From positions 62,001-126,000 of the forward strand of contig VCJN01002421.1 in the NCBI GenBank assembly GCA_006384855.1: 64,000 nt of DNA. Direction: 5' to 3'. Origin of the DNA: Tetraselmis striata. Taxonomy: Eukaryota; Chlorophyta; Chlorodendrophyceae; Chlorodendrales; Chlorodendraceae. The notes under the pieces were generated by a model that was given only the letters and a program-made list of their open reading frames with translations, was not told the DNA's origin and did not search any database. This document shows positions 1-64,000 of the stretch, in pieces; position 1 is the first letter of the stretch, and every line of letters begins with the position of its first letter. Both the position numbers and the translations under genes were made by a program.

Positions 1-294
1 ATGCACATGCACCTTTTCCACCGTCGCACCTGCATAATTGTACAGCGATGTGTCGACAAAATATCGGCGTTGTCGACCCCGCTGACGACGGTCATGCCCT
101 CCAGCTGCCCAACCGCCCGTTTTGGGGAATCATTATATATGTTTAAGCTAGGGGATCATGGGGTTTTGGGCCAGTCAACCCCTCTTAAGGCAAAGTTAGT
201 CTCATAACAGTCTGCACAGGTCGGTTTTTAAGAAAAATCGGCCGATATCCCCTGTTTAGGGTCTCCAGATCAGACCCTGGAAAATGTAATATGC

Positions 295-316
295 CACACA
301 CACACACACACACACA
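295..316. repeat. (CA)n microsatellite
   Basis: About ten uninterrupted CA dinucleotides. Similar CA runs occur in the ELMO gene near 55,275-55,304 and 56,343-56,370. Confidence 0.95.
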
Positions 317-454
317 GAGCTGCGCACTAGCACATAATAGTCAAAACCACGTATAGCTGGGCTTCCATGACCTTGGTTGCAGCGCACCCTCCGAAACGTC
401 GCGGTGGTACATCATTTTCTGTAGTGCTCTTTTTCCGCCCACAGTAATAAAATG

Positions 455-565
455 AAAGGGGTCTCGCGCCGAGAGGTTAAGAACCTCGATCGAGGCGCAG
501 GCACATATCAGACGCGGACGGGAGATGTTGACGGCGCAAACGCCGGCGCGACACATTCCGGACGT
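455..565. repeat. Dispersed repeat, copy 1
   Basis: Shares a diverged block with 42,010-42,115, including the motifs CGATCGAGGCGCAGGC and GCAGACGCGG-type words in the same order, followed by GGGAGATGTT. Both copies lie in gene-free DNA. It probably belongs to an unclassified mobile element; no terminal structure was seen. Confidence 0.6.
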
Positions 566-1683
566 GTCGCGGAAGCAAGGCGCTGTCTCCCGACGGCGCC
601 CTACAGCATTTGCCGCACGCCGTCCGGATTTGCCGCATTTTCCTACATTGCAAGGAAAATTGCACAATGCGATTATTGCACGTGTTTCAGCGTCATGGCA
701 TGGGGTTGCGCATGGCCCCAAGCTCTTACGCACGGACATTATGATAGTAAATGAATAAATTTTGGGAGTGTCATGTCATTTGGGTGATGACGTGGCATTG
801 CAGCCGTGCACGCGCCACTACCCCGATTCTGAGGTACTATGGGTTGCACTCAGGCGCGCGCCCGATACGGGGCCTAGCATTGGGCCTAACAGGTGCGCCC
901 GATACGGGCCTAACATTGGGCTCCAGAAATTGAATACATCCATGTTTTTGGGCTCGCCGGCCCCTTAAATGTCAGGAATTGCCAAATCAGAGCGATTAAA
1001 AATCTGGTCATTATAAGTCACCCTGGCACACATAAAAGAGCTTCTGCCATGCGCTTTCCAACGCGACCTCGTACGGTCGCCTCAATAATCCCACACCGTT
1101 TAATTCACGAAGATATGCCTTTTGCGCTCTTGACACACCTAAAAATGCAATTGCTTTCCAACACTGACGGCGCTCAGATTCATGTACCCTCTCGCACGGA
1201 GACTCATTGTTGCTCAATCGAGAATAATGAGTGGTAGCATGACACCGCTATGTTGGCAAATTTGGAAGAAAATGGCACCCATACTTGCCAAAAACCGATA
1301 CTTATGTGCTCCGAACTCGCTCACAATGCTAAAAATAAATGGGGCACTGTTGCGGCTGTTCTACCACTTATCACACACTTCTCCGCGCCATAATAACAAA
1401 CATTTACCAATTTAAGACGATACACTCAGTGGCTATTGAGTGCACCTGCGGTTGGTCGAATGGCATCCAATGATATGGCAATATACCCGCGCAACATTGA
1501 ATTCCCGCAAGTTGTGTGATTTGTTGGGGGGCAGGGGGGGGGGGGGGGGCAAGACTTTTGTAGAGAGGTATACATGGAGTTAAAAACTGAGAATATATAT
1601 ATATATAGGGTATCATGCACAATCATAAGGATTAGGACGGTACCTACCTCTCCCGCCGAACGAATGTGGCGTTTTAGTCAATC

Positions 1684-2520
1684 ATGGACACCCGAGGATT
1701 TATTGACTGCCCTGCCGCCAGGGCCCTGGTTATAGTACTTTGGGCGGGGTACCACGGCGCCCTGGATTTATTTAATACTGGAAATGCGGATTTTTTCGAG
1801 TTATTACGGTGTCGGGCCCAACTCATCACATTGCTTGCTGCCCCTTACTATAGTTTAATGTTATCCTTGTAGCGATTGCTTGCTATTGCACTTCCCGAAA
1901 TGTTTTGTTTATTGCAACAACGGGCGGGGCTTATTGCCCCAACTTGCATTATCTCGTTATCGATACTCGCATGGGCAGACGCCCGGGACGGGTAGGGCAG
2001 ACGTTTTGTGGTCAGTGCCGGATATTTTGATGGCAGTGCTGTTTTATTCGACGCGGTGAAAGTATGTTCCTGAGGTGGGAACGAAAGGCTGTCGATGACC
2101 TTCAATTGACTTGCGAAGTATTTCGGCGACTTGATGGCAGCAAGAACAGAGCAAGCGACGCTGCGAAAAATATGGCTTATTTGGCCTAATTGCTTACATC
2201 AGTGCTTTAACATATGTGCACTACAAATAGAATTAAAAGCAACTATGAAAGGTTGCAAGCAAACGAGGGACATGAGCCTGAAACCAAGGGTCAAGCAGGA
2301 GTTTAGAGAGCCAAGAGCCAAGGAAGAGCCAAAGGAACCACGAAGTCGCCAAGCTGTCAAGGAACCGAAGGCTCAAGGGAAGCACTGAAGTCAAGCAACG
2401 ACCAGAAAGACCGAAAGGGAAAATTGAATCCCATGGGGGCCACCGCCCCGATTGGCCCGGTTTATTTGACTTCGTCACTGGTGCCAGTTCTGTCCTGGGC
2501 CGGCCCGGAGGCGAATAAAA
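1684..2520 (+). mobile_element. Old 5'-truncated LINE fragment (copy A)
   Basis: The stretch 1684-2110 aligns by eye with the 3' parts of the LINE copies at 22.2, 41.1 and 53.2 kb. Shared words include GGCGCCCTGGATTT, CTCATCACATTGC-like and GGTCAGTGCCGG, followed by TATTTTGATGGCAGTG. This is the most diverged copy: the frame is broken and spacing has drifted. Near 2475-2500 a remnant of the family's 3' end is visible (CACTGGTGCCAGTTCTGTCC), so the copy may extend to about 2520 with inserted sequence. It encodes no functional domain. Confidence 0.6.
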
Positions 2521-3285
2521 TATGCCCAGGTAGCCAGAAGCAGGGCAGGGCCCGAAGCCAGTAGTCGTTTTCTCATACTCGTACGGGCACCAGTACAGTA
2601 CGGGGGCGATACAGTTATAGCGCGTTGGTAGGCGCTCGCTCGTCGTCGTATTCCCGTACATCCGTCCACCTCAGCAAAGCCACGACTGCTTTACATTTGC
2701 CACGATGCCACCCACAGCAACAGCCGCGCCATGCTGGCGCATTGCTGACACTGCTGTACGAAACATCATTATAATAGGATAAACGAGGTCTGTTCATAAT
2801 TTCTGGTTCGTCACAGGATTGCAATTTGGTACGTTCGTTCACTCTGCCACCGTACAACAAGTGAATCACTGCTCGCCAGCAAGAGGTACCGGTTCCTGGT
2901 ACCAGTACCGTCGTAGCGCGGCGGCGCTGGTGTAGGTCGTCCTCAGCGAGTTGCCGCCGGTGCGCCGTCCGTTGGGCATTGCAGCTGAGGCTCCTGGAAG
3001 CACACGCACACACGCTCAATCTGCTCTTCCTGCGACCTTCCCCCAGTGTCAATCGCTTCAGCCGCACGGTTTCCCGGCAGCTCACGTAGACTCCCTTTGC
3101 GCAGAGCAACCGTCGCCAGCTTTCGCCGGTCGACGCCCGCCAACAGACGCGATGTCCGCCGCTTGCCAATGCACCGCCCGGGGCGCCACCGCCGCCCGGC
3201 CAGCGCGTCGCGCAGAACACCAGGTACGGAGGGGTGCTAGGAGGCGCCACGCCTGACGCGTGTCTCGACAGCAACGACAGCATAC
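2521..3285. other. Upstream region of the S1-domain gene
   Basis: No repeat or recognisable exon. The frames here are GC-rich and low in information. It should contain the promoter and 5' leader of the S1-domain gene that starts at 3286, but I see no definable promoter motif. Confidence 0.4.
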
Positions 3286-5847
3286 ATGCACGATTCTCTG
3301 CGTTGTGAGCGTGTGCGGAGTCGACGCGCGAAGGGGCGCGGGGGGCGCACAGGGGGGCGACTGAGTGCGTCCGGCGAATGCTCTTTGCTGCATCGACAGG
3401 CGCGCCTGGCCGCCAGGGCTATCCCCCGTCCCGTCCTGCAGCGCGGCTCGTCCTGCGCCGGCAGCTCCAGGCGCCAGGTGCTGGTAGCCGCCGCCAACAA
3501 GCCGGTGGCGAGGCCGGTGCAGCCTGAGGTGCAGGATGTACAGGAAGCGGAGGTCGCCGAGGCGGAGAAGCAGCCCAAGGACCCGGTACCGTAGTTGCCC
3601 CCAGCCACTGCCCCCTTGCCGCAGCACGATGCCCCCGCTTCACCCCCCCCCCCCCACCCCCCCCCCCCCCCCCCCACCCCCCCCCTCTCCCACACACACA
3701 CTCCCTACTTCCGCTTCGCCGCGCTGTGCTCACTCCCTGCCCGTTATTGCCTGCGCTGCCGGTGTAGGCTGACGTGGAGGCGCTGAGGATGGAGACATGG
3801 GGGCGTGCGATTGCCGCCATGAAGAACAAGGAGACTGTCACCATCATCCTCACCAAGTACAACTTCAAGGGATTCGTCGCCAAGTTCAACGGCGTCACTG
3901 GTAAGTCGTCCGCCCCAGGCCAAGGGCACCGCGCCACCAGTTGTTGCACCCGCATCGCGATGTCCTCACCCGCTCCATCTGCTGCCCCCCCCCCCCCCCC
4001 CCCCCCCCCTCCCCCCAACACACACACACACACACACCGCCGCAGGCTTTATCCCCTTCACGAAGATGGATCAGACCAAGCTGCCCGAGGAGGGTTCCCG
4101 GGATGCCGTGGACAAGCTCAAGGCGCTTCTGGGCACTCTTCTGAGTGTGAAGATTGTCGAGGTACCGCCCTCTGGCGCTGATCGTGTCGCTGTCCGGGTG
4201 CCGTCGCTCCTAAAAGTCCCGGAGCATAGGCCCAAAACTGGGGTTGCATGCAACCTAAAGGAACAGTCAACCTATAGGAAGATACTTTCGTGTACATCGG
4301 ACAGGTAGGGTAGGTTACTATTTGCAGTGTTCTTATTACCAAGTCAGCGCCTGCATACGCGTTGCTCTGCATCGGGGCAATACCCTGACCACAATGGGGC
4401 GCTGCGCAGGCGGATATCTCCGCGGATCGCCTTATCTTCTCTGAGCTGGCAGACAAGAGCGAGGAGGTGATGAAGTTGCTCAACCCAGGCGTCATCATGG
4501 ACGGCGTGGTCAACAACGTCACCGACTACGGCGCCTTTGTGAGCCTCAAGGGCCCCGATGGGCAGGTAATAGGGGCCGTTGCTCACCCAATAGCTGCCTC
4601 CACGTGATGCCTGTGCAGTGCCAGGCAGCAGCCACAGATTTCGCGGCATAAGAAGCCAGGATCCCAAGTTGCCCGTCTCTGCCCAGGCTGGAGGCATACC
4701 CCCCCCCTTCCTCCCACTCTTTCTCTCTCTTATGCTGACGCAGCTGTCACACCCACCCTTCCTGCGCGGTGCCTGCAGCTGAGTGGCGTCACCGGCATGG
4801 TGCACAAGTCGGAGCTTTCCTGGGAGATGGTCACCGTCACGTCGTCCGTGGTAAAGCCCAAGCAGGCGGTGAAGGTGAAGGTGCTGTCTGTGGACAGGGA
4901 CACGGACCGCATTGCACTCTCGATACGGCAGTGCACGGTGCCCCCCCCCCCCCCCCCCCCCCCTTCCCCCCCTGGCGCCCCTCCCCTCCATTCTCCACCC
5001 GTTTCTCTCGCCGCTTCTCGGGGGTAGACCCTCCGAACAAGTTGTGGCGCTGATGGCCACGCCGCGTTTGGCTGCCACTCGCAGGAGGACCCTCTCCAGG
5101 CCAACCTGGACTCCATGATCCCTCTCTCCGAGGACGAGGCCAACATGGTCTGGCAGGACAACGGCGAGACGCTGGACGGGCTGGATGACATCTGCCGGTG
5201 CCCCCCCCCCCCCCCCCCCCTCTCCCCCTTGCCACTATCGCAGGGTGCCACCAACAAGACCCGTAATCAAAGCTCCTTGCAATCCCCCAGTCTGCGGTAC
5301 CCGCGGTGGGCTCTGATGGTGCGGGGCTGACGATGGCCACCTCAATGTTTCCCCTGCTGCAGTGAGCTACGCTCCGAGGATGGCGTGCTGCTGGTGACGC
5401 CCGGTCGGCAAGCCGAGGCCTCCAGGGTCGTGTCTCAGGTGAGGGCGCATGCCACCTGCAGTGTCGCCGCGCCGCGCTGGGTCATACCCAAGTCCTGCCA
5501 AAGCATGGTGTCCTGAGGCCGGCCTGTACTCTGTGGCGCAGGACCTGCAAATCTTCATGACGAAGGAGTCCGTGATGGACGGCTTCAACCTCGTCGCGCG
5601 CCTTGGGAACCGGTGCGCGCCTCGGCTGTGGGCATTCTCTTCGCAGTTGTCATTAGGGTCGTCACTTGTTATATGTTCCTCCCTGGGGTTGGGGGGGTTC
5701 CTTAGCCGTGTACCCCCTGCTGAAACACGTGGATGTGCCGCTGCTGATGCGGTGCGCAGGGTCCAGGAGGTGCAGGTGGCGACAGACATGAGCCGCGAGG
5801 AGATGAAGCAGGCCCTGACGCGCACGCTGCAGCGCGTGGCCAAGTGA
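3286..5847 (+). CDS. Plastid-type S1 RNA-binding domain protein (RLSB/PDE338-like or S1-like), 9 exons
   Basis: Exons read from GT-AG sites with consistent phase: 3286-3585, 3768-3900, 4046-4161, 4410-4565, 4779-4937, 5085-5197, 5363-5438, 5542-5612, 5760-5847; 403 aa. The first ~100 residues are rich in Arg, Ser and Ala with few acids until about residue 75, as in a chloroplast transit peptide. A degenerate S1-like unit (about 108-190, with VAKFNGVTGFIPF) is followed by a canonical S1 fold at about 205-287 (VTDYGAFVSL, GMVHKSELSW, VLSVDRDTDRIALS). S1 folds bind single-stranded RNA. The two-unit arrangement resembles the land-plant rbcL mRNA-binding protein RLSB, or plastid ribosomal protein S1. 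The C-terminal ~80 residues are charged and helical-looking. Introns 1, 2, 5 and 6 carry C homopolymers. The gene converges on FIGNL1. The ATG at 3286 is the first in frame, but an upstream leader exon is possible. The family is sure; the exact ortholog is not. Confidence 0.9.
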
Positions 5848-5909
5848 GGGCGCTCTGCTGGTCCCCAATAAGGCGCACAATCGTCACCAATAGACACCCA
5901 CGACCCAAA

Positions 5910-5914
5910 TGTAA
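5910..5914 (+). terminator. TGTAA polyadenylation-type signal, S1 gene
   Basis: TGTAA lies 63 nt after the S1 gene stop codon. TGTAA is the usual polyadenylation signal of chlorophyte algae. A 5-mer is weak evidence alone; its position is what supports it. Confidence 0.5.
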
Positions 5915-6167
5915 TGCCACCAAAACTGACGGTTTGCGTCTATGCGAGCTTGCCCAAACAATGCTAAACCAAGCAGTACATCCAGCTCGCTACTGGGTTA
6001 TATGATTGACTTACCTCGTGGCTTTTCCGGTTTGGTAATGTTTGAAATGATATGCTTGAAATTGTATTCTTTGTTTCGGACTAGGTGTGCACTGAGGTCC
6101 AGCAATTAATTTCACATGAGCTAAGACTTTAAAACCCCAAACAATCTAATAATTGATTTAATCAAGT

Positions 6168-6172
6168 TTACA
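6168..6172 (-). terminator. TGTAA polyadenylation-type signal, FIGNL1
   Basis: TGTAA on the minus strand, about 157 nt after the FIGNL1 stop. The spacing fits a normal 3' UTR. Confidence 0.45.
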
Positions 6173-6328
6173 GCACATTCCACTCAAAAGAACGAGGCAT
6201 TGAGAATTGATTGACAACATTCCGATTTGCCGCTCTGCTCTTGTCCGTAGCCAAGCTGTGCCACAGATCCGGCAATAACCGCACCATGTAGAAGTCCATA
6301 CTCAGGTGATAACCATCGCTTGGCCGCA

Positions 6329-9300
6329 TCACCAATCATCCTCCAACAACACATCCTCCTCGCCCTCCTGTTGGGACACCAGCTTGGCGCCATGCGCCTG
6401 GTTGTACGCCTCGTAGCGCATGACCTCCTCGTCGCTCACCGTCCGCTTCTGCGCGCGGACCGCCATCTGGCCGTCCGCACCACCAAGCAGGGAGGGATGA
6501 AAGCATCTGTCAGGGCCAAGGCGCGGGAAACCCTCATCCCATGACACCACCACCACACCAAGGTCAACCTTTCAACCATCCAATACACGCATACTGGACC
6601 CTACGGCGACGACATCTCAGCCGCCCTATGCAGCGAGCTTCTGGGAGGGAACATCTCACCGCAAAGTCCTTGAGGCCCACTGGGCGTAGATCCGCCTCGC
6701 AGAGGGCAGACAGGTCGAGCCGTCCCTGCCCAATGGCGTCCCGCACCGGCCCCTGGCACGCCTCTTGGATGAGGTTGCGCATGTCACTGCCGCTGTAGCC
6801 TGCGGTCTTGGCCACAACCTAGGCGGCAAGGAGCGAAAAAGGGGGGTTAAGGGGGGATCACAAGCTCAGAAACCTCAAGTGGCGCTTTTAGCTTGGATAC
6901 GAGAGTGGGAGTTCGGAATATCCGTGCCAGATTTGACACGTGCAACTGCCTTGGCTACACGGATTTAAGAACATATCTCTTCTAGTATTTCACGCTCAAT
7001 GTAGACCTCGGCCCAAGGCTGCCTTAGATATGAATGTCAACACCGGTCTGACACAATAGAATCAACCCTTGCAAATTGGGCCTTGTACATGTGAGGCGAG
7101 ATGATAGAGGGACTCATGTTCGCTCGACGTGTATCTGATGTGCATGCCCAATTTTGACAGTGTGAGCAGCCACCGGATGGACTACAGATGCCGACGCCCC
7201 TCAAAGAAAGTACTTCATGCTCACCCAAAATGCCAAACCCGCACAAAGATACCGAAAAAAGAATTCCGACCTACTGGAAGCACCGCTACGTACCCCGACA
7301 AACTCGTATCTCCCAGGTTTCTCACACGTGCGCAGCACCCCACACGGCCGGATTGTCAGGTGGCCTGCCGCTCCGCGCTGCAGCGGATTGCCTTCCATGC
7401 ACATGTAGATGACACGCCGCCGGACGTCGCACCTTGCGCATGTCCTCCTCCGACAGCGCCGCCCGCACCGTGCCGGCCTCCCCCAGCACACGCATCAGCA
7501 TCTGCTGCCGCGCCTCCTCGCACGGCAGCGGGATGTACAGCTGCTTGGGCATGCGCCTCCGCGCCGCCTCGTCCAGCTCCTGCACCGGGCAGAATCATCA
7601 CGAAGAAAAGCTAAGCTTTGTAAGGCTGCACAGTGGAGGAGTGGAGCGCGTGCTGCGCAGGGGCGCTTGTTCTCCAGCTTTTGCGGATGGGCATTACATG
7701 CTGGTAATCCCCAGATACTGGACAACTGCTGAACAGTACTGGTAACCTCAATGATACGATATATGACGATGACGTTGCCGGGCGGTAAAACACAGCGTCG
7801 AAGTACTGGTTTCGGAGCACTTGCATAGCTGACCCTCTTGTCATTCCCCGTAATGGTCTTGCTGGGGCAGGGGTGGATTGTGGGATGGGATAGGGGAGCG
7901 GGGAGGGGCCGGAGGGGCGCACCTCTGGTCGGTTGGTGGCGCCGACCAGCAGCACACGCCGGTCCGCAGATGCGGGATCGCAGCCCTCCATTTGAACCAG
8001 CATCTCCGTCTTCAGGCGGCGTGAGGACTCGTGCTCGCCGTCCGACTGCCCGCCGGTAGCCCGCAGCGAGTTCAGAAGGGGAGGTACTTGCAGAAGGTAA
8101 GAAGGGAGCAGGCGAACAAAGCAAACAAGGGGTAGGGAAGGGGGGGGGGGGGGGGGGGGGGGGGCTGATGGGAGCAACGCCTGACCTTTCGGGCACTGAG
8201 CAGGGAGTCGATCTCGTCGATGAAGATGACGGCGGGCTGCAGTTGCGTGGCGACCGCGAACAGCGCGCGCACCATCTTCTCGCCCTGCCCAATCCACTTG
8301 CTGGTGAGCGAGGAGGCAGAGATGTTGAAGAAGGTGGCGCGGATGTTGCTGGCGATGGCCTTTCCGAGCAGAGTCTTGCCGGTGCCGGGAGGCCCAAAGA
8401 GCAGCAGCCCCTTGGGCGGGGCGCGTGCACCCTGGAGGCAGGGCGAGGCGGTGTTAGGGCCCGCCAGCCCGATTGCTTTCATATGGTAGGATGCCTAGCG
8501 GTGTGTGTCTCCATTATCTTTCCGTAATCTTAACCGGAATGATGCAATAAAAAAACACAAATTCGCGAAAACAGCGCCGATGGATCCAAGTTTTAAACCT
8601 GCTGCGACATAATCTGATATCTGCTGAACACCCCCAGCAATGAAAAAGTGTCCAAGCTCGGACACCGTCCATCGAGCCGTCCAGTAGTGCTACCCGTCAG
8701 CTGAGCATGTGCTTGGTATCTCGCTAAAACTGGCATAAAAGCACTGGCGCTCCCCACACTGAAAAATCGGTCGTTTGAATTGGCTACATGCACCGCCCGT
8801 GCAGCGATGGACGAGCCGCGATAGTAGGCGGCAACAACATCGAGCCGGATAGTGTTAAAATTATACGACTGCATGTAGAAAATGTCGGGGCTCTGAAACA
8901 ATAAATCGCCCCGTCTGTAAACACTCGAGCACCAGCACCCCTGCAGTGCGCGTGAGCATCAACAACAGTAAAAAACACAAGTTCGAATCAATTTATATTT
9001 TCGTGTAAAAACCTGAAAGTTGGCAGTCCGAAACCATCCGTACCCACATCAAAGACATCGGCTCCTCCCAGGAAATTGGGCTCAATCGCATCCGAAGCCA
9101 TTGCAAGGCTGTCAACCGTACATAAACCGCAAAGTGCAGCATGCGGAGCCGGGAGGCGTGGGCCCCCATACCTGGAAGATGTGCGGGTTGAGCATCGGCC
9201 ACACCACCATCTCCTGCACCATCTGCTTGGCGGCGGCCTGCCCTGCGATGTCATCCCAGTGCACCAGCCCCCCCGAGTGCATCACCTCGTTGCACACCTG

Positions 9301-12076
9301 CTCCAGCAGCGCGGGCTCCAGCCGCGCCAGCTCCTCCGGCAACTCCCCGCCATCGCCCGCTGCGGAAGACAACGGGGTGTCAGCAGCCGGAGATGCGAGC
9401 CGTCGGTGCGGTCAAAATGGTCAAGAAATATGTTATTATGAACTCCGACTACTGACAACAACTGGATTCGAAGACGAATCACAATTTCTGCTGGACTTAA
9501 AATTCCAATGCATCTTCACAAGTTCAATTGAACAATCACTGTGTTTTATTGGCATGATGCCAATGGGAATTCAACTGGAATGAATTCCATTGAAGCTTGC
9601 AGCAGTTTCCAATCTTGTCCCTCCCTCACCTCCAAGCAGCTCCAGCGTCCTCGCCGATAGGACTCCCTCCTCCTGGCTTCCCCCGCCGCCGCCTCCTCCG
9701 CCTTGCCTCCGCGCCGCGCCACCAACCCCGCCTCCCCCGCCTCCCCCATTGCCGCCGGCCGAGGCCTCCATGCCCTTGCGGATAAACGGCGGCACGTAGC
9801 CACCCGCGCCACCGCCGCGGCGGCCGCCGCGGGACAGGCCCATTCGGGGCGCCGGCTGGTTGCTGGCCTGGCGAGACGCGGCGGGCAGTAGGGGGCAGCG
9901 CGAGGTTATGTGAGTGGTGTCAGCATTGCCGTTGGTACAAAGAAAGAGAGAGAGAGCTCATTAATGTGGAGTTACTGCTTTTATATCACGTTGTCAATTT
10001 TGTCATTCACTCTCGAATGCAAAAATACGGAAACACCCCACAGGCCCGACCGGGCCGCCGCATGCTTGCTTCGAGTCGGACAGTTGAAGGTCGCGAGGGA
10101 AAGGCCGAAGGGGGTGGGGGGGGGGGGGGGGGGGGGGAGAGGGGGGTCCATGCAATCCAACCAAGAGCGGCAGGCCGGTGCGCATCTTGCAGTGTGCCCT
10201 GCCAGCCAATACATCTACAAGGAGCCACATTGCGAGTCCCAAGATGGCGGCCACATTGGAAATATGAAGCAATTGTCGCATGTCTTGCAGTCTTTGGTCT
10301 GGTCCCCACTTCTGAACGGCACGGCGGGTTCTCGCAGCAAGTGCTCTATTGGAGCCGCATCAGCAGCGGTGTGACATTACGGCATTGGCTCGCGGGCGTG
10401 ATGCCACCACGCACTACTGCTACTACTATCGCGCCTCCTCACAGCTATCGACCCCAAAGATGCGCCCCCGCATGCAGCGCCATGCCATGCCACGCCGCAG
10501 AACGTGTGTGTAGGGGGGGGGGGGGGGGGGGGGCTCACCAGCGAGCCCGGCGCCTGCCCCTTCTTGCGCATGTCGGATATCAGCACCTGCCGCGCGCTGG
10601 AGAACCCACCACCTCCGCCACACAGCGCACCCCCTTCATCCTCTGCCTCTGCCTCATCCTCTGCCTCCAGCCCCTCCGCCTGTCCGCTTTGGCCGCTGGC
10701 GTGCCTGGAACCCAGCAGACCTCTAGAGCCAGGTCTCCCGCGCACCCCAGATGACCAGCGTGCCTCCGCGGCGCCATCGCTCCGCCCTGGTGGGCCATGC
10801 AAGGAAGGGCATCAGGGGCGGCGAGATCGCCAGGGAGGGGGAGGAGGGAGGGCGTTGACAGCAAGAAATCCGCCATCCTCACAGCCAAGAGGCTTCCGCA
10901 TTATGGTGCTCTCTGCATGCATGCGTACCTGGCGGCTGCGGTTGCCCTTCCGCGTCGCGCTTGCAGCCGACGGTCAGGCCGGCGGGGCGTCCAGCTGTGC
11001 GCACTGGCCCGCTGCCTGTGGCGGTGGCGGCCTGCAGAGAGGCCACAAGCAAAAGGCACGGCTTGAACGGTAATGCCACGTGAAGGGGGCGGGGAGGGCC
11101 GGCCGATAGCGGGCAGGAAGCAAACGTACCGCTGCTGGCGAAGGGTGCTGCGGCTGCTGCAGCTGCTGGTAACGCCATCCAGGGGCGCCAGCCTGCGCTC
11201 CTGTCCCACTGGGTGCCTGCTCCTGCCGCTGCCGATGGGGCACCGCTGCCAGGCGGCTGTCCGGCGGCCTTTGACGTGGGCCGTCGCGTGCGCCGGGCCC
11301 CGGCTGCGGGGGCACAACTGCAGGCTGCGATGGCGCCGGAGGAAAAGGAAGCGGGGCGCGGGGCGCCCCCCTCACTGGCAAGTCAGCTGCTGCCGCGGCC
11401 GCCGACGCTGCGGCGGGGCGCGCGGCGGCCCCCGTCTGTGAGGGGCCGAGCCAGTCGGGCTCCTCCAACCCCTGGCACCAGTGAAACGACAATGCAGCCA
11501 CGTCAGCTTCACCACTGCCGAGGAGCTGTCAGCGAGCAGTGTTGGCCGGCCTGTCGGTTGGCTGTGGCAGGTGGCGAAGGAGGTTTGCGGGGGGGGGGGG
11601 GGGGGGGGGGGGGGGGGAGCTCGTACTGCCGGCAGATCGAATAGCGCTTCCTCTGGGCGCTTCCCGCGTTGTGTGCGCAACGCCGCCAGCAGCCCGTCCC
11701 TGCCGAACAACAAGCACGTGTACTGAAAGCTACTACGAGAGAGAAGAGTCTGATCGACTTTCGAGGCCTTCTCGGCTGCACAGGGAAAATGGTGAGGTGA
11801 AGTGGAGGGGGGGTGGGGGGGGGGGGGGGGGGGGGGGGGGGGGGCGCACTCCTCACGCTGCCGGCCCGCCGAGAGCTGCACCGCGGTTAGCTTCCGCTGG
11901 CACTCCCGCCGCAGCAGGCCCCCGTGCGCTTCCACTGCGCGGTCCGCCTCCGCCATGCCCGCCAGGAAGCAGTCCAGCAACAGGTACAGGCCGCGCGCAG
12001 CCTCCGGCGAGTCGACGCCCCGCGCTCCGAAGTGCAGCGCGCGGAGGCACTCCGCCAGCTGCGCCCCCTCCGCCAT
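6329..12076 (-). CDS. FIGNL1: Fidgetin-like 1 AAA ATPase, 12 exons
   Basis: Exons in transcript order: 12076-11857, 11775-11627, 11471-11130, 11031-10929, 10786-10539, 9867-9630, 9359-9172, 8431-8186, 8045-7923, 7579-7433, 6818-6660, 6466-6329; all phases agree, giving 766 aa. The family disassembles RAD51 filaments and limits meiotic crossovers. Seen in the protein: an N-terminal helical region with EEALFDLP; a RAD51-binding-type FxxA motif, FSSARQVL, at about residue 333; a Gly-rich linker with GYVPPFIRK near 378; the pre-AAA segment VHWDDIAG; Walker A GPPGTGKT near 509; [14 protein letters not shown]; Walker [11 protein letters not shown]; sensor GATNRPE followed by [19 protein letters not shown]; and a C-terminal Vps4-type helix ending LLEDDW. 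The ATG at 12076 is the first methionine in the exon; the frame upstream begins only with TTG. Length is near the animal protein's ~670 aa, with extra Gly and Ala/Pro linker. Several introns carry G runs on the plus strand, that is C runs on the coding strand. Confidence 0.95.
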
Positions 12077-13555
12077 CACCCCTCGCGGCGCTCTCCCCAA
12101 CCCCGGCTACCCCCCCGCAACTCGATTTCAGCTCACCCTGATCCCTTCGTAGCCAAGCAAAGTATTCCCTGCTATTGTCTGCAGGCTGATTCCGCGTCGG
12201 CGACGGCGACATGGCGTTTGCGAGAGTCCGCGGCCACGAAACGAGCCGTGCGGGCGCAGGCCAGTAGGCGACGCGCTGGTGCCAGGGCGACAGGTGGATC
12301 AGGAATTCAAATTTCAAGTCGCAAGTGGTTTCGGAGCCGGACAGAGCATGAGTACTTTTGTTTACCAGCACTAGTGTAGTCTAGGTTCCTTCGTCTTCCG
12401 TTGTCTACTTAATAGCATGCTCGGCACGGCACCAGCACGCCACTCGTCGTTGGGGCTTGTATGTCCACATCTTACTGTGTTGCAGCGCACTGACAAAGCT
12501 CGTGTCTTCGTGACATGTAAGGTCTTTGGTTTACAACCCACTCACGTTCATCCTAAATACTAGGATGCTATCCTTTATATGTGTATGCTCGGATCGCAAA
12601 TTTGACCGATGACGCAAATGCTTCCTATACATTAATTCTGAAATCGCGATCTGCGAGAGTGTCATGTGGTGTTTGTCGCTGTTTGTTGTACGGGTCACAA
12701 GGGAAGTCGCAAGTAACAAAGCGCCGGCATATCATGCCACGTCCAGCTGCCAAATACGCCCGACCGCCCGCCACAACCGCCACCACACCTCCACACCCGC
12801 TTACGACCGTTTCGCGTTGGTCAACGCCATGCACGGCAACCTAGCGCACGCGCGTGATGGTGTGATGGCCCCCATGGTTGCACGGCCCACGAGCGCTGAC
12901 CGACTACCGCCTCATCGGTCACCTCTCATATCACCGACCATACCGCCTAACACGCTGACCGGCAACCACGGCAAGATAGGCGGAACACCTGCAAACGAAC
13001 GGCCACCCCCGCACGGTGCACACGCTGCTAGCTCGCTTGGGAGTGCTAGACTGCTAGTTAGGTGGGTGATGGTCCGGGAATCCGGTGGCGTGCATATGGA
13101 GATGGATGCCATAGTGGCGAGCTGCCGGGCTGATGGCGGCCGCGAGTCCTCGCACTCGCGGGGTGGTGGCCGTTACACGCCAAGGCCCGCCACAGACGTG
13201 CGATGGGCCATGATCCATTTTAAGCCGTACGCGTCGATGGTAAGCCCGTACAGTCCAGAGCCGCCTGCGACGATTTGTGTATTTCGGTGGTTAAATTGAA
13301 TGGCTGGCTCTTGCGATATATATATGCGCACCTAATGTGCTCCGGGATATACACATATGGTTGTTTGTGTATACACAGATCGCTACTTGTCTGCATAGAT
13401 CATGAGATGATACGGTAGCCGTAGATCTTGAGTATTAATGTATTTACGACTACCCGTACGACATCGGATTGCATCGCCGCATTGGAAATGGTAATAGTAC
13501 GGGTGCTGATGTCACATATCGCATATCGCTATTCTAGTATGGACGCTGGTCAGAA
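12077..13555. other. Intergenic, upstream of FIGNL1
   Basis: Probably contains the FIGNL1 promoter and 5' leader just above 12,077. Beyond about 12,400 the sequence is low in coding signal, with no recognisable domain, repeat or RNA gene. Confidence 0.4.
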
Positions 13556-16500
13556 ATGATGACCCGCCCATCTCGAGGACATGTCAAACCCTTAAGCTCA
13601 CCGCGGCAGGAGGGCAGCATATCCGAGGATAAGCTCAGCCCGCAGTGCCTAGTGCAACCAGTTATGTATTCAAAACTATATCCTCCGGCGGTGTGCATGC
13701 GTGCACTCGTGCAGCTTCTCGATGCCTCCGCACCTCATCCGATGAGTGGCCCCAGAAGGATGACGCCGATCGCGCCGTCGCGCTGCCGCGTCGTCGTTCA
13801 AATGTCGGACGGGAAGCTTGTGTGCCGGACTGCGCCAAGACCCTCTCGCGGAGGGACAAGCTCACCGCGCACATGAAGCATGATATCAAGAAAGAGAATA
13901 GTAAGTGCCATGAGAAGGAGAAGAGGGCTCATCGTGCGTGATGCCCGGCGTAGCTTCGTTGCGCTCCTATGTGGACCAAATGAGGCTTCGATTGAACCCG
14001 ACGACAACATGCCATCCGACCCGAAAAGGCTCGCACGTCTGGCCTACTAGACCAGCCGTCTCCTTTCTCCTCTCACGATGCAGAAATTCCATCTCCGGCT
14101 GCCGCGGCTGTTGTTGAGCTGTTTCGGCTACGGCCACCCGATATACGCCGAGATGACTCGTGTACGTGGGTCCCATGAGGCAAGTGGGGTGTCCGATCGC
14201 GGGCTCCTCGCTCGTCTGCGTGGCGTGTTAATTGATATCAAGAAAGGGTTGCCAACTATGGCTAGCCAGATTTCTGAATATGTAGTAGACATGCTGCTGA
14301 AAACTTCGGCCCGGCTAGAGCAAAACGCCTCCGCTTTGAACAATATAGTTGAACTTGAGGGATTGCATGCAGAGGCGGAAACCTGGTGCTTGTGCATGTC
14401 TTGAGTACATGCACAAGGAGGGTGGTGAGTGTTTTACTTCATGTCCGTAATGCCATGCTGTTGGGAATAAGAATATTGCCGCATTCAAAGGAGGATAAAG
14501 GTCGCCGCCATGAAAACTTCAAGCAGACTGTTAAGTCACATTTACTCAGCGACACACACAAGAAGATAGTGCGGGTACAAGCTGCTGCCCGGGATAGGTT
14601 GCAACGTTGCAGGAAGGCCGGTATCGATGTGGCCATGCTAATGTTATTACAAACTATCCGAAGGCCGAGAGGGAAGCTCGCATGCATGATTTGAGCAAAA
14701 GTTCTTGGATGCCAATCTCAATGGCACAATGGTTGGTGATATTAACAACTCCCTTGCATTTAAGAGTGATATGGTCAAAATGATCTACCATGCGCCACCA
14801 CCCATCAAAGAGTTTGTGACGGGACTTGATCCAATGAGTATTTGCTGGCAATAATGATGCGGACATAGTTACTGGGCTACACAGAGCTGGGCAGGCTATG
14901 GGTCTCATAGCCTTTGGGGTTGGATAGCTGAAAGCTATTCTACATGCCTATCGTTTGCTGAGTGGGCACACCGGATCATGCCCGATGGTCGACTGATTTC
15001 TTTAATTCCTTTCTTGATATGGGTATAACCCGTGAGCATATTGGCCGGCAACTCACAGTTAGGCTTTGCTACCGGTGGTCGCTTCGGTACACAAAACTAC
15101 TGAATTATCCGGACTACTGGCTAGCGATAGCGCAACTATATGAAGAACCGGACTGGACAGACTTCCCGCGCGGCTTCCCCTGGGGTTAAGGCAATGCAAG
15201 AGTTTATGATGATGGCATGAGATAAAGCTCACCGGCTTGAGCTCAACGTCGATGATACCATGCAAGTGCAAGGGAGGGTGTCGACGAGTCCCCTGACGGG
15301 CTGCCCTCGGCGAGCTGGTACAAGGATGTCGCCCGTGATATTTCAGTTATCATACCTAAAGTTAGGTATGAGAAATCTTATATATGAGGACTTGAGGCAG
15401 AGTGCTGAGGATCTAGGTGTCAAGTTGTATCAGTTGTAGCGCTTCTGTGACACTCGTTTCGCCCAGTCTGAAGTGAAAGTATACGAAGGTTTCATTCGTG
15501 ACTGGGTTGCTATCTTGCCACTGATGGAGGCTGCTGTGAGAGATACTGATGCATATGGCAATGCCTTGTTGCTTCCCTCCTTGAGAAATTGAAAGGCACG
15601 CACTGGGTACTAACCCCTAATGTCTTCAGTGGCATGTTGAGGCTGTGCATGTCTGTGAGCCTCAAGATGCAAAAGGTAAATGTCCTGCCATGAGAGGTTT
15701 TTCTGAGCATGAATTTGTTGAGACAATGCATGCCATTGAAACGGAATTGCGAGCTGGGCGGGAGTTCCCAAAATGCTACTTCCCATTCTAGCATGTCCAG
15801 AAAATGGTACTTGCACGCCGCAATGCACTTGACGGTTACCCATCATGGCACCCGCTATGAGCAATTACTCCAGAAAAAAACACATTATTCATGGGTGTGG
15901 ACCTCAATATCATCACTGACTCTGAAAGTGAGAGTGAGTTATTAGATGGACGGCGATCGCTATGTGAACGCCGCCCATGAGCGCCCAAATCATGTGAGGA
16001 GCCCCCTGCAATAAACACGGTATGATGTTGCTTACTGGTGCCATAATCCCATCACTAATTTGAATAGAGGAATGACGGCAACCCTGCAAAATCAAGAATA
16101 AATCAGTGCATGGCCCGATGTGTTTAATTGTTAATTTGCGGTTGCTTGTGCTTCCCTGCTCTTTTATCCCTTATGCATATTTGGAGGTTTACCTCGAGGA
16201 ATGTGTGCGCCCCTACTTGCTTACCACCCATCAATGGATGGTGATGAAGGGGAGGGTTAAGCTTGCAGAGTTCTATGCTGTGTGTTGGCCCCAATGCAAA
16301 GCACTTGCTACGAAAATGCATATTTGAATGTGTTGGCATTCAAATTGCGCTACCCAGCGCACATGCACAAGTGCATACATATGCTGGAGGCATCACAACG
16401 GCGTCGGTTATCCGAAAAAGACGTGATGACCACGCCTGCTTATTACACGATGTGACCATGATTCATGTACATGTATATGATATGATGCGTTCTAAAACTC

Positions 16501-16730
16501 TGAAATTAAGCTGTGATAGAGGGCATATGCAGAGTTGTCTCAAAGCATGTCACACGGAATTTAGGCTTTTTATTTCGATGTCTATGCATTATATGAAAGC
16601 ATTGTCGACTATGATGCGCCGCACCGGCCTTTCTCTGAGCTCTTCCTCCGCAAGGCGCTGGTCTGGTTCTTCCGCCAAAAGACGAACTGTGCAGAGAATA
16701 ATCGTATCATGACGACATGTGTAAATGGCT
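13556..16730 (+). pseudogene. Decayed coding region of unknown, possibly hAT/BED-type transposon origin
   Basis: Several plus-strand stretches read as real protein but are broken by frameshifts and stops. A Cys/His segment near 13,815-13,890 (CVPDCAKTLSRRDKLTAHMKH) resembles a single C2H2 finger. Next come 14,077-14,400, a lysine-rich stretch near 14,505-14,690 (NFKQTVKSHLLSDTHKK, like text around BED/hAT fingers), 14,694-14,853 in another frame, 14,962-15,189, and 15,440-15,590, where FCDTRFAQSEVKVYEGF recalls hAT or ZNF862-type proteins. Further pieces lie at 16,106-16,327 and 16,560-16,710. Order and strand are constant, as expected for one decayed gene of at least 900 codons. No terminal inverted repeats were found. 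The family assignment is a guess from texture only. Confidence 0.4.
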
Positions 16731-17759
16731 GGCGTTTCTGACGCGCAGTGACTGCAACATGTGGCGGGAGAATGACAAGCCATTGCTGTCACCCTCATTA
16801 CCAAAAAAATACAATAATAAAGCAGATTGCTGACTCCACCCTTCAGTTTCTGAATCACTACACACTGGCTGCCCATCATTTGAATTCAACAACATAGCTG
16901 CTGCGACAATGTCATCAGAACCGGTGTTTTTACTACCACCACTGCGATGGACACTTTTCAGCCATAACGTCGATGCACAGTTCAGACGAACTAGATGGTG
17001 CCAGCTAGATACTAGAACGTATAATACATAGCCATCAATATAACGATTTCATTATCAACAAATAAAGAACGATCATATAAAAAGACTAACTAATGCTTGC
17101 TTATTATTATTATAGTATTAACAATACTGCTATTTCTGCGCCGTTTTTGCGTCATGATGCGATCATGAAGGGATAGATAATGCGTTTTCATGCCGTATAT
17201 TTGGAAATTTTCAGGGGGGGGGGCTGCTAGATGCATTCCTACGTAATGTGCAACCATGATCTAAATACTCCTAGCACTACTTTTTAGCGGTGGGTGAATC
17301 TGATGCTTCATCGCTTTTGTAATTCGCAATTGTCCTTAGTACTCATACTACCTAGCTTGCGACGATGCGAGAAGCACGACCGCCTGCGTAGCTGCGCTTT
17401 ACTAGCGGCGTACATGCACGAGTTGTGCCAGGTACTTCTTTTTGGCTAGCCCGTGCCGTGCATTCGTGCCGAAGTGGATGGGAGCCCAATCACTCTACCC
17501 TTGACATAGCACAAGTTCACAAAAATCCCGCAACTGCCGACCTCTACATGGCGACGCACTCATGAACCTCCTGGCACCGACCGTGCCGGGCACCGACGTG
17601 CGTGGGTGGCCCGGACTCTCAATCAACCGGGTGCGCATATCACTCATCCATCCCGCCTCGTTCGGGTTGCGGGCTGCGCTTTTTAGTATTGATATCCTTG
17701 TAGTGTTAGTTGATATCCTAGTACCATGTAGTATTGCTGATTGTAAGCCCATTGTCGAA

Positions 17760-17970
17760 TATTAAGGGAGAAACCGAGACGAAAGGATGCGAGAAATACC
17801 AGTACTTCTCCCGTACGGGTACTGCTTCTACCCATGATCGAATAGCGGAGAAATAGCCAAAATCGGGCGGAGAAATCGCGATACTTCTCCCGCGGGAGAA
17901 AGGCCGCCAAATCGGAAGAAATGGTGGTCTATTTCTCCCGCTGGAGCAGTGTTTCTCTCGCGGGAGAAAT
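17760..17970. repeat. Cluster of palindromic CTTCTCCCG/CGGGAGAAA words
   Basis: About 210 bp with many instances of TTCTCCCG or its complement. They include a perfect 16-nt palindrome TTCTCCCGCGGGAGAA at 17,885-17,900, a near-palindrome at 17,951-17,968 and half-sites at about 17,809 and 17,933. A half-site recurs near 18,521. Not within a recognised gene. Confidence 0.7.
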
Positions 17971-20900
17971 AGGGACAGTACATCGCGCTTTACTTCCCAG
18001 GGGCGAGCCGTGCGCATACAATCGTCAGGCGTCGTTGGCGCGTCGTTGAGGTGCCGCCAAGCACAACCGCCCAACGGGCCGATGCCAGCCACACGTCCCC
18101 ACCCCGGGGCGGCGGAGCATGCCGCAACCCGCAACCTTATCCCCCCCCCCCCTCCCCCTAATCGACCGAACCCGTCGCCTAGCTATACCGTATATGTAGG
18201 CGACGGGTGTTGACGGGAGCTTGGCGAGTCGCGGCCGCCCTCGTCGCAGGTCGTCGCGACTTCTCTCAAATCTCTGCCACGACTCGCCAGCTCGGTTCCA
18301 CCGCGCCGCCCCTCCCCACCCCGACTCAGCCCGCGCAGCCCAGCAGTCAGCGGTTCATATGCATAGTGGGACGTATCTGAACCGGCGTGATGCGGGGCGG
18401 AGACCGACAACGGATGAGCGGGTTGGTTTGGCGGGACGGGTCGATCCGATCGCACATCAGCCAACCCCCACATCAGCGGTACTGTCGGACCGCTGCGGCT
18501 CCAGATCTTCCGCGATCCGGGAGAAATTGCGATGATTTCTACTTCCAACATGGGAGCTGCTTCTTTAGTACGAATGCAATATTTAAAACGATGATATCTA
18601 GAGGGATTAAAAACGTGGTTAGCCCAATTGAAGTACTAGGTTAAACGGCGCCCGCCGCCAAGCGACGGGCCACCAAGAGCGGAGGGTCATGGGCGCGGTA
18701 GGCATAGCGGCACCACCTCCATGTAGTCTGCGTTGATAACCTCTGAGACCCGTGCCCGGTTTGGCGCGGCAGAGGGCTAAGTGGGGTGGCCGGCGGTGGC
18801 GGGTCCTCGGATCCTGCGACGACCGGGGAGCCCTACGGGGGGCTTTAATTTCAAATAATACTCGTATTACCGGCAGCGATTGCTGGCGCCGCCGGGCAGC
18901 AGCCATGGACGGGGGGCTGCTAGAAACAATTCATATACGACCTCGGCCTTGCGTCGGCCTCTCCGAAACCCGCCTACCGGTGGGGAGGGGGTGTGTACGA
19001 CTCGGACGGGGGCAGCCTACTCGTGAGGGTTGTTCGAAATACAATCGCGCTCTCGTACCTCGGTACGAGCCGCGCATTATGGGGGGCGTTCTAATACTCG
19101 GAACAACCTTGCACGGTGCTTTGGCGGCCGTACTAAATCCAACCGTGCACGGGGCTGCCCGGGAAACCGCCTTCAGGCAGGTGGATGCCGCGCGTAGGGT
19201 AACCCGGCACATGTGTTGCATAAGATCGGAGAGCATACGGCCAGCGGTGCATGGGGGTGTTTTCCCCGCCTTGACCTCCGAGCTCCGAGGACGTCGGGGG
19301 ACAAAAATGGCAGGCGCTCAAGGCGGGGGCTGATCGTAGCAGCGCGACGGCCGAGCAGCCTCGCCGCTTGGCCGTGGCCGGTGGAGCGTGGCGCTAGAGC
19401 AATATGCGACTTCCGGGAGAGAATAAACGGCGGGAACATCCGTATATACGGCGTTGGCACGTGATCACGGGTTTCCGCGGCCGGGCTAGCGAGTACAGGT
19501 CGGCGCCCTTGTACGAGCGTAAACTACCGTACGGCTCACGTCTAGTGCACCGCACCACCGGTGCAAAATTTGTACCGGCATCGCGGCATAGCCGCGTGGC
19601 CTACAAAGCCCCCGCCGAATGCGATTTGCAATTAATTAAGCGGACCCTATGCGGGTTTGTTCGGGGCAGGCCCTTCCTTGATGCTAGGTAAAGACAGCTT
19701 GTCGCCTTGTCAAGACGAAAACTTGATTCAGTTGTAACAAATTTCAAATTTCAAATACTAGGTAAAACGCAGCGGTCGTACGATTGTCGGTGCGAGCTAC
19801 GAGGTTTTGCGAGATGGCAACGCTATTGATAAACATTGGTTTATATCGTGTATTGTGAGGAGGCCACGATGCGAGATGGGGTAAAATGGAGAACTTTGCG
19901 TATTTTCGTATGGGAAATCGTAATTCCACGTATTAGCGAAGACGTAATCGTAGGTGTACGCGCAATATGGATGCGGCATTATGTATGACGGTGCGGTGGA
20001 TGCAAGGCGACCATACTTTAGAGTTATGTGATGCATATGACGATGATGAGCATACTATTACAACAAGGGTACATTGGTGCAATCATAAGGTAGTACCTGT
20101 TTGAAATTTGAAAAATTTCACCCTATTCCCGCTTAGTCTTTGATGCTACACGAGCCAGCTCTCTTACGGCCCGGACGCACGAACCCGCAAGAGGTCCACT
20201 AATGTAATAGATGAGCCCTTTGTAGGCCATGTCTTTCATCTTGCGGGCGCGGAGCCCGTCTCCTCTGCATTTTACTTTTTTGATTTTTGTAAACCCCATC
20301 CCCGTCACTACCCTTACCCTATTCTTCTCTGGCCGGACATTCCTCATGCTTTTTAGGGCCCCATTATACTAATCCGGCCACTTTCCCTCCGAATGATAGC
20401 CGCCGCATGCTATCCCGGCGCGTGCATTTAGGACCCCCCCCCCCCCCCCCCCCCCATTTAGGATCCCCCTAGACGCCCCCTCCCCCGCCTACCCATTTCC
20501 CACAATCCCACCAGCAGAGCCTCCGCGCTCGGGCTGAGGCAGCCGAGGCGTCCCGCCCGACGCGCGGAGGGTGCTGGGCGTGGGAGCACAAGTCAAGGAC
20601 GCCGCCGTGGTAGGTATGATCGCGCGTGCTAGTCTCAGCACTGGTGGGCCCGCCCGAGCTTCTCGGCGCTCGGTATCTTCATGCAGGTCGCTAGAAGATC
20701 GTCGCGGCGTCTCGCGGCGTGTAGCCCGATATGCGGGCGCCGTAGCGGTGGTTGTCTCAGTGGGGTAGCCGCACCCGGAAATATCGGCGCGGCGGCGGGG
20801 GCTGTGTCAAGGGGCATGACCGGGCGGGCGGGGTTGGGGAAGGGCGGAGCGAGGGCGATAACGGGCCAAGGGCAGCTGCCACGGCGGCCGCGGTCGGTCC

Positions 20901-21244
20901 GTAGGCGGCCGTGGCCATCTTGCTTAGCCACTCTTCGGACTGGCGACCGGGCCGGCCCTCTCTTGTGGAGCAGGGACGACCGGTTCGGTCGCGACCGCGG
21001 TCTCGATTTCAGTCTCTGGTAGCGGGTAGGGAAGGCGCGCGGGGATGCACCGGCCGGAAGGGGGAAGCCCGCGCCAGGCCGGCGTCGCGCGTTGGAAGCG
21101 GCGCATGTGCCGGCATCGGTACCGGCGCCGGTTCCGCGAAAAAGCAAATTAGGCGGGTCGGCCACAAGCGCCGAGATCGCGCCCAGATGACGTTGCGAGT
21201 CACTTAATTACGAGGTGAGTCTGTGCGTGAGTCTGCCTGTCGCC

Positions 21245-21435
21245 GACTTTCGGAACGGTTTCGCATAGATTATTAGATAATTCGACAATGTATCCGTTAT
21301 ATATTCCGTCATAATTCCGCGCAGGCCAAATTAACCGCGGGAACGGTTTTGCATATACTATTAGATAAATCAACAATGTATCCGTTATATATAGTATGTT
21401 CCGTCATAATTCCGCACATGCCAGAATAACCGCTT
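21245..21435 (+). repeat. Two-copy tandem duplication (~95 bp)
   Basis: Two adjacent diverged copies. Each contains GGAACGGTTT, a GCATA..TATTAGATAA segment, CAATGTATCCGTTATATA and TTCCGTCATAATTCCGC in order, with boundaries near 21,249 and 21,340. The second copy has a small insertion after TTATATA. Confidence 0.8.
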
Positions 21436-22228
21436 TCCTGTTGACTACATGTACCGGTACGGGTACCGGCCGCCCGGCCGCCGCCGTTCGGGCCGGTCGT
21501 CGCCGTTCGTCTGTATTGCGCGAAGCGCCAAGCCTGCCGCGTGGACCGGAGCCGGACGCCGGACGCCGTCGTTCGTCCGTCGCCGGACGCCGGACGACCG
21601 TCGCCCGTCCGTCGGCGGACGCCAGGCCCCGGGTGGGCGGGTCGGCGGACGCGGAGCTGTACAATGTAGCGACTACTACGATTGATCCTTGCGGCTCTTT
21701 GGATTCCACACTCCCGCAACGGGTCTATTTGTATCATGATATTGGAATGGTCTGCTGTTTTGTAAATATAGTTATGTCTGCCTGCCTTGTCAGATATATT
21801 CTTTAATGACAGTGCGGGACATATATCATATATTGCCGTACAATGACGGGGGTAGTGACGTTCTGGCTTCTGTCTGACTCTCCATGGTGACGCCGTTGGC
21901 ATTGGGCGTGTTGGTGGTTGGCCCGGCTAGACGACCAGTGCCGACTATAGCTAGAATACTTGTAGTAGTGGCAACAAGTAACAATTATTGTATGCTGAAA
22001 GCATAGCAGCCTCTCGTCTCTGCACCACCACTGCACACGCACCTTTGTCTCCGAGTCTCGATTGGCTGAGACTGTCGCACTGGTTTCCGAGCTTGTGTTA
22101 GCTCCATATTCGTCAAGTCTTCCACTGCAAAGCACGCTCGTTAGTTGTACAATGAGTGATGCTATGAGGCGCAAGTATACTCGCGCGCAACTGGCGTCTC
22201 GCGAGAGGGACGCCAACTCCAAGCTGCC

Positions 22229-22828
22229 CTACGAAGTGAATCTGAGACTATCAAACATATGTCGGTGGAGTGCATGCGGTGTATAACCGTCATAATTTGG
22301 GGTTGCTAGTTCATCCGGAGTTTAGGGATTTTATCAATAGTCATGTTATTGCGTCAACACCTGAGGACTTAACTGCCTTTATTTTGGGCGGGGTCCCTCC
22401 TTCCTTCACGGCGCCCTGGATTTTACTGGGAATGGAAAAGTTATGGCGGCGTCCCTTCCTCATATTATCTTGTTTGTTGCGGCACATGTCTCGCACTCCC
22501 GAAATGCTTTGCTCCGCAGGATGGGGCTTGCCCCAACTCGCATTACTCGAATGGGCCGACGCCCAACAAACGGGTAGGGGCTTAGGGCGGACCTTTCGTG
22601 GTCAGTGCCGGCGGGTATTTTGATCGCAGTGTTTTAGACGGTGATCCAACCGTGTTGGAAATGCGTCACTAGGCTTCAATTAGTCTTGCAGAATGCTTCG
22701 GCATTTTAACTGAGCGTAGCCTGCCTAGGGCTTTCGGTAACTGGGTCGCTGCCTAATTGGCCGTCGTAGAGACGCTGCAAGGGTATCACTGTTGCCAGTC
22801 CTATCCCCGGGGCGAAGAAAAAAAAGGC
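22229..22828 (+). mobile_element. 5'-truncated LINE 3' fragment (copy B)
   Basis: Begins around GTGAATCTGAGACTATC, the segment that in other copies precedes the C-terminal Cys/His motif. It runs to the family's 3' end, ATCACTGTTGCCAGTCC, then a CCCCGGGGCG-like stretch and eight or more A. The frame is broken. The 3' terminus matches the ends near 40.1, 41.6 and 53.7 kb and the reverse complement at 63.96 kb. Confidence 0.8.
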
Positions 22829-23165
22829 AGCAATCGGTTTGGCGACATGTGGCGTGCAGTCTGCTGTGCATGGATTAAGACCTACCCGTTCATTACTTTT
22901 GACGCCTGTAGTATAAAGCAGAAATGGCTACATATTTCTACCTCGTACTCTTATGATTTCTCCCCTAATTCGACCATATATGGGATTTAGCGGTGGCTTT
23001 TTGACCATATACTAGCCCTTTTATTTTTAAGGCTCACGACTTGCGCCAGCCACGCAGCATGGTAACACACACAAATACCGAGCACTCAGGGAAGGCCCCC
23101 CGCCCGCACCCCTTCACTGTCATTGTCCACTTTGCCGATGTGATCCGTTTCTCGTAGCCCCAGCG
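22829..23165. other. Upstream of the small intronless gene
   Basis: No coding signal. Near 22,888-22,914 a ~27-nt word (ACTTTTGACGCCTGTAGTAT) resembles one at 51,604-51,630 beside the second recombinase element, so a further element remnant may be present. Confidence 0.35.
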
Positions 23166-23693
23166 ATGAAGCGTTGGTGTGCGGGTCGTGCGCTAGGCAC
23201 GGCGCAGTTGGTCTTTCCGCGTATCGGCGGCGCCTCGGCCAACGAATGTAGCGGGGGGACGCGGCGGGGATGGTCCGCGGGGCGCGGGACGGACGGCACC
23301 GGCGACGACGATAGCGACGGCAGCAGGAGCGCGCCGTTCTCTGCGACCCGGCAGTCCACCGACCCCAACGTCTTCCGTGGCCCCGGGGGGTACACCGCCG
23401 CGCAGTTATTCCGGAAGCTCCAGGAGGCCGAGCGGAAGGGCGAGGTTGATGACGAGGGTAAGGACGAGGGCGAAGGCCCACTCGGCGGGGTCGCCGCAGA
23501 AGGCACGGGACCAGCTTCCGAGCAGGACGGCGAATGCTACCCTGGGCGAGCCTGGGCAGCGAAGGTTCGGGAATTGAGGTCGCAGGAGCTGCAGGCGCTG
23601 TTGCGTACGCGGGGAGTGGACCACAGCGACTGCAAGGACAAGGAGAGCCTGGTGGAGCGCGCGCTTGGACTGGCGCCCGGGGAAGACTGCTAG
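23166..23693 (+). CDS. Small protein with C-terminal SAP-like / 'RGVD..DCKDKESLVERA' motif
   Basis: Intronless ATG-to-TAG frame of 175 aa. The N-terminus (MKRWCAGRALGTAQLVFPR) is basic and hydrophobic and could be an organelle presequence. The middle is Gly/Asp/Ser-rich and acidic, hence likely disordered. The last ~40 residues (LRSQELQALLRTRG, then DCKDKESLVERALG) resemble the short helix-loop-helix with a Cys and 'KxxLVxR' seen in SAP-like segments of RING-type ligases and other algal proteins. That segment usually mediates nucleic-acid or protein binding. I do not recognise the protein as a whole. Codon usage is GC-rich like neighbouring true genes. The opposite strand also has long frames, so the coding call rests on the C-terminal motif and the clean ATG. 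Confidence 0.55.
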   Translation: MKRWCAGRALGTAQLVFPRIGGASANECSGGTRRGWSAGRGTDGTGDDDSDGSRSAPFSATRQSTDPNVFRGPGGYTAAQLFRKLQEAERKGEVDDEGKDEGEGPLGGVAAEGTGPASEQDGECYPGRAWAAKVRELRSQELQALLRTRGVDHSDCKDKESLVERALGLAPGEDC

Positions 23694-24320
23694 GTGGCTG
23701 TTGGAATTCGATGCTGCTGTGCGCTGATTGCGTGCGCGCAAGGCAGGCTGCTGCTGATGGCGGCCAGCATTTGCCAGCCAGCCAGAAGCAAACCAATCGA
23801 TATGTGAACGTCCACCTCCACACGCAGGCTGGGTGCATGTGTCGGCCATGGTGCATATGTGTCGGTCATGGCTCACGCGTAGGCATTGTTGCTGTGAGCG
23901 AAGCCGCAGCGATTCCTCGAGGCACCCAGTGATAGTGCTGATAGCCTACAACCCGTATCTATTCACCAGTTTCGTCCAGCATATCTGAATGTTTGGTTGG
24001 GGAAGTTAATCCATGGGATTACAGCCATTAGTTCCGCAGCCGTGATGCTCCCGGCTGCCGCGGCTACAGTACGGACGGACACGTCGCACCCAGATTTTTA
24101 CAGCAGGGATGCGCTGCCAGCAATGCGTCATGAGGGCAGTTTAGGGGGGCCGGGGGGGGGGGGGGGGGGGAGAGGGGTGGCTCGGATTGGCCTCAGGTCA
24201 AGCTACGGTACATTTCTTGTCTTGGTTTGGTTGGGTAGTGCCTACCAGAGGTTGGTACTGAGGCCGTACCAGCAGGAACAGCGCGGAATTTCCGCCGCGG
24301 CCTGCCTTGCGGTGACTTGC
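23694..24320. other. Intergenic / 3' region of LRR gene
   Basis: No exon seen. It contains a G run near 24,150-24,171 (C-rich on the LRR gene's coding strand) and the likely LRR 3' UTR on the minus strand. Confidence 0.45.
24098..24102 (-). terminator. TGTAA polyadenylation-type signal, LRR gene
   Basis: Minus-strand TGTAA about 220 nt after the LRR stop; another lies at 24,019-24,023. Either could serve. Confidence 0.35.
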
Positions 24321-25895
24321 TCAGATGCCAGGGGGATGGTACGGGATGGTAGAGTGATTGTTGGTGGGGAAGGAGAGGTCGGCCGCGGAGATCTCAAACG
24401 ACGCCTCCGGCACCACTGACAGGTTCTGCGGCTGCTGCTGCGAGTTCGCCGTCAGCGCGGCCATTGCCTGCTCCTCGCGTGCCGGTGGCGCAGCCGTGAG
24501 GCTCTGTCCCCACGAGTCGCGCATCTCCATTGAGGTGAACAGGCCCTCCTTGGAGGAGTATGTCGCGTTGTAGCGCGCCAGACCGGACGGCGTCCACTCT
24601 TGCGACATAGAGGGGCCGGGCGGCAGCAGCCCCGGCTGGTCCTGCGTGTTCCTGGACTTGGCGAGGTCGTTCAAGCGCAGAATGAACGACCCCCTGCCGG
24701 GGTTGCTGGACGGCTCGGGGCCCGCCGGTGGGACGGCTTGGGGGCCGTTGGTCTCCGACACCCTCGGCGTCATCGACATCACAGGCTCCATGAGTGTCGA
24801 CCCAGTGCTGGAGAGGCGCGGCTGCGGGATTGGGCCCGCAAACGAGGAGCGGGGCGTCAGCGCAGGCGAGTAGCTCGGTGTGGCGAGGCCAGAGCTTGTC
24901 GACATCGGAGGCTTGTACGACAGCGATGTCCGGAGCTGAGAGGTTCCACGCACCGGCGCTGCCACGGGAAGCACCCCGCTGTGGCTAGTCCGGGGCGTCA
25001 TGGAGGGCGACAATGGGGACATCCGAGGGGCTGACCGGGGCGTGGTCGGATTGCTGCTGTGCTGAGGCGGCTGATAGCTGCGCCTCGGCGTGCCTCCGCG
25101 GCTGCTCGACCCCAGGTGCACTACGACGTCGACCACACCAGAGGCAGCCCCTCCCCTCTGCGGCTTTGCACCCGAGGCGCGCTGCTTGCGGGGGGTCGCT
25201 GCCATGGTGATAGACGTGGAAGACTTTCTCGGCTGGGCCGCGCCTTGACCGCGCCCTGCGCGCTCTCGCTTGTGCCGGATAGCCACACACGAGAGACAAA
25301 CAGCCAGAATAGCCAGGAGGATCAGTGCCCCGACCGTGACCCCCACGACGAGACCGATAGTCAGCCCATTCATGGCGGCGGCTTGCTTCACGGCGAGCGG
25401 CTTTTCATCGACGAGAGCCTCCTCGCCGTCGTCAATAGGCTCGTTGTGCAGCTCCGAGTCGTACACAAAGCCCGTTCTCTCAGACTCGGTCTCGCTGTCG
25501 ACCTCAGAGCCCTCCGCCGCCTCAGCGTCAGCGTAGTCATCAATGTCCGAGGCGTTGTCAACCTGGGGCATTGGCTCGCCGGCATCTGCAGGCAACGGCT
25601 GCCCCGCCGCACGTTCCGGCACCGCCCGTGGCCCAGCCTCTGCGCTGTTGTCGGGGGCGCTTGCCTGAGAGCATGTCGGGCACACATCAAGGGCCTGCGC
25701 CAGCTGCCAAGGCACTGCATTGCCGGCCATGTCGGGGTTGGCATCCAGGTCCAGCTCGATCAGCGACTCTATTGCGGTCCAGCTGTCGGGAACGTAACCC
25801 TGGGATATGCGCAGTGCGGAGGGTCAGGCTCGGCCAAGGCGAATATGATACCCACTCATCGGTACAAATTTAATCATCACGCTACATACATACGG

Positions 25896-25945
<50 letters not shown>

Positions 25946-28276
25946 ACGAATAGTCATAGATACGCAATACGATACAAGTGAATTATTATCGTATTATTGA
26001 ATGTGAATATGTAGCAATTCAAAAAATACAAGTTTGTGCGGGTATACTGCACCTGCAGGTTGTTCTCTGAGAGGCGCAGCTTCGTCAAGCGCTGCATGCT
26101 GGACCAGGAGGCGGGAAGGTTGCCCTCAACAGAGTTGTCGCTGAGGTCCACGTGATGCAGCACGGCGCCGATGGGACCAGCGCCCCATGACAGGGGGAGC
26201 TCGCCACGCAGATTGTTGCGCTGCAAATAGCGCATCACACTGTCAATGAGGGCCAGTACGGCGGCAGTATCTATCGATTATCATGGAGTTTTTATAGTAT
26301 CAACAGGAGATAAAAAGGGCAACTGCATGTATAACACTTCCACGCTGATCGGAATGTGCATTTAGTATGTGCATTTTATGGCAAAGCGTGACGGGGGTAT
26401 GTCGCCACCTGGAGCTCCATCTGAGTAAGTGATTGAAAACCACTCCAACCACTGGGAAGGGCTCCCGTAAGCTGGTTGCCGTTGAGCTCCATCTCTGCCA
26501 GGTTTGACATGTTTGCCCAGCTGGATACGCCGTCAATGGCGCCGGTCAGGCGGTTGGACTGCAGGTGCAGGCTTCTCATGCCCTTCATGCCGCTCCAGGA
26601 GGGCGGCAGGCTGCCGCTGAGGTCGTTGCTGTTCAGAACCAGGCTCTCAAGCTGGGACATCGCCCCCCACACCCAAGGTAACGGACCCGTGATGTCATTG
26701 TTGGTGATCTCGAGCCTAAGCAGGGAAGTCCATGTCCCCCAGTGCACAGGGAGAGGCCCTGCAACACATGCACCCCATAAACCCTCAGGCCAACATCGAC
26801 CATTTAGTGAGAGACAATTCTGCCTGGGCTTCTATCGATGACATCTACTCAGTCGAGTGGAAAACGCATGGGACGAACAATCAAATGAAGGAAGACTTGT
26901 TATAGCAGCTACACAGCATGTTGCATGCCACAGCACTCACCATTGATGGCATTCCGGGAGAGGTCAAGGGACTGCAGGCTTGGCAAGCTCGACCAAGAAT
27001 CTGGCAACGGCCCTGCATTTCCGAGTTGAAGGCACAGCGCTCAGTGGTCACCATTGTTTGCATGCTGGGACATTCCGATGCCTGGAGCGATGGCACGGCG
27101 GCACAGGTCGCATCGCAACACGCACCTTGCAGGTAGTTCACTCTGGCGTTGACCTGGGCGAGACGTGTCATCCCCTGTGCCCACTCGTCTGGTAGCGTCC
27201 CCGTCAGCAGATTGTCGCTCACATCCAGGATGGACAGCGCCGCAGAGAGCGGCCCGCGCGCCCACTCCCCCGGAATGCTTCCGTCAAGCTGGTTGGCATG
27301 CATGTGCAGGGTGTGGAGGGAGCGAAAGCGGCTCATCTCTGATGGCAGCGGTCCTGAAAATCTGTTCTCCGAAATGGATAGGATCTCGAGTTGGGACCAT
27401 CCAGCCGACAAGCTGCTGAGGGCAGGCCCGCTTAGGAGGCCGGAGAACTGATTGTGAGACATGTCCAGCGCTGTCAGGTTGCGCAGCGCCGACAGCTCTG
27501 GTGGAATGCCGCCAGCCAGCCGGTTGCTGCTCACGTTCAAGTATGCGAGACCGCTCATGTTTGCCCATGTTTCAGGCAGGCCGCCTGCAGAACGTGAATC
27601 ATGCCGCTCGTCAGGCAGGCGGAGTGCAGCGCTCTCAAATGTAAGGATTAAATCACGGCATGCAGTCCTGACGGCAATGCAAAGTTGGCAGATACATGCA
27701 TTTTGCATAGCGCACTGGCTATGAGATACCCCTTCACAACAGGGTACACGCATTATACGGGATGCTCGTACCTGTTGCCCTGTTTTCAGCTATGTTGAGC
27801 ATGCGCAGGCGCCGCAGCTGGGCCCACTCCGCCGGCAGCGCGCCGTCCAATTCGTTTCCCGACAGGTCGAGCTCCGTCAGGAACTCGAGATGCCCAAGCA
27901 CACTGGGCAGGGATCCCAGGAGGATACTGCCATCACCGCCGGGCAAGCTCACGCCTGACACGCGGCCTTCAGGGCTGCAGCTCACCCCCTGCCACTGGCA
28001 AGGCATCTGTCCAGCCGCGGACGACGCGTTGGGCCAACTGGCGATGGCGCTGGCAGAGTCGAACGACAACAAGGCGGACTTGAACGACAAGAGAGCATTA
28101 ATGTCGCTGGCAAGCGTCGACTCCAGTCCGGCAACAAAAGCCGATGTCGAGCCCAGCAGCAGCACCAACGAAAGCACTCGTACCGGCAGGCGGAGGACAG
28201 CAGGCCGCTGCCCTGCCGCCAAGACGCCCCGCCGGTGCGTCATGTCGGCCGGCGCCCCACACGACCCGGGCATCAT
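24321..28276 (-). CDS. LRR receptor-like protein (no kinase), 6 exons, 1010 aa
   Basis: Exons in transcript order: 28276-27772, 27584-27126, 27012-26941, 26758-26409, 26220-26053, 25799-24321; phases agree. Layout: signal peptide (LPVRVLSLVLLLGSTSAFVAG); an LRR N-terminal cap with DINALLSFKSALLSFDSASAIASW and the Cys-x-Trp-x-Gly-Val-x-Cys signature; about 12-14 plant-type LRRs (e.g. LTELDLSGNELDGALPAEW) to about residue 545; an acidic Ser/Glu-rich juxtamembrane stretch; one membrane span near 662-690 (GLVVGVTVGALILLAILAVCL); a basic stop-transfer IRHKRERAGR; then ~310 residues of Ser/Thr/Pro-rich cytoplasmic tail with no kinase domain. The family senses extracellular or cell-surface ligands and signals through partner kinases. 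Removing the intron at 27,125-27,013 restores a perfect LRR (GPLPDSWSSLPSLQSLDLS). The first two codons are both ATG; ATG at 28,243 is an alternative start close to the signal peptide. Confidence 0.92.
25896..25944. repeat. (TG)n microsatellite in LRR intron 5
   Basis: About 24 uninterrupted TG units within the intron between 26,052 and 25,800 of the LRR gene. Confidence 0.95.
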
Positions 28277-29504
28277 GTGCGTGGACCCGAGCAGATCCGC
28301 GACTCTCGATATTGAGTGCCAGTACCCTTCACTGCAATCCCAGAAGGGGCTTTAGCCCAGCTTTACGTCCCTGTCCGCACGCCCCAAAGTCGGGTACTAG
28401 TACAGGTACCTGGTATGCTAGCGAAGTCGTGAGTCGCGCCAGGATATGTTATTGTGTCGGCGCGCGGTTACGGTTGGACGCGCCGGTGACTCCGCAGTGG
28501 CCGTCGCCCGGACCGTCTGGCAACCACGAGCAGCGCTACACGACCTGGGAAGTCAGGTATCTCGGTTGCAGTCCGATACCACTTGCTGTCGTGCCCTTGC
28601 GGGCCCGCCCACCTCGCCGAGCAGTTAGGCGAGGGCAGACGGTGGTTATCGTTGTCAAGCTCTCAGGAAAACACACGCCGCGGGAGCAGTAAGGATTAAG
28701 GATTAGTGCTTTGCCCCCGCCGTCTCGGCCCCCTGCCTGCCGCCCGAAGTAGTACTTTGCCTTCGCCCTACTCTACCCCGTGTATCAATATAAACCAAAC
28801 CCATAATCATCACTTGCAGTACGTGCTGCTGTGCCGATGCAACGACGACGCGATGACCGACGATGGTGACGCTTCAAATAAAATACGATGATTCATTATT
28901 TGTCCTGCAGCGCGTGCACCTCCTCAGCTCAAGAGCGCAACACTTCCGTTATATATCTGTTTGACTTCCGATAAAATGCAAGTAGATGTCCTCGAAGGAA
29001 TTGTCGTATTAAATTCGTATATTTAATTAAATTATATCGATCATAGTCCCGGGAATCAGAAACGTATGATAGTGGCGCATATAATACGGACGACTCGTTC
29101 GCCCTTTATATTTAAAAGAATACGACCCAAACCCGTATATTAGTCGCTGCCTTTCATCACCACCTGCTAGTGATCACGACGCTGCCAAAAATAACGCGAC
29201 AAGGCCATCAGCGCTGCACCGCCCTTCAGCGATTAGGTTGGCATCCGCAACCCCCCCGCCCGCCCGGTCACGCGAGTAAACTCGACAACCAAAGCGGTGT
29301 CACTACGGTAGGCACCAGTAGGAATACCGCAGTGGTCTGCCGCACATCCGTGTCCGCCGTGCTGGTACCTCGTAGAAATACGATCGCGCGTCGGCAGCCC
29401 GCCTGCCTGCCTGGTCTCCGGGTTTCGCTCGGTGGCAGACGACGACCTTTTTGCTGACCGCTCTCGGCGGTGCGGTAGGTGGCTGGAGGGGAAGTGACTC
29501 AGCC
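28277..29504. other. Intergenic, upstream of LRR gene
   Basis: No supported gene. It contains two and a half copies of TAAGGAT at 28,690-28,705, a heptamer that also forms an array at 59.3 kb. The AT-rich section 28,880-29,150 shows nothing recognisable. Confidence 0.4.
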
Positions 29505-30030
29505 ATGGTCGACATTACCACCACCTGGCGCCAGATAGAGGTCACGATAACGGCGCTGCAGCCCACCGTGGATCTGGTGCGCCTCACATGTCCCCGCTGC
29601 TGCCCCCCCCCCCCCCCCCCCCCCAAACCCGAAGAACCCCGGCAGCGGTGCCTCGCCGAGTGACGCGCCCGTGCGCTGCCTGGCCCACCACCGATAGCTG
29701 CAGAAGGCAGACGGACACCACTACGAAGAGGCCGCCCAGTCCCTGCGGCTCCGTAAGTGCCCTCGGCCCTCCTGCCGTCAACCGCCTTTAGCCCGCCAGC
29801 CCCCCACCCCCCACCCCACCCTCTTGGTGCCACTCGCCGCTTGCTGCCAGGGCCGCGCTGAAACCCAGGCTGGAATGGGTGAAGTTACGCCTCCCTGCTT
29901 GGCCTGCCACAGACGTGGCGCAGCTGCGGGAGAAGTGCAAGGTAGTGCGCCTGGCGTCGCTGCAGGCGAGCCAGGCGGAGGCCGTCCATCACCAGGGCGC
30001 GAAGAAGCAGCAGCCGCCTTGTTAGTGACC
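29505..30030 (+). CDS. Doubtful small coiled-coil protein, 3 or more exons
   Basis: A possible plus-strand gene. An ATG exon at 29,505-29,576 (TTTWRQIEVTITALQPTVDL) ends at a GT followed by a C homopolymer, as in other genes here. A second exon around 29,703-29,751 (KADGHHYEEAAQSLRL) and a third from about 29,914 (VAQLREKCKVVRLASLQASQ) can be joined in phase and would encode a short, charged, helical protein ending near 30,030. Another protein-like stretch near 30,645-30,780 (RARLFDDAEPFREGHYSKR) lies downstream but could not be joined in phase. No family is recognised. The main support is the helical amino-acid pattern and the intron style. Confidence 0.3.
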
Positions 30031-31119
30031 ACGCGCACGCAATGCCGCCGTGCCCTTTGTATGTGCAACCACGGCTGGGCGTATGGCAGTGCCTCGTAGC
30101 ATTAAGCAGCGCCACCATAGACACAGCGTTGGAGCCCATGGGTGCTGCTTTCCCCCGTGGCCCAATTTGAGTGGCACTGGATGACGGCCAGCTGGGGGGC
30201 GTCCTCCCATTGGCAGTCAGCTGAGCGGAGGTCAGGCGTGCGCTGCTGCTGCCGGGAATCAGCAGGCTGCCCTTGCGTTCTCCCTGCATTGCAATTTTCC
30301 CATATCGAGCGTCGGCATTGTTATAAGTAACTAGCCAGAAGGCACTGTGAAGGGGCAGTTCCCCTCTCCCCCCGGCCCCTTCCTCTCCGCTCCTGCCCAC
30401 ACCCCCTATTCTGCCCGCCGTTATTGAGGGTAGCTTCAATATGAGAAACCCTCGGTTTTGGTGCAATGCGAGACTGTCAGTGCCACAGGAGCAGGGCAAG
30501 CTATTCGCAGCAAGGGCTGACTGAAAAGTGAGCTGCGATAATGTACAAGCAGGGGAGCTGCGAGTGTGAGGTAGTGCGCGGCACAGGGCTAGACCCCACC
30601 AGCTCTGTGCTCAAGAGTGCGACCGCAAACCCGCCGCTGTGCTGAAGCAGAGGGCTCGTTTGTTTGATGACGCTGAGCCATTCAGGGAAGGGCACTACTC
30701 CAAGCGATCCACGTTCAAAGGTCTTTACAAAATCTTACAGCCGGAATACAGAGAGCCCATAGACTGTGCTGCCGGATGTGTGGCTATCCCGGCGCCAGGT
30801 TGGGGCGCTCATGCGTCTTCGTCGCTGTCTATAAGTATTGTTTGACTTTGTCGGTGCTCGATATCCTTTATGCTCTTGTGGAGCGTTGATAGCCGTGCCA
30901 TGACATTGAAGACTGGCAAGGCACACAGAAGAAGGGAGAGGGTCACCCATCAGTGCCGCCCCATTAGACAAAAGAGAGTGGGGTGGCGGGAGGGGAGGGG
31001 GGCAGCCTCTCTGAAGAGGGATAACATCAAAAAGGGGTCATAGCGCTTCCGACACAACCGGCAAGCCCCCTCTCCTCCCATAGGTCCCAAAGTCTTGTAT
31101 TGCATGGGGAGACCAAAAC
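30031..31119. other. Intergenic / 3' region of kinase gene
   Basis: Contains the protein-like stretch near 30,645-30,780 mentioned for the doubtful small gene, and TTACA (TGTAA on the minus strand) near 30,722-30,740 that could serve the kinase gene. Nothing else is supported. Confidence 0.35.
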
Positions 31120-33729
31120 TCAGGGGTGACGGGGCAGCAGCTCACCCTGGTTTTCTGTCTCCCTCTTGTTGATAGCCTTTTGCAGCGGGCCACTCGTGGC
31201 CGGGTTGGCTGCGATGAACTCGTAAGCCGCCTGTCGCGAGATGACCACCGCCTCCACTTCGCCCTGCGGACGACCGGGAAAGCGAACGCATATGATAAGT
31301 ACAATCAAAACCACGGCCGGCCGGCGAGCGGATTTGTGACGATGGCCAGCTGGAGGTGACAATCCCTTGCTACTATCAAGTGACAGTGTCAAACTGCCTA
31401 CTGAGGGTGATGGAGAGGGGGGCCGTGGGGAGGGGGGGGGGGGGGGGGGGGCAACCTTGGCGCGAACGGTGGTTGTGTGTTTCAAATCATCGGGATCGTC
31501 CTGCTTGCCGACCGTGCCCACAAACTGGCCCGCAGTCTTCTTGCCGAGCAGCTCCTCCCCGCTTACGGTGGATCGCCGCGACATGTGGGTGTGTAAGCTG
31601 CCGGTGACGTTCTTCACCATGTTGTATGTGCTCTGCGAAAACTTTCCGACTGCCCACGCCGGCCTGGTTTCTGCGGCCAGTCACGTGGCGGTCAGTACAC
31701 GAGCAGCAGTGTAAAGGCTCCGCTCAAAAGGGGGAGGACACTGTGCAACATAGCGGGGCGCTGGCTGGGGGCAAACTCTTATCGCCGGGCGCCACGATGC
31801 CGTCTTCCTGCTCGTTGGGCAGGTCACAGTCCGACTCCTCCTCCGAGTCGTAGCTCTCATCCGAGTCAGACAGCGCCGCGGCCGCACCCTTGATGTTCTC
31901 CTCAAGAAGCTGCTGCCTGTCCACTGCGCGGATTACCACCTCCACCTCGCCAGCCTCCAGGAAGTACATCTCCACCGCGGGGTTGCCCACCATGAACAAG
32001 TACTCGCCGTCCACAAACTTCCGGCGCGGAAACTCCTTCAGCAGCGTTGCGTTCTGGCGGAGCAGCACCTTCTTTGCCGTCTCCGCTAGCAGGAATGCGT
32101 CCACCTGGATACCGCCCTCGATGAGCTTGACCTTGCCGCCGTTGGTTGTCCATGGGTGCGTAAGCATGTTCTCCAGCGTCATCCGCTCCATGGGGTCCTT
32201 CTTCAGACACCCGCTGAGGAGGTCCTTCAGCTCAGGCGAGATGGCGGGCTCCTCAGGGAAGTGCAGCTCCGTGTCCTTGATAGCATCGTAGAGCGCCACG
32301 ATGGTGCTGCCCTCAAAGGGAAGCTTGGCATAAACAAAGGTCCAGAGGCAGACCGCAAGCGCCCAGCTGTCTGCTGTGCGGCCGTGGTACGGCTTGGACT
32401 CGCACATCTCGGGGCACATAAACGCGGGCGTGCCCGTGGTCTTGCTCATCGTGTCGCCGTGCTCGAGCATGGAGGCCGAGCCAAAGTCCGTGAGCTTGAC
32501 GATGCCCTCCTCGTCCGACATCATCATGTTGTCCGGCTTCACATCTCCATGGATGATGTTGTTCTCATGCAGGTAGTATAGCCCCTGTTGCCGCGGCATA
32601 TTCAGCGGCAGCCAGGCCGCCAAGGGGCAATGCCGTACGCATGAGGCAGTCATACCAGTGGGAGTACGGAGCGGGGGGTGAGGGGGGGGCTCGACCTTGG
32701 CGGCATCCTGGAACAGCTTGCGCGCCTGCTCCTCCGGGAGGGGGTGCTTGATTTCCACACTGCCGCCATCCACGTACTCCATCACCATCATCAGCTTCTC
32801 CTCGTTGGGGTCGTCGATCACCTGACAGGCGCATGAAAGGTCCGGTGAGATGGAGCTTGCACGCCATGGAGCTGCAGCCACACACCCAATCAGGGTAGGG
32901 TGATGCCCCTCAGCCATCGATGTAGTCTATATCCACCCATTGCGGCTGCGTACCATGTGCGTCTCTCCCCTCCTCATTTTTCTCTCTTCTATATATTTCA
33001 AGGGCATCAGCCGCTAAAATAATTGATGCTTCCCATCCTGGTTAGTTGTTGATACCATAGCAGTGCCTCGGCTGCGGCTCACCTCGATGAGCTGCACCAC
33101 ATTGGGGTGCCGCAGGCACTTCATCACGTTGATCTCCTTTTGAAACTGCTCGTCCGGATTGGGGGGCGCGACCACGCCAGACATGGCGCGCCGCATCATC
33201 ATCTGCCTCCTGTTGGTTTTTTGCCCGGGTGACAACCTTGATGGCGACCAGCTCCCCCGTCACCGTGTCCATCGCCAGCTTGACCTTTCCAAAGCTTCCC
33301 GCGCCCAGGTTCTTGACAATCGCATACTGGTTCACGAAGACACCCGTGTTCTTCACACTCCCTGCGCGCAGGAACTTTGTTTCCCTCACCTGCTGGCCGC
33401 CCCCAAGCTCCGCCAGCCGCTCCTGGGCGAGATTGAAGTCCGAGTAGACGGACGTCTGCCGCCTCAGACTCTTCACACTCTTGGTCGCACTAGTGTCATT
33501 CGAGCTCCTCTGTAGTCCGTCCTCCTCTTGGAAGCTGACATTGGAGTTTATCGATCTCCCCGATATGTCTTTGCTTTCTGTTTGCTTGAACGATCTGCTC
33601 CCCTGCTGATAGAACTGCGGCATGCTGGGCATCCGCGTTATCCCGTCCCCTTGCGTGGGGGAGCCATCCTGCGTCTGTACCGGCTTGGCGGACACCTCCT
33701 CGATCACCCCCACCGCATTCCCTGCAGCG
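31120..33729 (-). CDS. CaMKK-like Ser/Thr kinase fused to a cyclic-nucleotide-binding-like domain (N-terminus unresolved)
   Basis: Exons recovered: ~33,729-33,083; 32,821-32,696; 32,584 to ~31,760; ~31,660-31,435; ~31,265-31,120. Seen: a Ser/Gln-rich leader; glycine loop GAGSFGKVKLA; VAIK lysine; an Arg/Met-rich insert after it (KTNRRQMMMRRAMSG), typical of CaMKK/SnRK1-activating kinases; EINVMKCLRHPNVVQLIEV; catalytic loop IIHGDVKPDN (HGD instead of HRD); LTDFGSAS; TTGTPAFMCPE; HPWTTNGG. A cNMP-binding-like fold follows: FVDGEYLFMVGNPAVEMYFL, EAGEVEVVIR, a long acidic insert, then TTTVRAKGEVEAVVISRQA. CaMKKs phosphorylate the activation loop of AMPK/SnRK1-type kinases. The frame slips by one base in a T6 run (A6 on the coding strand) at 33,217-33,222. 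A donor-like GTGAGC sits six codons before the stop, so a further 3' exon is possible. N-terminal exons above 33,729 are not resolved; a protein-like piece lies at ~33,750-33,850. Confidence 0.85.
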
Positions 33730-34915
33730 TCGCAAACAGTGCGTGAGGGCGCTTTTCCCGGCCCCCCCAGAACCTGGGGTTCAACACATAATGCTGCAGC
33801 ATCGTGCTGTACTGCAGCGTATCGGCCTTTTTGAAGTGCACTTTACGGGAGAATCCCGGAGCTGTTAGACATGTATACACATAGGTATACATAACATCCC
33901 CTGGGATTGCTAGCATTTTTGGGTGTGACTACTGCATGAGCAACACCGTAATAAAACGCGCCTGCAAGAGCAGAGACTCCATCCACACGAGCATGGCACA
34001 GCGATAGCGGACCCCGCGGCAGGCACCCAGCCTCCACTTGCTGTGGCTAGGCAACCTTATGCAAGGCAGCAGCGGGCGGGTGCTGCATTCCACTGCGAAC
34101 ACCGCCACATGTCATGACATGGCTGTGGGCGAGGTGGGTTCGGCGGGGCCAGCGGCAACCGGAGTAGTCACGCGTTGTGTGCGGGAGAAATATATCCATG
34201 GAAGGCGTGGATCTGGGGGGTGTTTCTTTCGGTGGCGAGGAAACCATACTCGGTGGTTCCCGCGCCTCGAGTGGGGTTCCAGCATGCTTCTCGGGTGGCT
34301 GTCCGAGTGCTGTACTAACGGCGGTCGGTCGCTTAGCAGTAGTGTACGTACCTGCACTGCAGGCGGCGCCCATCCCGCCGCGTCCGTCTCGGCCCAGGGT
34401 CTACCAACCAGGCAGGAGCTCCACGTGCTGAGTTGTGCGCTCCACTGAACGCACTGCCAGTTCCCCACCCCAGGCCCACCCAGTCGGAGCGCCACCAGAT
34501 GGATGGCGTCTGCTCACGAGTTGACGGAAGGTTACGCCCTGTGTTGTCCACCAGTAGTGACGTACAGTATTCGCACGCGGGGTATCTGCGCTGGCGGTCG
34601 CTGCAACCGCCCCGCTGCTCGCCACACACTCGAGCACAATGGCCAGGAGAAGAGCCGCCGCGTGTCACGCCACGCTGCACGCCCCAGGATAGTGCCCGGC
34701 CTGTGGCTAGCTTGCACTTTTTGAGCTGGTGCGCTGCTTGCCTCCCTGACGAAAAGGACAGAACAAACGAAGGTCGGGGCGAAATGGCGGGCTGTTGGGG
34801 TGCATGGCGGCAAATCTCGATGATAGTAGTAGCTGCAGTGTTTACAGGGAGAGCGTCCAGAGAATACACGCGGAAAGATAGTAGTCGTACGCTACCGTAC
34901 CGCCGTAAGGGTGCA
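33730..34915. other. Upstream of kinase gene
   Basis: May hold the missing kinase N-terminal exon on the minus strand (frame with KADTLQYSTMLQHYVLNPRF near 33,760-33,835). The rest, including long frames on both strands at 34,000-34,900, shows no recognisable domain. A ~30-nt word at 34,848-34,878 recurs at 36,473-36,502. Confidence 0.4.
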
Positions 34916-35180
34916 TAAATAAAGTAAAGTAAAGTAAAGTTCGCCCCGGGACATCGGCCGAAGCCGCCCCAGCACTTGACCTCGTGCGCCAACTGCAGTC
35001 GTAGGTCTGGCATAGCCCATAGACCATTGCCTCATTCGAACCCCGAAGGGCTTCGAATGCATCGACCGAGTAAACCCGGGACACGCCGGGCCGATATTGC
35101 CGAAATACATCGGCCAGGAATCGAACCCGGTACCTCTCGCACACGAGACGACCGCTCTACCGAGCGGACAAGGGATGTAC
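34916..35180 (-). repeat. tRNA-derived SINE-like element with (ACTTT)n tail
   Basis: On the minus strand, about 70 nt from 35,180 downwards read as a degraded tRNA: an A-box-like CTCGGTAGAGCGG, an anticodon-arm region, and a B box GGGTTCGATTCC with a CCGGG/CCTGG T-stem. The acceptor ends (ACATC and GATGT) still pair partly. A ~160-nt unrelated body follows, with a hairpin (CATTCGAA/TTCGAATG) near 35,033-35,060, ending in about four ACTTT repeats at 34,917-34,940. Head, body and short-repeat tail in this order are the structure of a tRNA-derived SINE. The D-stem mismatches make a working tRNA unlikely. No target-site duplication was found. Confidence 0.6.
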
Positions 35181-35384
35181 CTTGTAAAGATTTTGCCGGT
35201 ATTACGGGTACAGGTACTCGTATCCGGACAGACGGCCTAGGCGAGCTGGGACCAGCCCGCCTATCCGCACGTTGGCCCATTTTTCAGGTCCTCATTCAAT
35301 TCGCGACGCGTAGCCCGGTACTGAATCACTGCGTCTTTGTTACGAGATGAGACAGTACCGGTACGAATATGCAGTGACGACTAA

Positions 35385-35465
35385 GCTCTCACGGCCCGGC
35401 CGGTCTCGAGCCGCCGACTTACATACTCGTAGTCACTCGCTCTACCACTGAGCGCCCTAGTCAGC
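35385..35465 (-). repeat. Second tRNA-like sequence
   Basis: The minus strand carries GCGCTCAGTGGTAGAGCG (a good A box and D-stem) and, about 35 nt on, GGCTCGAGACCGG resembling a B box. The acceptor ends do not pair well, so it is more likely a tRNA relic or another SINE head than a functional tRNA. Confidence 0.45.
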
Positions 35466-35563
35466 ATAAGTTCCCGGGTCTGAGGGTGGGATCGACCAGG
35501 AAACTCATACAAACGGGGATAAATAAAGTGTCTGCTTCCATCATGCATCAGTATCGTCGTATA

Positions 35564-36337
35564 AGGGTCGAAGGATAGAAGACGCTTGCGTAACGCGTAA
35601 CGCTAAATACTCGCACCAGAACGTGCCACGTCGATCGAGGCGTCACCGGAGCGTCACTTCCCGGCGTGACGAGTATTCCGGAATACTCGTCACAAACCGT
35701 AACGGATACTTTTTTGGGCAAAATTCGAAATGGAAAAAGTCCCAAAAAAAACGTTACGCGTAACGCCTGTATGACCCCGCGGCGCGGCTTTGCGTCGCAC
35801 AATGCGCAAGATCCACAGCCACCGCCGCCATGTTCGGGCAGTATGACCCCACCCGTAGTACCCTCGCCGCGCGCCCCCGGTTTTGCCGGGTCGTATGCTG
35901 CGTCTAGGCGGCGGTGAACTGAGAGGACAGGGGGCGAGGATCAGCGTCTAGGGAACCGGAGGCGCGGGCACCCTTCTCGGCCGACCGCCGTTGGTGCCGC
36001 TAAGCGCGTGCGGAACTACCATCCCCTGTGCCACAAGAGGACATAGTGACTACCCTGTATCAGCGGGTAACGGGTAGCGGCGGCGGGGGTGAGTCAGGTG
36101 GCAGTGGGCAGTGGCCAATCGGGGGTGGATTCGGCTCGCAATGCCGCTGTTGACCGGGTCGCGGTAGCACGGAACCCCCGGCCCGCGTGACGCGTGACAG
36201 GGAGTCGCACGAGCGTCTTCTATCCTCTCAGGTATATTCGGTGATCGATTTAGCTGAGAGCGTAAACTTCGCAGCCAATCATATCGCAGTATTTGCTGCG
36301 TCACGCGTTACGCCAGCGTCTTCTATCCTTCGACCCT
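35564..36337. mobile_element. ~775-bp element with 35-bp terminal inverted repeats (MITE-like)
   Basis: The left end AGGGTCGAAGGATAGAAGAC (35,564 on) continues as GCTTGCGTAACGCGT. Its reverse complement, with one mismatch, forms the right end at 36,303-36,337. The interior has further subterminal pieces of the same words (GCGTCTTCTATCCT near 36,211; TTACGCGTAACGC near 35,750). No transposase frame is evident. The structure is that of a non-autonomous DNA transposon; the target-site duplication is unclear (possibly TA-type). Confidence 0.75.
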
Positions 36338-36575
36338 AAACGCGCTGCTCCTACGGTACAGGTACAGGTATTCAACGACTGTGTCTGCAGCGAATGAGTA
36401 CGAGGTACTACATCAGTACGGGTAGTCGTAAGGATTTCAAACACATGTGCAATTTATCTTTTTGGTTATTACACGGAGAGCGTCAAGAGAATGCACGGAA
36501 AGTACTGGGGAAGGAAAAAGCCTACATTTAAGCAGAACCCTCTTAGCGGCGGGGCCCGGCGATGTGGCAATCGAT

Positions 36576-36762
36576 AATGATCTAAACTAGTTTATGGGGT
36601 TTCCATCCTTGACCTAACCGATTTTAACTACAAGTGCTGCTCAGTGGTACGGGAACTAGTAACTGTTGTTGCGCCCTTGTTGGGTGCAGCACGAGTAGAC
36701 ATAAAAGCAGCCAGAACAGCTGAGCCTGCCATCTTCCAGTTTTCGCTGCGTTCCACGCAGCG
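36576..36762 (+). repeat. Direct repeat A1 of the recombinase element
   Basis: 187 bp starting AATGATCTAAACTAG and ending CCACGCAGCG. It is nearly identical to A2 at 39,492-39,678, implying a young insertion or recent homogenisation. Confidence 0.92.
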
Positions 36763-36875
36763 ATGTAAAAACTGTCTCGTAACCCGTTGCGAGCAAGGTC
36801 ACCCCAGGTTGTTCAAGACCGCACCCGGCTCGCCACCCGAGTGTGATATTCTCGTCCGTACGTCCGTGCGTTACC

Positions 36876-37751
36876 ATGCCAGATGGAGAAGAACCCGTCG
36901 TTGAGCCGACGTTGGAGTCGCTGAACGCAGACATGAGGGCCCAATCTTCATTACTGCGCGAGCTAGCTACAGCTGTGGCACAATTGACGGCTCGTGATCG
37001 CGTTGTTGATGGAGAAGGGGCACATGGCTCCGGCTCAGGGCAGCGCTTCGCGGGACAGCCGACAGGCAGCGGGGGAGCCGCAGAGCGCCCCGACTTGCTA
37101 GAGCTAGCCCAGAGCGGCCGTGTCGGAGCAAAATCCGTGAGTGCCGAGGATGATTACCTCGCGGTGCCAGAGCTACTGCAGAGAGCATAGTCTGGTTACG
37201 AGGCCGTTCGACCGGTCAGCCGAGTGCCTGGACTTTTCCCTTTGAGCACCGACCTAACGAACGAGTACCTCAAGCAGGATGACCGGCGTCTGCCGGCCCA
37301 GGAGGAGTACTTGTGGATGTCGTGTTTCGGGGCCCACATGGCCGCCCTTTTCGTGGCGCTCGACGAGCTGCTACCTTACGTCCCCGCCACTAACAAGGAC
37401 TTCACCCCCTACCTCGCGAGAGCTCGGAATCACGCCGAGGCCATCGACAAGGCGTTTCGCTTTCGTCTAGCCTTCCTGCGGAGGCTGAACGAGATCAAGC
37501 GTGTGCACGGTGACCAAGGTGTTCTGGACGTGCTGCGCGCTCAGCATTTTCAGCCTGCTTCGGAGCATCTGGGTTCCGCGATTTTTGGGGACCTCATGAG
37601 GGACTACGAGCGTCGTGTCTTCGAGGCGACCGTTGCCAGCAGCGCCAAGGCGACCGCTACCTCTCGAGTAGCGGCTGCAGCTGCAGGTCGCGGGCGTGGG
37701 CGAGGACGTGGCGGCGGACGTGGACGTAGCCGCGAAGGTGAGCACGAGTGA
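36876..37751 (+). pseudogene. Gag-like ORF of the recombinase element, one in-frame stop
   Basis: Frame from ATG 36,876 to a stop at 37,749-37,751, interrupted only by TAG at 37,188-37,190. The first part is acidic with a short helical stretch (SSLLRELATAVAQLTARD). After the stop comes a helical domain (YLWMSCFGAHMAALFVALDE, RLAFLRRLNEIKRVHGDQG) and an Arg/Gly-rich C-terminus (RGRGRGRGGGRGRSR) suited to nucleic-acid binding. This is the arrangement of a retroelement nucleocapsid-type protein. No zinc knuckle is seen. The single TAG may be a true mutation or a readthrough site. Confidence 0.7.
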
Positions 37752-37845
37752 CGGCGTGGGGCGCCGCTCGTCGGAGCTGCAGGAGCCTTGCGAGGCCACC
37801 TTTCGGTGACCGCCGCAAGACGCACCCTTGCAGCTCAACGGCGGG

Positions 37846-39414
37846 ATGAGCGCCCTGTGTCAGGACCTGACCCCCCCCACCTTACAGACTTCATTTAGAC
37901 CTTCCTCGGTGCGGCGCTTCTTACAGCTACAGCCGAGTGCGGCTCAACCATCCGCACGCCTGCACATGGCGGCTCAACCATCCGCCTTTCTTACAACCCC
38001 ATCTCCGCGTTCGTCGGTTGTTACACTACGTGTTACAACCGGTTCGCAACGACCAAGTTTCGCGCGTGTACGTTACGCACGTGACAGGCGCTACGAGCGC
38101 GAAGGGCGCGCGGGGCGGCCCTCTTACCTGAACCTAGCCCCGCAAACCCGTACCGGAGTTACTGCAAACCCGTCCAGCAACTACCGGCCAACCGCCGGGA
38201 ACCTAACCGTTGCGGCCGAGTACTTTGCGAACAGTAGCCGTGCCGGTGGAACTCTGTCAGTAAAACGACGCACTTACGTAATTGACGAGCCCGCAGCTAT
38301 CGCTCCGTGGGCTGCGTCACTGCGATCTCGACTACAGGACGCGTTCGGCTCAGACGAGCTAGGCCAGCGGACGCTCGACCTGCTCTCCAGCTCCCTCAGC
38401 GCTCAGACCCTCAAGAGCTACGCCGGCAGGTTGTCTCAGTTCGCTGAGTTCTGCCACGACTCCGAGAACATCAGCCCGCTGGAAGCGACTACTGCTACTG
38501 TTGTTCGGTACGTTGCCTGGATCGGGGAGCGAGGGCACATCGCAGCTAAATCACTGCAGCCCTACCTGTCTGCCATCCACACCTTCTTCGAGCTGCACAA
38601 CCTCGTCCCGATCGCCAAGGACAGCCTACACCTCACTTCAGCAAGACGTGGGTTAATGTTGCGTCAGCGCCGGCTGGACGCTGCCCCTTTGCGTGTCCCT
38701 CTGCCTGCGGATGTAGCTTACCGCTTCGTCTCAAAGGCCGAGCTAATTGTGTCTGCTCCTTACCCAGAGTCCCACCTCGACTACCGAGCCCTCTTGGCCT
38801 CGGTTGTCAACTTCCTGTTCTTTGCCAGGGGCCTTACTGGCGTCTCCTGTCGAGTGCAAGATGTGCATGTCGACACCTACAACATCACCTTGCAAATCTA
38901 CCGCGAGAAGGGTCGCGCTGGCCGGCGGGGACCCGACGACCTACGCGTACTTCTCCTTCCGGTGTCCGAGCACCCTCGAGTGGCACGTCTCTTGCACCAC
39001 TTCATCGACAACGTCCAGTCTGTTCCCCTGGTTACTGTTGGCTTGGCTGCCTCCAACTTCTGGGCTGTCAATGTGGCTGAGCAGTCGAAACCTTGGACTG
39101 CGGCTACGATGTCGGCCTGGTTGTCTACAGCAGTCAACCTAGTCAACGTTGCCCCTCCTGCTAGCACTTCCTGGACTTCACACAGTCTACGCAAAGGCGC
39201 AGCCTCTGCAGCAAACGCCATCGGAGCGCCACTGTCCCACATCCGCTACCAAGGCGGTTGGGCCACTAACTCTGATGCTGTTATGGACTACATCGACCCC
39301 AACGTTCTTCCTTCTCCTGGCGCGTGGTTCTTCTTTGGACACATCGCCCCCCTCCGCCACTTCCAAGTCCAACAGGACTCCGCAGCGGTGGCCTTCCCAG
39401 TGCCTCCTTCGTGA
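37846..39414 (+). CDS. Tyrosine recombinase (DIRS/Crypton-type integrase), 522 aa
   Basis: Uninterrupted frame; ATG at 37,846 (the frame upstream offers only TTG). It has a Pro/Ser/Arg-rich N-terminal ~150 residues, then an SAM-like core-binding helical domain (SSSLSAQTLKSYAGRLSQF, AAKSLQPYLSAIHTFFELH), then the catalytic domain. Box I region is NFLFFARGLTGVS. The box II signature is TSHSLRKGAASAANAIG with His-x-x-Arg, followed by the GGWA tryptophan position and the nucleophile context VMDYIDP. All catalytic positions visible to me are kept. Such enzymes integrate circular element DNA without target-site duplications. The intact reading frame with matching direct repeats suggests recent activity. 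A broken relative of the same lineage lies at 50.5-51.5 kb (PYLSAVNNFF, SHSLRKGA, DYIDP). Confidence 0.9.
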   Translation: MSALCQDLTPPTLQTSFRPSSVRRFLQLQPSAAQPSARLHMAAQPSAFLTTPSPRSSVVTLRVTTGSQRPSFARVRYARDRRYEREGRAGRPSYLNLAPQTRTGVTANPSSNYRPTAGNLTVAAEYFANSSRAGGTLSVKRRTYVIDEPAAIAPWAASLRSRLQDAFGSDELGQRTLDLLSSSLSAQTLKSYAGRLSQFAEFCHDSENISPLEATTATVVRYVAWIGERGHIAAKSLQPYLSAIHTFFELHNLVPIAKDSLHLTSARRGLMLRQRRLDAAPLRVPLPADVAYRFVSKAELIVSAPYPESHLDYRALLASVVNFLFFARGLTGVSCRVQDVHVDTYNITLQIYREKGRAGRRGPDDLRVLLLPVSEHPRVARLLHHFIDNVQSVPLVTVGLAASNFWAVNVAEQSKPWTAATMSAWLSTAVNLVNVAPPASTSWTSHSLRKGAASAANAIGAPLSHIRYQGGWATNSDAVMDYIDPNVLPSPGAWFFFGHIAPLRHFQVQQDSAAVAFPVPPS

Positions 39415-39491
39415 CTTGGCGCTACCCCTTCTCCGTCAATCCACCGCTCTCTACGTTCGCTCAAGACTGGCAAAACCAGACTCAACTTTGA

Positions 39492-39678
39492 AATGATCTA
39501 AACTAGTTTATGGGGTTTCCATCCTTGACCTAACCGCTTTTAGCTACAAGTGCTGCTCAGTGGTACGGGAACTAGTAACTGTTGTTGCGCCCTTGTTGGG
39601 TGCAGCACGAGTAGACATAAAAGCAGCCAGAACAGCTGAGCCTGCCATCTTCCAGTTTTCGCTGCGTTCCACGCAGCG
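39492..39678 (+). repeat. Direct repeat A2 of the recombinase element
   Basis: Second 187-bp copy of A1. It is followed directly by a run of about 14 C and a ~110-bp segment ending in the B2 word. Confidence 0.92.
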
Positions 39679-39802
39679 CCCCCCCCCCCCCTGACTCCGT
39701 TTTCCCTCCACGCTTTCGCTAAACCATCCTGCCAATTTCGGCTCTTGACCGTGTAAAACAGCCTGCGCGACCTTTTTGGCAAAACCATACTCAACTTTGA
39801 AA

Positions 39803-41600
39803 CCTGCATGCCATGTTCGCCCACTTCTCGCAGTGGGCGGAGGCGGACCATTTTATGGGGTTTGGGGTACCTGAGTGTGGGGTGATGGCATTATAGGCCG
39901 ATATTCCGACGAGACCACGTTACGCGAACAAGCTGTGTTGGAAATTCCGTCACTGGCCTTCAATTAGTCTTGCAGAATGCTTCGGCAATTTGCTTGATGA
40001 CTATAACGGAGCGTCGCCTACCCAGGGCTTTCCGTAACTGGATCGCTGCCTAAACGGCCGTCGTAGAGACGCTGCAAGGGTTTCACTGGTGCCAGTCCTG
40101 TCCCGGGGGCGGGAAAAAAAGCTGCCCGATGGCAGCTTGGGGGGGAACGGGTACCGGTTGTAAATGAATATAGGTACTTCGGTACGGTCATTAAGTCGGA
40201 TTTAGGTATGCAACACATAGTAGACAACCGGGTTAAGAAGGGTAAACGCGCTATTGAGGCGCTCGATTCGCTATTAGTCGGTGGACGGGACACAATTCCT
40301 ATTAATGTGCGTGTGTCGGTTTTTAAAACCTGTGTACTGCCGGTTTTAACTTATGGGTGTGAAGTATAGGGCATGGATATAACTAGCGGCGCAAATAAAT
40401 TACAAACCGTACTCAATCAGTGCTTGCGGTGCCTCATTGGGGTGGGTGAAAACTCCACTGGGGTGGCCACTGCACCGATGATGCGGGAATTTGATATTGC
40501 GCCCATAGAGGCTACGCCGCCGCGGCACGGGCTCGGGCGTTCCTTATTTTTAAAGCATCCGACTTGAGTACATGTATAACCCATTGAGTAGATCAGCCAA
40601 GTCGGGCGCGCCCTAACACGTGGACGTCATGGACTGTGCGGTGGTTATTATATTAGATCGACTAGCTAGGGCGAACGTAGGGCTAGCTGAGGGGGCGCAC
40701 CTTCCACTTGAGTGGAGGTCACTAGCTGCGCGCGATGCCGCTAAACTAGCAAAGGCATCGGTGTGGGCGCGTTACGAATCGTCGGCATCGTTAGCACGCA
40801 ATAACACAGGGGGTATATATGTCCAGGCGTCCTATGCGTCAAACCCGTTGCCACAGTACGGTGTGGGTGTCCCCGCGGGGGTTGTGGCCGGGTTGCACAT
40901 TATGATACAATTACGCACCCGAGTATATTAATTTTCCCATTGCCCGCCGATTGGCCCGGATTCATGCCATCATGCCTGAGCGGTTCCTTGAACACTGCCC
41001 TGCATGTGGCGGAGGTGAATCTGAGACTATCGAACATATGTTGGTGGAGTGCCCGTGTTGGTGGGGTATCACCGTCATAATTTTGGGTTGTTAGTTCCAG
41101 AGTTCAGGGATTTTATTACTAGTCATGTTCTTGCGTCATCACCTGATGAGGACTTATTAACTGCCTTTATTTTTGGCGGGGTCCCTCCCTCCCTCCACGG
41201 CGCCCTGGAATTTATCGGGAATGGGAAAGTTTTCCGACTATGGCGTCGGGCCCTCCCTCACATTGCCTTTTTTGTTGCACATGTATCGCACTCCCGAAAT
41301 GTTTTGCTCCGCCCCAACTCGCATAACTAGAATGGGCCGACGCCCAACGGGTAGGGCGGACCGTTCGTGGTCAGTGCCGGGTATTTTGATGGCTTTTGAC
41401 AGTGATCCGACAGTGTTGGAAATTCCGTCACTGGCCTCCAATTAGTCTTGCAGAATGCTTCGGCAATTTACTGGATGACTATAACGGAGCGTCGCCTACC
41501 CAGGGCTTTCCGTAACTGGATCGCTGCCTAATCGGCCGTCGTAAAGACGCTGCAAGGGTTTCACTGGTGCCAGTCCTGTCCCGGGGGCGGAAAAAAAAAA
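39803..41600 (+). mobile_element. LINE copy D (5'-truncated) with nested LINE fragment
   Basis: Matches copy E (51.8-53.7 kb) from CATGCCATGTTCGCCC onwards. The post-catalytic reverse-transcriptase region is readable at 40,290-40,500 (VFKTCVLPVLTYGCEVW, LQTVLNQCLRCLIGVG), and a C-terminal zinc motif near 40,985-41,055 (CPACGGGESETIEHMLVECP). It ends near 41,600 with GGTTTCACTGGTGCCAGTCC, then CCGGGGGCGG and an A run. Stops and frameshifts are present. It directly abuts the recombinase element on its left. Confidence 0.88.
39936..40120 (+). mobile_element. Nested ~185-bp LINE 3' fragment with target-site duplication
   Basis: Within copy D, the sequence TTGGAAATTCCGTCACTGGCC...CGGGAAAAAAA, which is the family's own 3' end, interrupts a continuous segment of copy E. 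AAGCTG stands on both sides (39,930-39,935 and 40,119-40,124) but once in copy E (ACAAGCTGTCCGATGG). This is a severely 5'-truncated insertion with a ~4-6 bp duplication and an A tail. Confidence 0.8.
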
Positions 41601-43306
41601 CATATGCAATCGAGTCTGATTCTCGAGCCGGCAAGGCGGAAACGGAATCGGGAGCGAGGGCGCTGCCGAAGGCTGCGAGCTGGAAGATGCCAGGCGAGCT
41701 AATGGTGGCCGTTCTAACTAGCGCCCCTGCCGGGAACGCAGGGTTCACGGGCGATGGGGAAGCATGTACTTAATATGGTGATACCGGTAACTTATTAAGC
41801 GGTTGAAACCATCAGCAGACCGTAGAGGTTGCACTAGGACATATACCATCGTCGTTGGGAAACCCTATAAACAGGTTCAGATTTTTGGAAACATGCAAGC
41901 GAGTATGGTTTTGCCAGTCACACGAGGTTCGTTTACGACTGCGAGCTTGGGCTGTCGGCAGGCGTGCCCACTAGACGAAGGTGGATATGATGATGATTGA
42001 TGTCTTGGTTTGTCGGGAGTCTCGCGCAGAGAGGACATGCAGCAACCTCGATCGAGGCGCAGGCCTATGGCAGACGCGGATGGGAGATGTTTGCGCCGGC
42101 GAATGTCGGGACGACACAAGGCCGGACTCGCTGCAAAGATAGGGAGGCGCCCTCTCCAGCAGTAGTGGGCAGGTTGCCGATTATTGCCCGCCAGAGCGCC
42201 ACATGTGCGACGAGTACGTGTTGATTGCGCGCGCGGGCAAGCGGGCGCGCCGCGTACAACCACGTGAAGCACGGTACGTTGTACGCGACGCGATGGCAGC
42301 ACTACTATACATGCACCGGCGATGTAGTTGAAATTTAAATTTAAATTGAGTTACAACATGCTAGTTCGCTGCTCTCCGCCGCCCGAACCGAGTTGTTCTT
42401 AGGGCCTGCCATCTCTAACCATAGTAGGGACACAGATGTGTATTACAGCTCCGGCTACCGGCATGCCTCTTCTGCTTCCATCCCCGCCTCCTTCCGGCCG
42501 GCGGTGTACACCACGCAGGTTGGACACGTGACGACACGCGACGACGGCAGTGTACAGGCGCCGCCATCACCAAAGGCGGTCGGTCCGCTGCCTCGCACGA
42601 GGGGCGGCACTTGAAACGCATAATGCATGGGAAGATGGGCACATCGGACCCAGTAGTGTGCCGTGCCGGTTTTCATGCGCATGTGTGTCGGGGTCGGCGG
42701 CCGGAGACGTCGTAGAAGACCGGCGGACTCGGTACGTCATCGTCGCGAACCTCGCTCTGCGGAGTGTGGCGAGGCGGCCGACGCTGCTGCACCATCGACG
42801 GCTGCCGAGCACGAGCTCGCGAGCTGTTAGGGTTTGTTCCCAACCCTACATATGCATGCACCTATACCCGCGCCACTATTTAATTTATCATTTGCATACT
42901 ACTTGTAACGATCCTCATTATCTTCACGACTATACTCGTATGCTTGCATGCGCCCAATGCCCGAGGGCAATCCCCGCGGCCCATCACATATGTTATACTA
43001 CATATGGTCCCATCGGACTGCTACTGCCCGCCGGTCATCCGTGACCTCTAGCCCGATCTGCCACGACCTGCCATTTATAAGCCGTCGGCCAACCAGCATG
43101 CATGGAACCATAACCCGTATGCTGAAACCACTCGTCCTTGCCTCAATACTGCACCGCCCTATTGCACCTCACATTGGTTTCGTTGAGCTCTGGTTCGAAC
43201 CCCTGACGGCAGCCCTCCATGATTCCGCCGCATGCCGCCGGTGACTACCCGCCGCAATTTGGCCGGCTCATCCGTTCCTTATTCGTCTGCCCCGACCGGA
43301 CGCGCC
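41601..43306. other. Intergenic between LINE D and the LTR-type element
   Basis: No gene supported. Carries the second copy of the 455-565 repeat at 42,010-42,115. The segment just before 43,307 may include the LTR or leader of the following retroelement, but no LTR pair was found. Confidence 0.4.
42010..42115. repeat. Dispersed repeat, copy 2
   Basis: Diverged counterpart of 455-565 in the same orientation, sharing AACCTCGATCGAGGCGCAGG and GCAGACGCGGATGGGAGATG words. Confidence 0.6.
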
Positions 43307-45800
43307 ATGCCTGAAGCTATGGACCTCGACTAGGCGGCGGCCCGCCAGGCCGTCAACCAGTCCATCCTCGTCGAGCTCGCGAAGGGCAAGACCCGCGTTC
43401 CGAACAACGACCTGCCCGTCTCGTGTCCCATCCTTAATCGTCGCGACCTGCGCCAGCTTGTCAGCTTCGTGACCGACTTGCGCGAGAACATCGCGGGCAT
43501 GTACTGGACCTCGACCCTCGAGTCCTGGCTCACCCGTCCTTTCGACCACCATTACGACGACGGTATGGCCTTGCTATCGCGACCTGCTACTCGCAACGCC
43601 CGAGGCCGAGCACGAGATCGCCAATGGTGTCTTCGCTCCCACCAGGTTCAATGGGCTCGACGATTTCACTTCCAAGCTCGTGGCCTACTTCTATACCAAC
43701 GCCCACCTGCCATACCTCGTCATGCGCCACTGCACCAAGCTTCACATCTCCCTTCGTGACCATCTCCTGCCCAAGTACAACGCCGAGCTTGCTCAGCTCA
43801 TCCGCCGGACGTTCGACGTCATCCCGGACGAGCAGCGCTCCTTGGAGTACACCATGGTCGGCGTCATCCTCGCCGCTATCCCCGACTCGGCTGTCAACGC
43901 CCTCGAGGCTGCCGCCCGCCGCGCCAACGAGCAGCTCGACACCGCCTAGATACTCTCCTACGCCACCTCGAGACCGTCGAAATCGAACACAACGGTGGGC
44001 ATAACACAATACGTCCAAGCCCCGCCGACCCCAAGATTGACCCGCCGCCAACTACACACGTCCCGGCGCTGTCCCATTTCCTCTGGCCACTGCCCCCCCC
44101 CCCCCCCGACTGTCCCCACTGATCCCACTTTCCCATTCAGGTCTGACCGCTACAAAGGTCCCTGCGACGTTTGCCAGGGACCACATACTATAATGAAGTG
44201 CCTTGTTACCTCGCCTGCCGACAAGGAGGCTTGGCGCCGAAAAGGGGCCGCATCCAAGGCTGCCAAAGCTGCCACTACCTGAATTAATAAGTTGTCCCTT
44301 GAACGCAAATGATAGCTAGATTGGGGCGGGCTGTGACGAATCGTATTGTAATCAGTCGATTTTTGTCCGGCTTGGCCGTGTATCCCTGAACCCGATACCT
44401 ATTATGTGCCTGGCCTGCCCCCGAACGAGCAACCAACCCATGCCAGTGCGATCGAACAACATCCGACGTCTGCACACCAGGTGGTCTCCTCTTCCGGTCA
44501 CGAATTGCCGGTCGAGTCGGAGCACCTGCTGCCGCAATCGCGCGCGCAAGCTGCCCGGTTCATGCTTGCTTCCGCCGACATGTTTGTCATGCCGACAGAC
44601 AATTGGTCTGCCACCCTCTCTAGCACCGAACACCGCGCCGCGGTTCAGCGATGTAAGCGCCGCAAATCTGCCAACGCCGTGCTAAAATCAATACTGACAG
44701 GCCTGACCCTTGCCCGCATGATTCAACCGCGTTTGATCGTGACGAATTTGCGCGATTAAATTTCCAGTACGGCCCGGTCACCCTTGATGCTTTGGCCTTC
44801 GCATTTGATGCCGTTTGTCCGGAATTTTGCTCTAAAGATAAACCTCTTACTACTTACACCACGGTAACCGGTCACACTGTCTGGCTTAACCCTGTTTTTG
44901 GCAAACATACATTGTCTATGCTCGAATATTTTGAGGCCCAACTGCAAATTTCCTCTTTTGGCACCCGGGCTATTATTGTTTCACCCCGGTGGAACTCCGC
45001 CTTGGAAAAATCCTGGCAAGCCATTGTGAAAAAATATTAAAAAATACATATTTACCCGGTTGGTACTTACTTATTTCACACTGCCTCCTCTGCCAATGAC
45101 AATTTATTACCCATGCCACCTGCGGCTTGGACTACTGTTGATGTGTACCTGGCCGACTCCACCGTGGATGAGCGGAAAGTCACTGCCTACAACGACAACA
45201 TGCGCGGTGAGCACATTAAGGCTCTTGACCTGGAGTCTAACCGTAAGGTATACCAACCCTACAAAGTATTCAAAAAAATCCCACCAACCTCGGTTTGAAA
45301 CTGAAAAAGCGTTTATAACCGCAATGTCCGATAATGACATGCTTTGTTAGAGCCTAAATGAATGGACCACCCGGACATACCGCCCCCCTAGTATGATGTT
45401 GGATAGTGGTGCAACGTTACGTTTTATCAATGAGGAAAATGTTCGAATGCGAAAAGTAAATTCTATCCGCTGCAAAATAAATCCGCATAATTATGGCAGA
45501 TGGCCGTATGAGTCTCGCTTCACAATCGTGCACATTAAAATTGGATTTAGATGGGTATTTTGCTTATGTTGAATGTAATTTCACACCTTTACAAACCAAT
45601 TTCGTCTGTGTTCTTGGACTTTCTTTTTGTGAAACAACACAACCCAAGAATCAACTGGACGGCAGGTTCCTTGACATTTTCTGACGGCCATGCCACTTGG
45701 CTCGCACGTTATAACTTGTCCGGCTGAGCCCCGCTCTCATAATGTCGATGTTATTCACGCCAATGCTATGGCCAAAGAGATAATGTAAAAGACCCCGATA
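43307..45800 (+). mobile_element. Decayed LTR-type retroelement: gag, zinc knuckle, Dam-like domain, protease
   Basis: Plus-strand pieces in retroelement order. The gag starts at ATG 43,307, with an in-frame TAG at 43,331 and a frameshift near 43,565, and then reads well to 43,949 (HCTKLHISLRDHLLPKYNAE). A CCHC-like knuckle lies near 44,160-44,210 (CDVCQGPHTIMKC). A segment at 44,770-45,040 (TLDALAFAFDAVCPEFCSKD, VWLNPVF, AIIVSPRW) resembles the Dam N6-methyltransferase-like domain of some DIRS and algal Gypsy elements, with NPVF where an NPPF/Y motif is usual. An aspartic protease start sits near 45,395 (MMLDSGATLRFINEENV, DSGA active site). The reverse transcriptase is missing or lost. No LTR pair was seen. 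The element is non-functional. Confidence 0.65.
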
Positions 45801-45839
45801 CTGTGCTTTTCTGCGGTGGTGTCGGCGAGAAGAGGGCAC

Positions 45840-47275
45840 GGCGGAGTGCCCGCCTAGTGTTGATCGTTGATGCGGGTACGCGGCATGGTTGCGGGCGCCG
45901 GAGGTTCGTGAGGCGGTGTGTCTGGCTGTGTTTTCTGGGGGTCGGACGGTGGCCGACGGTACGGTAGGTGGTAGGGGGGAGGTAGACAGGGGGGAGGGCG
46001 TGGCGGAGGAGCTAGAGTCCTTCGTCGTCGTCCATGGACTCGTTCCCAGCTTCGTCTTCCTCTTCGACGAGGTCGGAGTATTCCTCCTTAGAGGGTGGTT
46101 GGTCGTCTGCCATATGTTCGTCCCCCGCGGCGGGGGGTCGGGTGCGGGAGTGCGTGTGATGGCCGGGGTGCAGTGGGCCGCCCGCGCCCAAGGCCGCGAT
46201 CCTGGCGGTGAGGCGGCGGTGCGTGCGGGTGAGCAGGTGGCGGCCTCCGATATGAGCTCTCTGCGGAGGTCGGCTTCGGGGGAGTTGTCTCGGCCTGGGA
46301 GGGCCGCGGGGGCTCGGGTACGGGCCGGGAGAGAAGATGTTGGCCTGAGTTTTCTTTTGAGGGGGATTGGGACGCAGCCGGTGTGCGTTTGTGGGCCAGT
46401 CGCTCCTGGCGAGGAGCGGGGCTACAGCCTCGGTGCGGGGGGCTGGTGCCATGGGGGTGCCTTGCCGCCGCGGGTTAGCGCTGTGGTTGGGTGGGGATGC
46501 GGGCTGTCGGGTCCGTGAGGTAGGGGCTTGGGTGGTGCCTCGGGGCTGTGTCGAGCGGCGGTGGACTTGGAAGGCCGGGCCGCGGGTGCGGGGGAGCTGC
46601 GGCCCGCGCTGTGGCTACGACCACGGCTGGCGATTTGGCGTTGACCACCGCCGGGGCCGCGGCCCTAGCCTCGGCCGCCGAGAGGCGGCGGGCGGTGCTC
46701 GCCTTGGGTGCGCCGGTGGGCAGAGGGCTTTGCTTTTTGGTGGTGCGGCCCGAGGTGGTGTCGACTGTCGACCCGGCCCGTGAGCTGTGCCATACTGCCA
46801 TAGCCGCTCGGATAAAGAGGGCACGTTCGGTGTCTGTGCTGTCTGGGTGGATGAACGTGAGGAGGGTGCCGCCGCCGTACGCGTCTAGGGAGACGCCGAG
46901 GAAGCGGAGTCCGACTCCGCGGGTAGCGAGTGCGCCGAGCAGCCACGCAGGCCTGCGGGGCGGCTGACGGGTTTGCGGTCGCAAAGATGGTGAGGCGAAG
47001 GCGGCGGGTTTGCGTCGCGAAGATCACAGCTAGTGGGGAGGTGACCGATATGGCGACCCGCATGGCTCCCGTCTCTTGGGACGAGAGTGGTCTGTGTGGT
47101 ATGGCGGTTTCGCCCGTGTGGCAGGCGCGGAGCTTGAGCTCGGCCGGGTCCGTGGTGGGGTCGACGCCTGCGGCTTAGAGCTCCTCCGTGAGGAGGGTCA
47201 TGTTGTGTGGGGTGCGGGCCGGGAGTTATGTGTGGCGACGGTGGAGAGCATCGACGATGGCGGCAGCGAATTGAG

Positions 47276-47308
<33 letters not shown>

Positions 47309-49530
47309 CGGGGGGGGGCGGGGGGCATCGCTTTTTTGGGGGGGGGGGGGGGGGGGGGGTCAATGACCCATCCAGGTGAAGAAGTCATCGCTGATCTGTC
47401 TCGAGGCCTCGTGTCCGGGGAGGGCGGTGTCGGAGCAGATGGGGTCGATGCTGATCTAAAGGTGGAGTTCTAGCATGTGGTCCGTCGCGGGGATGCAGAT
47501 CCTCGCGCCTTGTGCCGTCCCCGCCAAGAGGGTGGCGTCATCATGTGAGGCCAGTTCTAGGCGGGCTGTTGTGGCGGCGGAGCGCGGTTTGTAGATGTGG
47601 CGTATTTCCAAGGCAGCGTATAGGAACGCATCAGCGAGGCGCAATATCGGGAATTGCTAGATAGGGGTGCATGAGGCGATAGTGTTGGAGGGTGCCTCGT
47701 GTTCCTGCCACGGCGCGTCCGCTACGGCGATGGCCACGCTCTTTGCCGGTCGGCGAGTGGAACCTTTGGCGGCGGCTGCGGCCTCGCGTTCGTGCATGGG
47801 GGTTAGAATTTTGGTCAGCCACATGTGGAGTTTGGCGGCCGACGTGCCAGGAAGGGATGGGCTCGCGACGTAGATAGAGCGCATGGTCCGGATGGCGGGT
47901 GTGGTGACTTGGGCGCCTATGCGGGGTTGAGAGGCTTGGCCGGTGGTGGTGTACATTTGGTTCGCCGTCGCGGTACGGGGGTTAGCCTTGATGCGGATGA
48001 CTTCAACGGTTTGGGCACTAGGGAGGCTGAGTTCGACGGTGCCCGATGTCATGTCTCAAGGGTCAGTCTTGCCCGCCGCCTTACTGCGTTTGGAACAGAC
48101 GTACATGTCCGTGGGGATTGTGGTGATGTGGGGCCAGTGTTTCTTGATGTTGTGTAGGATGGCCGCCGACGTGTTGTGGCGTTCGACAGAGGTGGTGATG
48201 TAGTCACCGTGTTGGGGGTTGGCGATGTCGTTGAGCACCAGGCTGGCCGTGTCCGATTGGGGGGGGGGGGGGGGGGGGTCGTATTCACCCGTGGGAGAGT
48301 TAGGTGCTTTGGATCTTGAAGGGGGAACTTACAGAGCGCTGGCATGGCCGGGCCGCCGGGATGGGTACTGTGCCCGTTGGGGGTATGTTGACGCGTTGGG
48401 CCCATGTCAGCGCGGCGGTTGGGCGAGAATGGGGGGAGGGGCATCCATGTGGTTGTAGAAGGCCCGGCCGACCCCGGGTCTGTGGCTGGCGGAGCTGCCA
48501 GAGGCAGTGGGACTGGGGTTTTGCCCTTAATGGCTTTCTGTAGTGTTTTCCCTTGGCAACCGCCCCGTGCGGTATTTCGGGGCGTGCATCGCTTTGGGCG
48601 GGGCGTCGGCCGCACGCGGCGGCGGCCCGCTGCCCTTCTTTGGTGCCCCTGTGCCAATCGGAGCGGCCGACAAGTTGGGGCGAGGGGTGCCGGTTAGGCG
48701 TCCTGGGGGTCCTTGGGGGTTCCGGGGACGTGGCTGCTGGTGCCATAGTGTGTCGGCGTAGGTGGCCGTTCTGCGGGCGGGGGAATGGGGGTCTCCGGCG
48801 TCATCATGCATGCGCATGGGCAGCCGGCCTAGCGGGCGGCCCTGGGTTAGAGATGGCTGCGGTCGCAGCGGAGTGGCGGTCCTTACTGAGCCTGCGTTTC
48901 AGCGAGCGTTGGATTTTAGTTTTGGGTTTTCCGCTGCTGCGAAAGGCAGCGGCGGCCGGGGCGTCGTTGCTCAGGGGGCCTGGTGCCCGCGACTTTTGAA
49001 TCCGTAAGGATATGCGTGATGGGGTGCGGAGGGTGTGATCACCCGGCGCGGTCGGGCTCGCACTGCCCGGGGGGGAGTTTGCGGCCTAACCGGCCGGGAT
49101 CTCTCCCTCCTCATCCTCCATTGCATCTCCCGGGGGTGGGGTGTGGGGGTCAGCGGTGGCCGGATCGGGCGGTGCGTCATGTGGGACGTGCTGGTGGGGT
49201 GTGGGTGGCGGCGGGGCGGCTGGGCCGTCGGCCGGCGGGGGCGGATCTTCCACTACTTGGTCCGCTTGTGGCTCCCCGGGTCCCCCAGCGAGTCCTCGCC
49301 TTCCGCCTCCATATCCTCGTCTGACGTCTGACATACCGGGGGGTATGTCCTCCCGACTATCGCGGGAGGGCGGGGGGGAGGCCGTCGGCGGGTTGCGCAT
49401 GGCAGGAGCAGGTGGCGGCAGGCGGCTGCGGTCGGCGGGTGGCGGGGTAGGCATTTCGGACGATCTGTACTTTCGCCATGTATTGGTGTTGCGACGGGGG
49501 GAGTTTTTTGAATGGTACACATACCGGTGA
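45840..49530 (-). pseudogene. GC-rich minus-strand ORF cluster of unknown origin
   Basis: A compositional island with very high GC and sharp change near 45,840. Minus-strand frames read as protein. From about 49,455 down: a proline-rich domain ending MEDEEGEIPAG; then basic/proline-rich text (48,820-48,300); a compact stretch at 48,238-47,657 (NIKKHWPHITTIPTDMYVCS, VELSLPSAQTVEVIRIKANP) with an in-frame TGA at 48,056; 47,650-47,456 in the same frame after a TAG (LYAALEIRHIYKPRSAATTA); a stretch near 46,930-46,780 (FLGVSLDAYGGGTLLTFIHP); and an acidic end near 46,100-46,012 (EEYSDLVEEEDEAGNESMDD). C tracts on the coding strand at 47,279-47,360 and 48,259-48,278 may mark introns; removing the latter via GTGAATACG...CAG restores reading. 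It could be a gag/ORF1-like protein of a further retroelement or a host gene in decay. No family is recognised. Confidence 0.4.
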
Positions 49531-49539
49531 TTTTGTCGC

Positions 49540-51520
49540 CAGATGCTACTACTGAGCGTCGGTACGTACCAATACCGGGCTGTGAGGGAAAGAACAGAGT
49601 GTTCTACGGGTGGGGGGTGTCGAACGGCGGGCTGGAGGCGCGGGGATTCTGGAGCTCGGCGGACGAGCGCCAGCACATCACCTAGAAGGAGCTCAAAGCT
49701 GTCCGACTTGCTGTGGAAAGCTACCTCGTCCCCCCACCTCGCCGGGCGCAACGTTTTCTTGCACGAGGACAACCAAGCGGTATGCAATGTCACGTTCTGT
49801 CGGACCTAACCTCACGCTCTCCCGAGATGATGACCAAGATGTGACGACTCTGGTGCTTGCTGGACTCGCACGGCATCTACGTGTGCGCGTGGTACATTGG
49901 CCCGGCATCGAATGTCTAGGCGGACCGTCTAAGCCGGCACCTCGACAGCAATGATTGGCAACTCGACGCCCTCATGTTCTCGGAACTGGAGAGCCGCTTC
50001 GGCCCTCACTCCATCGACCGCTTCGCGTCCGCCCTCAACACCCCGCTACAACGCGGCGTGGTTGGACCCTACGTGCGAAGCGGTGGACTCGTTGCACCTG
50101 CCGGATGCGGACTTGCGCCTCGAAAACAAATGGTACAACGCGCCCTGGCCCCTGCTACCCGACCTCGTGCAAAAGTTGCAGCAAAGTGGCGCAGCGGCGA
50201 CAGTAGTCTCGCCGCGATGGGAGGGCAAGGCGTGGCACCATGCACTCACCGAGATGGCAGTGACTGTAGTCCGCGTTCCCTTTCGGCATGGGTCTACCTG
50301 CGCCGAGGGGCCGTAAGTACTATGCTATACATGTTTCCGGGCAACGGCCACCGCCGTACTACCGGTTGTACGTGCGGCACCAGTACGAACTACATAGGTG
50401 AAAGTACCGCATCGAGGTCCCGAGCTGTACGACACCATGGGCTGATTCGATGCGCCCGTACATGACACGGCCGCTAGGGTCTGATACCCTAGGCGCCCAA
50501 ACCCTGGAGCTCCTCTCAGTTGCGTGCGTGGGCGCCGGCCACTGCGGCGTCGTACGCCAGTTGCATGAAGCAATATTTCCGTTTCTGCGCGGAGGAGTGG
50601 CGACCGGCCCTGGCTGCCGACCCCGGGACTACCGCACGGTACGTCACGTGGTTGGGCAACCTGGGACAGTCAAGGCCTCGAGCTTGCAGCCTTATCTGTC
50701 GGCCGTCAACAACTTCTTCAAGGACCACTACGGCCGGGAGCCGATGGCTCTGGGCGATCTGGTGAGCAGGGTCCGCAAGGTCCTTGCGGCGTCGCAGGTG
50801 ACGCTACACCCCGAGCTGATGCGGGCCCCATTGCCCGCGCGTGTGGTGCTGAAAGCCTTGACCCTGGCAAAAGCCCTATGGCTGGAGATGGGATTTACCT
50901 GGGGCGGCACGGACCCGGGTACCGTGGTGCGCGTGGAGCTGTTCCGCGCCAGCCTGGCCGTCGTGCTTTGTCTGTTTTTCTGCCGCGGAGGAGCGGAGGT
51001 GGGTGTCGTACGGGTGGCCTCACGGTCGGCCCGGACGGCGGAATCCTCCTACACCATCGTGACCGGAAAGGCCAGCGTGGCGCGGATGCAAGCAAGAAGT
51101 TGTTATGTCGGCTGCCGGCGTCAACGTATGCCGACATCGCGGAGCTGTTGCACTACTTTGATGCCGCCCGTCAGGTGTTCGCCGGCGGCCGCGTGCGCCA
51201 GCGGTGCGATGGGCCATCAGCCGGCGCGAGGGGCATGCCAAATGGACGGCGGACACCCTCACCAACTCACGGCTGCAACAGTATTTGCTTACAACAGTGC
51301 AAGAGCCTCCCTCTGCGGTGTTCGCGAGGACGTCCCACTCACTGCGAAAGGGGGCCACTACAGCCGCGTACGTGATCGGCGTGGCGATGCAGAAGCTCAA
51401 GTACTTCGGCGGCTGGGCGATAGATGGAGCAATCTAGCGTGGTGCTCGACTACATCGACCCAACAGTGGTGCCGTGCCCGGCAGCATGGCACCTCTTTGG
51501 CTGGATAACCCCCTGGGGCG
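49540..51520 (+). mobile_element. Decayed DIRS-like element: RNase H and tyrosine recombinase
   Basis: RNase H-like text starts near 49,600: SNGGLEARGFWSSADERQHI, then KELKAVRLAVESYL and FLHEDNQAV, typical of DIRS-order RNase H. The usual 'SIDRFASALNTP'-type post-RNase H segment (~50,010) and NAPWPLL...VVSPRWEGKAWH (~50,140-50,240) follow. The recombinase is at 50,450-51,500: SLQPYLSAVNNFFKDH, LCLFFCRGGAEVG, TSHSLRKGATTAAYVIGVAM, GGWAIDG, then after a frameshift SSVVLDYIDPT. Frames shift several times. It is a relative of the intact recombinase at 37.8 kb but diverged. The reverse transcriptase part is not visible upstream, where the GC-rich minus-strand cluster lies instead. Confidence 0.75.
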
Positions 51521-51759
51521 GTCAACCAGCCAGGCTGGCACGCCAAGTTGCGACATCATGGCAAAACTGCGAGCCCCCTGCTTTGCCAAGGTTGTTAACA
51601 ACCAGTTCGTTACTTTTGATGCATGTAGTATCAACACATGCTCCCCGCACTCACCAGCAGTTGTACTGTAGTCGCTATCCGTAGTAGCACCACGTTTTAT
51701 TGGCTTTAGGAAGGCACCGTACGCGTACCCCATGAGATTTTATTCCTAAAACTACAAGC

Positions 51760-52887
51760 CATAGGAGTTATAATATATGCTTTCCTTCATTAAAACTTTA
51801 CACAGGGATAGTATGGTATGGGTCAAGACAGGGGTGGCCCCGGGAACACTATCAGACCCCATACCCATAGAGCGTGGCCTCAGACAGGGATGATTGCCCC
51901 GCTTCCCCCATCCTATTTAACATATTTATCAACGATATATTCGATGGGGTAGAACATCTAGGGTGTGATGTACCAAGGTGCACCGACACATTAGCGGCAA
52001 GGCAACCACTAAGGGTGCCATGTTAGTTATACGCGGACGACGTTGTTGGTATCACAGGCTCGTTCGATAACATGCATGCCATGTTCGCCCAGCCACTTCT
52101 CGCATTGGGCGGAGGACCATTTTATGGGGTTTAGGGTACTTAAGTGTGGGGTGATGGCATTAGGCCGATATTCCGACGAGACCGCGTTACGCGAACAAGC
52201 TGTCCGATGGCAGCTTGGGGGGGGAACGGGTACCGGTTGTAAATGAATATAGGTACTCATAGGGAATGGGTACGGTCATTAAGTCGGATTTAGGTATGCA
52301 ACACATAGAAAGACCACCGGGTTAAGAAGAGTAAACGCGCCATTGAGGCGCTCGATTCGGTATTAGTCGGTGGACGGGACATAATTCCTATTATAATGTG
52401 CGTGTGTCTGTCTTTAAAACCTGTGTACTGCCGGTTTTAACTTATGGGTGTGAAGTATGGGGCATGGATATAACTAGCGGCCCAAATAGATTACAAACCG
52501 TACTCAATCATTGCTTGCGGTGCCTCATTGGGGTGGGTGAAAACTCCACTGGGGTGGCCCCTGCACCGAAGATGCGGGAATTGGATATTGCGCCAAGAGG
52601 CTACGGCCGCTGCGGCACGGGCTCGGGCGTTCCTTAAAGCATCCGACTTGAATACATGTATAACCCATTTAGTAGATCAGCCAAGTCGGGCGCGCCCTAA
52701 CACGTGGACGTCGGGGAATGTGCGGTGGTTAGATCGACTAGCTAGGGCGAACGTAGGGCTAGCTGAGAGGGCGCACCTTCCACTTGAGTGGAGGTCACTA
52801 GCCGCGCGCGATGCCGGTAAACTACTAAAGGCATCGGTGTGGGCGCGTTACGAATCGTCGGCATCATTAGCACGCAATAAAACCAGG

Positions 52888-52932
<45 letters not shown>

Positions 52933-53735
52933 AAGCATCTTATGTGTCAATCCCGTTGCCACAGTACGGTGTGGGTGTCCCCGCGGGGGTTGTGACCGGG
53001 TTGCACATTATGACACAATTTCGCGCCCGAGTATATTTCCCACTGCCCGCCGATTGGCCCGGACTCATGCCATGCCTCCTGGAAGACTGCCCTGCATGTG
53101 GCGGAGGTGAATCTGAGACTATATAATCCTTATCGAACATATGTTGGTGGAGTGCCCGCGTTGGGGTATCACTGTCATACTTGGTTGTTAGTTCCGGAGT
53201 TTAAGGAATTTATTAGTAGTCAGGTTATTGCGTCATCCCCTGAGGACTTAACTGCCTTTATTTTTGGCGGGGTCCCCCCCTCCCTGCTTCACGGCGCCCT
53301 GTATTTTACTGGGAATGGGAAAGTTTTCCCAGCTATGGCGTCGGGCCCTCCCTCACATTGCCTTCTTTGTTGCTTATGTATCGCACTCCCGAAATGCTTT
53401 GCTCCGCGGGTTGGGGCTTGCCCCAACTCGAATTACTCGAATGGGCCGACGCCCAAACGGGTAGGGCGGACCTTTCGTGATCAGTGCCGGGTATTTTGAT
53501 GCTGACACAGCAAACACAGCTGATGGCAGTGTTTTAGATGGTGATCGAACAGTGTTGGAAATTCCATCGCTGGCCTTCAATTAATCTTGCAGAATGCTTC
53601 GGCAATTTGCTTGATGACTATAACGCAGCGTCGCCTACCCAGGGCTTTCCGTAACTGGATCGCTGCCTAAACTACGGCCGTCGTAAAGACGCTGAAAGGG
53701 TTGCACTGGTGCCAGTCCTGTCCCGGGGGCGGGAA
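51760..53735 (+). mobile_element. LINE copy E, longest copy, with reverse-transcriptase YADD box
   Basis: Starts within the reverse transcriptase: IPIERGLRQG...PILFNIFINDIFDGVEH near 51,860-51,965, then the catalytic YADD box with following hydrophobics near 52,029-52,050 (LYADDVVGITGSFDNM). The thumb region (LPVLTYGCEVWGMDITSG) is at 52,420-52,490. The C-terminal region holds CPACGGGESETI near 53,093. The 3' end GCACTGGTGCCAGTCCTGTCC + CCGGGGGCGG + A run is at ~53,708-53,740, followed by a partial repeat of the terminal word. Frames are interrupted, so it is inactive. Copies at 1.7, 22.2, 39.8 and 63.96 kb belong to the same family. Confidence 0.88.
52890..52929. repeat. (AT)n microsatellite inside LINE copy E
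   Basis: About 19-20 AT units where copy D has only a short TATATAT. The array grew inside the element after copying. Confidence 0.95.
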
Positions 53736-53981
53736 AAAAAGGGTTCACTGTTGCCAGTCCTGCCTCAACGGGACCTCGGGACCTCGGGACCCGGGGAGGA
53801 CCCGAAAAACGGCATCTGTACGGTACCCGTAATCGCTACAAGCAATGTAGTCGCTACCCTGTAGCGCTGCTCGCTACTGACGACACCATCATATTGTTCG
53901 TCTACCCCACGGACGCTGGACGTTTTCCCTGCCCGGCCTTCGGCGGCGGCTATCTCGTGAGCAGGCTCGCATCCGCACGTC
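53736..53981. other. Upstream of ELMO gene
   Basis: Short gap between LINE copy E and the ELMO start codon; includes tandem GGGACCTC words near 53,770-53,790. No promoter motif is recognised. Confidence 0.4.
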
Positions 53982-55274
53982 ATGGCCGACACCCTGAGGA
54001 AGCGGCGAGGGGGCGGGAGGGATCCTCTATCGGCGCCGCTGCTACAGGACGAATTCGACGACGGCCCGGCGGCGTATGAGCCGCTGCCGGAGGAGGGGCA
54101 GGACGGGGACGGGAACGAGGATAGCGGCCTACGCGGCGCGGGAGACGACGGCCTGCTGGCCGGCATAGTGCACGCCCTGCTCGCCAGCTGGGGCTACGTG
54201 CTCTGTGCGGAGCCCACCCTACCCGCCGTCGGCCGCGTGCACCCATGCCTGCAGCGCGCCGAATAGCGGGAACGCGCAGCACATCGCCAGGGGGTAGAGG
54301 TAGAGGTGGGGGGGGGGGGGGGGGGTTACAGTGGGTTACTGTGGGTTACTGTGGGTTGCTGCGGCACAGCTTGCTGGCCCACCGCTACATCCACCTCACG
54401 CTCGCAGTGCACCTTGGTACCGATACTATGAAAAGGCTGTGGAAAAGCTAGTCCGGGTGGTCCCGATATTTCTCGAGAACCTTTTACTTGGAACAGCACT
54501 GGCAAAGTGTGCAAGGGGAATCCAGTGGCGGCGGCCCGCTTCCAAGCTGTCCTTTCGGACTTGTGGGTATTTCGGAGCTTGGGTGAGCACGCTCTGCATT
54601 CCCAGGCGGACGTGCGCGGTGAGTGATTTTGGCCAGGATAGGGACGAAGGATGTCGGGGGACTCGGACCGGCGCCGATACACCTGGCGCCCCCTCAGATC
54701 TGACGAACATGATTTACCGTCCGGGCATGCACCACTGCTCCCTCCCTGATAGCATCTATTTCGCTGCGGTATCGCTAAGAATTACGCTGTGAATACGCTC
54801 GCTGGTAGCTCGCCCTGCCCGTCTGGGCACAGCGCTGTGGCGTAGCGCGCTGTCTACCCTCATCGGGTGCAATGCGCTCAGTCGCGGCGGTGCTGTGCTT
54901 GGTGCGCTGCTGGCAGTCGCCCTGACAAAACCCTTCCGCCTGGCAGCAAGCGTCGCCAATTGCCTGATCGGGCACGGCTCGCCGGCGGGCCATGCCCCGC
55001 TCTCTCTGCGACCCGACCAGGTAAGCGCACCCCGCCTGTCACTACCTACTGTTCCACCTTGGTACGCTTTGGCGGCCACATGTGCGGCCACATAGTCGTA
55101 CTTCCATTATACACACGTTCTTACGCGCTACTAAACACACGTTGATAGAAGGAGAGCAAGAGGAAGGACAGAGGAGAAAATGCTGTCCGCATTCCTGTAT
55201 ATAGCTTCAGGTAGTTCAAGGGCATCGCTGCACCCCAAAAATATGTACCGGTACCGCAGCTCCCTCCCAGATTG

Positions 55275-55307
<33 letters not shown>

Positions 55308-56341
55308 ATCGTGCGAACGCACACTCCATAACAGCATGCTAGAGCATTCTCTCCCGCGCTTGTTGATCCTTGTGCGCTGTGCCGTGCTGGGCTGACGCGC
55401 AGGAGGAGCAGCTGGAGGCGTTGAGGCAGCGGATAGCCACGCCCTTTGACATCTCGTGCAAAGAGCACCAGGTACGCGCCTCCTCGGCCTGGAGCGGACA
55501 CGAGGCGGCTGCCTGCAAACCTGACCCACCCTGACGCTGCATGCTGCTACGCCGCTCTGATCCCCGCGCGCTGCCAGGACGCCCTGCGGCACCTGTGGAA
55601 GCTCGGCTACCCAAGCGAGCCGCTCTCCGGGCTCAAGTCCCCACAGTGGAAGGAGATGGGCTGGCAGGTGAGGTGTCGCTGCCGCCGGGAATGGACCATG
55701 ACATCTAGCCCCCCCCCCCCCCACCCCCCCCCCCCCCCAAAAAAAAAAAAAAAAAACTCGTTCCCCCTGACTCCTAAGAGTGGCCAACCCGCCACGCCCC
55801 ACAGGGGAATGACCCCAGCACCGACTTTCGCGGTGCCGGCTACTTGGCGCTGGAGAACCTCATCAACTTTGCAGAGACTCACCCCGCTGTATTCAAGGAC
55901 CTCATGAAGAAGGTGCGCGCGTGTGTGGGGGGGGGGGGGGGGGTGATGGGGATACCCTGCTGGCTAGCTGCTCCGGGCCAGGCGAAGAGAGAGGAGGGAG
56001 AGGGTCCGCACCTTCTCATCCTCTGTGCTGTGACCTGCCGGCAGGTCAACGGGCAGCGCAGCGAGTGGGAGTACCCCTTCTGCGTGGCCGGCGTCAACCT
56101 CACCTTCACGCTCATCGGTGTACCCCCCCCCCCCCCCTCCCCCCCCCCCCCTTGTCTCTCTCTCTCTGCTGTTTCAGCGCCCCTGCCCGCTGCTGGCATG
56201 CTCTAACAGGCACTGCCTGTGCAGATATCCTGGACCTGCACGCCCCGGGACGCCTCCCAAACAGCGCGGCGGGCAAGCACTTTCTGACCACCTTTGTAGG
56301 GCACCCAAATCCCCCCCCCTCCCCCCAACCCACCCTCAGAG

Positions 56342-56373
<32 letters not shown>

Positions 56374-57293
56374 CTCAGTGTAAGTAGTTAGAGGGGCTGC
56401 CGGAACGCCCTTGTCGTCGCCTGCGGTTCGGCTGTGAGGATACGCTTGGCTGAGGATCGCCTGCGGGGGGCATTCCGGGGGGTGCAGGAAGACTACGACG
56501 CCGCATTTGCGGAGATCTACTGCGTGGGGATGGAGGTGCTGGATGTCGCCTGGCTGGACATGCGCGCCTCCTACATGGACTTCCCTGCGGTGATGAAGTG
56601 CGCCCGCCCGCCCACGCGCTCCGTGACAGCAGCAAGCAAGCTGCGCAGGGACCCCAACTGAAAAAGACATTTTACTCATTTCAATGTCAAGCTGGGTGTC
56701 AAGGTACCTGTCTGGTGTGTGTTGGCACCACAACATTTGGTTATTGGAGGTTGGGCGTTGCGCTAGGGAAACTGTCCCGCCGCAGGTGGAGTACCGTGCA
56801 ACTGCGAACATGTGCAAAGCCTCGACAGACAGCAGCGTAAGAGGCTCGCTGCGGGTCGGGTGTCGGATGTGCGAGACCCGGTCGGCATATAAACCAAGGC
56901 TGCTCGGCACTGACAGTCTTCCACCTGTTCAGAGTCAGCTCGGCAGTTGGAACCCAACAGTCCGTCATACTCCGTGTATATCGGTTTTCTAGTACTTTTC
57001 GAGTTTTTTAATCTTTGCGGCGGCGGCTGCCTTAAAACATGCTTAATATGCACTTTCATTAATATTAATTATTGATTATATAATAATTGAAATCAGAGTC
57101 ATTTCAACTCGTGTGATGGCCCCATGGTCTGAACCCCCCCCCCCCCCCCCCCCCCGGGGCTCTGCCGCCCGGTCCTCCCCTGGCTTCCTGGGGGCGCAAC
57201 GGCAGGTCGGTGAAGGAGAAGCTTTCGCATGCAATCACGCACGCACAGTCGCTGCCGATGGTGCGCCTGATGCTGCTCGGGGACAGCCGGTGA
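53982..57293 (+). CDS. ELMO-domain protein (ELMOD-like)
   Basis: Firm 3' exons: 55,403-55,471; 55,578-55,667; 55,805-55,912; 56,045-56,117; 56,225-56,295; 56,488-56,597; 57,206-57,293. They encode 202 residues with the family hallmarks LWKLGYPSEPLSGLKSPQW, GWQGNDPSTDFRGAG, ENLINFAETHP, WEYPFCVAGVNLTFTLIDI, EIYCVGMEVLDVAWL and MRASYMDFPAVMK. ELMO-domain proteins act on small GTPases, ELMODs as ARF-family GAPs. The arginine in DFRGAG that serves as the ELMOD catalytic finger is present. The last intron (56,598-57,205) contains a C homopolymer; splicing joins VMK to SVKEKLSHAITHAQSLPMVR in phase. Upstream, the ATG at 53,982 (MADTLRKRRGGG) and an exon ending at 55,020 (from ~54,809: LGTALWRSALSTLIGC, GALLAVALTKPF) look real. 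Hydrophobic runs there suggest an N-terminal membrane or targeting part. The joins between 54,150 and 54,809 are not resolved. Confidence 0.88.
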
Positions 57294-57862
57294 GCGGAGC
57301 GGCCCTTCAGCCAGCCAGCCAGCCAGCCCAATTGCCCGCCAGATTGTCGGCTGGAGTCGGCGGGGCCGTTTTCTTCTCCGGTACAAAAGTGGGATGTCTA
57401 CTATCAGCACCGCTTGGCCATGAAGCGGTGCATTTAGTGCATGGTAATTATGGGAGCACACCGTCTACTGTTAATTAAACCCGCCCCATTTCAAAGGCGC
57501 CAAGCGCTTCCCCTTCCACGCGCCTCCGACTCGCCAAATGGAACAAATATATTGCCGGAAAAGGTCCTCCACCTCTTTTCTCACCTGGATGCCCAATGGC
57601 CTGAGGGCAAAGGTCGGCAAAGGATCATGGGGGTGCCACGTGTTGCACCTGAGAACATGCATAGCTGAAAGATGGGTGGGCGGTTACAAGTACAGTGCCA
57701 ACATTTCCGCAATCACCCGCAGTGGCTACACCCTCAAAGAACCGCTGAGGCTGTTTTCAACTCTCTGGTGTGGGCGTCTGTCGTCTTGTAGGTGGGCAAA
57801 TCGTAAGGGAAATGTGTGGCAGATTGGTCTGCCTGGCATGCCCCTCAGAGCCCTGCTCCCTT
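57294..57862. other. Convergent 3' region between ELMO and peroxiredoxin genes
   Basis: No coding signal. ELMO 3' UTR on the left, peroxiredoxin 3' UTR on the right. A TGTAA for the latter is at 57,684-57,688. Confidence 0.5.
57684..57688 (-). terminator. TGTAA polyadenylation-type signal, peroxiredoxin
   Basis: Minus-strand TGTAA about 175 nt after the peroxiredoxin stop codon. Confidence 0.45.
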
Positions 57863-58834
57863 TCACTTCATCTGCGACAGGAGAGTCTCCGCGTCTGACA
57901 CCTTCAGGTCGCCCGCACCCTCCTCAACGTTCTGTGGCCGCACATCCCGCACTCATTGACCATGCTGATGTCATTCCGTGTGGGAACAAACAACGGGCCA
58001 CAAGGCATACAGGGTTGGGAAGTTTTTTGGGGGGGGGGGGGGGGGGGGGGGGAGGGGCACCATCTTCACAATCTCCCCGTCCTCCACCAGCATGGAGTAG
58101 CGGTTGGATCGCAGCCCGGGGCCCAGGCCAGCCACAGTGAGGTCAACCTCCACGCCAAGCGCCTTGGTAAACGAACCGTCAGAGTCCCCGAAAAACGCCA
58201 CCTGCAGCACAATGCTGGTGATGTGAGGCAGGATGTGGGTTCAAGGGGGGCTGGGGGCTAGTGCTCAGGGGTAGGTGCCGCCTCAAGCCTGGGTTGAGAA
58301 GCAGGGCACGATGCATGCAGGAACCACCTTATCGGGGGTGACGCCCATTTTGCTGGCCCAGTTGTTCATGGTGTAGGGGTCGTTCACGCTGACGCACGCG
58401 ATGGTGTCCACACCCAGCGAACGAAAGGCATCCGCGTGCTTGGCGAAGCCGGGTACGTGCGCTTGGCTGCACATGCCAGTGAAGGCCCCCGGCACGCCGA
58501 ACAGGACCACCTTCTTGCCCTGCCGCAGCAAAATGTGCCACATCGCGCCTCACGGGCAGTCGTATGCGAGCCTCGGAGAACCAATGGGATGGGGAGAAGG
58601 GGAAGGGGAAGGGGGGGCTTTTGGCCGCTTGCGGGATTGTCGCCCGCGTGGGTCAACCTTGAAGAGCTCGTCGGCGGTGACGGCCTTGAAGCCGTCCTCG
58701 ACGCCGTCGTCCCAAGAGCGAGCCGGCTGCAGCTTCGTGCCAATCACCGAGGAGGCGGCGGCTATGGCACCGACCTGCGCGGTGAAGGTGGCTCCAATTC
58801 GGCTGGCCGCGCCGCGCGCAATGGCAGCCAACAT
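57863..58834 (-). CDS. Type II peroxiredoxin, mitochondrial PRXIIF-like, 4 exons, 192 aa
   Basis: Exons in transcript order: 58,834-58,658; 58,519-58,328; 58,201-58,061; 57,931-57,863, all phase 0. The enzyme reduces H2O2 and alkyl hydroperoxides using thioredoxin or glutaredoxin/glutathione. The first ~30 residues (MLAAIARGAASRIGATF...) are Arg/Ala/Ser-rich without acids, fitting a mitochondrial presequence. The thioredoxin-fold core has LFGVPGAFTGMCS with the peroxidatic Cys at 76, HVPGF, and a second Cys at 101 in DTIACVSVND. The 25-residue spacing and the TG-x-CS context are those of plant PRXIIF. Further family marks are NDPYTMNNWASKMG, FFGDSDGSFTKALG, GLRSNRYSMLVEDG and a C-terminal Glu/Asp-rich helix. 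The intron after codon 170 starts GTGCCCCTCCCC with a long C run. Length equals the family's. Confidence 0.95.
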
Positions 58835-59307
58835 GTCTAGTGCTTTGTGCCTGGATGGAACGCGAATGATGAGGCGATAATTGAGGGTTGCTGATGGGAC
58901 ACTGTAGGCGAATTGTCGAGCTCCAGCGGCGCTGACGCACACCACCGCGTACTGCAGCAGACGACGGAACGTGTATACTGTTCCCCTACCGGCCTCACCT
59001 CGAATGCGTGATCGATATCATTTCAATGGTTGGGGTTTGCTTGGGTGTCATTGCAAAGCCAGCGGGGCACTAGCTCATCAGGATGTGCATCGGCAACGCG
59101 CGCGCCATCGCAGCACTGTTCTGTCCCTCTACGAAAGGGGACGAATAATCCTTAGTCGCTATCTGTACGTTGCGCAGAATTGATGGGTTTAGTTTACATC
59201 GCGGCGCGCGGAAGTCGCTAGACAAATCATCAGGCCTGCCGATGAAAGCGCCGGCGCGCTGTCGGTATTATTGGTGGTCGTCGCTATACCCCGGTTAGGA
59301 ATACCTG

Positions 59308-59371
59308 TAAGGATTAAGGATTAAGGATTAAGGCTTAAGGCTTAAGGATTAAGGCTTAAGGATTAAGGATT
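59308..59371. repeat. (TAAGGAT/TAAGGCT)n heptamer array
   Basis: About nine head-to-tail 7-bp units alternating TAAGGAT and TAAGGCT. Two-unit versions occur at 28,690-28,705 and 59,520-59,536. The period is telomere-like but the sequence is not a known telomere repeat. Confidence 0.9.
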
Positions 59372-60093
59372 ATGGCTCCTTCTTGGGTCTTGGCTCCCTG
59401 TCCTCCTGCTCGACCTTGGTTTCGGGCTTATGTCTCTCTTCTGCTGGCAACCTTTCATGGTTGCTGTTAGTTCTGTTGTAGTGCGCTTTTGTGAAAGCCC
59501 TGATGTAATTAAAAGATATGTAAGGATTAAGGATTACTTGCCAGAACAGGTAGTTCGAAGAAAATACAGCACTGGGTAATCCTTACCAGTAGCCGCGACC
59601 GACGCAACCGTCGGTCGTACTACCTGGCAATATGGTTTTGGAGCATCGTGCTAAGGCATCGCTGGGACGAATACTCGATGAATATATTTTCTAAATCGTC
59701 GCGTACTATAAATCCAGGACGACGCGCGCGCGACCTACCTGGAAAGTGGTTTCGGAGCGGTGAAAGGTTTTGCGTGTTAGTACCGGCATATCAGGTCATT
59801 ACCGGTGTGATGTAAAGTGAGTATGTAAGCTATGTTAGTTATGTATATCTAGATTCAGTATGCTGTGGGTACCTGGGTGCCTGCCGCACATGGCAGCCGG
59901 ACTACCGCGGCAGAGAAGTGGCTTCGGATTTTTCTCCATTACACAACTTACTACTCGCCGATTTACCTGCAAGTAGGCGGCACACCGTGAAAATTATTTC
60001 GGAGCAGGTATACACGTTATCGATGACTAATACATTGTTTCATGAGTGTGCGGGCTTGATGATCAGTGATGCGTGGCATACATACAATGGACA

Positions 60094-60098
60094 TTACA
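60094..60098 (-). terminator. TGTAA polyadenylation-type signal, SLX1
   Basis: Minus-strand TGTAA about 75 nt after the stop at 60,172-60,174. It supports the exon ending there as the true SLX1 3' end. Confidence 0.45.
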
Positions 60099-60171
60099 TC
60101 AAAGGAATATCAAACGGAAGCGATGTGATTCTTAAGCGACCATGCTCCAGAAGTGTGGCATCAGCTTTATA

Positions 60172-63100
60172 TCAGTCATCGATGACAATAACGTCTTCCT
60201 CCTCCCCTGCCGGTCCCGCCGCGGAAGTATGGTGTCCGCCACAGCCAGGCAGGCAGTCCAGGGTCGCAGCGCTGTAGCGCAGCCGGACCGGCGGTGGGGA
60301 GGGTGTGGGCATCGTCGAAGGCATCTCATTCATGATATCACACAGTGGCAAGCCTGTAGAATGATTAGCGACATCACACGGGACACATCGCGACTTTGTC
60401 ATGCGCACCGCTGCCTCGACTTGTAATCGCATAGGGCAGGTTGATAACAGGGATGCACTGCAAGGACAGCTCACTCACCTGGCTTACTCATCCCTGCTGG
60501 CCCGCCGATACTGGCCGGCTGTCCCAGCAGAGGGGTTCGTTCGCGCTTTCGAAATGCGACTGGGCAGCTGTTGGTCTGTACTTCGGGCTTTGCAGCTGTG
60601 CTTAGTGCTGCAGGGCTCGCCTCTCCTGAGTGCCTCCCAGTTGACGGATAGCTGTGTCGCTCCTGTTGCCGGTCGACCGCGGTTGGCAGCGCGGGGCGCT
60701 CGGGAGGCGTGGTGTGTGGTGAGATCTGCGCAGCGGCCTGGCGACCGTGCTGCGGGGTATCGTCCATATCGTCCATGGCTATGACGGAGCCCGGCGTGCT
60801 AGCAGCAAGGGGCGACGGGGTCTCTGGGCTACCGGGCACTGATGCCAGTGTGGCGCTTGAAGGTTGACGGACGGGCGAGCGGTCGCGAGAGGGGGCTGTG
60901 AGGGGGACAACTTGGTGAGTGGTGTGGTGCGCCGGGGAGGGCGAGGGGCTGACAAGATCGATGGGGGAGCAGGAAACGGCTCGAGGCGCGACGGCGGCCG
61001 GCAGCGGGGTGGGGCTCCCAGGGGAGGCGGGGCACCAGTCGTCGAACACGCCGCGGCCAAACCTCCGGACTTAGCGCCCTATCCTGATGCCTTGCCGTCA
61101 CTGGAGACGAGCGACCCGGGCTCCCGGCCGTCCAGCAGGAACTGATCCCCCTACTGGCGGCCCGACCACGTGATGGCGCACCCGTTGGGTTCGATGTGTC
61201 CTTGGTCATCACAAGAGAGCTCGAGGCGGGCTGCTCTATACCTTCGTCCCCATCCTCGGAGGAGCTGAGCTCTGCATAGATGTCGCAGGGAGGCAGCACC
61301 GACGTCTGGCCACGGGGGCGTGCAACTCCAGCTGCGGCGGGAGGGGTGGACTGGCTTCTACCACCCGCCGGCCTGGTCTGCCCCGAGTCAGCGTTTGCGA
61401 GCGAATTTTCGGCTATTGGCCGCCTCGGCGCTTGCTCCTCGTCCTCGGAGGAGCTGAGCTCTGCATAAATGTCGCAGATAGGCGACACCAACGTCTGGCC
61501 ATCCCGACCTACGACCCCAGCTGCGACGGGAAGGGTCGACTGGCTCGCTGCGCCCGCTGTCCCGGCCTGCCCTGAGTCAGCAACAATAAGCGAATCCGCG
61601 TCTACTGATCGCCTCGGCGATCGCTCCTCATCCTCGAAGGAGCTGAGCTCTGCATAGATGTCGCACGGAGTAGGTGCTGAGTTCTGCCCACAAGGAAGTC
61701 CGCTTCCAGCCACGACGGGAATGGTCGCCTGGCTTGCTCTGCCTGCAGGACAAGGATGCCCCGAGTCCGCGATAGCCAGTGAAGCCGCGTCTATTGATCG
61801 CCTCGGCGATTGCCTCTCGTCCTCGGAGGAGCTTAGCTCTGCATAGATGTCACAAGGTGGCGGCACAGAAGTCCGGTCATGAGTAACCGCGCCCCCAGCC
61901 GCGATAGGGGTGGACGATTGGCTTGCGATGCGCGGCGGCCCAGTCTTGGACTGCTCAGAACCCGCAGCCGAAGGCGCCTGCTTGCAGGCAGGCGCCCGCC
62001 CTTTCCTGCCCGGCTTGCCACCACCACGGGAGCCAGCTTTTCCGGCACGGCCACGCCGCCCGTTGGCCCATCCCTCCGAACGCATGCTGCTGAGCACCTT
62101 CCAGCCAGCCCCGCGTGCAGTCGCACTGCGGGCAGCGCCCGCTGGTCGGCAGGCTGCCTGCTGGCGTTGCACACTGCTCGCAGAAGCGCGCCGCGAGACA
62201 GCCGAGGTGCGTCCGTAGCCCGCAGGCGCACTCCTGCAGCAAGAGGCGGGTGAGGTAGCTGAACGCGGTGCCACAGCGGGCTATGCCGGGCCACACGGGA
62301 TATCTGGGGCAGAGGCTAAGCAGGAAGCAGAAGGGAGTGGGGGGGGGGGGGGGGGGGAGGGGGAGGGCACCACCCAGCCCCGGGCTCCCAGCGCCTCCTG
62401 GCAGAGGCGGCACCCCTTTGCAGCCGCCTTATCAGCGCCGCTCTGGCGTCCAGAGCTGACCTCCGGCCCCTCATTATCATCATTATCATCCTCAAGCAGC
62501 CCATCCGTATCCCCCGCCCCAGTGCCCGCCTGCGAGTCTGCGCATCCACCTATGGCGTGAGTCCATCTATGCGCGGCGAGCAGCCCCAATCCCCAACTCC
62601 CCCCCTCTTCCTCCTTCAGTCCCCCGCAGCATGGCATGATGATGCCTGGTCGAAAGGAGGTCCGCACCGGCAGGCATGATGCTGCCCTCGCTGGGGTCTG
62701 CATCCTGCGAGCTGCCATGCTGCCCGATCTCGGGCGGCAGCGCCTCCAGCGGCGCCACCTCCACCGCCACATGTAGCGGCGGCGGGCGCAGACCGCCACG
62801 CAGTGCGGAAAAGGCGGAGGACAGGAAGTGCAGCGTGAGCGGGTAGAACACAAAGGGCTCCAGGTGAAGCATCTCCAGCATCAGCGCGATCTGCTCACAG
62901 CACCAGCAGGGGGCAGGAGGGAAGGCAGCGGCCAGGGGAGGGAAGCTCAGCTGCATCCAGCCCAGTTAGAGTCCACCGCACCTGATGCAACATCGTCTCG
63001 TCCAGAATGTGTTTTCTCAATATTTTTTGGGGGTTATTCGTTTTCCCGTTCCTGCGGGCGTGTGATGCCTACAGCGGCAGCTCAGGTGGCGAGGCGACGT

Positions 63101-63562
63101 CACCTTACCCTTGACGCCTGCGCGTTGCTTGGCAGGCATGGCGCGGTAAGTGTCCCGCACAGCGAGCGAGACGGAGGGGTGCTGCCATGCCCACTCGAAC
63201 TGCAGCGCGGCCACCTGGCTGGGGAAGCCGTACAAGACAAGCGTCATCGCCCACGGCCGACCGCGCTTCGTGCGGTACGCGCCGTTGACCAGCTCTCCAT
63301 TGTGCTGCCGGATGCGTCGGGCCGGATTCACCGTGAACCTGCGGCCAGGTGGGCCGCGGGTGGAGGGGGGGGCTTGTCAGGCCGCTCGGCTGAGCTGCCG
63401 GCGCGGCTGGCGCAGGTGGGTCAACACTGCGGGTCAACAGGGCGAGCGGCAGCCGGCGCCGCACCCGATGTACGTGCGCCCCTTGCACCTCGGGTCCTGA
63501 GACGCCAGGAGGTAGCAGCCATAGAAGCGCCGGCTGCCGGCTGCGCCCCCCTCAGAGCTCAT
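60172..63562 (-). CDS. SLX1: SLX1 GIY-YIG structure-specific nuclease with long repeat-bearing tail
   Basis: SLX1 is the catalytic subunit of the SLX1-SLX4 nuclease that cuts branched DNA such as Holliday junctions. Exon 1 (63,562-63,465) starts at [29 protein letters not shown]; exon 2 (63,338 to ~63,109): [45 protein letters not shown]. These hold the GIY-YIG tyrosines, catalytic Arg and metal-binding Glu. A following exon (~62,890-62,690) carries the helical linker ([19 protein letters not shown]). The C-terminal RING/PHD-type zinc domain is split by an intron: [13 protein letters not shown] near 62,400, then [20 protein letters not shown] and [12 protein letters not shown] at 62,250-62,090. 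A long low-complexity tail follows with four 63-residue repeats (61,200-61,960). Exon joins below 61,200 are uncertain; an end exon finishing [11 protein letters not shown] at 60,172 is likely because a TGTAA lies 75 nt on. The intron after the first zinc half starts GTGCCCTCC with a C run. Confidence 0.9.
61200..61960 (-). repeat. Four 189-bp tandem coding repeats in SLX1 tail
   Basis: The word for AELSSSED/E stands at 61,261, 61,450, 61,639 and 61,828 on the plus strand, exactly 189 bp apart. Each 63-residue unit has the order: Ala/Gly/Pro-rich stretch, CDIYAELSS(S/F)ED, S/APRR, ADSG, then SQ. Units differ at many positions outside the CDIYAELSS core, so the core is under constraint. Confidence 0.93.
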
Positions 63563-63958
63563 CGCGGCCGCTCGACTGCCCGCGCTTGGAGACGCGGCGT
63601 ACGAGTGAACGGATCCTGTATGATAGTAATATCACGTGCGTGGTCTAGGTGTGGGCGCGAGAGAGGGGGGAGGTACTGCCGTCCGCATGTGTTCATAGGA
63701 CCGGGGGCACCCTCGGCGCCGTGCGATGCTCGCTATGAGGTTGTTCTGGCATACTATCTGGAATGGGGGGCGTGTCCTGCCACTGTAGGTATGGCGCCGT
63801 CGTGGTTGTGGTCGAGTCGAGGTCGCGCTGGGACTGGTTGGAGCTGCTACTGCCCTTCGCGGCGGGCGCAGCGCAGCAGCATGAGAGCTTTGCTGGAACC
63901 TACAGCAGCCCACAGAAGTCTCTGCATGTTTTTATGGGTGTGATTTGGGATTTGTCAC
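63563..63958. other. SLX1 upstream region
   Basis: About 400 bp between the SLX1 start and a LINE 3' end. It presumably holds the SLX1 promoter; no motif is recognised. Confidence 0.4.
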
Positions 63959-64000
63959 TTTTTTTTCCGCCCCCGGGACCGGACTGGCACCAGTGAAACC
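63959..64000 (-). mobile_element. 3' end of a minus-strand LINE (copy F), cut by window edge
   Basis: T8 followed by CCGCCCCCGGGACC and GGACTGGCACCAGTGAAACC is the exact reverse complement of the LINE family 3' terminus plus A tail. The rest of the element lies beyond 64,000. Confidence 0.88.

Follow-up and report, generated by a model that had tools for sequence, protein, structure and literature searches.

In the SLX1 gene of Tetraselmis striata, the exons encoding the GIY-YIG and RING domains are followed by four tandem 63-codon units (R1 to R4, covering 61956-61201 on the minus strand of the window, meaning the whole 64,000-nucleotide stretch analyzed here; Table 1), each of which retains a selected core, CDIYAELSS[S/F]ED, and one SQ dipeptide. 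The last exon of the putative gene model ends in a canonical SUMO-interaction motif (SIM). Our main reading, to which we assign a probability of roughly 0.5, is that the SLX1 tail is a multivalent, phospho-tunable recruitment module that combines this C-terminal SIM with a four-fold docking motif. The original prediction had placed four tandem motifs in the SLX1 tail on exact 189-bp repeats. The four motifs are present on the minus strand with the SLX1 exons upstream, their core starts are separated by 189, 189 and 189 bp, and TRF reported a 189-bp period over 61247-61851. The units themselves have diverged (nucleotide identity of 0.65 to 0.78 across the six unit pairs; pairs with R4 were compared over 49 codons), so that exactness applies to the period alone. 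Beyond the core, S12-Q13, P17 and A20-G21 are also invariant in all four units. SPRR, which we take to be a CDK-like site, occurs among the units in R1 and R2 only.

Table 1. Features of the SLX1 gene and its tail (positions in the window; all on the minus strand)
Feature	Position	Strand	Remarks
SLX1 exon 1, ATG to first donor	63465..63562	-	Likeliest start codon
SLX1 exon 2, GIY-YIG domain	63017..63338	-	3' end provisional; frame open to 63017
SLX1_C RING match, frame A	62105..62236	-	PF21202, 27.5 bits; profile positions 20-61 of 65
Proposed one-base frame change, RING to tail	62097..62099	-	SLX1_C score gain on reading across
Repeat unit R1	61768..61956	-	Core 61854-61819; SQ 61923-61918
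Repeat unit R2	61579..61767	-	Core 61665-61630, SSFED variant; SQ 61734-61729
Repeat unit R3	61390..61578	-	Core 61476-61441; SQ 61545-61540
Repeat unit R4	61201..61389	-	Core 61287-61252; SQ 61356-61351; last quarter diverged
Ser/Pro-rich exon, frame C	60479..60979	-	5' end provisional; SIM-like PIDLV and VIAMDD
Last exon	60172..60353	-	125-bp intron 60478-60354, CAG/GTGAGT donor, matching phase
Canonical SIM VIVIDD, extreme C terminus	60175..60192	-	Fits published SIM core
TGTAA, likely poly(A) signal	60094..60098	-	74 bp past stop

The expectation that the core is conserved and the rest drifts was borne out at the level of codons. First and second codon positions varied at 1 of 24 sites in the core and at 45 of 74 in the spacers (49 shared codons; Fisher P = 6 × 10−7), and 5 of 100,000 column shuffles produced a run in which 11 of 12 columns were invariant. 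Pairwise pN was 0 to 0.03 in the core versus 0.26 to 0.38 in the spacers; pS was 0.29 to 0.44 in the core in five of six pairs (0 in R2-R4) and 0.34 to 0.58 in the spacers. For the core, the resulting dN/dS was 0 to 0.09 in five pairs (the sixth, R2-R4, has zero synonymous differences and one nonsynonymous difference, which leaves the ratio undefined); for the spacers it was 0.47 to 0.71 in all six pairs. The frame that encodes the motif (frame B) is free of stops over 229 codons, and the other five frames contain 6, 6, 6, 5 and 9. An open frame, a constrained core and a low core dN/dS together argue that the peptide is, or at least formerly was, translated, and that its core has been selected. 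Third positions also varied less often in the core (4 of 12) than in the spacers (29 of 37; P = 0.01), so some constraint at the DNA level or some homogenization is possible. GC3 of the array frame (0.54 to 0.68) was lower than that of the conserved exons (0.84 to 0.88).

The gene upstream of the array is likely a green-lineage SLX1 with a recognizable SLX1_C RING; its high GC content, the HIGLE-like nuclease it encodes and its TGTAA signal all suggest a green alga. Exons 1 and 2 join in frame to read TYIGFTVNP, the GIY-YIG domain scored 33.5 bits against PF01541 (Pfam cut-off 22.6), and all five matches of this exon among solved structures were SLX1 proteins (E = 3 × 10−29 to 1 × 10−14), headed by At-HIGLE at E = 3 × 10−29. 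As an open frame, the RING match to PF21202 was barely above the cut-off of 27.2 bits; it reached 29.4 bits when the RING was trimmed. In every version scored the match began at profile position 20, which leaves the first CxxC uncovered. The first zinc pair, CRLC (∼62410, minus strand), seems to lie on an exon of its own, ahead of an intron with a poly-C tract. Against solved structures, the RING exon alone returned nothing significant (SLX1 at E = 0.2 and 2.8, with an unrelated receptor ahead at 0.051). Three SLX1_C matches were found in a whole-genome search, and the one above the cut-off was the present gene. No second copy of the SLX1 gene was found by DNA search of the 224-Mb assembly, which returned the window itself and 42 short matches at query bases 28-110, around a poly-C stretch. 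Downstream of SLX1 lie a 7-bp TAAGGAT array (9.3 copies, 59308-59372) and, on the same strand, a redoxin/peroxiredoxin exon (58283-58549, minus; PF08534, E = 2 × 10−15).

From the RING to the C terminus, the putative gene model needs two frame changes, from A to B and then from B to C. The RING ends W-L-E in frame A, and the SLX1_C match resumes in frame B as V-L-S-S-M; with the crossing from A to B included, the score was 31.0 bits in place of 29.4, and the match ended at profile position 64, not 62, of 65. Adding a presumed CRLC exon brought the score down to 28.4 bits. The putative frame change near 62098 could be a true indel, a mistake in the assembly or a splice that went unseen. Frame A itself stays open for 50 codons after the RING, up to a stop at 61955. 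Between the repeats and frame C, the best of the phase-compatible introns is 61181-60980, whose acceptor is weak; the acceptor that looks strongest (exon from 60948) is out of phase with the donors listed. The C-terminal exon is better supported than this middle junction because it has a donor, a matching phase, a stop and a nearby TGTAA. By itself the donor string is not rare (one occurrence in the window with 0.46 expected; at least one in 36 of 100 window shuffles). The TGTAA after the last exon is the single one on the minus strand between 63700 and 60000, and UGUAA is named as the major Chlamydomonas poly(A) signal in the available text of PMC4025486.

VIVIDD, at the end of the last exon, falls outside the span to which the original prediction was confined (61200-61960). 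It has both a four-residue hXhh/hhXh core and an acidic flank; published SIM cores follow hXhh or hhXh (h being I, V or L) next to an acidic or phosphoserine flank, although exceptions occur (PMC8616421), and according to an excerpt of PMC12751080 at least three of the four residues are typically hydrophobic. Another tail peptide also fits the SIM core, provided that the start of its exon is correct, and VIAMDD fits a loose form. The tail has 2 strict SIM matches that are also flanked, versus 0.44 expected, which is not a significant enrichment (P = 0.08); the case for the C-terminal SIM is therefore one of form and position. Ahead of VIVIDD, the last exon may also hold a degenerate fifth copy of CDIYAELSS, in which C, D, I, E and S are kept.

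The identification of the repeated motif as a phospho-SIM survives in part. Motifs in which Ser and acidic residues come after a hydrophobic stretch are present and under selection, but none of the four IYAEL cores fits hXhh/hhXh with h as I, V or L, nor with M, F and Y allowed as well. The sole strict core match inside the array is IPVV in the R2 spacer, which lacks an acidic flank. An acidic or phosphorylatable flank does follow the repeated motif in all four units (SS[S/F]ED). The motif has the Ser-acidic half of a phospho-SIM but lacks the aliphatic half, and may act either as a weak SIM or in other docking. It also fits the pattern of ATG8-interacting motifs (LIR/AIM), which consist of an aromatic-x-x-aliphatic core with acidic neighbors: the alignment gives Y-A-E-L in four of four units, though this is weak evidence because the pattern is loose. 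S-x-x-E/D, the CK2-type consensus, is present in every unit. Over the 532 tail residues that were examined, the only S/T-Q dipeptides are the four SQ, one per unit and in the same place. Since SQ is the ATM/ATR target dipeptide, each unit pairs a potential damage-kinase site with a Ser-acidic CK2-type motif. An SQ/TQ cluster domain has three or more SQ/TQ per 100 residues; the tail falls short of this, because its SQ sites are 63 residues apart and no 100-residue stretch holds more than two. Phosphorylation next to a SIM core increases affinity, and CK2 is often responsible (PMC8616421).

A profile built from the four units found no match among solved structures at E values up to 10. That the motif might be widespread in the genome was also rejected: exact CDIYAEL occurs four times, always in the array, and the reversed control gave 0. 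A looser search of the genome for D-I-Y-x-E-L/F gave 16 matches versus 5 in the reversed control. The array accounts for four of the 16. Of the remaining 12, 7 were inspected; these lie in open frames of 8 to 105 residues, with a Ser-acidic run in none.

The original prediction held that SUMO binding in this nuclease complex is known from SLX4 and not from SLX1. That claim to novelty falls because a SIM in the C-terminal tail of Schizosaccharomyces pombe Slx1 (IIDLE, residues 264-268) was published in 2016; in that report it binds Pmt3 with a KD of 78 μM, the mutated SIM fails to bind, the construct ends at residue 271, and the discussion cites an Slx1-SUMO contact in Saccharomyces cerevisiae (Lian et al. 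2016, PMC4726241). The S. pombe result is restated in a 2021 review (PMC8599992, in excerpt), and SUMO reading by SLX1 as an unprecedented function is thereby ruled out. Like the S. pombe protein, the predicted T. striata protein has a RING and then a tail with a hydrophobic-acidic SIM at its extreme C terminus. S. pombe Slx1, however, has one SIM and a short tail, with no repeats reported in the portions of PMC4726241 at hand, whereas here VIVIDD ends a tail of ∼530 amino acids with four repeated motifs. SLX1 tails with a SIM are thus known already; what is new is a repeated, selected unit paired with SQ sites.

Other systems resemble the T. striata gene in part. At-HIGLE, an Arabidopsis nuclease of the SLX1 lineage, has the nearest GIY-YIG domain among solved structures. 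Excerpts of PMC9071465 describe its C-terminal region as largely unstructured and as restraining and reshaping activity; they report the enzyme to be active without an SLX4-like protein, with none known in plants, and they describe no RING or SIM, whereas the present gene has an SLX1_C RING match. The SIM cluster of human SLX4 is comparable in placing several SUMO-reading motifs in the SLX1-SLX4 complex, but these sit on the scaffold and not on the nuclease (PMC8599992, in excerpt). GCNA/Spartan/Wss1 likewise have a fast-evolving, partly repetitive disordered region with SUMO-binding motifs, although they are proteases unrelated to SLX1 (PMC5098910). The phospho-SIMs of PML and Daxx also run from a hydrophobic stretch into Ser and acidic residues, but in their cores, VVVI and IIVL, every residue is aliphatic, which is not so in IYAEL (PMC8616421); the exact flank letters of the PML SIM were not found in the text of PMC4276917. 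Our literature searches found no publication on green-algal SLX1 tails.

A SUMO gene is present in the same genome at two near-identical loci (PF11976, 49.1 bits for the one locus run through Pfam); locus L017 reads KEVLFKVRTTTKFEKIF and then, in a later frame segment, LDMEDGDVIDAVMEQQGG. Near-identical pairs (L017/L018 and L019/L020), the SUMO gene among them, lie on different contigs, which suggests uncollapsed haplotypes or recent duplicates. A search for the SLX4 family (PF09494) found no match in the genome, and none of 14 control genomes matched either.

Under our main reading, SLX1 would have a C-terminal tail at least ∼530 residues long, presumably disordered and presumably encoded on one continuous mRNA with the rest of the protein. 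Its C-terminal SIM would dock the nuclease onto SUMOylated repair proteins, comparable to the S. pombe Slx1 SIM in vitro. A 63-residue unit would have been duplicated to four copies, every one retaining an acidic CK2-type docking motif and an SQ site; phosphorylation would adjust the binding, and the number of copies would strengthen it. SUMO would be read mainly at the C terminus, by the SIM there, with the four-fold motif docking another partner or the same one. A stricter division of labor, in which SUMO is read by the C terminus alone and the repeats use an aromatic-x-x-aliphatic acidic motif to bind some other partner, is plausible but somewhat short of even odds. ATG8, RPA70N and the TFIIH p62 PH domain would be candidate partners. 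The invariance of Y-A-E-L and its acidic neighbors in all four units agrees with such docking, as does the resemblance of SUMO:SIM to ATG8:LIR binding (PMC12751080, in excerpt); such patterns are loose, however, a similar peptide is absent among solved structures, and the exact motif pattern occurs in no other gene of the genome. We are more doubtful that the four repeats are weak, phosphorylation-dependent SIMs that would place a poly-SIM on the nuclease. The hydrophobic stretch before SS[S/F]ED in every unit, the Ser-acidic flanks of the PML and Daxx phospho-SIMs, the existence of nonconsensus SIMs such as TVEEVD (PMC8616421) and the SUMO gene in this genome all point that way, but the cores miss the consensus even in its relaxed form, with Tyr and Ala at aliphatic positions.

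Two further explanations would take the array out of the working protein. SLX1 could stop in frame A at 61955, leaving the repeats untranslated or as the decaying remains of a former tail; the 50-codon continuation of frame A, the one-base change between frames and the lower GC3 of the array are consistent with this, yet we consider it improbable given the frame-specific constraint on the core, the improved SLX1_C match on reading into frame B, the openness of frame B across all four units and the poly(A) signal beyond the last exon. That the array is a noncoding minisatellite and the motif a chance frame would agree with the tandem period, the lower GC3 and the quieter third positions of the core, but this explanation was rejected, as very improbable indeed, on the constraint at first and second positions, the single stop-free frame and the preserved 63-codon spacing. 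Returning to the recruitment module, a bolder form of it, which we regard as unlikely, is that SLX1 in this lineage has evolved a multivalent arm of its own (SQ plus CK2-primed motif four times over, capped by the C-terminal SIM), so that the nuclease reads both SUMO and phosphorylation and might be recruited without an SLX4 scaffold. If so, the repeated motif would be a noncanonical class of SIM or a new docking motif, with avidity supplied by copy number.

SLX1 is a promiscuous nuclease that needs restraint and targeting, much of which is done by SLX4 in animals and fungi. If the recruitment module proposed here is real, this green-lineage tail would suggest that a catalytic subunit can have recruitment built in, and that the fission yeast tail SIM either is ancient or has arisen more than once. 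Having diverged, the four units also provide a natural test set for the residues that matter.
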